This document shows, piece by piece, positions 1 to 35,779 of a stretch of DNA of 35,779 nucleotides; position 1 is the first letter of the stretch; every line of letters begins with the position of its first letter. This stretch comes from a virus: positions 1-35,779 of IMG/VR virus record IMGVR_UViG_3300031565_000176; one strand, given 5' to 3'. The notes beneath the pieces are model-generated. The model had not been told where the DNA came from. It saw only the letters and a program-made list of their open reading frames with translations, and did not search any database. Position numbers and translations under genes: made by a program.

Positions 1-474
1 AAACTTCTTATATGAACAATCTTTCCAAGACAAGTTAAGCGAACCTGTGGTAACAATAATTAAATCTCCTTTTAGTTCTGGCATATCCACAGGCTCAAGC
101 CACTTACCGTTTTTAATATATTCTTCTACTAATCTATGGACAATCGTTCCTCGACTTGCATATTGCCTTAATTCATCATCGGATATCTTCCAGTCTTTAT
201 TCCAAGAAAGAATAGAAGTAACGGAAGGATATTTCTTACCATTCTTTTCTCTAAAGCGGATATTCTGATACTGTTTTTCTATTAGGTCAATCTTGGCTTG
301 GTTGGCGGTCATATCAAATTGGAAGTGTAAGGCTTGCTTGAGCCTTGTAAAGCACTCCTCTACGCTTTCGCCTTCCTCTGGCTCGGCTGTTATATCAAAG
401 GAAGGTTTAAGATTTTCGTAACTTGCGATTGGAATAACTCCGCTTAACCCTGCGTGGATTTCTTTTATCTTCAT
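1..474 (-). CDS. PD-(D/E)XK-type phage nuclease, N-terminal part (cut by window edge)
   Basis: The frame is open from an ATG at 474 to the window edge, giving 158 residues with no stop. The N-terminal half contains a block around residues 105-135 with 'YPSVTSIL' followed by 'RGTIVHRLVEEYI'. This layout (a V-T-x-I-L segment, then R-G-T-x-V-H with a downstream E) is typical of phage RecB/Cas4-like PD-(D/E)XK nucleases, where the His and Glu belong to the active-site region. The catalytic D and ExK would lie beyond the edge and cannot be checked. The first 50 residues form an extra N-terminal part of the kind found on phage proteins of this class. It is the last visible gene of the ro60 operon, starting 2 nt after the preceding stop. 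Family recognition is fairly firm; the role (DNA processing or recombination) is inference. Confidence 0.7.
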   Translation of the reverse strand, partial: MKIKEIHAGLSGVIPIASYENLKPSFDITAEPEEGESVEECFTRLKQALHFQFDMTANQAKIDLIEKQYQNIRFREKNGKKYPSVTSILSWNKDWKISDDELRQYASRGTIVHRLVEEYIKNGKWLEPVDMPELKGDLIIVTTGSLNLSWKDCSYKKF

Positions 475-475
475 C

Positions 476-652
476 TTAATTCCCTCCTTCTGTTATTTCT
501 GCTAAGTTCTTTATATCTTCTTGGTGATCCTCTATTGCGTGTTCCTCGTTGAAATCAATAAATTTTGTTGTCCGAATAGCACAAAGGTGAGTACATTTCC
601 AGCATTCTCGTTTGGCAGGGTGGATTTTTGTACAACGAATATATGTGCGCAT
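476..652 (-). CDS. 58-aa cysteine-rich small protein
   Basis: ATG at 652 is preceded by a strong AGGAGG ribosome binding site 5 nt upstream. Cysteines at residues 7, 17, 20 and 24 (with a CxxC and CxxxC arrangement) suggest a single zinc-binding knuckle, followed by an acidic helical tail. The start overlaps the stop of the preceding 43-aa gene as TAATG, so translation is probably coupled. Function not recognised. It sits between ro60 and a nuclease gene, so a nucleic-acid-related role is possible but unproven. Confidence 0.65.
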   Translation of the reverse strand: MRTYIRCTKIHPAKRECWKCTHLCAIRTTKFIDFNEEHAIEDHQEDIKNLAEITEGGN

Positions 653-783
653 TATTTACCTCCTAAAATTTGACCGGACAAAAAAGAAACCATAAGTTTT
701 CTGCTTATGGTCGCCACATCCTTTTCAGGAGTCTTTCCTGCCCGGTTTTGTTTTAGGTTTTTATCGTGGCCTTGCATATTCAT
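652..783 (-). CDS. 43-aa basic small protein between ro60 and the Cys-rich gene
   Basis: The ATG at 783 follows the ro60 stop directly (TAAATG) and the frame ends in TAATG, overlapping the next start. This tight packing at both ends supports a real gene. The protein is basic and helix-prone, with no recognised domain. The same DNA holds a perfect 8-bp inverted repeat (ACCATAAG / CTTATGGT, about 691-713) with a 7-nt loop and a second small hairpin (CAGGA / TCCTG, about 728-742). It could therefore also, or instead, be a structured RNA segment. Confidence 0.5.
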   Translation of the reverse strand: MNMQGHDKNLKQNRAGKTPEKDVATISRKLMVSFLSGQILGGK

Positions 784-2115
784 TTATACCTCTACTTTTT
801 CTATCTCATAAATATAATTGACAATCTTATCTGACCATCCTGCTATCATTTCCCAACCAGATTGATATAAGATTGAGGGTTTGTATCCAGCAATGTTGAC
901 AATATAGCCATATTTAGCCCAACAAGGTATAATTTCATCGTGGGCTTGCTCGTCAGTAATAACAATTACTCTTTGGCAAGGGTCGCCATTTACTCGTCTC
1001 AAAGCATCACCTAAATATGTGCCATCTTGAGGTTGACTATTTATCACATCATCTATAAAAGCCATTCCTCGTTTGGTAGAAGTAACTTTGATTAAATGTT
1101 CAGAAAAAGAGTAAACCATAGTTTGAGAACTCTCTTTTAGAATTGCTGCCAGAGCAGAAGCAGCCTCTAATCTTCGCATATCACTTTTGGCTGATAATTG
1201 GCCGTCCATTGAGCCACTAACATCTACCAAAATAATAGTTACTCCTTCAAGTTTGGGAAGATTTTTGATAGAAAGCAAAAAGGCTTGATTTATTGCTTGT
1301 TTTATTTTTCCAGTAGATACATTTTGCTCGGCAGCAATAAATCTAAAAGGAAGGACTTTTGACTTAGTAATATTTTCACTATTAAGCAAAGCATTGCAGA
1401 TTAATTCAATATCGCAACCTGCTTCTTCCATATTTCGCAGATTACGAAGTAAAGCCATATAACCAAGTTTGTTTTCTTTAATCAATCGTTCAAAGGTTTC
1501 TTTTTTATCTTTGCCTGCGGATAGTTTAACTTCCCAAGTATCGGGGCTTTCCAAAGTGCCATCAATAAGTTTCTTCCAAATGGCCTCTTGTTCTTTGTCT
1601 TTAGGTTTTGCGTGGCATAGAAATAGAACATCCCTTAACTTTACAGTAGTATTATCTCGGTTGTATTTCGCCAAAGCATAAGCAGAAAATTTAACAAATG
1701 CACGAGCCAAACCTTTTTTCACCTGAGCAGACAAAGGACATCTACCATCAAGCCAATACATAGCTAAAAATTCAGAGAGTTCATCTGGTCTTTGGATAAT
1801 ATTGCATAAGGTATTACTAACTATTCTTCCTTTAGTTAGACGGGCAAGTTCACGGGTAAGAAACAGGGGAACAGAGCGAAGGTGCATATCATTGCGGGTT
1901 TTAATGGCAAGTTCGGAGATAAACTCAGGTTTGACTTTTTGGCAGAGTTCTTTAATTCTTTCTGCCATATCAGAGCCTTTCTCATAAAAGGTATTCTCAA
2001 ATAAAAGGCAGGTCATAACAGCACGGGTAAGTTCTTTTTCAGGGGATAAATTGACAGCTCTGCCACCTTCAAAAGTTTTAACTTGTGATTGCGTCTTAAT
2101 GTTTACTCGTGCCAT
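784..2115 (-). CDS. rsr: Ro60/Rsr-like RNA-binding protein (TROVE + von Willebrand A domains)
   Basis: 443 aa. Roughly residues 10-280 match the HEAT-like TROVE ring; residues 290-435 are a vWA domain. The vWA metal site is intact: 'DVSGSM' supplies the DxSxS, 'DGTYLGDAL' supplies the Thr, and 'VIVITDEQ' supplies the Asp. Bacterial Ro60 orthologues (Rsr of Deinococcus) bind Y RNAs and tether them to RNA-decay enzymes such as PNPase. This protein is somewhat shorter than cellular orthologues, which usually exceed 500 aa. It starts at ATG 2115 behind an AAGGAGG site. Three Y-RNA-like modules lie immediately upstream in the same transcript, the expected neighbourhood for this family. Ro60 genes are known in some phages; the phage role is not established. 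Domain call is firm; RNA partner is inference from context and structure. Confidence 0.92.
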   Translation of the reverse strand: MARVNIKTQSQVKTFEGGRAVNLSPEKELTRAVMTCLLFENTFYEKGSDMAERIKELCQKVKPEFISELAIKTRNDMHLRSVPLFLTRELARLTKGRIVSNTLCNIIQRPDELSEFLAMYWLDGRCPLSAQVKKGLARAFVKFSAYALAKYNRDNTTVKLRDVLFLCHAKPKDKEQEAIWKKLIDGTLESPDTWEVKLSAGKDKKETFERLIKENKLGYMALLRNLRNMEEAGCDIELICNALLNSENITKSKVLPFRFIAAEQNVSTGKIKQAINQAFLLSIKNLPKLEGVTIILVDVSGSMDGQLSAKSDMRRLEAASALAAILKESSQTMVYSFSEHLIKVTSTKRGMAFIDDVINSQPQDGTYLGDALRRVNGDPCQRVIVITDEQAHDEIIPCWAKYGYIVNIAGYKPSILYQSGWEMIAGWSDKIVNYIYEIEKVEV

Positions 2116-2135
2116 TTACAACCTCCTTTTAGTTA

Positions 2136-2199
2136 TCTGGGGAACAAGTGGTTCAAGGGTTAACTTTTAGCAGAAGTATCCTTGACCTTCGCCACCAGA
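2136..2199 (-). ncRNA. Y-RNA-like module A (nearest to ro60)
   Basis: Read on the minus strand, the 64-nt module opens with TCTGG and closes with CCAGA (perfect 5-bp outer helix). Inside lie CGAAG at 2187-2191 and CTTGTTC at 2142-2148, which can form a short helix with a bulged G. Then GGTCAAGG (2187-2180) pairs with CCTTGAACC (2158-2150) with one bulged A. The loop starts with ATACTTCT (2179-2172). The CGAAG/ACUUG pair with a bulge resembles the Ro60-binding helix of vertebrate Y1 RNA. The 3' end is only about 5 nt from the ro60 ribosome binding site, so protein binding here could affect ro60 translation. Confidence 0.7.
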
Positions 2200-2207
2200 A
2201 AAATTAA

Positions 2208-2292
2208 GGGGAGAACAAGCGATAAGAGAGCCGTGCACGCCTTTCGGCTGCGTCCGTTCGCCAATAGAAGTATCTCTTATCTTCGCTACCCC
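2208..2292 (-). ncRNA. Y-RNA-like module B (largest loop)
   Basis: 85 nt, read on the minus strand. Outer GGGG (2292-2289) pairs with CCCC (2211-2208). CGAAG is at 2285-2281 and CTTGTTC at 2219-2213. A perfect 9-bp inner helix joins GATAAGAGA (2281-2273) and TCTCTTATC (2229-2221). The loop is about 43 nt, opens with ACTTCT, and contains its own GNRA hairpin GCC-GAAA-GGC. It is the only module with room for an effector domain. I do not see a clear tRNA-like T-loop in it. Confidence 0.7.
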
Positions 2293-2302
2293 AAATAATT
2301 GA

Positions 2303-2365
2303 GCAGGGAACAAACGATTGGAGTTTTTTCTTTCATAGAGAAGTATCTCCAATCTTCGCCACTGC
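2303..2365 (-). ncRNA. Y-RNA-like module C (promoter-proximal)
   Basis: 63 nt, read on the minus strand. Outer GCAG (2365-2362) pairs with CTGC (2306-2303). CGAAG is at 2358-2354 and TTTGTTC at 2314-2308. A perfect 8-bp inner helix joins GATTGGAG (2354-2347) and CTCCAATC (2323-2316). The loop opens with ATACTTCT (2346-2339) and is otherwise A-rich. The inner helix differs in sequence from modules A and B but keeps pairing, which is compensatory evidence for an RNA rather than a DNA repeat. Confidence 0.7.
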
Positions 2366-2371
2366 ATATTT

Positions 2372-2512
2372 TTATACCTTTCTTGCATTCAAATAAAATT
2401 CAACAGCAACTTCTGCAATCTTGCTTTTAGACCATTTTTCAATTATAGCAAGTTCTTGCATCCGCTTGTCAATTTCTTTTTTTACCCTTAGTGCAATTCT
2501 AACCTTTTCCAT
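2372..2512 (-). CDS. 46-aa ribbon-helix-helix (Arc/CopG-type) DNA-binding protein
   Basis: ATG at 2512 with an AGAGGA site upstream. The sequence begins with an alternating strand 'VRIALRV', then an amphipathic helix, a short turn 'EKWSKS' and a second helix 'KIAEVAVEFYL'. This strand-helix-helix order and length are those of the minimal MetJ/Arc DNA-binding fold, which works as a dimer. It is the first gene behind the consensus promoter and is followed directly by the Y-RNA-like array and ro60. A plausible role is autoregulation of this operon; the operator is not identified. Confidence 0.75.
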   Translation of the reverse strand: MEKVRIALRVKKEIDKRMQELAIIEKWSKSKIAEVAVEFYLNARKV

Positions 2513-2532
2513 TTCGTTCCTCTTAATGACTA

Positions 2533-2560
2533 ATTATACCATATTGAAATAGTTTGTCAA
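2533..2560 (-). promoter_or_regulatory. Consensus sigma70 promoter of the RHH-Y RNA-ro60 operon
   Basis: Minus strand TTGACA (2560-2555), a 16-nt spacer and TATAAT (2538-2533), with an upstream TGG giving an extended -10. Both hexamers match consensus perfectly. Transcription should start near 2526 and cover the RHH gene, the three RNA modules and ro60. Confidence 0.85.
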
Positions 2561-2595
2561 CTAACTTTTGTTTTCTTAACATAGCGTCGGAAGGA

Positions 2596-3204
2596 TTATT
2601 TAGGTAGGATTTTTTCTATTTCTTCTATTGCTAAATACTCCTTGTAAGTTTTATCTTTCTTTTTAGCATTGCAACTTCTATGAGCAATCGCTAAATTATT
2701 ATAATTATTAGTTCCACCACGAATGAGAGGTATCTTATGTTCTAAGCAATCTTGTCTAAATTCAATAGGTTTTAAACAAAGATAGCAAGTAAGAGCTCCA
2801 TATTGTTTTATATTATCCTCATAGACTAATTGGATTGTCTTTAAATCTAATTTTCCTGCTTTTCTTTTTCGTAATCTTGCTATTTTATTATAATATGAAC
2901 GAGGATATCCTCTATATTTCCAATTTAAAATTCCTTTCCTTGAACATTTTTTGCACCTTTTATATTTTCTTCGACTTAATTGTTTACCACAATTTAAGCA
3001 ATCAGGCAATCCTCCTTTCCAATTAGGATGTTTTTCTTTAGGTTGCCCCTTCTTAAATTCGGTAGCAGGAGAATGATGTTGTCTTTTTCTTATACTACCA
3101 GAATTAGTATATCCCTTTTTTCCTGCAAGCCAAGTAATATGTCCTTTTTGAAATCCACATTGTTCTTGATGGCTATTAGGATGTTTCCCACGACTATATT
3201 TCAT
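2596..3204 (-). CDS. HNH homing-type endonuclease with NUMOD3-like N-terminus
   Basis: 202 aa from ATG 3204. The N-terminal third has repeated G/K/N-rich segments of NUMOD3 type ('FKKGQPKEKHPNWKGG'), the usual DNA-binding modules of phage homing enzymes. A four-Cys cluster follows ('CLNCGKQ' and 'CKKC'). The C-terminus is a classical HNH: 'CYLC', then 'LEHKIPLIRGG', 'NNLAIAHRSCN' and a basic tail. It is preceded by its own promoter and a roughly 110-nt leader. The frame also runs upstream to a TTG at 3228, but that start lacks a ribosome binding site. It stands free rather than inside a recognisable intron. Likely a mobile gene; the target site is unknown. Confidence 0.85.
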   Translation of the reverse strand: MKYSRGKHPNSHQEQCGFQKGHITWLAGKKGYTNSGSIRKRQHHSPATEFKKGQPKEKHPNWKGGLPDCLNCGKQLSRRKYKRCKKCSRKGILNWKYRGYPRSYYNKIARLRKRKAGKLDLKTIQLVYEDNIKQYGALTCYLCLKPIEFRQDCLEHKIPLIRGGTNNYNNLAIAHRSCNAKKKDKTYKEYLAIEEIEKILPK

Positions 3205-3321
3205 TTTATTTTCCAAATTAAAGGGCAACCTTCAGGTATCCAAAGGAAAACGGTTAAGTTCTCCAACCATCCAGTCGCCCAATTTTAACAATAAAAAATC
3301 CGCTCTCCTTTGGACAATATA

Positions 3322-3350
3322 AATATATCATAGAAAAGACGAAAAGTCAA
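3322..3350 (-). promoter_or_regulatory. Promoter upstream of the minus-strand HNH gene
   Basis: Minus strand TTGACT (3350-3345), a 17-nt spacer and TATATT (3327-3322). The predicted start near 3315 is followed by a strong GGAGAG ribosome binding site and a short frame from a TTG near 3290. That frame runs in phase with the HNH gene until a TGA just before it. The leader may encode a short peptide or be non-coding. Confidence 0.7.
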
Positions 3351-3351
3351 A

Positions 3352-3723
3352 CTATTTAATTATTTTTTGGATATCTTCTAAACTTCTAATTATACAATAA
3401 ACTCTGAAAGGCGGCAAATGGAAATTTTCCCTAAAGGCTTTCTGATAATCCGACAATGGATTTTTACCTACTTTGCATTCCCAACCATACATTGTCTTAT
3501 CAGACGCAAAAGAGAAAATGTCTGGCAGGCCTCGCATTAAATCGGGAGAGGCGATAAATCCGCCACCTTTTAAAGGCGTTCCAATTACATTTACCTTACC
3601 GGCAATATGGCCTTTACTCCTTAAATAGATAAGGGCTTGCCTGCGCAGATGGGTTTCCGGATTGTCCTTTTTCTTAGGCCGGTTGTATCTGTATGCTTTA
3701 CTTAAATACGGGCTTATTGCCAT
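3352..3723 (-). CDS. VRR-NUC-type nuclease
   Basis: About 123 aa from ATG 3723; a TTG at 3738 would add five residues. Neither start has a good ribosome binding site. The core 'SPDLMRGLPDIF', about 15 residues, then 'GWECKVG' gives the G-x-PD and ExK of the VRR-NUC branch of PD-(D/E)XK nucleases. 'LSDYQKAF' supplies the downstream Gln-containing helix typical of the family. In phages such stand-alone domains may act as DNA-junction or recombination nucleases. It lies after the putative lysis cassette and ahead of the HNH gene. Family assignment is confident; substrate unknown. Confidence 0.85.
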   Translation of the reverse strand: MAISPYLSKAYRYNRPKKKDNPETHLRRQALIYLRSKGHIAGKVNVIGTPLKGGGFIASPDLMRGLPDIFSFASDKTMYGWECKVGKNPLSDYQKAFRENFHLPPFRVYCIIRSLEDIQKIIK

Positions 3724-3816
3724 GATCAAGAAGGGCAACTACGCTTACTGGGATGAATTGTCTCAAATTCACAGGAACTTGAGGCCAGTAATATGTAATT
3801 GCCCCCTTCCTTTATA

Positions 3817-4122
3817 TTAGAATATTAACCTTGTGATTATCTCGCCACTTCCTTCTTTTGTAAACATTTCACCCATTGGGGTAAGTCCAGCAATCCCTAT
3901 CTGCATTCTTCCTTCCTTTATTATAGGAATTATATTTAACACAGGAACTGCTGAGGTCTTAAACTCCTTCAACAATTCAACTCGGAAATTCATAGGCACG
4001 GCATCGTTTCTGCCGGAGATCGTATCTGCCCATTCATCACACCAAGACTCTTCTTCAGCAAACGCAGGCAGGGATATGGCCAATACTCCTACCAGTAACA
4101 TTAACGCTAATATCAATCTCAT
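3817..4122 (-). CDS. 101-aa exported protein of unknown function
   Basis: ATG 4122 behind AAAGGAGGTG. Residues 1-22 are a clear Sec signal peptide ending 'LPAFA'. The mature part of about 79 residues is mixed alpha/beta with no recognised motif and a single Cys (residue 28). It starts one nucleotide after the stop of the hydrolase gene, so the two are probably co-translated. A periplasmic role alongside that hydrolase is possible. Confidence 0.65.
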   Translation of the reverse strand: MRLILALMLLVGVLAISLPAFAEEESWCDEWADTISGRNDAVPMNFRVELLKEFKTSAVPVLNIIPIIKEGRMQIGIAGLTPMGEMFTKEGSGEIITRLIF

Positions 4123-4123
4123 T

Positions 4124-4621
4124 CTAATCCACCTCCTTTTCTAATACTTTGCTTTCACTCAAATCCTTTCCGGAAGTAATACCAGCTTCTACTTGGGGCA
4201 CAATATCTAATTTGCCACCAACAAGAAAAGCCTTCTTCGTCAGCTCAAAGCAAAAGTAATCTTTATTCCTCTGCCACTTATTTGCCTTTTGCTTTAGTCT
4301 GAATAATTTAAGCAATCCCAAATAAACAACTCCGAGATAATCATACTTCATGTTTAACTTGCTTACCAGATAGCTGATAGTCCCATCTAAATCATAGATG
4401 TATTCCGCTTTAATCCTGTATATATCAAAAGAAGTTTTTATCTCTTGAATATCCCGCGCTCTTACTCCATAGCCAGACATTGCTTCGATAGCCAGTCTCA
4501 TCTTGGGAGACACACAAATTGCAACGTGGGTATACTCAGAACCTGTTCCCCAAGCAATGAGTTTAGAAAAGCCTCTTTCTCCTTTAAAAAGAAGTATGTC
4601 TCCAGCCCTTAAATTATTCAA
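4124..4621 (-). CDS. Permuted papain-fold (NlpC/P60 or YiiX-like) hydrolase
   Basis: 165 aa from a TTG at 4621 with AGAGG upstream; this TTG overlaps the previous stop as TTGA. Near the N-terminus 'GDILLFKG' and 'YTHVAICV' match the strand and catalytic His of circularly permuted NlpC/P60 enzymes; 'IEAMSGYGV' follows as in YiiX/YaeF proteins. The Cys lies late in 'YFCFELTKKAF', as expected for the permuted order. Such enzymes cleave peptidoglycan peptides or lipid/protein amides. The neighbouring genes are small membrane proteins, consistent with a lysis cassette, but no signal peptide is present. Fold call is good, substrate uncertain. Confidence 0.75.
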   Translation of the reverse strand: MNNLRAGDILLFKGERGFSKLIAWGTGSEYTHVAICVSPKMRLAIEAMSGYGVRARDIQEIKTSFDIYRIKAEYIYDLDGTISYLVSKLNMKYDYLGVVYLGLLKLFRLKQKANKWQRNKDYFCFELTKKAFLVGGKLDIVPQVEAGITSGKDLSESKVLEKEVD

Positions 4622-4710
4622 TTCTTTTGCCTCTTTACTTTATCATTTAAGTAAACACAAACTATCCCCGCAAGTATCAGCAAACCTATTACTATCCAGA
4701 AAGTTATCAA
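4618..4710 (-). CDS. 30-aa single-span membrane microprotein
   Basis: TTG start at 4710 overlapping the upstream TGA (TTGA), and a TGA that overlaps the next TTG start in the same way. The product is one hydrophobic segment ('FWIVIGLLILAGIVCVYL') followed by a short basic tail. Size and context suggest a holin-like or spanin-like lysis accessory. The precise overlaps are the main evidence that it is translated. Confidence 0.5.
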   Translation of the reverse strand: MITFWIVIGLLILAGIVCVYLNDKVKRQKN

Positions 4711-4958
4711 CGCGTCCTGTCCCCTTTTCTTATTTGCATATCCTTCTTGTGGTGCTCATCAAGCAATTCTTTCAAGTTGACCTTGCAGAGCATCAGTTGA
4801 GTTAAGTATTCGTCAATTTTAGTATTAGCGCCTCGTTTTACCTTACAGATTCTATTTATTATTCCGTCTTGCCTGAGCAGATTTTTGTTGACATCTTCCC
4901 AATTTTCAAGATGCTCTTTTCTCTGCTCGAATATATTCTTATATTGTTTGTCGGTCAT
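4707..4958 (-). CDS. 83-aa helical small protein
   Basis: ATG 4958 overlaps the previous stop by 4 nt (ATGA). The protein is charged, helix-rich and soluble, with coiled-coil-like heptads over much of its length. No domain recognised. Its position between two membrane proteins in a tightly overlapped run suggests a shared lysis or envelope role. Confidence 0.6.
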   Translation of the reverse strand: MTDKQYKNIFEQRKEHLENWEDVNKNLLRQDGIINRICKVKRGANTKIDEYLTQLMLCKVNLKELLDEHHKKDMQIRKGDRTR

Positions 4959-5167
4959 TTTGCCATCACTCTAAATGCTAAAGCTAATATCCCAGACACA
5001 ATCAATCCAACAAGCCAGAAATGAAGATTTATCTTTGTTTCCAGAATAGTAACTTTTTTGGGTATACCGTTAAGGGATTTTAATTGCATAACTACTGTGG
5101 TGCGAAACTTTATTTCATCCTTCAAATCGTCTAATTCCTGCGATGTTAACTCAATCTTTTCATTCAC
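4955..5167 (-). CDS. 70-aa protein with C-terminal membrane anchor (holin-like candidate)
   Basis: GTG start at 5167 with AAGGAG 7 nt upstream. Residues 1-45 are charged and helical; residues 47-66 form one hydrophobic span ('FWLVGLIVSGILALAF') with a short basic end. Tail-anchored proteins of this size occur in phage lysis cassettes (hemolysin XhlA-like or holin-like). Assignment is by shape and context only. Confidence 0.6.
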   Translation of the reverse strand: MNEKIELTSQELDDLKDEIKFRTTVVMQLKSLNGIPKKVTILETKINLHFWLVGLIVSGILALAFRVMAK

Positions 5168-5179
5168 GATAATACTCCT

Positions 5180-5398
5180 TTACTTAAAATAAACCTTTGC
5201 ACCTTTGGAAATAATCACTTTCACAACTGTTCCCAGCCCGCCTCCCCACGCAGACATCCTGCCTTCTATAACTATATCTTTATCAGTTACCCATACTTCA
5301 GGATAGGTGGGGATAGATATAATCTTCCAAGCCATATTTGCTTGGGCGTAGAATATAAAACATAAGAATAATAGTATTGAGATTAGGATTGTTTTCAT
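5180..5398 (-). CDS. 72-aa exported small protein
   Basis: ATG 5398 overlaps the stop of the beta-helix gene (TAATG). Residues 1-20 are a Sec signal peptide ending 'FYAQA'. The mature part is about 52 residues, with beta-prone segments and a Gly-rich turn 'SAWGGGLGTVV'. No family recognised. It continues the run of exported products of this region. Confidence 0.6.
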   Translation of the reverse strand: MKTILISILLFLCFIFYAQANMAWKIISIPTYPEVWVTDKDIVIEGRMSAWGGGLGTVVKVIISKGAKVYFK

Positions 5399-6834
5399 TA
5401 TTGTTTTCCGAACCATCCGAATGCTCCTCCACCTGCTCCTGCCGCCGTAACATCATCTTGGTCTGCTCCGATGTTTATTTTGTAATCTCCTGTCATATTT
5501 CCTGCCGCAAGAACATTTCCAAATTGTAGTCCTGCGTCTAAACAGGGGCTTCCAGCCAGTAAAGTGAAATCAGGCGTAGCCGCAGAGGGGTCGGTCATAG
5601 TCGCACTTGCGTCAACCTTATTAGCCCCAGCAGTTACATTAGTCCTCGTCGGCGTTGCTCCACCCCAGCAGTTGTGGTCAAAATAACTATTATTTTGTTC
5701 AGTATCCCAAGAGGCTTCTGTTGTACAACCTTCTATAATATTGTTAATTACCCTAATGTGTTCTCCCGTAGTTCCTGATATTCCTGTAGTGCAGTTGTAT
5801 ATAGTATTATTTACAAATACTCCTCCAGCCTGAGCTATTACGTCTATTCCAGTCGTGCAAGTATCAATGATATTATTGATAAGGGCTGTTGTAGCGAAAC
5901 CTCCTCCTATCCCAGTAGTTGAGTCGTGAGCATAACAAGATATAACAGACATACTTCCAGTCGGTTCAAGAGCAACACCATTAGTAGATACGCCTTCACA
6001 ATCTATTATTAAACAGTTATAAGCAAAAATACCAGAACGGCCAGCGCTTTCACTACTATTATAACCATAGCAGTTTTTGAAATATCCATAATAACCCATA
6101 TTCAAACCGTCATATTCAGTTGAATTTACTCTTAGATTTTCAACTATCCAGTATCGGTAAAAATCAAATAAATTTGCCCCTGCCTCAATTAAAGGTCTAT
6201 CCGTTCCCGTTGGATTATCCCCTCTTGTGGAGTCATACCCATCAACAAAAAAAGGAGCTACAGCAGTTCCTGTTTGGGTATTGGAAATACTTTCTCCTAT
6301 AGTGTGTGTATTTCCTGCTCCACCACCGCTGATGTAGACTGTATTTCCTGCTGTTAAGGCTTCAAAAAAGTCATCATCTAAAGCACTACCTAAAGCAAGA
6401 CACCCACCGACATTACCCGTTGCGGCAGTCATATTCTGTCCACCAACAGCACAGGTGCGGTCTATAACTACGGTGTTTCCGTTAGTATAAGCAGTTATCT
6501 CATACCACCCGACTGTAGCTTGTGTTCCTGATACGATATGAATAACATTGCCTATCATCGCCTCGGTAAATCCACCTGTTACAGAAGTTAGGTTAGTAGC
6601 AGTATCAAGACAGGCTAAGTCGGTAAGAGTAAGTATAGGTGCACCATTAGCGGGTAACGAAGCGTGAGAATAATCTGTCCCTGCTGCCCCTGCCGTAAAT
6701 CCACCGCCGTTATTCATAGAGGCAGAGGAAGATTGCCCCGTCGTTCGAATTTCCCAAAGTATCGCTGCGTCTAAAGCAGCAAAACAAACTTTAGGGAATA
6801 GGAATAGCAGTAATATTATTAAGAGTTTTTTCAA
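5398..6834 (-). CDS. Exported right-handed parallel beta-helix protein (tailspike-like)
   Basis: 478 aa. I place the start at a TTG (6834) because GAGGAG lies 10 nt upstream and translation then begins exactly at a signal peptide ending 'FPKVCFA'. Residues from about 170 on show beta-helix rungs with recurrent 'NNTIYNCTTGI' and 'VINNIIEGCTT'-type turns. Near the end 'FTLLAGSPCLDAG' and 'INIGADQ' are typical terminal elements of secreted pectate-lyase-like repeats. Phage tailspikes often use this fold to bind or cleave polysaccharide. No catalytic residues can be assigned. A Sec signal is unusual on a virion protein, so it may instead act at the host surface. It overlaps the upstream gene by 44 nt. 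Confidence 0.75.
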   Translation of the reverse strand: MKKLLIILLLFLFPKVCFAALDAAILWEIRTTGQSSSASMNNGGGFTAGAAGTDYSHASLPANGAPILTLTDLACLDTATNLTSVTGGFTEAMIGNVIHIVSGTQATVGWYEITAYTNGNTVVIDRTCAVGGQNMTAATGNVGGCLALGSALDDDFFEALTAGNTVYISGGGAGNTHTIGESISNTQTGTAVAPFFVDGYDSTRGDNPTGTDRPLIEAGANLFDFYRYWIVENLRVNSTEYDGLNMGYYGYFKNCYGYNSSESAGRSGIFAYNCLIIDCEGVSTNGVALEPTGSMSVISCYAHDSTTGIGGGFATTALINNIIDTCTTGIDVIAQAGGVFVNNTIYNCTTGISGTTGEHIRVINNIIEGCTTEASWDTEQNNSYFDHNCWGGATPTRTNVTAGANKVDASATMTDPSAATPDFTLLAGSPCLDAGLQFGNVLAAGNMTGDYKINIGADQDDVTAAGAGGGAFGWFGKQ

Positions 6835-7327
6835 AGTTTTCTCGCTCCTCTTTTGTAAATTTCTTTTCAGGTATACCTTTAGGGTCAATGCTTACACCTG
6901 CTTTTAATCTTTGTTCTTTGTTCAAAGGTTCTTTAGGCGTTAAGTCAACATTAAGTTCCCAATCCTCCCAGTCATTCTGGACTTTTATCTTACGATTATT
7001 ACATCTTGTAATTGTGTCTTTGATAATAGTGTTTTTAATTTCATCTACATAAATGTTGTCTAAATTGCACCCGTCAAAAACAACTCCTGTCATTCCGTCG
7101 GGGAATATATCCTTTGCAACTTCACCCTCAACCCATTCTTGGTAAAAACAGGAGCCTCTGATTATAGTATTGTTAAATTCTTTCGGGTCTATATCTTTGA
7201 AGGATACATCGTGATAAGGAAAACCTTGATTAGAGTATTTAACATTAGTAGGCTTGTCATATTTCTCATTGATAGTTTCGGCAGAACAAACTCCACAAAT
7301 CAAAAGGAATATCCAGAAGTATCTCAT
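6791..7327 (-). CDS. 178-aa exported protein with pentapeptide-like turns
   Basis: ATG 7327 behind AGGAGG. Residues 1-16 are a short signal peptide ending 'CGVCSA'. The middle contains segments such as 'FNNTIIRGSCF' and 'VVFDGCNLDNIYVDEI', which resemble short beta-helix or pentapeptide-repeat coils. The C-terminus is charged and helical and carries within it the ribosome binding site of the next gene. Function unknown; it lies between two larger fibre-like exported proteins. Confidence 0.6.
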   Translation of the reverse strand: MRYFWIFLLICGVCSAETINEKYDKPTNVKYSNQGFPYHDVSFKDIDPKEFNNTIIRGSCFYQEWVEGEVAKDIFPDGMTGVVFDGCNLDNIYVDEIKNTIIKDTITRCNNRKIKVQNDWEDWELNVDLTPKEPLNKEQRLKAGVSIDPKGIPEKKFTKEERENFEKTLNNITAIPIP

Positions 7328-7335
7328 AAAACCTC

Positions 7336-9108
7336 CTATTCTGGTATGTAACCTAAAATCGTTAGTTCGTAGTAAACATCAGCATCAGCAGGGTCGGCGT
7401 CTAAGGAAATGTAAACTTTCTTCCCTGCTGGTATTATGCCGCTTCCTAAATCACTGGCCGCCATATTTGTTTCGGATGAGTTGCCTGTCGTAGTGTCTAA
7501 TGCGTCAATCAATACAGCATTACCTCCAGGGAAAGCCCCTGCTCCGTTATCATCACAATACTTAAGGTCTCCTGTCAGTTCAGTGACAGGGTCGGCAGCA
7601 TTGCACTGCACATACCATTTAGTTATCACTATGCCTGAAGGGTATCTATCAGCGTGAAGCCACATCAGAGGCCACTCTGCGTCCTCATCCCAAGCAGAAG
7701 CCAGAACCAATGAGCCGTGCCATATTTCAATGGTAGGAATTATTTTTGCTATTCCGTCGTTTACTCTTATAAAGTCCTCATCATTATGTGTTCCTATTCC
7801 TATAGGAAAAGTTAGCGTTGCACCATCATTTGAATACATTAACGGAAACCCACTGTTACCAACGCTAAATCCCGAGCCATCATCTGTTCCATAGAAGAGA
7901 GCAAAGTTATAAGTCGAGTCTGTGTGATAATGAAATCCATAGGCAGTATTATCGGCAGTAGACCTGAGATAGATACTCGGATGCCAATCCTCAATAATAA
8001 AGTCATCACTTACAACAATGTCATTTCTTGTGCTGTCGTAGGTGATATACTCATCTCCACCCCATTCAATTTTCTCATCATCAGCAAGGTTAAACTCTGC
8101 GGCAGCACAAGCACCAGTACCGAAGTCCATATCGTCGTCAGTAAGAATTGCCTCTATCTCATCGGCGGTGTCAACATTAGGGTCAAGCTCAACAATAGCT
8201 GCTGCCAAAGCCGTAGCGTCAAAGTTATCAACATCACCGTCAGCACCCGTATCTAATGCAACTATCGCGGCGTCAATATCATCCATAACATCTTGGATAT
8301 TTGTGTTTGCAGAGAAGTCAAACTCATCCGTCATAGTGATGTCATCCGCACCTACTACAGTCGCACCCATACCCCAGTTTATATGAGTATCATCTATACT
8401 GTCGGCAACATAATTATCGCTGTCTATAACAGCACCGTTGAAGTCGGTAAATGCTGTTGTGCCGTCAAGAACATTGGTATACCAGGCCTCATCGGTAAAT
8501 GAGCCATCATCATCAGCGTCAAAGTTATGCAGGTAATCATAAACATCATCTTTCTCTGGTGGCCCGACATCAGCGTTCCAACCCGCGGCATAGGCCTCAT
8601 CTACCGCCGCTCCCTCATCTCCCAGATAATCAATATCCGCCCAGTTGATATGTTCGTTGTCAATGGAGTCAGCGTTATAGTGTTCAGAGTCAACACCATC
8701 ATCAGCAATCTTTGTTTCATCTATAACATCGGCCGCCAAATGTATTGCGTCAATAGAACCATCAACATAATCATCGGAGTCAATAGAATTGTCCGCCATA
8801 TCAGCATTAGCTATGGTGTTGTTCGTAATCATAGCTGAGGTTACAGTTGCCCAAGCGGGGTCTGTGCCGTCGGTGGTGAGAACAGTAGAGGCTCCGCCTA
8901 TTGCAGTCCTTGTCCACGCAGGTGTAGCGTTGCCTGTAATTAAATCCCCTCTTACGGGAGTAGAGTCTGTCGTGTCGTTGTGTATAACACCGTCGAGCAA
9001 GGCATTAGCAGCCGCAGCAAAACGGATGATTAGGCTTTCTCCTACCGCTTGCGTAAACCAAATCCCAATGGTAAGAACAAATAAATAGATTAAGATTCTT
9101 TTTTTCAC
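7336..9108 (-). CDS. Fibre-like protein with Asp-rich repeats and signal peptide
   Basis: 590 aa from a GTG at 9108 with AAAGGAG upstream. Residues 1-23 form a signal peptide. Residues about 90-330 are very acidic and repetitive, with variants of 'NSIDSDDYVDGSID' and 'DSIDDTHINW', a pattern common in phage fibre shafts and often calcium-binding. Residues about 370-480 hold a beta-rich domain, and the end is a compact beta-sandwich-like region. Similar architectures are receptor-binding appendages. An N-terminal Sec signal is not expected for a cytoplasmically assembled fibre. Next gene starts 9 nt downstream. Confidence 0.7.
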   Translation of the reverse strand: MKKRILIYLFVLTIGIWFTQAVGESLIIRFAAAANALLDGVIHNDTTDSTPVRGDLITGNATPAWTRTAIGGASTVLTTDGTDPAWATVTSAMITNNTIANADMADNSIDSDDYVDGSIDAIHLAADVIDETKIADDGVDSEHYNADSIDNEHINWADIDYLGDEGAAVDEAYAAGWNADVGPPEKDDVYDYLHNFDADDDGSFTDEAWYTNVLDGTTAFTDFNGAVIDSDNYVADSIDDTHINWGMGATVVGADDITMTDEFDFSANTNIQDVMDDIDAAIVALDTGADGDVDNFDATALAAAIVELDPNVDTADEIEAILTDDDMDFGTGACAAAEFNLADDEKIEWGGDEYITYDSTRNDIVVSDDFIIEDWHPSIYLRSTADNTAYGFHYHTDSTYNFALFYGTDDGSGFSVGNSGFPLMYSNDGATLTFPIGIGTHNDEDFIRVNDGIAKIIPTIEIWHGSLVLASAWDEDAEWPLMWLHADRYPSGIVITKWYVQCNAADPVTELTGDLKYCDDNGAGAFPGGNAVLIDALDTTTGNSSETNMAASDLGSGIIPAGKKVYISLDADPADADVYYELTILGYIPE

Positions 9109-9125
9109 ATTAGCTCCTTTTTTAC

Positions 9126-9154
9126 TTGACAGCTCATACAGACAATGGTATACT
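9126..9154 (+). promoter_or_regulatory. Plus-strand promoter of the HNH gene
   Basis: TTGACA (9126-9131), 17-nt spacer and TATACT (9149-9154) with TGG before it (extended -10). The predicted start falls at or within two bases of the ATG at 9161, so the message may be leaderless. Confidence 0.8.
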
Positions 9155-9160
9155 ATTTAT

Positions 9161-9685
9161 ATGGATAAAAAATGTATTGTTTGTAAAAAATCTTTTCAAG
9201 TTACCAAAAGGAATAAAAAACAAAAATATTGTTCTTACAAATGTTATTGGGCAACTCTTTCTAATACTATGCAAGGTAATACGCACGGATTTACAAAAGG
9301 TCACGGAATGAACAAAGGAAAAAATAATCCTATGTACGGAAAACCCTCTCGGAATAAAGGGAAAAAGTTGCCTCAATTTTCTGGTAAAAATGCTTTTAAT
9401 TGGAGAGGTGGTAAGACAGGTAATAATGGATATATTATGCTTCGTTATCCCACGCATCCTTTTTGTGATGGTAGAGGATATATCCGACGTTCCCACCTTA
9501 TTATGGAAAAGAAACTTGGGCGTTACCTTAAACCTAAAGAAGTAGTGCATCATATCAATAAAATTAAATTTGATGACAAAATAGAAAATTTTATAGTTTT
9601 TAAATCCAATGGTTATCATCTTGTTTTTCATCGTTGGGGTTATTGTAATCCAAGATATATTGTTTTTGATGGTCGCCAATTATAA
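9161..9685 (+). CDS. HNH homing-type endonuclease, plus strand
   Basis: 174 aa and the only convincing plus-strand gene. An N-terminal zinc finger is formed by 'CIVC' (residues 5-8) and 'YCSYKC'. A NUMOD3-like G/N/K-rich region follows ('GFTKGHGMNKGKNNPMYG', 'NAFNWRGG'). The C-terminal catalytic part 'EVVHHINKIKFDDKIENF' has the HH and the N of the HNH_3 class seen in phage homing enzymes. It is inserted between two fibre-like genes, in opposite orientation, with its own promoter and no ribosome binding site. Likely an autonomous mobile gene. Family call is firm; target unknown. Confidence 0.85.
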   Translation: MDKKCIVCKKSFQVTKRNKKQKYCSYKCYWATLSNTMQGNTHGFTKGHGMNKGKNNPMYGKPSRNKGKKLPQFSGKNAFNWRGGKTGNNGYIMLRYPTHPFCDGRGYIRRSHLIMEKKLGRYLKPKEVVHHINKIKFDDKIENFIVFKSNGYHLVFHRWGYCNPRYIVFDGRQL

Positions 9686-9692
9686 ACACTCC

Positions 9693-11624
9693 TTATAATG
9701 TTTCTCCCAATTTATCGCTCGTGTATTTAATACAAATCCCGTGCAGTTCTGCTGTGTCCGTTAAATCGTCAGCCCCATCGGCTCCCAATCTTTTTAATCT
9801 GCAATGAATGCAAGCATCGGTTGCTCCTGGCAAATCTATTCCCGTAATCTCTGCTGTAATGAACCCGTTTGCCTGTGCTATCGCATTAGAGTTAACTGTT
9901 AAAGTTTCCTGTGCTGCCGCAGTTGTATCTTCTCCTGGAGCGGTATAAAGATATTCTAATTGCCATACTGCTGTTTCCGTGGTAACTGTTGTGTTTGTAG
10001 ACCACCCTATATCAAACGAAGGTGCTACAGTTTTATCCATATCAGAAGGGACTTGTAAATTAAAAACTATCGTATCATCATCTGCATCTGAAAACTCCCA
10101 TACTCCACTTATTCCCCATTCTTTAAATGTTGCTGGTTTGGTTCCTGGTTCTTTCAGAGCATTAAAGGGAAACCAACGAGTTTTTATTACCCTTGCTGTG
10201 CCTGCTAAAGTAAATTCGCCATCATCAGCAAACTGGGCATAATTCGTAGCCCCCCCGTCATCTCCTATAACTACTGTATTAGCATCAAGTATTATATCGT
10301 CAGTAGCGGCATTAGAATTACCCACGATATTTAAACTATCCCCATCGTGTTCTACATAACCGTCCTGCCACTCCCCCCAGTAAATCTTTTGTGAGTCGCC
10401 GTCTAATTGCCAGTCAGCCCCAGAGAGGTCAACAATACCCCAATTACTATCACACCCTGAAGAACCAGCTATCTGTATTGCTCTGGCTACTGAAGTTGAT
10501 GAACCTCCTTCTGTCGCACCGTCAACATCTATTCTTAGCCCCACCGCCTGGACTAATACATTTCCACTTACTAAGTTAGCGTTCCAATTTACATCAATAT
10601 CAGCACCAAGAGCAATGCCCTGACAATTATTTCCTCCTGCGCTTGTGTCGGAAATTGTGGGGTTTCCATCCACTCTTGAATAAAGTCCTACCCAGTTAAA
10701 CCAGTTCTCGCCTGTGTTGCTTGTGTCCATAGCGGAGTCATTATCCAGATGATTATAACTCCCATACTGGTATTGATAAGTAAAGGGAGCCACTAAATTA
10801 TTGGTCATTGTTGAGTCATCGTTAACCTTATTTATAATTCCATAAGTATATTGAGTTCCATTGACATTGGCATTAGTATGCTTGGGGCAAACATTATTCT
10901 GTATTCCTGCGTAGTTTGCCAGATTGCCTGTCCCAACATTCAAGTCCCTAATCATCTCTAAAGTTATCCCAGTAGCAGATGTTGTATAGTCAGTGGTACT
11001 TCCGTCAATATAAATAGCCCTTGTGTCGTCAGCGGCTAATGTTAAATCAAACAGATAAGCAGGGGTAGCTCCTATGCCTGTATCAGCCATTACTGTCAGG
11101 GTAGGTGCACCTGTCCTGCCATTAAAGGTTATATACTTCCCAGCCGTAGTAGAGTAAACAGAAAAGTCAAGGGCATCTGAACCACCATCGGCAGAGCCTA
11201 CCTTAAAGTATGTATCGTCGGTATTTACATAGCGGCCAAGGTAAATATCTCTTACATATCCAGTATTGCTTGCTACATCATAGGTTTCATTGGCGGTGAA
11301 GTAGATATTTCGTAAGGAGAGGTCGCCGGTGAGGGGATCATTGGAGGCGTCGAGTTTGAGATAAGTAGTAGGTAAACTTCCACCAACAAAGTCAATAGAG
11401 AGGGTTCCATCGGCATTAGCAGTTAAAGAGGTATTGGGATAGATATATTTCCAGTAGTATCCGGAGGGTGAAGTATCTACTTCTTCGGCCTGTGGGCGGG
11501 CACGGCTAATAGGTTGTGCAGAAATATCTTGACAGGAGAGGGTGAGGGAGAGTATGATTAGGGGGATGAGAATTAAAGATTTTTTAATAAAGGTAATTTT
11601 ATTGCTTTTGATAGCACACCTCAT
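9693..11624 (-). CDS. Large fibre-like protein with N-terminal export or lipoprotein signal
   Basis: 643 aa from ATG 11624. Residues 1-14 are basic, 15-30 hydrophobic, and Cys31 follows 'LSLTLS', giving a possible but imperfect lipobox; a signal peptidase I site near 'ISAQP' is the alternative. After residue 75, 'LKLDASNDPLTGDLSLRNI' is the standard phage fibre shaft start. Residues 150-480 show the repeated beta-strand pattern of metagenomic tail fibres ('WGIVDLSGADWQLDGD'). The last 160 residues look like a globular beta-sandwich tip. It probably recognises a surface ligand. As with its neighbours, the export signal is the odd feature. Confidence 0.7.
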   Translation of the reverse strand: MRCAIKSNKITFIKKSLILIPLIILSLTLSCQDISAQPISRARPQAEEVDTSPSGYYWKYIYPNTSLTANADGTLSIDFVGGSLPTTYLKLDASNDPLTGDLSLRNIYFTANETYDVASNTGYVRDIYLGRYVNTDDTYFKVGSADGGSDALDFSVYSTTAGKYITFNGRTGAPTLTVMADTGIGATPAYLFDLTLAADDTRAIYIDGSTTDYTTSATGITLEMIRDLNVGTGNLANYAGIQNNVCPKHTNANVNGTQYTYGIINKVNDDSTMTNNLVAPFTYQYQYGSYNHLDNDSAMDTSNTGENWFNWVGLYSRVDGNPTISDTSAGGNNCQGIALGADIDVNWNANLVSGNVLVQAVGLRIDVDGATEGGSSTSVARAIQIAGSSGCDSNWGIVDLSGADWQLDGDSQKIYWGEWQDGYVEHDGDSLNIVGNSNAATDDIILDANTVVIGDDGGATNYAQFADDGEFTLAGTARVIKTRWFPFNALKEPGTKPATFKEWGISGVWEFSDADDDTIVFNLQVPSDMDKTVAPSFDIGWSTNTTVTTETAVWQLEYLYTAPGEDTTAAAQETLTVNSNAIAQANGFITAEITGIDLPGATDACIHCRLKRLGADGADDLTDTAELHGICIKYTSDKLGETL

Positions 11625-11706
11625 TATTTTGTTCTTTAGGCCGATAAAAATTCAACATCTAAAACCTCAGACAAATCCAATCTCTATGAAATACGGGATA
11701 AAGTAA

Positions 11707-14700
11707 TCATCTTATTCCATATTTTTCCGTTATAGGGTTTTTTAATCTTGTTTCTAATAAACCATACTTTTCTGAAAGAGGATTTCTTCCTATCTTAGCT
11801 TTTATTTCTTTTCCATAGGTTGTAGCTACTCTTAATCCCATCGACCTTGCAAGAGCCTCAAACCCTTCTAACTCTCCGGCTAACCACCCTAATAAATTTT
11901 GTATTTGAATTGGTTGCCATCCTTTGATGGAATGCAATATAAAAGAGGGTATTTGATTAAATTCCAACGGCCCCTTTTTACCATAAGTCCAAATAACAGC
12001 TTTGCCTTTAGCCCTCTTTTCATCTAATCCCACCAATTCTTTAACAGTTGTAAATTTTCTTCCTGCCCAGTCAACACCTGTCAATGCTTCGTGGAAGAAT
12101 CTATAAACCACACTTCCTTTGTGTTGTGCCGACCTAATTGGATGAGTGATAAATTTAAGAGGGTCTTTAAAATGCCCTAATACAGAAAAGTATTTTCTAT
12201 TCTCTGTTTTTCCTCCGAGTGCCTTATATATGTTTGTTACATCTACATCAAGCCATCTAAATCTGCCCTCTTCCCAAGCCTGACTATAAACTTCTGGTGT
12301 ATCCTCACCGTTTAAGAGAGCATTAGCAAGAACGGTTAAAAGTACCGCTTTGGTTAATATCCCAGCCCAAAACCTGCGGTAGAACTGTGTTTCTGCTTTT
12401 CCCCCTGCCCTGAATGCCTTTACCATTGTCCTGACATTACTTTCTGTCCAGTCAGGGGCTAATGCAAATAATCTGAATATATGCTGAACGGTAGGGTTTC
12501 TTCCCAGCCTTTGCAAATGTAACCCGCCAAAGTCATCATTTATTAAGTTGGCCACCATCTTTGCTAATTCGTCTGGAGATTTATCGGGATGTTTTTTAAG
12601 CATATTTCTATATTCTATAAGAAACGACTTGGCTTTAAGCCCTGCTCCGAATTCTCCGAATAGAAAGTCAGATTGTTTCTGGCGCAATGCCATTATTTTG
12701 TTCTTAATAGTTTTCGTTACTAAAGTCCTATCAAGAATTTTACCAATAATCGTTTTCTCTTTTAATAGTTCTTCGTTCCAATCCTGTTTTAGCCCTAAAG
12801 TTAAACCATTCTTAACCCCCAACATAACTATCGGATTTTCTTCCTCAATAGCCCTGATACCTTGCTTATAGGCTTGCCTGGGACTCATCTCTACCCACTT
12901 CTTCTGGTTAGTGCCAAACCAGTAGGAACGAGTAAATGCTAAATGGTGGAAGAATGAGCTTTGCAATATCCACGCTTTAGTAATAGCGTTATATTTAGTG
13001 ATTGTATCTATTGCAGGAATACCTTTGAGTTTTGAAATTCCCAAAATATTATTTAGGTTGTTAGCTTGTTCTTTGGGTGCATATAATTCTCTTCTCTCAA
13101 ATAGATTACCTTCTTTATCTACAAAGAAATTCTTGCCATAAGCCTTTGCTTCTTCTGCCTTGCCTGCCCATCTCCAAGACTTAAAATTAGGATGTTCAAT
13201 TCTAACATATCCCTCAAGTTGTTTTGTGCTTAATAAAGACTCGCCTTCTATGGTCTTGAGTTTTTGCAGGGTTTTGATAAATCTTTTGTCCTCTATAGTT
13301 TTTACGATTTCTTCTTTGAGTATCTGTAAATTACTGGTTGCCCCTTCTACTTTTAGATTATATCCCTCAGTCCATCCTTGAACTATTGTTTCAAACCTTC
13401 TATGCTTTGCGTGTTTTGTGGTAGTTCCGAACTTCCTGAAGGGTGCTGCCTTGCCTTTTGGAATATCCCACACTCTTGCCGCATAGTTATCTAATACATT
13501 CTTAATAACATCGGATTCCAATGCTTCTAATCCCATTGTTTCATAACTTTGAGATATTTTATCGGCGATGGCTTTGATATTAAGTGGAAGATTTTGGGAT
13601 AGGGTTACCGTCTTTTGCTGTTCTGGGGTTAATTTATCGTAAAGAGAAGCTACTTGTTCGGGGTTTCTCTTGCTGTCAATGTATATCTGAATTGCCTTGT
13701 CATATTCTTTAATCTCACTGTCGTAGCGGGTTTTACCCAATGCTGTTAGTGTTTCTTTTTGTAAGTTTCGTTTCTCTATGTTTGTTTGTAAAACCCTGAC
13801 ATCTTTTTTGCCAATCCATATATCTTTTTGTTTCTCATACTCTACTGCCACATCCCTGCCTTCGCCTTCCGGCCCCTCAAATCCTTTTGCATATTCTGGT
13901 GGTTTTGAGGGAGGTGCAACAGGTGGTTTGATTGTAGGTTCTTCAAGTACGCCAGGTATTTCAGGAAGTGGAGGAGTGGGGGCATACCCTTCAGGAGTAA
14001 CATCTTCCACAATATAGTCTTTTTGTTTGTCTACTAATTTCTGTAAGTGCGGCGGGAGCTTTTCTACTTTAATACCGATTTTTATTTTAGCGCTTTCCAC
14101 TGATCTACGAACTGCATTTAGTTCCTCAGTAGACATTTTTTCGCCAGCAATATTTTTCTTTGATTTAAGAATAAGTTCACCTTCAACAATACTATTTTTA
14201 ATTTCCTGTATTCGAACTTTATCGGTTACAATAGGTTCCTCTGCTTTAAACTTCACTATCTTTTCTTTGGCTACTTTAGCAAATTCCTGTATAGCTTTTT
14301 CTTGAGGAGTAATTTTAACCTTCTTTAAGGGTTCAAATCCTTGAATTAAAATACCTTTTTCTACATCAGTTATAACAGGTTCTAATCCTTGCTCTTTAAT
14401 TGATTTCAATACTTCTTTTTGAGCCTTCTCGGTGGTCATCTTCTTGGTTGGTACTTTTGCTGTGTAACCTTCCCCTACTGGTGGCCCAGTAGGAACACGC
14501 CACTCTTTTCCGGGAGCAAGAGTAACACTTGACCTCAAGGATTGAATATCCCCTAAACTTTTAGTAATCTCTTTTCCCGCTACACCTATGATTGCTTTCG
14601 GCCCAGCTACACTAATAATCTTGCCTACTTCTTTTCCTACTTTAACCAAATCGCCAGCACTAAATTTAACAGGCAAGCCAGCATATAATTCTGGTGTAGG

Positions 14701-15498
14701 TGTCTTTAATATGCCAGCCACAATGTTACCTACTTTGGGGTCAATTTGTGCTCTTCCTAAAATAGTTGCAATTTTATCCCTGGTAGTCATTCCTGCGGAA
14801 AATTTTACACCTGCTTTTTCCCATAAAGGAAGAGTCCGTTCAATCTTAGTAAATGCCTGCCTCTGGCCAGTAGTTCTTAATGCTCCCCTTAATTGTTTGA
14901 GAGGTTTGCCATAAACCAACAATGTCTCTATTGCTTCTCCTATTGCCCTGGGGATAAGGCTCGGAATACCTTTTTTTTGCAATTCCCACTTTGTGAAAGG
15001 TATTGTTTCAGAAATAATTGAGGGGGTTACTTCGGGTTTTAAAAATGATCTTAATGTTTTTACGGCTATTTCTCTTGGCGGTTGTTTCTTGATTAGTCCG
15101 GTTACGAGGGGTCGGATAGGTTCCTTCAGTCTTAGAAGGGGTTTAATAACAGTCTCAAGACCTTTCAAGGCTGATCTTTTTTCTTCAGGGGTTTTATGGA
15201 GAAAACTTATAGGTTGACGAATAATGTCGGTAAGGTTAGTTACATCTTTAGGCAGGGTTTTATAACGAGAGATTTCCTGTTTTTTAAGTTCTTCCCATTT
15301 TTCAGGAGGCATTACATCGGTAAGGAAACCGGCTACAGACTGAGAGATAATAGGTTTCTTGGCAACCGTAAATGCTCCTCCAGCACCTGTTCCACGAGTT
15401 CGTCCACCGCCAAACCCCTTGAACTTACCTTTCATAAAAGAGACAGGTTTTTTATCGAGTTCAGAAAGACCATATTTTATAGAAATAGGATTTGGCAT
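11707..15498 (-). CDS. 1263-aa large internal/ejection-type virion protein
   Basis: ATG 15498. It is the largest gene and sits after two smaller putative internal proteins, the place of the large ejected protein in podoviruses. Residues 1-500 are basic and helical with many K/E/V/P segments. A proline-rich linker lies near residues 500-545. The C-terminal half is more conserved-looking, with 'NDDFGGLHLQRLGRNP' and 'LAPDWTESNVRTM', motifs I associate with large phage internal or polyvalent proteins. A short motif of the form NP-[IL]-[ST]-x-KYG occurs at residue 3 and twice in the last 30 residues. No lytic transglycosylase motif seen. Role (DNA ejection channel) is inferred from position and size. 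Confidence 0.65.
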   Translation of the reverse strand: MPNPISIKYGLSELDKKPVSFMKGKFKGFGGGRTRGTGAGGAFTVAKKPIISQSVAGFLTDVMPPEKWEELKKQEISRYKTLPKDVTNLTDIIRQPISFLHKTPEEKRSALKGLETVIKPLLRLKEPIRPLVTGLIKKQPPREIAVKTLRSFLKPEVTPSIISETIPFTKWELQKKGIPSLIPRAIGEAIETLLVYGKPLKQLRGALRTTGQRQAFTKIERTLPLWEKAGVKFSAGMTTRDKIATILGRAQIDPKVGNIVAGILKTPTPELYAGLPVKFSAGDLVKVGKEVGKIISVAGPKAIIGVAGKEITKSLGDIQSLRSSVTLAPGKEWRVPTGPPVGEGYTAKVPTKKMTTEKAQKEVLKSIKEQGLEPVITDVEKGILIQGFEPLKKVKITPQEKAIQEFAKVAKEKIVKFKAEEPIVTDKVRIQEIKNSIVEGELILKSKKNIAGEKMSTEELNAVRRSVESAKIKIGIKVEKLPPHLQKLVDKQKDYIVEDVTPEGYAPTPPLPEIPGVLEEPTIKPPVAPPSKPPEYAKGFEGPEGEGRDVAVEYEKQKDIWIGKKDVRVLQTNIEKRNLQKETLTALGKTRYDSEIKEYDKAIQIYIDSKRNPEQVASLYDKLTPEQQKTVTLSQNLPLNIKAIADKISQSYETMGLEALESDVIKNVLDNYAARVWDIPKGKAAPFRKFGTTTKHAKHRRFETIVQGWTEGYNLKVEGATSNLQILKEEIVKTIEDKRFIKTLQKLKTIEGESLLSTKQLEGYVRIEHPNFKSWRWAGKAEEAKAYGKNFFVDKEGNLFERRELYAPKEQANNLNNILGISKLKGIPAIDTITKYNAITKAWILQSSFFHHLAFTRSYWFGTNQKKWVEMSPRQAYKQGIRAIEEENPIVMLGVKNGLTLGLKQDWNEELLKEKTIIGKILDRTLVTKTIKNKIMALRQKQSDFLFGEFGAGLKAKSFLIEYRNMLKKHPDKSPDELAKMVANLINDDFGGLHLQRLGRNPTVQHIFRLFALAPDWTESNVRTMVKAFRAGGKAETQFYRRFWAGILTKAVLLTVLANALLNGEDTPEVYSQAWEEGRFRWLDVDVTNIYKALGGKTENRKYFSVLGHFKDPLKFITHPIRSAQHKGSVVYRFFHEALTGVDWAGRKFTTVKELVGLDEKRAKGKAVIWTYGKKGPLEFNQIPSFILHSIKGWQPIQIQNLLGWLAGELEGFEALARSMGLRVATTYGKEIKAKIGRNPLSEKYGLLETRLKNPITEKYGIR

Positions 15499-15505
15499 TA
15501 GTTAT

Positions 15506-16072
15506 TTACCTATAAGGTAAAGCAGCACCCTCAAAAAGTTTTTTTAGAAGAGATTTTTTAGGAGGTGCGGGTTGATAAGCTCCAATCTCGTCTGCATAAT
15601 CCACAGGTTCTAACCCCTCAAATCTCAACCATTCGTTAATGTCCTCAATTGGGGCATTTTGAGCTTTCATTTGTCTAATGGCCCCGATAGCCTTGCGTTC
15701 AATAGCAGATAATTTTTCTTCGGCAAACTCTGTCTTTAACTCAGCCTTGCTCCTCTCAAAACCCAGTGCCTCTTCCCTGGTTGTTGGTTTATAGGCTTGT
15801 GGAGGTTTAAATCCTACTTTAGCCTTCTCAAATTCCAATGCCTCTGGTTTAGTCGTCGGTTTCCATTCTGCTGGTGGTGCAAACTCTGCCTTAACCTTCG
15901 CCTTCACCCTCTCTGTCTGGCCCAATACTCCTACTGCTTCCTCGGTTTCCCTTGTAGCTTTTAACCGGTCAGCAATCCCCTTGAGGGCTAAACCAATCCC
16001 TCCGCGGCCTCCCGTGGCTCTGCCTATTTCAAAGCCGCTTCTTAATGCACCTGTCATTACACCATTTGGCAT
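15506..16072 (-). CDS. 188-aa internal virion protein with short repeats
   Basis: ATG 16072. Residues 1-35 are Gly/Ala-rich; residues 60-125 carry two copies of a repeat built on 'PPAEWKPTTKPEALEFEKAK' and 'PPQAYKPTTREEALGFERSK'. A charged helix follows, and the end is Pro/Lys-rich. It sits 7 nt before the large internal protein gene and 25 nt after the 489-aa gene, so it likely belongs to the same ejection set. No family recognised. Confidence 0.6.
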   Translation of the reverse strand: MPNGVMTGALRSGFEIGRATGGRGGIGLALKGIADRLKATRETEEAVGVLGQTERVKAKVKAEFAPPAEWKPTTKPEALEFEKAKVGFKPPQAYKPTTREEALGFERSKAELKTEFAEEKLSAIERKAIGAIRQMKAQNAPIEDINEWLRFEGLEPVDYADEIGAYQPAPPKKSLLKKLFEGAALPYR

Positions 16073-16096
16073 TGTCTTAAAACCTCCTATTTTTAT

Positions 16097-17566
16097 TTAT
16101 GTTATAGTAGTTTCTCCTGTGGGCTTGAAAGATCCCATCAACATTTCTGTCCCTATTCCAGCGAGAGCTTCTTTAATTACTGACATATCTTCCACGGAGG
16201 ATCCGTAACGCATAGCTGCAACTTGAACATCAAGGGATGCAAGCTCCATTATATTTGCCTCGGTCAAACCTGCGTCTTGCAGTGCAGTTACTACAGCTTG
16301 CCGTTTAGTCTCCTGTGCTAATCCAAATCGCCTATTCTGTTCAAGTGCCATAAAATCACTTTCTAACTGGGCAAGTTCTTCTCTTAATTTATCCTTTGCG
16401 GCAAGATGTTCACCCGATCCGTAAACGCCAGCAACATTATAGCTTTTGTCCAGTTGTTCCATTGCTCTCTCATAACTTTCCCTTGTGCCTCTTAACGAAG
16501 CCTCAATGAAAGCATCATTCGCTACGGGATAGAGTTCCTCCGGTCTTGCCTGTAATGTTTTCAGCAATTCCCCTCTCGCTACCTGACCTACTTCAGAAAT
16601 CCCTCTTTGGCTCATAAATGCCTGCTCCAATTCGGCTATTCTTGCAGGCATCTCAAATTCAGGTGCTTTAGGGACTGCTCCTGCTAATAATGTTCCTGCA
16701 CCTAAAATACCTTCGGGTGTTGCCAGTCTTTTAGCAATAGCACCTAATCCTGTTGGAGCTGGGGCTATTGCACCTGGGGCTGCTGCCGATGGTGTAATAC
16801 CGGGTGCTACTGCCGGTGGTGTAATACCTGGAGTTACTGCTGGTGCTCCGACTGTAGTAACGGGTTTTTGTAGTGCTCCTAAAGCAGTTCCTAATACTTG
16901 AGGAAATGCAGTAGTTGAAGGAGTATAAGCAGCTCCAGGCATAGGAATAATACCTCCTGCTTTTATTGCTTGTTGAGTAGCAAGTCCAGGAGCAACATCA
17001 CCAGCCATTGAAAATGCTCCTTTACTTAAGTCTGGTGCAGCAGTTATTTTTGGTGCTCCTGTAATCATTCCTTTTAATCCCGCACCTACTTTACCTAAAA
17101 CGCCTGCTCCTGCGGGTGCTGCTGCATATCCCGCCTTAATCCCTGGGCCTCCTAAGTAACCACCTAACCCTGCTAACCCAGTTTGTAGAGGGTCAACTTT
17201 TCCTGTCATTGTCCCTTGTTGGATTGCGCTTCCAGCCATTGCGCCAAGAGGAGCACCTAAAGCTCCCAGATAAGGAGCACCTATCATTGTGCCAGCTAAT
17301 GTTGCTAAAACAGGAGCAAGGACTTGTTTAAAGAATTTCTTATGGCGGATTCCGTCGGCGTCGGTGTCAAAAGATTCTTTAGAAAGCAACTCATCTATTT
17401 CGTGCTGTATAGTCGCCATATCCCAATCCTTTACGCCCGTTTTCCTGACGTATGCATCGCCTGTTTCTGGGTCGGCAAATCCGAGAGAATCGCTTATGCC
17501 TTTATAAGGCAATTTATCAAACTCGGCATCCTCTAATAATCTAATAGTATAAGTTTCTTTTTCCAT
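16097..17566 (-). CDS. 489-aa Gly/Ala-rich internal virion protein with possible zincin motif
   Basis: ATG 17566 behind AAGGAGG. The N-terminal domain (1-75) contains 'ATIQHEIDELLS', an HE-x-x-E motif like those of small phage metalloprotein domains, then 'DTDADGIRHKK'. Residues 80-190 are long Gly/Ala-rich hydrophobic stretches able to insert in membranes. Residues 235-280 are Pro/Ala repeats ('PGITPPAVAPGITPSAAAPG'). The C-terminal 150 residues are helical. Hydrophobic Gly-rich segments together with a helical tail are typical of podovirus ejection proteins. Enzymatic activity is speculative because a third zinc ligand cannot be assigned. Confidence 0.6.
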   Translation of the reverse strand: MEKETYTIRLLEDAEFDKLPYKGISDSLGFADPETGDAYVRKTGVKDWDMATIQHEIDELLSKESFDTDADGIRHKKFFKQVLAPVLATLAGTMIGAPYLGALGAPLGAMAGSAIQQGTMTGKVDPLQTGLAGLGGYLGGPGIKAGYAAAPAGAGVLGKVGAGLKGMITGAPKITAAPDLSKGAFSMAGDVAPGLATQQAIKAGGIIPMPGAAYTPSTTAFPQVLGTALGALQKPVTTVGAPAVTPGITPPAVAPGITPSAAAPGAIAPAPTGLGAIAKRLATPEGILGAGTLLAGAVPKAPEFEMPARIAELEQAFMSQRGISEVGQVARGELLKTLQARPEELYPVANDAFIEASLRGTRESYERAMEQLDKSYNVAGVYGSGEHLAAKDKLREELAQLESDFMALEQNRRFGLAQETKRQAVVTALQDAGLTEANIMELASLDVQVAAMRYGSSVEDMSVIKEALAGIGTEMLMGSFKPTGETTIT

Positions 17567-17576
17567 TTTATCCTCC

Positions 17577-17798
17577 TTAAGTTAATGTTATTTCTGGTAT
17601 CTTATCAATGACTTCTCTTGGTTCATCTCTATATGCTAAAACATAGCTTTTTTGAATAGTCAGATATATTGTTATCGTAGCATCAAAACCTTTTCTAAGT
17701 ATATTATCTACCTCTTGAGCTAAATTTTCTTCATTACCGACTGGTACAAAAAACTGATTTGGGTTTGATGATTTAGTATAGACTATTATAGCGTACAT
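17577..17798 (-). CDS. 73-aa small protein of unknown function
   Basis: ATG 17798 overlaps the end of the GNAT-like gene; AAGGAAA upstream. The sequence starts with a strand 'MYAIIVYT', then a helix and further strands, a compact alpha/beta layout. No family recognised. It lies between the GNAT-like gene and the internal virion proteins. Confidence 0.55.
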   Translation of the reverse strand: MYAIIVYTKSSNPNQFFVPVGNEENLAQEVDNILRKGFDATITIYLTIQKSYVLAYRDEPREVIDKIPEITLT

Positions 17799-18139
17799 TG
17801 TAAATTTTCCTTTCTATATTCTTTTAACTTATTGTTTCTCCACCTTTTCCAGTGAATTTCCTCCACTAAAGGATAATTGGTTTTTAAAAACTGTTTTAAT
17901 TTTTTCCATATCTCAAAAGAGTATTTGTGGGCTGCTTTATTTGTCCAGACCTGTTCAATGTAAGCGATTTTCCCTATTTCCGGCTCATCATCTAAAACTG
18001 TCCACGGGTCATCTCTTAGATATTTATTAACATCGTTTGTAATGTAGAATGATACAAAACCTATGAGTTTATCTCCTACAATAAAAGGTATTAGGCGGCC
18101 TTTTTTCAGCATTGTGGAGTAATAAGTTTTATCTATCAC
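17786..18139 (-). CDS. GNAT-like small protein
   Basis: 117 aa from a GTG at 18139 that overlaps the previous stop (GTGA). Strands 'LIPFIVGDKLIGFVSFYI' and 'IGKIAYIEQVWT', followed by helix 'KYSFEIWKKLKQFLKTN' and strand 'EEIHWKR', reproduce the central part of the acetyltransferase fold. It is shorter than most GNAT enzymes (about 140-160 aa), and the Q/RxxGxG/A acetyl-CoA loop is not evident. It may be a degenerate or structural relative. Similar small proteins recur among phage tail genes. Confidence 0.55.
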   Translation of the reverse strand: MIDKTYYSTMLKKGRLIPFIVGDKLIGFVSFYITNDVNKYLRDDPWTVLDDEPEIGKIAYIEQVWTNKAAHKYSFEIWKKLKQFLKTNYPLVEEIHWKRWRNNKLKEYRKENLQCTL

Positions 18140-18711
18140 GATAATTGCTCCAAAGTTATATAAAGGTCAAACTCCGCCCCTCCCGCTATCCCTACCGCCG
18201 TAACAGTATAGGTAATGGCTACCGCTGTTGCCTGAATAAAAGTTACTCCAGAAGATGCCTCACCTAATACCGTTAAATCAACATCTACTGCGGGCTTAGT
18301 CGTTTGAGCTTGGGTGTTATCACTCCAACCAATCGTAACGGCCAAAACGCCTCCCGTTCCCGCCTTAGAACACAAAGAATACACCGAAACTTCATAAGTC
18401 CCCGCAGCCGACGGGGTAAATAAAGTCGTCGCCCCAATCGCCGCTAATTGCCCCGTCAAAGAAGCCGTCGCCACCATAGGGGTCAGATAATTCCAAGTAC
18501 TATTCGTAGGGTCGTAAAAGTATAACCTTTTTATCTTGCCCGATATATATAATGAATGTTCCCCGTCATCTCCCGTATGAGTAGGCACAGATGTAATTAT
18601 TTGCATTTGATACCTGCCAAGATTGATTATTTGGGTAATGTCGTTCATAAAATCAAGCAAGGCAGTATCTTTACGTAATTGACGACTTAATTCGTAACCC
18701 TGGAGTTTCAT
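18136..18711 (-). CDS. 191-aa appendage or nozzle-associated structural protein
   Basis: ATG 18711 overlaps the stop of the nozzle gene. The N-terminal 45 residues are helical; from about residue 70 the protein is Thr/Ala/Gly-rich with alternating strands ('AGTYEVSVYSLCSKAG'), as in small beta-sandwich virion proteins. The compact gene order places it with the tail. It could be a fibre adaptor or tip protein. No named family. Confidence 0.55.
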   Translation of the reverse strand: MKLQGYELSRQLRKDTALLDFMNDITQIINLGRYQMQIITSVPTHTGDDGEHSLYISGKIKRLYFYDPTNSTWNYLTPMVATASLTGQLAAIGATTLFTPSAAGTYEVSVYSLCSKAGTGGVLAVTIGWSDNTQAQTTKPAVDVDLTVLGEASSGVTFIQATAVAITYTVTAVGIAGGAEFDLYITLEQLS

Positions 18712-21431
18712 TATGCGGTAGCCCTATCTCCCAGATCCACGCCCAATTCCTTCCCGTGCAACTCAAGCGAATAAATAGTCGGTGCGGGGTTTTTGGAGTT
18801 CTCGGTTATTTTTACCTGAAACATATTCTCTATCGTTCCAATATCAAACATTGAAGTCTTGCCGAAAGCAAATTCGTCGTTATGGTCATAATTAAAATTA
18901 GTAGAACCCAGCCAAGACACATTCCAGTCAAGGCGGTATTTCACATTCATATTTATTGTAGAGGCAGAGGTTACTTCTTTATGGTTTATTCCCAGTAATA
19001 ACAACCTATTTAATAACCCTATTGCTTTAGGCTTTGCTTTACCTGATACCCAATAGGCATTTATTGCTGTGCCATCGTCATCATTGCCGCTTTCCATTCC
19101 CCACATATAGCCCGTATATCCTGCGGTGTAAAGTATCCTTGCTTTACTTGTAGACATCATATATAAACTGCTTGAGAATATCTGCCCGTCATAGGGATAA
19201 ATCCCACCAGTTTTGTAATCAAAAACAAAACCATATTTAACTGTAGTATCCCCGTTTAAGACACAATATAAAATATACTCAAAACTATCGCTTTTCACTA
19301 CTGCGTGGAATTTGTCAATATAGGTATAGTCCATATCAGCAAAGGTAATCGGCTGGTCGTCGGCTGCGGCAAATAAATCATTGCTTTCTTCTGTGGTTGT
19401 ATCGTGGACTATCTGGACATTATATCCGTCAAATATGGCTAATTTTTTATCAGTTGTAGGAAAGATAAGCACCGAACCAACTTCACCCCCCATATCAACT
19501 TCTTTTATACAGAAATGAGACGGACAGCCCAATCCTAATATTTGGTCAACCTGAAAAGTGGGGTTAGAGCCTAAATAGCTTACCCTGTGGGCAGAATACC
19601 GCTTGAACACATATAGCTTGCCTTTTAGCGTTCTTATGCCGGTAATAACATCGCCATCATTCGTATCAAAGTTAAGAGTATTCCCAGCAGGCCAAGTGCC
19701 ATAAGTTGACAAAGTGCAATATCTTATTTGATTGGGGCTTCCTCTTATTCCAGCAAGAAAAACATATTTTTTCCATATTGTTACAAATTTTCCCAATGGT
19801 GCGGCGGCAACTTCAGAAGCATCGCCTGTTCCCACATAAGTATAAAGCCCAATATCGGTATTGAGTAAAGCTCTGCCTGACTGCCAGTCGCCAAATGTCC
19901 AAAAACGAGATGAGGTTAAAGATAAAGCACCTGCAGAATAGGCGGCAGCGGGTGGCGTAAAATTTGCAGTCCAACGAGCTATGCCTTTACTTATTCTAAT
20001 TTCATCAAGCCAGCCATTAAAGAAATTTGCGGCAGTAGTATCTGTCCCAATATATAAAAGACCAGCATTATCATCAATAGGGTCTGCATCAGTAGCAGTT
20101 GTGCCTTGTTGAACTCCGCCTTGAAACCAATAAAAATTATTGCCATTTCTCGCAAATGCAATATGATACCAAGTGTTTACTACTAAACCACTTGAATCTT
20201 TAAATATTTCTATAGTATCACTACCTCCAACCCTATTGCCAAATCTCCAAGAATAAGTCCCAGCAGTATTATATAAATATATTCTCCAAAAATTAGCTGC
20301 ATTTGCATATTGAGAAACTATTACCTGCCAGGTAGTAGTAGCAGGCAACGTATCGAACCTAACCCAAAAATCTATCGTAAAATCCCCTGTGCCAAAATAC
20401 CAGTCAGCGTGGTCAGGAGTGCTGAGGTAATCGCCTGTGCCGTCAAATAACCCAGAGGCAGTCCCAAACTTTTGTTGGGCTGTACTTAATTGAGCACCAC
20501 CAGCGGCAGTCATTGTTTTGCCTATCTCATCGGTAAAAGTAGTAGACGTATTCGCACCGTCGCAATGAAGCATTAACTTTGTATATGTGTCCCAAACCGA
20601 ACCTCCACTCACACTATCCCAAGTCCCGTCGGGTGCACCTGTAGAACTTTTATCCATTTTATAAAGAGTAGTGCCCCATATCCCTAACATCATATTTTTT
20701 GAGGAAAAATCCCACAGGGCAGTCCCGTCATTCCCGCCCGCTCCTCCTGAAATATATACCTCAAAGCAAGCGTCATAATTAGGATCTGTTACCCAAGTAG
20801 TGCCATCTTCAAGGCTCATTGAACCATCAGGATATACCACATCATAATCATCTACGCCCCAATGGACATAGTTTACGGCACTAATCGTAAACCTCCCCGT
20901 TAGAACTAAATGGTATTGTGTTCCAGCCGTAAGGGAAGGATTGGTAGCAAAGGTAAAAGTTATCCAAGCATAGGTTGTAGCCAAGTCATCGGTGTCAATA
21001 GCGGTAGCTGTCCCGTTTGTTACAGGAGTCCCAGAAGGCACTCCAGAGCTATTTGGATGTATTTCAAGAGCAATATCGTGATTTGCCCCCGCAGGAGCTC
21101 CTACCTTCTTTAACCATAATTTTACTTTAGTTACACTGCCAGTAGTCGCTGGTTTAAATCCTTGAGATATTTCTGTATTTGCCGCAGTATCCCTTAAAGG
21201 ATAGTTATAAGTCTGATACCCAGGAGGATAAAAAACATCAAGACCATCGCTTTCTACGGTAGAGGAATTTATCTTCGCAAATCCGCCTCTCTTAATTAGC
21301 CTATTCCCAAGCCCGGCACAATGCCAATTCCTCATATTAGGGCTTTTATTAAGAGGCATAGAGATAATGGGAGTTTTTGTATCTTCGCCCCCGGAAAAGT
21401 CATCTATTAAAGTAATCTGCTTACGTATCAC
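18711..21431 (-). CDS. Tail nozzle-type protein with two inserted lectin-like domains
   Basis: 906 aa, GTG start at 21431. The opening 'DDFSGGEDTKTP', 'NKSPNMRNWHCAGLG' and 'LIKRGGFAKI' is the signature of podovirus nozzle or tail-tube B-like proteins. About residues 75-230 form a beta-sandwich like cell-surface anchor-associated domains ('SVTKVKLWLKKVG', 'LTAGTQYHLVLTG'). About residues 285-485 form a LamG/concanavalin-A-like domain ('LMLHCDGAN', 'GDYLSTPDHADW', 'FNGWLDEIRISKGIARW'). The remainder (490-900) is beta-propeller-like with repeated 'GKLYVFKRYSAH'-type blades. The two insertions may bind glycans. Nozzle identity is good, ligand unknown. Confidence 0.75.
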   Translation of the reverse strand: MIRKQITLIDDFSGGEDTKTPIISMPLNKSPNMRNWHCAGLGNRLIKRGGFAKINSSTVESDGLDVFYPPGYQTYNYPLRDTAANTEISQGFKPATTGSVTKVKLWLKKVGAPAGANHDIALEIHPNSSGVPSGTPVTNGTATAIDTDDLATTYAWITFTFATNPSLTAGTQYHLVLTGRFTISAVNYVHWGVDDYDVVYPDGSMSLEDGTTWVTDPNYDACFEVYISGGAGGNDGTALWDFSSKNMMLGIWGTTLYKMDKSSTGAPDGTWDSVSGGSVWDTYTKLMLHCDGANTSTTFTDEIGKTMTAAGGAQLSTAQQKFGTASGLFDGTGDYLSTPDHADWYFGTGDFTIDFWVRFDTLPATTTWQVIVSQYANAANFWRIYLYNTAGTYSWRFGNRVGGSDTIEIFKDSSGLVVNTWYHIAFARNGNNFYWFQGGVQQGTTATDADPIDDNAGLLYIGTDTTAANFFNGWLDEIRISKGIARWTANFTPPAAAYSAGALSLTSSRFWTFGDWQSGRALLNTDIGLYTYVGTGDASEVAAAPLGKFVTIWKKYVFLAGIRGSPNQIRYCTLSTYGTWPAGNTLNFDTNDGDVITGIRTLKGKLYVFKRYSAHRVSYLGSNPTFQVDQILGLGCPSHFCIKEVDMGGEVGSVLIFPTTDKKLAIFDGYNVQIVHDTTTEESNDLFAAADDQPITFADMDYTYIDKFHAVVKSDSFEYILYCVLNGDTTVKYGFVFDYKTGGIYPYDGQIFSSSLYMMSTSKARILYTAGYTGYMWGMESGNDDDGTAINAYWVSGKAKPKAIGLLNRLLLLGINHKEVTSASTINMNVKYRLDWNVSWLGSTNFNYDHNDEFAFGKTSMFDIGTIENMFQVKITENSKNPAPTIYSLELHGKELGVDLGDRATA

Positions 21432-22150
21432 TTATAATCCTGTTGCGGATGTTGCCTGTTTACTCCGCTTAAAATACCAAATGAAGGTTTACCCGCTTTT
21501 CTTTTCATTCCCCTGAAATGTATATCGCTGACGAATGTTTTGTTCATTTCGACTTCCGCTTTCGCAAAGTAAGCGGTTGAACCCTGATAATCCCCTTGCT
21601 TTAGGAGTAACTCCGATACAGCATAATAGACTAATGCCATTTGGTTATTGGTATTGGGAATTTCTGGAACAGCTGCATCTAATACTAATTCAGCAGGTTT
21701 TTTGTCGTAGTCTATGTAAATGGTTGAATGTTGCGCAATAAATCCAGAAGAAGGACGGGGAGAAAAATAAACCTTCGTAGCACCACTTATATCAAGAAAT
21801 GCGCATATTGCAGGAGTGCTATCAGAGTCGTCATCTACTTTTTCTGCCCACTCTTGCTCGCTGACTATTCTAATTTCCTGCTCTGCGCCATTTAAGATAT
21901 AGTAACACCTGACAGGGTAATTAAAACCCGTTAGAGATGCCCCAGTTAAAACATAGGCTTGCGTAGAAACAACAGGAGTTATCTCTCCTGTCCGTCTAAG
22001 AGCAAGCCAACGCCTGCTTGCGGCTATCTTGCGCAAGGCGTCATTGACCGCCACCTTTGCTTTAGTTGCCGAGCCTGTAATGTTTGTTATGTTTGCGTAG
22101 TCCTGAACTCTGGCATAAATTTCACTGTATTCCAAGCCGTATGTAGCCAT
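21428..22150 (-). CDS. Head-tail adaptor (tail tubular A-like) protein
   Basis: 240 aa from ATG 22150. The helical start 'YSEIYARVQDYANIT' and 'KVAVNDALRKIAASRRW' matches the adaptor bundle of podovirus connector proteins (gp4/gp11-like), followed by a beta domain and a C-terminal helix pair. It lies just before the nozzle gene, overlapping its start by 4 nt, as adaptor genes usually do. It would form a ring under the portal. Assignment rests on pattern and order. Confidence 0.7.
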   Translation of the reverse strand: MATYGLEYSEIYARVQDYANITNITGSATKAKVAVNDALRKIAASRRWLALRRTGEITPVVSTQAYVLTGASLTGFNYPVRCYYILNGAEQEIRIVSEQEWAEKVDDDSDSTPAICAFLDISGATKVYFSPRPSSGFIAQHSTIYIDYDKKPAELVLDAAVPEIPNTNNQMALVYYAVSELLLKQGDYQGSTAYFAKAEVEMNKTFVSDIHFRGMKRKAGKPSFGILSGVNRQHPQQDYK

Positions 22151-22170
22151 AGATTTACCTCATTTTTATG

Positions 22171-22199
22171 TTGACAAAGTTTAACTTATCTGTTATTAT
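22171..22199 (+). promoter_or_regulatory. Consensus promoter on the plus strand, antisense to the structural operon
   Basis: TTGACA (22171-22176), 17-nt spacer and TATTAT (22194-22199). No plus-strand gene follows, so a transcript would be antisense to the 107-aa gene and the coiled-coil gene. On the minus strand the same bases give a TATAAT (22200-22195) without a good -35. Confidence 0.5.
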
Positions 22200-22218
22200 A
22201 CAATAGAGAACAAAAAAT

Positions 22219-22542
22219 TCAGAGTTCATAAGTGCAGACAAGTTTACTATCATTAAGACCTGTTTTTATTGCCCTAAAATTCTTCATATTTTTAAGACCT
22301 TCTATATAAAGCGTATCAAATGGATTTAGAGGGTGTCCTAAATCAAGCAATGGGGCTGTGCCGTCGTAAGTAAATCTGCACTGGGCAGTTTCAACTGTGA
22401 TATAAATACGCTTGGGTGGAACGGCTGTATTTAATTTACTGGCTGTAAAACCCACACCCCCCACGGTATCACCAACAGTTATGTCCTCACGATCATATCC
22501 CTTGTGCTTGCCTATAACCGCTAATCTTGCGTCAAATGACAT
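22219..22542 (-). CDS. 107-aa small virion protein
   Basis: ATG 22542 overlaps the coiled-coil gene by 11 nt. It is beta-rich ('KRIYITVETAQCRFTYDG', 'DTLYIEGLKNMKNFRAI'), a composition and size common among small head-decoration or tail proteins that adopt a single beta-sandwich. It lies directly upstream of the adaptor gene, separated by 68 nt containing opposing -10 sequences. No named family. Confidence 0.55.
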   Translation of the reverse strand: MSFDARLAVIGKHKGYDREDITVGDTVGGVGFTASKLNTAVPPKRIYITVETAQCRFTYDGTAPLLDLGHPLNPFDTLYIEGLKNMKNFRAIKTGLNDSKLVCTYEL

Positions 22543-22966
22543 CTTTTATCATCCCTATTATTTTGGTTAGTTTAGCTTTTATCTCCTCGGTAGCTTCTTT
22601 ACTGGCCAGCAAATTCTTTTCTTTGCCCTCATTAGACTTAATTAAATTATCAGCCTGTCGTTCTCTTTCCTCGGCTTGCCCTATCTTTCCTTTGAGTTCG
22701 CTTTCTAACTTTACAATCTTGCCTTCTCTTTCTTTGGCTCTAGCAATAATTCCCTTGGCTTGTGTTTTAGTGTCGGCAAGCAGTTTCTCATTATCCTTTT
22801 TTATCCCAATGCCTTTTTGCACTAAATCAGAAAGTTTTTTGGTTTCTGAGTTTATTTCGATAGTTACATTTTTCTTGACAGTTCCAAGACGGGTAACTTC
22901 CTTTTTAAGAAGTTTGTAATCTACGAAACTTACCTCTTCCTCTTTTTCCTTTAATCTTGTGGTCAT
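22532..22966 (-). CDS. 144-aa coiled-coil protein
   Basis: ATG 22966 overlaps the zinc-finger gene stop by 4 nt. Nearly the whole protein is charged K/E/A/L heptads ('GIIARAKEREGKIVKLESEL', 'KGKIGQAEERERQADNLI'), with no aromatic core. It would form a long helical rod. Position between head and tail genes suggests an assembly factor or minor virion component, but this is inference. Confidence 0.65.
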   Translation of the reverse strand: MTTRLKEKEEEVSFVDYKLLKKEVTRLGTVKKNVTIEINSETKKLSDLVQKGIGIKKDNEKLLADTKTQAKGIIARAKEREGKIVKLESELKGKIGQAEERERQADNLIKSNEGKEKNLLASKEATEEIKAKLTKIIGMIKDVI

Positions 22967-23292
22967 TTTCCCCCCTTATGTTTCCGTGAGTGCACAATAA
23001 GGCCATAAGGACTCCTCGCCTTAAATCTGCATATATCACAGATAACCTTAGTAGATTTTTCTTTTGGTTTGGGTTCTTCTGGTTTCGTATGTATCACAGT
23101 AGTCATAGTCATTTCTGACTTTTCTAAAATCGGCGCAGGAATAAACTCATTCGTCTGCTTAACGAAATACCACGCCCCGAGTGGAACAGATGCAGTAAAG
23201 TTATTCTCTTTGTTAAAAACATACCTGACTCTATTGAAGTAAAGTTTAGATAATGATTTCCCTCCTGTGTAACGAATTATTATACTTTCCAT
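22963..23292 (-). CDS. 109-aa phage head-region protein with C-terminal C2H2 zinc finger
   Basis: I choose ATG 23292 because GGAGGAG lies just upstream; the longer frame to 23442 runs inside the membrane-protein gene. Residues 1-55 ('IIIRYTGGKSL', 'FNRVRYVFNKENNF', 'WYFVKQTNEFIPA') resemble a small protein often encoded near phage capsid genes. A Lys/Glu/Pro linker follows. The end 'CDICRFKARSPYGLIVHSRK' plus H is a classical C-x2-C-x12-H-x3-H finger. Such a complete eukaryotic-style finger is uncommon in phage head modules. It could bind nucleic acid or simply stabilise the fold. Confidence 0.65.
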   Translation of the reverse strand: MESIIIRYTGGKSLSKLYFNRVRYVFNKENNFTASVPLGAWYFVKQTNEFIPAPILEKSEMTMTTVIHTKPEEPKPKEKSTKVICDICRFKARSPYGLIVHSRKHKGGK

Positions 23293-24383
23293 CTTTTTTC
23301 TCCTCCTCCTCCTTGTAATTGGATTTCCAATAGTGCAAACATTGTTATAATAACGATAGCGATTCTCGGAGACTGCCCAATCCCTGAGAATATCGGAGCC
23401 ATCGGCGAATGGGACAAACAAATTGCGGATGCAACAATACAACCCGCAAAAACGGTATTTAAAAGGAGAGTTTTGTCCGCCCTCCTATATCTTTTGACTT
23501 TATTGCAGAAAAATATAAATAAAAATATACATCCAACAATCCCCACGCAAAGTCCAAATTCCAAATAATCATTATACAGACGATCTGCCGTGCCATATTG
23601 AGGCCAGCAGAATTCATCTGTCATACCGAATATGCTTCCAAAACCCCAACCTTGAAGCGGCTTATCAAATATCAATTCCAATGCCTTTTTCCAAATCGTA
23701 GTCCGCATTATTAACTTGCGAAGAAGCTGGTCGCGGAAGTGGACGATAAAAATAGTCATTCCGGAAAGTATCGCCAAAAAATGAATCGAGCCAAACCTTT
23801 TTTTTGCAGCAATAAACGCCAAACCTACCACCGTAGCCATTCCAGCGGTAGCGGATTTTGAAAGAACCAAGCCCATAACAGGAAAAATCGCCATCAACGG
23901 GTGCAGATAGAGTGCTATGGGAAAAATTATCGCCTGAAAATCCCCGTGAAACGCCGAAGTTCCCATAAAAGCACAGGATCCAGAAGAAGTATCATACACA
24001 AAATCAAGTCCGAACCTCTGAGAAAGACCTAAGATGGCATTTATTGCTGAAAGTAAAACCAAAGTCTTTAGAATACACCGGACATTCTTGGCATAACAGA
24101 CAATCAGGTAATAAAGCAACAGCAAAAAGACTATGTTTACCAATGCCATCCGGCTGTAAGGCGTCGGAGCGATAAAGATATTCAAGAAACAAACAAAACC
24201 CAGTGCAAATAACGTCTTGTCTTTCAGGTCTCTCTGCTTCTTTTGAGAAAGAGCCACAAAGAAAAGGAATATCACCCCAAGTTGAAAGAATTGAAGCTGT
24301 GTTTGCGCCAAAGGTAAATTTCCCCAATAAAAAATAGGGGCAAGAAATAGAAAGACCTTTAACACAAAGTCAAAACTATTCAT
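23280..24383 (-). CDS. O-antigen polymerase/ligase-like (Wzy/WaaL family) membrane protein
   Basis: 367 aa, ATG 24383, overlapping the previous gene by 8 nt. About ten hydrophobic spans cover the sequence, with a large periplasmic loop in the C-terminal half. In that loop 'RTTIWKKALELIFDKPLQGW' followed by GFGS, and later 'YNDYLEFGLCVGIVG', match the conserved motifs of the Wzy_C family, which polymerises O-antigen repeats or ligates them to lipid A core. Phage-borne O-antigen polymerases are known in serotype conversion (for example in phage D3). Here it lies inside the late structural operon. Predicted role: altering host surface polysaccharide late in infection, perhaps to block re-adsorption. 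Family call good, activity unproven. Confidence 0.8.
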   Translation of the reverse strand: MNSFDFVLKVFLFLAPIFYWGNLPLAQTQLQFFQLGVIFLFFVALSQKKQRDLKDKTLFALGFVCFLNIFIAPTPYSRMALVNIVFLLLLYYLIVCYAKNVRCILKTLVLLSAINAILGLSQRFGLDFVYDTSSGSCAFMGTSAFHGDFQAIIFPIALYLHPLMAIFPVMGLVLSKSATAGMATVVGLAFIAAKKRFGSIHFLAILSGMTIFIVHFRDQLLRKLIMRTTIWKKALELIFDKPLQGWGFGSIFGMTDEFCWPQYGTADRLYNDYLEFGLCVGIVGCIFLFIFFCNKVKRYRRADKTLLLNTVFAGCIVASAICLSHSPMAPIFSGIGQSPRIAIVIITMFALLEIQLQGGGGEKRWKV

Positions 24384-24744
24384 AAAGAATCAGATATGTT
24401 CCGCTGGCAATACTTTTCCAAACATACAGCCCATTAGAAACTTCAATCGGGTATTCCAAAATAATAGTTTCGCTATTCCCGGCAGTAGCAACCTCAATCT
24501 CCAGTATTATATTTTCCTCATCCAAAGACGGCTCATATTCATCGTAAAGAGTCAAGAAGGCTCCGATTGCGTCGTGATTTATTAAACTTACCGCCCATAT
24601 TCTTGCATCGCCCCTGACTATTTGCACACTATTGTCCGTACCTACTGCTTTGGACTTCCCGATATGATCTGGTTCCATACGAGCTTCTGCTATTATCGGC
24701 AATATAAACAGCAGTATCAAAAATAGACAAAGTATTCTTTTCAT
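24376..24744 (-). CDS. 122-aa exported beta-rich protein (distant third member of the exported set)
   Basis: ATG 24744 with GGAG upstream. Residues 1-21 are a Sec signal ending 'PIIAEA'. The mature part contains 'IWAVSLINHDAIGAFLTLYD' and later strands with 'VSNGLYVWKSIASGTYLILY', matching in order the strands of the two exported paralogues just upstream, though with low identity. It follows a terminator. Function unknown; the fold is likely a small beta-sandwich like phage decoration proteins. Confidence 0.6.
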   Translation of the reverse strand: MKRILCLFLILLFILPIIAEARMEPDHIGKSKAVGTDNSVQIVRGDARIWAVSLINHDAIGAFLTLYDEYEPSLDEENIILEIEVATAGNSETIILEYPIEVSNGLYVWKSIASGTYLILYE

Positions 24745-24759
24745 TCCTTCTCCTTGTTA

Positions 24760-24793
24760 GAAAAAAGCGGGAGCCCACAAAAGACTCCCGCTT
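24760..24793 (-). terminator. Rho-independent terminator after the second exported paralogue
   Basis: Minus strand AGCGGGAG (24792-24785) pairs perfectly with CTCCCGCT (24773-24766) around an 11-nt loop, then a run of T (24766-24761). It lies 5 nt after the stop at 24798 and separates the capsid block from the O-antigen-enzyme block. Confidence 0.85.
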
Positions 24794-24797
24794 ATCT

Positions 24798-25223
24798 TTA
24801 ATCTGGTTCTTGTCCTCGGTAGTGGATTACAGCATAGGCATCCGTCAAAATCACAGAAAAACCTGTTGTTAAACGAATCGGGTCGTCTCCGAAATCAATG
24901 TAATAACCTTTACCGGTTGTCGCTTCATAAATTTCAAAGACACACGTAGAGGCAGCAGTCCCTCCCATACTTCCAGCATCATATATTCCTATTGCTGATG
25001 TTCCTGCTGTCCCCGTTACGAATATCCGGTAAATGTTCACAGGTTCAGATATAGATGCGATGACATTCGTACTCGCCAACAATATATCTGTGTGCTTTAA
25101 CGGTTGATGTCGCTCTCCTGGGGCTGCTTTGTCTCTGGTGATTACAAAATCATCATCGGCAAAAGCAACAGTTGAAAGAGTTGCGATTAAACCCACTACC
25201 AAGAGGAGTAGTAATCGTTTCAT
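24798..25223 (-). CDS. Exported beta-sandwich-like protein, paralogue 2
   Basis: 141 aa, ATG 25223. Residues 1-22 are a Sec signal ending 'STVAFA'. The mature part 'VNIYRIFVTGTAGTSAIGIY' through 'FEIYEATTGKGYYIDFGDDP' and 'YAVIHYRG' aligns with paralogue 1 over its whole C-terminal 75 residues. This strand pattern is common in small phage capsid-decoration or tail proteins. Its translation start region (15 nt ending in ATG, 25235-25221) is identical to that of the major capsid gene, suggesting a similarly high output. A terminator follows directly. Confidence 0.7.
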   Translation of the reverse strand: MKRLLLLLVVGLIATLSTVAFADDDFVITRDKAAPGERHQPLKHTDILLASTNVIASISEPVNIYRIFVTGTAGTSAIGIYDAGSMGGTAASTCVFEIYEATTGKGYYIDFGDDPIRLTTGFSVILTDAYAVIHYRGQEPD

Positions 25224-25232
25224 AGTATCTCC

Positions 25233-25601
25233 TTATCGGTAATGAAGAACAATCGCACCATTAGTTACTACCAGTGAACATCCTGTATCAAACTTGAGAG
25301 GATTTTCGCCGAAGTCAATATAATGACCTTCGCCGTCGGTTGCTTCATAGATTTCTATCTCGCATCTGGCAACTGTTTCCGCTCCAAGAGTTGCTGTATC
25401 ATATAATCCAAATGTTAAACTACCCGCTGTATTGTTGACCATAATGCGATAGATATCTATGCCGTGTCCTGCAACAAGTTGATTAGATGTTAGTGCACCG
25501 GAAGTCTTTAATGGGCTCGTTCTACTGCTATCTGCGCAAGCAGAAGAGCATAATCCAACAACCAAGCCAATAACCAATAAGAAAGATAGTAACTTTTTCA
25601 T
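25233..25601 (-). CDS. Exported beta-sandwich-like protein, paralogue 1
   Basis: 122 aa from ATG 25601, chosen because AGGAGGA precedes it; the longer frame to 25703 lies inside the capsid gene. Residues 1-23 are a Sec signal ending 'CSSACA'. The mature part 'IDIYRIMVNNTAGSLTFGLY', 'CEIEIYEATDGEGHYIDFGE' and 'NGAIVLHYR' is clearly homologous to the next gene. It sits 14 nt behind the major capsid gene, where decoration proteins are often encoded, but the export signal argues for a periplasmic or surface location. Confidence 0.7.
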   Translation of the reverse strand: MKKLLSFLLVIGLVVGLCSSACADSSRTSPLKTSGALTSNQLVAGHGIDIYRIMVNNTAGSLTFGLYDTATLGAETVARCEIEIYEATDGEGHYIDFGENPLKFDTGCSLVVTNGAIVLHYR

Positions 25602-25614
25602 AGTTTCCTCCTCC

Positions 25615-26928
25615 TTAAATGGTTCCTGGGTTCTTTGCGTAGGATTTAGCCAGGAGATAATTCTTAGGAACAGAATTAGTATCCTTGACTGCCACCTGCC
25701 CAAAAATCGCTTTCACGCCGATACCATTCTCAAATCCATAATCGTAGGTTTGGGTTATGGGTGTCGGTTTCATCCCCCAGCCACGAACTGCAACTTCCGC
25801 CCCAAAGCCAATCTGAGTTGACACATTGCGAAGAGTTATCAACGCGCCTGCCGTGTGAGCTGCTGCGGTTGTCCCATTCGCACCTCTTCCACCAAGAGCA
25901 ACTGTAAAAGTGTAAGAGTTTGCCTTTGCAGTATAGGTCATTTCCTCGTTGTCAATCCTCAAAGTCCCCTCTGTAGGGAAAAACCTTAAGTAATTAGCTT
26001 TGGTGTTACTGCCTACTGTTGGATTAGTAGAAATATCAGTCATATCGGCAGATAACCGAGCTTCAGGTCTCAAAGGTGAACCCTGAACATTAAGACCAGA
26101 CTTTACTGAACGGTGAACATACAAAATACAACCATTGCATATTCCAAGTGCACCAGTAAATATCCTATTCGTTTCACCTCTAATGCCTGCATCTCGCTGT
26201 GCCTGCTGCCATACTGGATCTCCCTTCAACCAATACTCGTCAAGCTCGGAAATAACGATACCATAAGTATCTAATTCCTCGCCATTACTCATCTTGGTTG
26301 ATATAGGAATTGCCCCCTTGCGTTGTAACGCAAGTTTGATGCGGTCTATTTCCTCAGTCCCGAATGTATCGTTGACACCTAAGGCTGCTTCATTTGCGGC
26401 ATCACCGGCATAAAGAACTTCCGCATCCGTTTCGGTTGTGATTAACTGAATAAACATACTCCCATCAATATGACGGGCAACCCAGTTGGATAATCTTTGC
26501 CGTGCTACCTGAACTATGGAGAAATTAACTCGTCTCTCTAAGTTCTCGGTAAATGCCACAGCATTGCGTATCCAATCAACTGTCAGATCAAACTGACCCA
26601 TTGACAGTTTATCTTCACTACCCTCTAAGATAGTTTCGCCTGTTACTCCTGAAGAAATAAGTTGGGACATAACTTGAAAGTGAATGATGTCTCCAGGCCC
26701 TTTAGTAAAATCATCTTTGGTGATGATGGGCTTGGATGAACCTTCACGTCCCTCAAATTTTGCACCCCAAAAGGCTTTACGCATACCGTCGTCAAAAAGC
26801 CTTTTCGACCAAAACTCTGGGACTGCCTTATCAAATTCCCCAGTACCAGCAACACCAGCATCATAGGTGTGCATACTGAGCGTTACGCCTCGATTATTTC
26901 TTAGGAGATTAAATAAATACTTCCACAT
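25615..26928 (-). CDS. Major capsid protein, N4-gp56-like family
   Basis: 437 aa, ATG 26928 behind AAGGAGATACT. The start region 'VPEFWSKRLFDDGMRKAFW' is the arm signature of this capsid family, followed by 'KGPGDIIHFQVMSQLISSGV' and 'GETILEGSEDKL', the standard N-arm and E-loop pattern. 'YGIVISELDEYWLKGDPVWQ' and 'GILGICNGCILYVHRS'-like strands come from the P and A domains (the exact string reads 'GALGICNGCILYVHRS'). Length is normal for the family. It lies directly after the scaffold gene. It forms the HK97-fold shell. Confidence 0.9.
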   Translation of the reverse strand: MWKYLFNLLRNNRGVTLSMHTYDAGVAGTGEFDKAVPEFWSKRLFDDGMRKAFWGAKFEGREGSSKPIITKDDFTKGPGDIIHFQVMSQLISSGVTGETILEGSEDKLSMGQFDLTVDWIRNAVAFTENLERRVNFSIVQVARQRLSNWVARHIDGSMFIQLITTETDAEVLYAGDAANEAALGVNDTFGTEEIDRIKLALQRKGAIPISTKMSNGEELDTYGIVISELDEYWLKGDPVWQQAQRDAGIRGETNRIFTGALGICNGCILYVHRSVKSGLNVQGSPLRPEARLSADMTDISTNPTVGSNTKANYLRFFPTEGTLRIDNEEMTYTAKANSYTFTVALGGRGANGTTAAAHTAGALITLRNVSTQIGFGAEVAVRGWGMKPTPITQTYDYGFENGIGVKAIFGQVAVKDTNSVPKNYLLAKSYAKNPGTI

Positions 26929-26937
26929 AGTATCTCC

Positions 26938-27699
26938 TTATTGCGTCTGTGATTTATCGTAAGCATCTCTTGCATCATCGGAAGGTAGTGCCATATATTG
27001 CTCATAAGTAAGTTTGCCCTGAGTTGCTGGCTTAGAACCCCTACCGGCAATAGCACCTACCCTACCTTTACTCGCACTCGGTGAAGTCTGCCTACTTAAC
27101 TCCAACGATGCGGCTTCAACAGCTATCCTATAAGCAAAAGGGGTTAATAGTTGCACAGTCCCGGATGCGTCTTGAGTAGCAAGTTTTCGCTCAAACAGGA
27201 TTTCATTTGCGCGAAGATACAACTTACTTTTAGGGTTAGCGACGTCAGGATAAAGTTTCTTGGTTTCTTCCCAATTTTCTGACACTTGAGTTTTGAAATC
27301 GCTTTGTGCTTGCGTTTCCTGACTGTTCTTAGCGAATCTCTGTTCCACAAGATTATTAAAATAATTACTTAATACCCTTGCGGTCTCACCGTCAAAATGC
27401 TTGGTAAGGTCAGTAACCTTATCCTCCACTTCCTTTTTCTCACCGGGAGTTAGTGCTGATTGCACCATTCCCGTAAGACGCTTAATTTCCTGAGCCATAC
27501 GAGTTGCTTCTCTATTAGAGTTCTCGTATCCGGCCTCAAGTTCTTCCGGCGTCTTATACTTTCCGGCATACAGTTTTTCCTCTTCTGCTATCGGGGTTAC
27601 TTGAGGTGTTACCTCAGTTCCCTCGGGCTGTTCTACTACTGGTGGGGCCAAATTTTCCTCTTCGGGGTTAATCGGCGTTACCACTTTTTCTACTACCAT
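26938..27699 (-). CDS. Capsid scaffold / assembly protein
   Basis: 253 aa, ATG 27699 with AAGGAGGAA upstream. Acidic, Glu/Pro/Gln-rich and mostly helical. 'LYAGKYKTPEELEAGYENSN' is the recurring N-terminal signature of podovirus scaffold proteins, followed by a coiled-coil-like region and a basic C-terminus ('SKGRVGAIAGRGSKP'), which usually contacts the capsid protein. It lies immediately before the major capsid gene. No protease motif is visible. Confidence 0.8.
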   Translation of the reverse strand: MVVEKVVTPINPEEENLAPPVVEQPEGTEVTPQVTPIAEEEKLYAGKYKTPEELEAGYENSNREATRMAQEIKRLTGMVQSALTPGEKKEVEDKVTDLTKHFDGETARVLSNYFNNLVEQRFAKNSQETQAQSDFKTQVSENWEETKKLYPDVANPKSKLYLRANEILFERKLATQDASGTVQLLTPFAYRIAVEAASLELSRQTSPSASKGRVGAIAGRGSKPATQGKLTYEQYMALPSDDARDAYDKSQTQ

Positions 27700-27715
27700 T
27701 TTACTTCCTCCTTAT

Positions 27716-27764
27716 AAAAAAAGCCGTATCAGTTCCTGAAACATTCAGGGTTACTAATACAGCT
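27716..27764 (-). terminator. Rho-independent terminator upstream of the scaffold and capsid genes
   Basis: Minus strand: AGCTGTATTAGT (27764-27753) pairs with ACTGATACGGCT (27733-27722) over 12 bp with G-U wobbles. An inner CCTGAA/TTCAGG hairpin sits within it, followed by seven T (27722-27716). Only about 17 nt separate it from the scaffold start, so it probably tunes read-through rather than ending an operon. Confidence 0.8.
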
Positions 27765-27786
27765 CTTATTTTCTAAGCTACTGTAA

Positions 27787-27939
27787 TTACTTCCTAATTG
27801 TCTGATATTTGTTTACGTCTATCACCTCCCCAGACGAAAAGTTTATTTTAATATAACCGTGAAACTTCTCTTCTTTTAATTCTTTTAAATTTTTATCTTC
27901 CTGAAATTTTTCCTCAAAACTTTTCAACCAATCAATCAT
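27787..27939 (-). CDS. 50-aa small protein before the terminator
   Basis: ATG 27939 overlaps the previous TGA (ATGA). Charged helix ('FEEKFQEDKNLKELKEEKF') then two strands ending 'GEVIDVNKYQ'. No family recognised; tight overlap supports translation. Confidence 0.6.
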   Translation of the reverse strand: MIDWLKSFEEKFQEDKNLKELKEEKFHGYIKINFSSGEVIDVNKYQTIRK

Positions 27940-28097
27940 TCTTCTTTTGGTTTCTTTTCCTCTAAATCCTTTGCGTCAATTTCGTCTTTTTCTTCGTCGG
28001 ATTTATTCATATAATCATCTTCTGAAATTTTGCCAACTCCAAGATGACTCATAATAGCATCAAGTTTTTTATTTATTTGATTTAGTTCATCAGGCAT
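27936..28097 (-). CDS. 53-aa acidic small protein
   Basis: ATG 28097 with AGGAGG 6 nt upstream. Short helix 'LNQINKKLDAIMSHLG' followed by an Asp/Glu/Lys-rich disordered tail. It is placed after the portal-associated genes; function unknown. Confidence 0.65.
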   Translation of the reverse strand: MPDELNQINKKLDAIMSHLGVGKISEDDYMNKSDEEKDEIDAKDLEEKKPKEE

Positions 28098-28106
28098 AAT
28101 ATCCTC

Positions 28107-28427
28107 CTATTTTCCCACCCTGAAAAAGTTATCAATTCGGGAAGGTCTTTTTTTCTGTTCGTTTTTCCTTACTGTCTTGGCTTTTATCTCTAAAATTTTA
28201 GGTATATTTAATGCCATCTTTAGTCCCTTTTTAATAAGCTGATAATGTTTAAGCAATTCCGCAGGGGCTTGAAGATTATCCATATATGCGGTATATTCGT
28301 CTATCAATCGATTGAGATGTTGTTCATAAACTAACCAACCATTATGTTTTGATACAGCAAGCCAATTAGTGTATTCGGTAATACTTTTACTGTCCGACGA
28401 CTGCTGGGATACCTGCGGGTTGACCAC
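28107..28427 (-). CDS. 106-aa helical protein downstream of portal
   Basis: I take the GTG at 28427 because AAGGAGGT lies 7 nt upstream; the first codon of the frame is another GTG at 28436 that overlaps that site. The start lies inside the portal gene, overlapping it by 41 nt. The protein is helical and basic at its C-terminus ('KTVRKNEQKKRPSRIDNFF'), of the size of small head-assembly factors. No family recognised. Confidence 0.65.
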   Translation of the reverse strand: MVNPQVSQQSSDSKSITEYTNWLAVSKHNGWLVYEQHLNRLIDEYTAYMDNLQAPAELLKHYQLIKKGLKMALNIPKILEIKAKTVRKNEQKKRPSRIDNFFRVGK

Positions 28428-30396
28428 CTTGCCCACCTCCTTGCTTTGCCAGTTTTGCCTGCTCCTCTGCCTGTTGTTGTTGAAGTAACTGTATTGCTTG
28501 CGCTGTATCCTGTATTCTTCTTTGTTGCAATTCCTCTAAAGTGGGAAGTTTTACATTGCGCATATCTATTGCCTTGAAATAATTATCCGTAATTGTATAC
28601 ATTACCTCATCGGTAATAACAGGATTTTTCCCATAAGAGTTCATAGATGTCTGATAGGCTGCATTTGCCCTCTCTTGCTCTATTTGACGGTTGATGTTTA
28701 TGGAGTTTCCTGCCGCCTCAAAATCAAAGTTTCCGAGAAATCCCTGTTTGCCTATTTTTCTAAAAGGATTTTCTTTTCCTGTTAAGCGATAAACTAACTC
28801 ATCTTCTAAAAACTCGGCATTTAACTGGACTATAAAATCATACAAATCCTCGTTGACATCCTGCAAAGCCCGTATAAAATCATCAAACTTTATATTTCCC
28901 TCGCCCACTATCGTCATTATTCCAGTAGCGGTTCTGTTTGAGGCAATAGTGCTTTCAGTCCCTAAAGAATAGTCTGTTACACCGAATAACTTTTGCACCA
29001 GAGCAAGTAGAAACTCTATCTTTACGAATTCCATTTGCTCGGATTTAGGAAGTTCAAGCACTTTGAAGGCGGCGGGATTATCATTCGTCCAATTAGCACC
29101 CGGGCCAAAAGGATTTTCGTCAGGGTCGTGGTTAGCAGGTGTAATTACAGGCGGGTTGTTATTGATAGAACCTCTGTCTATTGCCTGATTAAATATAGCG
29201 TCTATTAAATTGCGTATTCCAATAAGAAACTCAGGAACTCCTTTACCGTAGAAAGAACCATCCATAGGGATAATCTGGTAATGGAAGAACGGTCTCTTGG
29301 GATAAGGGGTAATCATCCAGCCCAAAAGTTTGCTATTTTGAACTGCTATCGTATTGTCTATGTTGGCGGTTAGGTCTTTGGTGGCGATAAAAACCACTAC
29401 CTCCTCATCAAGTCCGTCGTTATTGACATCATATTTTCCGTGCCATTCGCTTATGAGAATTTTTTTGAAATTGTGATTGGTATTGGATGGATCGGCAGGA
29501 GCACTTAATAAATCCTGCTCAATTTCTTTAACCGCTTTCTCATCAAATAGCCCATCCTCAATATCACCTATCCTGCGCTTTAGCCAGTCAAGTGTTCTCT
29601 CATACTGGTCGGCAATCCAGTCAAGTTCTTCTATTTCTGGGGTATCTGCGTCTTTGGGAATAACTATTTGCTTTATGTTGCGGGTATAAATCTTGGGACT
29701 GTCATAAACCTTTTTCTCCTCGGACAATATCTGCTTGCTCTTGAATAACGGCCCCCCTGTCAATGGATTTACCGCAGGTATTTCTTCATCTTTCTTAAAC
29801 TCAATCGGTTTTCCCTCTGATCCTGTGGGTTCTTGACCTTCTACCGGTTGATTAACAAGAGGTTCTCCTGTTAATCCATCAATGGCATAGTAAACAGTTC
29901 TGTTTATAATTTTATAAGTTTCTTCCCAGACGCATTTTACTATCGCATCCCCAGACATTACTACATTCTTAAAACAAGTTTTCATCCTGCGATAGATTTT
30001 CATTACTTTGTCAACTTGGAAATTAAGGGCATCTTGCACTGTGGGGGCTTGGGCAAAGTCATCCTCGCTATGACCTTTAACCCAGACAATAGGTTTTGCC
30101 CCATAACAGACTTTTAAAAATCTCGGCAGTAATCCCTCAATGGTAAAGGCTTCTATGGGAATACCAATGTCGGAGGCATTATCCCACGGAAAGTTTTTCG
30201 GGTTAGCTTTCGGATCTTCCCCCCAACCCATAAGCCCTGATATGGAACGCTTGGCCTCATAGCGACTGACATACTCATCAACATCGGCAAGGCGTTTATA
30301 ATAATAACGCTTGGAGTCATTGACCCATTTGACTACATCGTCTTTTAACTTTACTTCGTCAAACTTTGCCAATTTTGTTTTAGTAGGCTCTGGCAT
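28387..30396 (-). CDS. Portal protein (podovirus type)
   Basis: 669 aa, ATG 30396 directly after the previous stop. 'FPWDNASDIGIPIEAFTIEG' near residue 70 and 'NVVMSGDAIVKCVWEE' near 145 are typical of large podovirus portals. 'SFYGKGVPEFLIGIRNLIDA' and 'IFNQAIDRGSINNNPPVITP' form the wing/stem region, and the end is Gln-rich and helical as in barrel-forming portals. A dodecamer of this protein would hold the packaging motor and the adaptor. It is positioned after the terminase genes and before the scaffold. Confidence 0.88.
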   Translation of the reverse strand: MPEPTKTKLAKFDEVKLKDDVVKWVNDSKRYYYKRLADVDEYVSRYEAKRSISGLMGWGEDPKANPKNFPWDNASDIGIPIEAFTIEGLLPRFLKVCYGAKPIVWVKGHSEDDFAQAPTVQDALNFQVDKVMKIYRRMKTCFKNVVMSGDAIVKCVWEETYKIINRTVYYAIDGLTGEPLVNQPVEGQEPTGSEGKPIEFKKDEEIPAVNPLTGGPLFKSKQILSEEKKVYDSPKIYTRNIKQIVIPKDADTPEIEELDWIADQYERTLDWLKRRIGDIEDGLFDEKAVKEIEQDLLSAPADPSNTNHNFKKILISEWHGKYDVNNDGLDEEVVVFIATKDLTANIDNTIAVQNSKLLGWMITPYPKRPFFHYQIIPMDGSFYGKGVPEFLIGIRNLIDAIFNQAIDRGSINNNPPVITPANHDPDENPFGPGANWTNDNPAAFKVLELPKSEQMEFVKIEFLLALVQKLFGVTDYSLGTESTIASNRTATGIMTIVGEGNIKFDDFIRALQDVNEDLYDFIVQLNAEFLEDELVYRLTGKENPFRKIGKQGFLGNFDFEAAGNSININRQIEQERANAAYQTSMNSYGKNPVITDEVMYTITDNYFKAIDMRNVKLPTLEELQQRRIQDTAQAIQLLQQQQAEEQAKLAKQGGGQGGQPAGIPAVVGQ

Positions 30397-30540
30397 TTAT
30401 TTTTTCCTTATGTTTTTTATATTGCCTAAAATTCCTGTGCCTCTGGGTGGAAGTTTAGAAGTTCCATATAATCTTTTATGCCTTTTTCTGCGTTCCTCAT
30501 TTGTGCGGGGTTTACCATATTTACGATAATCAAATGCCAT
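30397..30540 (-). CDS. 47-aa basic small protein before portal
   Basis: ATG 30540; its TAA is followed directly by the portal ATG. It is strongly basic ('RTNEERRKRHKRLYG') with a Gly/Pro-rich end, so nucleic-acid contact is possible. No family recognised. Confidence 0.6.
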   Translation of the reverse strand: MAFDYRKYGKPRTNEERRKRHKRLYGTSKLPPRGTGILGNIKNIRKK

Positions 30541-30541
30541 T

Positions 30542-30682
30542 TTATTTTTCCCCTAATTTTTTTGCCAATTCTTTGGCGAAAGTTTTTATATGAACACAAG
30601 TAAAATCTTTAGGTATCCAAGCCTGTTTAAATCTGCAATTTTTTTTGGTAGCCTTAAGCATATCCTCTATCTTTTTCCTCAT
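30542..30682 (-). CDS. 46-aa basic small protein
   Basis: ATG 30682. Basic, with two Cys ('NCRF', 'FTCVHI') separated by 12 residues. Packed between its neighbours with no spare bases. Function unknown. Confidence 0.55.
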   Translation of the reverse strand: MRKKIEDMLKATKKNCRFKQAWIPKDFTCVHIKTFAKELAKKLGEK

Positions 30683-30683
30683 A

Positions 30684-30869
30684 TTATTTCTTTCGGATAT
30701 TCTTGGTTTCGCCGAGAGCAGGTTTCCCTGTAGGCTCCCAACCCCTTCTTACGCCTTCCAATAATCTGCGCTGGCGTTCTGCTTTCACCTTCGTAGTTTT
30801 TTTAGCCGATACTTTGCCGTCGTGAGAAACTCTGTATCCATCAACTTTTCTCACCTTTACGGGACTCAC
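30684..30869 (-). CDS. 61-aa basic protein of a recurrent phage small-gene type
   Basis: GTG 30869 with GGAGGG upstream, overlapping the previous TGA (GTGA). 'VDGYRVSHDGKVSAKKTTK' then 'KAERQRRLLEGVRRGWEPTG' is a pattern I have seen repeatedly in small proteins encoded between terminase and portal. The function of that type is not known. It is very basic and likely helical. Confidence 0.65.
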   Translation of the reverse strand: MSPVKVRKVDGYRVSHDGKVSAKKTTKVKAERQRRLLEGVRRGWEPTGKPALGETKNIRKK

Positions 30870-31267
30870 TTTTTCCCTCCAAATGCTCCGCCAATTCTAT
30901 TTTTTATCCGATTGATTTTATTCATAGTTTGGCTGGCAATTCCTCCGCTAATAATTTTTCTATTTTTATCCTGTGGGTTAAAGTCATCAACTATTTTCTC
31001 GCAGTAATGAAGAATACCGATAGCCCGCAGTTTATCAAGCCAGAAATTCGGAGAAGCATCAAGGGCAACGGTGTCGTTCTTAATCCATATCTCGGCTATC
31101 TTGAAATCTTTGGGTTGTTCTGGTTGCGTAAGTTTTATTTTTTCTGCATATAAGCTACTTAATTCTTTTCGAACATCCTTGTTGTCTTTTTGGGGTTCTA
31201 ATTCTTTAATTCTGGCTTCAATGGAAATCAATCTACCATTACCTTCTTCTTTTATTTCGTCAGGCAT
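30866..31267 (-). CDS. 133-aa helical protein between terminase and portal
   Basis: ATG 31267, overlapping the previous gene by 8 nt. N-terminal coiled coil ('ISIEARIKELEPQKDNKDVR'), then an aromatic central part 'FKIAEIWIKNDTVALDASPN' and a basic C-terminus. No named domain. Context suggests a packaging or head-assembly accessory. Confidence 0.6.
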   Translation of the reverse strand: MPDEIKEEGNGRLISIEARIKELEPQKDNKDVRKELSSLYAEKIKLTQPEQPKDFKIAEIWIKNDTVALDASPNFWLDKLRAIGILHYCEKIVDDFNPQDKNRKIISGGIASQTMNKINRIKNRIGGAFGGKK

Positions 31268-31448
31268 AGGAAATCCTTTCTACGCATATTTCAGTTAATG
31301 GGTCAAATGATACTTTATAATTTCCTCCTATTGTAAAAATAATATTTTTAACAATTCTTCTAATGGGGAATTCTATATCAACCCATTGAAAATCTTTTTT
31401 CCCAAACCAAAATCTATTAGCCTTTTTTCTATCTCTTCTAAGTTTCAT
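31260..31448 (-). CDS. 62-aa basic small protein after TerL
   Basis: ATG 31448 shares one base with the TerL stop (TGATG); a TTG one codon earlier is the alternative. The first 20 residues are Lys/Arg-rich and are followed by beta-prone segments 'IIFTIGGNYKVSFDPLTE'. Unknown function; translation is probably coupled to TerL. Confidence 0.6.
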   Translation of the reverse strand: MKLRRDRKKANRFWFGKKDFQWVDIEFPIRRIVKNIIFTIGGNYKVSFDPLTEICVERISYA

Positions 31449-33127
31449 CAATACCCCGCCAATCCCCGATATCTCGGTTTCTTCTTCTTGTGGAATGTCT
31501 TGTCCTTATATGGTTGCTCAATCCTCACCTGTCCCGCTATCGCCCTTGCAAACACCACATCATCACATTTGCCCTGCTCGGCCTCCGGGTGTTTTTTCTT
31601 GGGGTTGTTGATGAATGTCCAGCATTGCTGAATTAAGTCCTTATCAACCAAATCCGTTGATCCGTCAAAAATCTCCTCACCCAACTGCGAGAGCATCTGA
31701 GGGCGGGTAACTAAATTAGTGTTCCAACCCAGCTCAAGCGTGGGCTCGGTAAAGCCTTTCTTTTTCTTGACCTTGCGGTAAACCCTGCCATACTTTTTGT
31801 ATAAGTCCTGATTGACGGAGTAGCCATAGCCCTTGTTTTCACAAGCAATTAGGGCGTCATTGTAGTAATGCCCCATTTTCATCAAATCCTCAGCGAACCT
31901 GTCAGGAGCGGTGTTATGGTTATAAACACAAGCGGTTTTATTAGTGCGCTTGTTCAAAACAACCCCAGCGCTCTTGTCCCCGTGAGCCAGACCCTCGGCC
32001 GGGTCGCCCCCTATGGCGTATTGATCAAGCCTTAAGGGAAGTTCATAAATCTTAAATGAACCCGTAGGGTCTTGCCTGAACACGAACTTGCCCTCTTCCT
32101 TGACGATATTGCCTATCGCAAAGGGTTTCTTGATATCCTGCTCCTTGAGCGCGGTCTTATCAAAGAATAAATCCCCCGTTGAAATAAACGCCGTCGTATC
32201 ACAGTCCGGGTATTCCTGATTGAATGTCATCACCTTACGGTTGCAGTTGTTGACAATGCACCACCTGCGCCAGTTAATCTGCCCCGAGGTAAGGTTGTAT
32301 TTTATTTTCAGCTTTTCCTCCTCCTCAAGGAACTTGCCCCGCTCTGTTGGCGTAGAGAACTCAATCGCCTCTATGGGGTAAAGGCCGTTAGCCAGGGGAA
32401 GCGTATATTCGGCAATCTGGAACCACGGAATAAACAGCGTCTGCCAGTCGGACTGCCCGTTAATGCACTGCACCCACTCATCGTAGAACTGGTTGCCTAT
32501 GCCGTTGGCCGTTGTTTCCCCGATTACGATAGTTCCCGGCAAATTAGGCACGGATTGGTTAAGGCCGGTAAGCAGAGCCTGCAAGTCCGGGAAATACGCG
32601 CACTCCGATAAATGAACCATCCTAAATGTATACGACCTGCCAGCTTTCTTGTTATCAGCGGTATCTATGAGTATTTGGGAATGTATCCGGTCAAATTCCA
32701 GCTTCTTCTCGTTGGAGTGCTTGATTTTGGGCTTTAGGTGCTCATCCATTCTTTCGTGATAGAGCTTCTGCATCTCAAACAGGTAATTTGAGCTGTCTAA
32801 ATCGTGGGAGATGACGCTTGAGTTCACGCCTTCCCCTTGTGAGGTATAAGCGTACAGAATGGCCTCTATAAGCGTAGAAACCCCTGCCTGGCGAGCCTTA
32901 AGCACCCAAAGGCGCACTGGCTTGCCCGATTTCAGCATTTCCTTGATTTTCTTCAGGATTATCACCTGAACGGAATTAAGTTTGAAATGTATCAACTGGC
33001 CGGATTTGGTCTTGATAGTGAGGAATTCCTTTTCCACGAGGAACAGGGGGGTTTTCTCGGCAACGAGCTTCTCGGCCTCGAAAAGCTCCTTTGTAGTCAT
33101 TTTTGGGGGTTCAAGGGTAGTTGGCAT
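31448..33127 (-). CDS. terL: Terminase large subunit (packaging ATPase-nuclease)
   Basis: 559 aa, ATG 33127. The ATPase half shows the Walker A variant 'ARQAGVSTLIEA', Walker B with catalytic Glu 'MVHLSECAYF', and coupling motif 'IGETTANG'. The nuclease half shows the RNase H-like acidic residues in 'IGGDPAEG', 'ALIACENKGYG' and 'KCDDVVFARA'. All motifs are in canonical order and the length is normal. It translocates DNA into the prohead at the portal. TerS lies upstream after 377 nt that include one 44-aa frame and a non-coding stretch. Confidence 0.93.
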   Translation of the reverse strand: MPTTLEPPKMTTKELFEAEKLVAEKTPLFLVEKEFLTIKTKSGQLIHFKLNSVQVIILKKIKEMLKSGKPVRLWVLKARQAGVSTLIEAILYAYTSQGEGVNSSVISHDLDSSNYLFEMQKLYHERMDEHLKPKIKHSNEKKLEFDRIHSQILIDTADNKKAGRSYTFRMVHLSECAYFPDLQALLTGLNQSVPNLPGTIVIGETTANGIGNQFYDEWVQCINGQSDWQTLFIPWFQIAEYTLPLANGLYPIEAIEFSTPTERGKFLEEEEKLKIKYNLTSGQINWRRWCIVNNCNRKVMTFNQEYPDCDTTAFISTGDLFFDKTALKEQDIKKPFAIGNIVKEEGKFVFRQDPTGSFKIYELPLRLDQYAIGGDPAEGLAHGDKSAGVVLNKRTNKTACVYNHNTAPDRFAEDLMKMGHYYNDALIACENKGYGYSVNQDLYKKYGRVYRKVKKKKGFTEPTLELGWNTNLVTRPQMLSQLGEEIFDGSTDLVDKDLIQQCWTFINNPKKKHPEAEQGKCDDVVFARAIAGQVRIEQPYKDKTFHKKKKPRYRGLAGY

Positions 33128-33130
33128 AGT

Positions 33131-33265
33131 TTATTCCATAGTATGAAGATACCATTTATTATCTAATTCATAAATATAGAAACGGTATTTAAGCAAGTGT
33201 TGTAAATTCTGCGGCATATCTATTCTGGGGTTATAACAGTCTATGATAATTTTCAAGTTGTTCAT
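33131..33265 (-). CDS. 44-aa small protein before TerL
   Basis: ATG 33265, stop 3 nt before the TerL ATG. Mixed strand/helix ('NLKIIIDCYN', 'KYRFYIYELDNKWYLH'), a plausible compact fold. No ribosome binding site is evident. The same frame stays open and protein-like for about 90 nt further upstream without a start codon, up to a G-rich tract. Confidence 0.5.
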   Translation of the reverse strand: MNNLKIIIDCYNPRIDMPQNLQHLLKYRFYIYELDNKWYLHTME

Positions 33266-33504
33266 AGAGTTTGAAAAACTGTGGGAGGTCAGGTGGGGGA
33301 TATTTAAATAAACGGGGATTTCTTCGTGTCCCCCTCCCCCCCCCTCTTCATATTGTCATTATCGTACACAACTTCGCATAATAAATCTTATGTCGCTATC
33401 GTCCTGTTGCAAGTGCTTGTTATGTCTATGCTTAACTGCTGTATACCATATGTTGATGTGTTAACTACAATCGCTAATGGACAAGTTCCCCAACATCTTG
33501 TGGT
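33266..33504 (-). other. Non-coding stretch between the terminase genes with G9-A-G5 tract
   Basis: No gene with a start and binding site is seen here. On the minus strand there is a tract of nine G, one A and five G (33344-33330), which could form a quadruplex. Its length decides which downstream frame joins an ATG at 33351. The rest (33352-33504) has stops in all minus frames. A packaging-recognition site is possible at this position but no motif proves it. Confidence 0.4.
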
Positions 33505-33984
33505 TTAGCCCGCTGTCATATATTCTTTCATCCGGTTATATTTGGCGGCCTTTTCTTTCTCGTTTATCTCAACCCGGCCAGTGGCGTTGCCTTTCAATAG
33601 CTCAATGATTTTAGTCAGTTCTCCGACGGGGTCTTTGGATTTATTGATGAGGTGCATTAATTCTTTGTTGACGGTATCTTGAGAAGTGGAAAACACTTTT
33701 GTTTCAGCGGCCAGCTTCAGGTCTAATAGATATTGCAACCTATCTATGAGTGATTTCTGCTCCTTTACCCCTTCTTCAACTCCATTGCTTGCAACTATAG
33801 TTTCAACCTGTGAATAGTACTTCTCTCTTTTATTATGCCAATCCCTTCGCTTAGCATAATAAGATAATAAACCTTTTGATATTCCATACTTATCCATAAT
33901 TTCCGTAAACTTCATTCGTTGCTTGACAAACTCATTCTCTATGATTATTAAGGGATATTTACTTTTCCTTCCTTCGCTTCCCAT
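33505..33984 (-). CDS. terS: Terminase small subunit
   Basis: 159 aa, ATG 33984 with AGAAGGA upstream. The N-terminal 'RMKFTEIMDKYGISKGLLSY' followed by YAKRRDW is a helix-turn-helix typical of TerS DNA-recognition domains. A long helical oligomerisation region ('DRLQYLLDLKLAAETKVF') and a basic tail follow. It recognises the packaging start and recruits TerL, encoded next. Confidence 0.8.
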   Translation of the reverse strand: MGSEGRKSKYPLIIIENEFVKQRMKFTEIMDKYGISKGLLSYYAKRRDWHNKREKYYSQVETIVASNGVEEGVKEQKSLIDRLQYLLDLKLAAETKVFSTSQDTVNKELMHLINKSKDPVGELTKIIELLKGNATGRVEINEKEKAAKYNRMKEYMTAG

Positions 33985-34112
33985 TTTAATTGTCCTTCTA
34001 TTTTGGAAGTCGTTTTACTCGATTTTGCCTTTTTCCAGCCGACTCACTTAAAAATCCCTTCATATTTGACCGTAGAACCATTTAAATTGCTTGGGTGATA
34101 GCCAAGCCTTAC

Positions 34113-34304
34113 CTACTTCGTGCTTATTGAGCTTTCCCTTAACTCTACGCTTTGAGCCTGTCTAGGATAGGACTTAGAACGACCTTGCCTATAGTAATAT
34201 AAAGGGCAATCTGTCATAGGACAATGTATTACTTCATATCTTACGCCAGCGGAGCAAGCCAAACAGTTTGCTCTTATAGCTTTTAAGGGGGTTAGTTTCT
34301 TCAT
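34113..34304 (-). CDS. 63-aa zinc-knuckle small phage protein
   Basis: ATG 34304 directly after the previous TAA. 'IRANCLACSAG', then 'VIHCPMTDCPLYYYRQGR', is a four-Cys pattern that recurs in small phage proteins near terminase genes. Its last 20 residues look less protein-like. A second frame over the same and following DNA (to about 34051) reads as a plausible continuation ending 'AWLSPKQFKWFYGQI', but it has no start, so a frameshift is possible. Confidence 0.65.
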   Translation of the reverse strand: MKKLTPLKAIRANCLACSAGVRYEVIHCPMTDCPLYYYRQGRSKSYPRQAQSVELRESSISTK

Positions 34305-34457
34305 TTATTCCTTCTCCGCACGAATCATTGTTTTCAAGACCTTAAGCCTTTCAAGGTATTTATTGCTATTATGCGCCAGGGCAAGCTGTTTGATCAGGCC
34401 TGCGACATCCAGGGTTCTTAGTTCTTCTGCGCTTAATACTTGGGGAAGATTTTCCAT
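34305..34457 (-). CDS. 50-aa helical small protein
   Basis: ATG 34457, stop abutting the next ATG. Entirely helix-prone ('VAGLIKQLALAHNSNKYLER'). There is no Shine-Dalgarno-like sequence in its AT-rich leader. First gene behind the predicted promoter at 34511-34538. Confidence 0.6.
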   Translation of the reverse strand: MENLPQVLSAEELRTLDVAGLIKQLALAHNSNKYLERLKVLKTMIRAEKE

Positions 34458-34510
34458 AAAATAATTTATTTTTATTTATTTCAAATATAATCTCTGATAT
34501 ATATATATTA

Positions 34511-34538
34511 AGTATAGCACTTTATTACATCATACCAA
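34511..34538 (-). promoter_or_regulatory. Candidate promoter for the terminase gene run
   Basis: Minus strand TTGGTA (34538-34533), 16-nt spacer and TATACT (34516-34511), within a 155-nt gene-free AT-rich stretch (34458-34612). The -35 is weak, the -10 good. Confidence 0.45.
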
Positions 34539-34612
34539 AGGATTATTTTACACTCCGACGAGAGATATATTTAAATGGTGGGGTGAAAGTGAAACACTTT
34601 TGTATGGTGGGA

Positions 34613-34828
34613 TTACTGTTTCTCCAATATCCTCGAAATAATAGATTGTAAGTGCCTTAAATATGTTATCGCCTTCTTCACTTGTCCCAGTTTACCCTTA
34701 AGCCTGGTTGTTTCCTTCTGAGTGAGCTGAACCGGCCTGAACAAACGGCGCAGGAGATACTGTCTGGGAACTCTTACGAATACACAGAGCTTGGGCAGGA
34801 GTTTTGGTTCAATGGATTGTCTTTTCAT
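34613..34828 (-). CDS. 71-aa basic small protein
   Basis: ATG 34828 with GGGAGGA upstream and a 4-nt overlap with the previous gene. Strongly basic, with an amphipathic C-terminal helix ('VKKAITYLRHLQSIISRILE'). It may bind nucleic acid; no family recognised. Confidence 0.6.
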   Translation of the reverse strand: MKRQSIEPKLLPKLCVFVRVPRQYLLRRLFRPVQLTQKETTRLKGKLGQVKKAITYLRHLQSIISRILEKQ

Positions 34829-35112
34829 TTCCTCCCTTCTCGATACCCATCTTTATAACCTGCTTGCCAAATTTGATGTCTTAACTTTTCTACCTCATCT
34901 TTGCGATCATCATAAATCCTATTTATCTCGCTTTTATCCTCAAATGTCATCCCTAAAGCATTGGCATAAACCTCCAGCCTATGCCTCAAATCAGGTGCGG
35001 TAAAGTCAAGATATTCTACTTGTTTTGTTACTACTATTGTTTCGGGCTTTTTCAATGTGCCAATCCACATACCAGCCAGAAACAACGCAACGCAGATAAT
35101 AACATTCTTCAT
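34825..35112 (-). CDS. 95-aa membrane-anchored protein
   Basis: ATG 35112 behind AAGGAGGGAAGGA and overlapping the previous TGA. Residues 1-20 form one hydrophobic span ('VIICVALFLAGMWIGTL') without a clear cleavage site. The rest is a charged helical domain ending 'AGYKDGYREGRK'. It could be a spanin-like or envelope-associated protein. The neighbouring gene is also membrane-bound. Confidence 0.65.
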   Translation of the reverse strand: MKNVIICVALFLAGMWIGTLKKPETIVVTKQVEYLDFTAPDLRHRLEVYANALGMTFEDKSEINRIYDDRKDEVEKLRHQIWQAGYKDGYREGRK

Positions 35113-35279
35113 TCCTTCCCTCCTTTTCTATAATCTCTTCTTGATAAGTCAAATATTATCCAAATCACCACTCCTGTAACCGCTATTATCCAAAGTATCC
35201 AAGCGTGGTTATCAATCCAAGAAAAGCCCTCATTAGTCTGGGCAAGTATATCTCTTGCGAAATGGTTTACTTTCATCAT
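35109..35279 (-). CDS. 56-aa single-span membrane protein
   Basis: Starts at ATG 35279 (a second ATG follows at 35276), overlapping the previous TGA. Residues 25-44 are a hydrophobic span ('AWILWIIAVTGVVIWIIF') followed by a basic cytoplasmic-type end. The stop overlaps the next ATG. Function unknown. Confidence 0.6.
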   Translation of the reverse strand: MMKVNHFARDILAQTNEGFSWIDNHAWILWIIAVTGVVIWIIFDLSRRDYRKGGKE

Positions 35280-35368
35280 CACTTTTGCTTATAAGCTTCA
35301 TCGAGCTGGGCGATAACATCATCACAATAAATTTGTGTTCCGCAACACTCTGTAGTAAAATCTTGCAA
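35279..35368 (-). CDS. 29-aa candidate microprotein
   Basis: TTG at 35368 with GAGG 6 nt upstream; the TGA overlaps the next ATG (TGATG). Two neighbouring Cys and an acidic helix ('DDVIAQLDEAYKQK'). The frame also stays open about 45 nt upstream without a start. An ATG frame (about 51 codons from 35383) overlaps it and is the alternative. Confidence 0.35.
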   Translation of the reverse strand: MQDFTTECCGTQIYCDDVIAQLDEAYKQK

Positions 35369-35406
35369 TATCTTCCTCGCCTTATCATTCTTCTCTCTCT
35401 GTGGTC

Positions 35407-35547
35407 TTATTCGTTGTCAGCCTCATAAAATACTTCATCAATCTCTACTTTGAAATTTCTATCGTCTTCACTACACATCTGCTTAAATTTCAACATTACA
35501 TTTAATAGTCTACTTCTCAAATCAAAAAACTCTTCATCTTTACTCAT
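35407..35547 (-). CDS. 46-aa acidic small protein
   Basis: ATG 35547 behind GAGGAGGAGAG, a strong ribosome binding site. Helical N-terminus ('FFDLRSRLLNVMLKFKQM') and acidic end. No family recognised. Confidence 0.65.
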   Translation of the reverse strand: MSKDEEFFDLRSRLLNVMLKFKQMCSEDDRNFKVEIDEVFYEADNE

Positions 35548-35624
35548 CTCTCCTCCTCTATCCCCAATCCCTCAAGCGTTTCCTTGCGGTATTTACCTTG
35601 CCGTCTGGTAAGACTAAATTTTAT

Positions 35625-35744
35625 TTACTTTTCAGGAACAAATGCTAATGCTTCAGCAATTGCTATGTCATCGCCTTCGTGTATCTCTGTAGAAGTATTA
35701 TAAATCCATCCACCATTAACCTTAAAACGCTTGGTAGATTTCAT
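35625..35744 (-). CDS. 39-aa small protein
   Basis: ATG 35744 overlaps the preceding stop (TAATG); an in-frame ATG at 35753 would add three residues. 'RFKVNGGWIYN' and 'EGDDIAIAEALAFVPE' give a small strand-helix layout. Between its stop and the next gene (35548-35624) two frames look protein-like but lack start codons, so I leave them uncalled. Confidence 0.45.
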   Translation of the reverse strand: MKSTKRFKVNGGWIYNTSTEIHEGDDIAIAEALAFVPEK

Positions 35745-35779
35745 TATACGCATATTGTCATCTTAGTAAACTGCTTTAC
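35744..35779 (-). CDS. C-terminal end of a gene cut by the window edge
   Basis: The frame is open from the edge for 11 codons and stops at TAA overlapping the next ATG. Too short to identify. Confidence 0.35.
   Translation of the reverse strand, partial: VKQFTKMTICV

Follow-up and report, generated by a model that had tools for sequence, protein, structure and literature searches.

A 35,779-nucleotide stretch of viral DNA (IMG/VR record IMGVR_UViG_3300031565_000176, hereafter the window) carries an open reading frame at exactly positions 23280 to 24383 that encodes a polytopic protein of 367 residues. An earlier interpretation made from the letters alone, here called the sequence-only reading, had described this frame as an O-antigen polymerase or ligase-like gene without stating its strand. 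The gene lies on the minus strand, with its ATG at 24383, and a plus-strand reading is ruled out by stops all along the interval. The late structural position assigned to it, between the capsid block and the adaptor and next to exported proteins, is confirmed by the annotation of its neighbors. All of these are on the minus strand. The major capsid protein gene (25615-26928; Phage_capsid_3 by Pfam, phrog_334 by PHROGs) is followed by genes for three small proteins with predicted signal peptides, p1 (25233-25601), its paralogue p2 (24798-25223; 41% identity to p1), and p3 (24376-24744), which consists of a signal peptide and a β-domain of ~100 residues. The end of the p3 gene overlaps the start of the Wzy-like gene by 8 nt. 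Downstream lie genes for a conserved short protein that ends in a C2H2-like pattern, CxxC...H...H (22963-23292, start inferred from translation), a conserved coiled-coil-like protein (22532-22966), and the head-tail adaptor (21428-22150; SU10_adaptor, PF24175, by Pfam). No other O-antigen or glycan genes were seen beside the Wzy-like gene.

The N-terminus of the capsid protein (26870-26928, minus strand) resembles a prepilin motif (LLRNNRGVTL, with ERGxTLN in relatives); the resemblance is absent in some relatives, which start with MSTLN or MATLN. On the other side of the adaptor gene, positions 18711-21431 (minus strand) encode a 906-residue structural protein into which a laminin-G/concanavalin-like domain is inserted, in a region that is variable among relatives.

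Family and fold of the encoded protein

Kinship with the Wzy_C/WaaL proteins, as claimed by the sequence-only reading, was supported at the level of both profile and fold. Residues 165-288 (23520-23891, minus strand) match Pfam Wzy_C (PF04932) with E=1.1e-8 and 35.5 bits, above the gathering cut-off of 31.7 bits, and an independent genome search with the whole frame gave 40.7 bits for the same family. The homolog from one relative, L018, also exceeds the cut-off (32.2 bits), while the remaining members of the clade fall below it (E 3.5e-4 to 1.3e-3) or give no match. Hydropathy predicts approximately nine membrane spans. An AlphaFold model built from 13 sequences, those of the window and its relatives, contains ~12 long helices (pLDDT 78, pTM 0.82). 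When this model was compared by Foldseek with 350,542 PDB chains there was one significant match, chain B of the WaaL structure 7TPG (E=1.3e-5, probability 1.00, TM 0.56/0.52).

Searching PDB sequences with the single protein returned chance matches only, and the family profile found 7TPG/7TPJ alone, weakly (E=0.015). Direct profile comparisons with E. coli WaaL and with Wzyβ of phage D3 were not significant; the WaaL assignment is therefore based on Pfam, the modeled fold, and the weak profile match to 7TPG. An unrelated polytopic family that matched better would have spoken against this assignment; NCBIfam and PHROGs offered no real competitor. The PglL_A motif (PF15864) was absent among the Pfam matches at E values up to 1.

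Active-site residues

Three residues are important in both WaaL and PglL; in E. coli WaaL they are R215, R288, and H338 (PMC3643930). In the window protein, the position of the first essential arginine (SR motif) falls within SKSATA, residues 175-180 (23844-23861), and none of the 13 clade proteins has arginine there. The second arginine, in the R..iW motif, is present as Arg227 (23703-23705) and is kept in every clade protein. The position of the catalytic histidine (H338; H349 in PglL) is occupied by Tyr270 (23574-23576), changing HNxYL to YNxYL; tyrosine is found in 12 of the 13 proteins, comprising the whole main clade, and the sister lineage L097 keeps histidine. The simplest account is that tyrosine arose as a derived state in the main clade. 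The rest of the fold is kept across the clade, together with R227, W231, G245, and G247.

For comparison, a profile alignment of 39 cellular Wzy_C proteins showed the first arginine in 39/39, the second in 39/39, and the histidine in 38/39, a panel of high-scoring matches from one phylum whose choice favors canonical sequences. The same alignment showed all three residues in D3 Wzyβ, VarioGold p25, and E. coli WaaL. The phage protein therefore resembles WaaL (PF04932; 7TPG from C. metallidurans and the E. coli enzyme) in its modeled fold, its above-threshold Wzy_C match, the R..iW arginine, and a GxG loop, but differs in lacking the first essential arginine, in having tyrosine for histidine, in its length of only 367 residues, and in its location in a phage late operon. 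Because these WaaL residues have diverged, we describe the product as a WaaL/Wzy-fold protein rather than as an established ligase; it belongs to the fold and falls outside the WaaL/PglL enzymes as defined by their residues.

Conservation of the gene and its position

Capsid and portal searches recovered approximately 20 metagenomic relatives. Every relative with the interval covered has the same order: the capsid gene, one to three genes for small signal-peptide proteins, a gene for a polytopic protein, one for a protein of ~90-100 residues, usually one for a coiled-coil protein, and the adaptor gene. The slot after the capsid and exported genes holds the Wzy-like gene or one replacement in all relatives in which the interval is intact, and a counterpart of the small gene at 22963-23292 comes after the Wzy-like gene in every relative. 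The CxxC...H...H ending was seen in the window and in relative L012.

The homologs at this place are 25-76% identical to the window protein, and dN/dS values of 0.10-0.15 indicate purifying selection; together these exclude a frame that is open by chance. Pairwise distances between the Wzy-like proteins follow those of the capsid (Mantel r=0.58, 1/2000 permutations) and the adaptor (r=0.66, 0/2000 permutations). A scan of viral contigs with the family found no member outside the present phage group, and tblastn against named phages gave no match to the Wzy-like gene or to p1. The conserved position, purifying selection, capsid- and adaptor-tracking distances, and restriction to the group identify the gene, at the level of sequence comparison, as a core, vertically inherited late gene of a group of uncultured tailed phages and not as a moron. 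A search of genome contigs turned up neither a prophage nor a host for the capsid clade.

The sister lineage L097, with a terminase 48% identical, has a capsid protein of the Mu gpT type that gave no significant match to the capsid profile of the clade. It nevertheless keeps the pair of exported protein and Wzy-like protein after this unrelated capsid gene, with a 4-nt overlap.

The exported partner proteins

The small proteins p1-p3 are paralogues with predicted Sec-type signal peptides, identified with a simple scorer, not SignalP, that was controlled with four phages (T7, N4, P22, and Skulduggery). The mature part of p1 is modeled as a β-sandwich or jelly roll with a pLDDT of 94.5. Fold comparison of the p family with the PDB gave nothing below 1e-3; close to that threshold there were only viral jelly rolls, among them the turret of HFTV1 and the jelly-roll protein of BPP-1. 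At E values up to 1e-3, BFVD contains 39 matches, which are small unnamed tailed-phage proteins. The p proteins are only mildly rich in serine and threonine, and no common sequon was found in them.

Of 14 loci, 13 show an overlap of 1, 4, or 8 nt between the last exported gene and the start of the Wzy-like gene. This arrangement suggests that the two genes are translationally coupled.

Further late-region proteins of the window carry predicted signal peptides (9693-11624, 7336-9108, 6791-7327, and 5398-6888, all minus strand), and several of them are fibre- or β-helix-like. Large late proteins of this kind are also present in several relatives, for example L043 (8433-11036) and L052 (5198-7090), and the simple scorer identified none in T7, N4, P22, or Skulduggery. 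A literature search on signal peptides of phage fibres gave nothing usable.

Replacement by a TMTC-like protein

Two records, L012 and G011, lack the Wzy-like gene. The exported protein is retained in both, and each encodes a TMTC-like protein of the GT-C type that has TPRs. In L012 the TMTC-like gene occupies the slot of the Wzy-like gene. G011, a sister of L097, has an exported gene after its capsid gene, and its TMTC-like gene is found ~18 kb away from that gene, farther down the late strand. The two TMTC-like proteins are homologous (32% identity, E=3e-62). No TMTC-like gene was found in the Wzy-bearing loci examined, for which the window and five other records are complete.

In trees of the capsid and of the terminase, L012 is nested within the Wzy-bearing group. 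This position implies, on phylogenetic grounds, that the Wzy-like gene was replaced by the TMTC-like gene in the L012 lineage. An ORF of 54 residues with two predicted spans lies between p2 and the TMTC-like gene of L012 (12107-12271) and begins exactly at the usual start overlap of the Wzy-like gene; it is possibly a remnant of the displaced gene.

The TMTC-like phage proteins conserve DD and ERxxY, two motifs reported for TMTCs (PMC7801869), but lack KExxxT. In eukaryotes, TMTC1-4 attach O-linked mannose to Ig-like β-sandwich domains (PMC11292533). The TPRs, as well as the two motifs, are common to the phage proteins and these O-mannosyltransferases. Their fold subclass differs from that of the Wzy-like protein, to which they are not homologous; they represent the replacement of the gene. 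Relatives in Acidobacteria MAGs are 24-31% identical, which is too distant to name Acidobacteria as the host, and this assignment was rejected.

Possible functions of the Wzy-like protein

The reading that we favor, with a probability of about 0.4, is that the Wzy-like protein is a membrane glycosyltransferase acting in the periplasm on the co-encoded exported phage proteins. It draws on sequence, the structural model, and the order of genes along metagenomic contigs. The protein would be an inner-membrane transferase of the GT-C type with a WaaL/Wzy fold, using a lipid-linked sugar as donor at the outer face of the cytoplasmic membrane. Its partners and acceptors would be the one to three small phage proteins encoded directly upstream, which are predicted to be exported through Sec and to fold as β-sandwiches; on emerging in the periplasm they would receive sugars, or be capped with a lipid-linked glycan of the host. 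The sugar may serve shielding, attachment, or adsorption of exported decoration or fibre-like proteins. The scheme is modeled on PglL-type O-oligosaccharyltransferases that act on adjacently encoded pilins, and pglL adjoins or lies close to the genes of its pilin targets in 21 of 31 cases (PMC3643930). We favor it because the conserved partner is exported, because the pair outlasts a change of capsid gene, and because the protein has been swapped for a type of enzyme that in eukaryotes glycosylates β-sandwiches. Purifying selection on the gene and the predicted signal peptides of several large late proteins also speak for it. Against it count the loss of the first arginine and of the catalytic histidine, the missing PF15864 motif and common sequon, the loss of KExxxT from the TMTC-like proteins, and the small number of known TMTC replacements, two, with the gene ~18 kb away in one. 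The likeness to PglL, PglS, and PilO-type enzymes extends to the superfamily and to a gene next to exported candidate acceptors, but the phage protein is without PF15864 and the histidine, and its putative acceptors are β-sandwich proteins, not pilins.

The sequence-only reading had instead proposed late remodeling of host polysaccharide. Under this hypothesis, O-antigen or capsule precursors would be polymerized, ligated, or diverted late in infection so that receptors on debris and sister cells are masked and progeny are spared. The family, the late-block position, and the exported neighbors named in that reading stand; the O-antigen polymerase or ligase that remodels host polysaccharide does not find support, and we regard it as doubtful. 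The Wzy_C/WaaL fold would suit such a role, phage-borne relatives of the domain exist in D3 Wzyβ and VarioGold p25, D3 converts serotype (PMC9658991), and a GT-C protein could likewise change surface glycans. However, the gene is a core late gene inherited vertically, no further glycan genes were seen beside it, and its product lacks two of the three residues essential in WaaL, all of which D3 Wzyβ and VarioGold p25 retain. The strictly conserved exported partner is retained even after the swap for the TMTC-like enzyme, and remodeling accounts for this partner less well than does glycosylation. D3 Wzyβ and VarioGold p25 are phage-encoded polytopic Wzy_C proteins, and VarioGold has a signal-peptide gene nearby (PMC9658991), but no sequence relationship of the Wzy-like protein to either was found. 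Their genes sit in temperate conversion or moron-type modules (PMC9658991), often opposite the late genes; the sequence-only reading had noted that serotype-converting phages usually carry such genes in lysogenic modules. The present gene, in all relatives that have it, instead belongs to the late structural block and is flanked by the capsid and adaptor regions. Because most phage Wzy genes known so far are morons, one might suspect a recently acquired host metabolic gene with no fixed role that reached the late block by chance; its presence in almost every record whose interval is intact, its distances following those of capsid and adaptor, and its absence from named phages and from viral contigs outside the group make this highly improbable.

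With two key residues lost, a noncatalytic role is conceivable. A dead or repurposed WaaL-fold protein might bind lipid-linked sugars or a host Wzy, WaaL, or flippase as a dominant negative, or serve as a membrane chaperone or anchor for the exported proteins, with no sugar transfer. Absence of the first arginine from all 13 proteins and of the histidine from 12 would fit this, as would purifying selection on the remaining fold with R227, W231, G245, and G247. We consider it unlikely, since the L097 protein retains the histidine, the replacing TMTC-like proteins keep GT-C motifs, which argues for an enzymatic slot, and residues can vary within the family; the related SEDS proteins depend on an essential aspartate in the long loop (PMC10920833).

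Phage Wzy-type genes have so far been known as optional lysogenic conversion genes. The gene described here is a conserved member of a structural operon; its active site is altered, its exported partner is fixed, and a TMTC-like transferase can take its place. Should the partner prove to be the acceptor, these phages would own a periplasmic protein glycosylation system, and the means and purpose of exporting virion-like phage proteins ahead of lysis become a question. More broadly, and more tentatively, the group may export virion-like proteins (jelly-roll proteins from the genes behind the capsid gene, and fibre-like ones in several genomes) through Sec and encode its own periplasmic protein glycosyltransferase, exchangeable between the unrelated WaaL/Wzy-fold and TMTC-type GT-C families. 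The loci would offer small putative enzyme-acceptor pairs that are directly testable.

Other features of these genomes

Insertions interrupt the terminase genes of L012 (3639-6092) and L097 (3615-6155), and the capsid gene of L014 (3093-5058) is interrupted by an insertion with an endonuclease-like ORF. The window also encodes a TROVE/vWA, Ro60-like protein at 784-2115 on the minus strand (Pfam E=1.5e-25).
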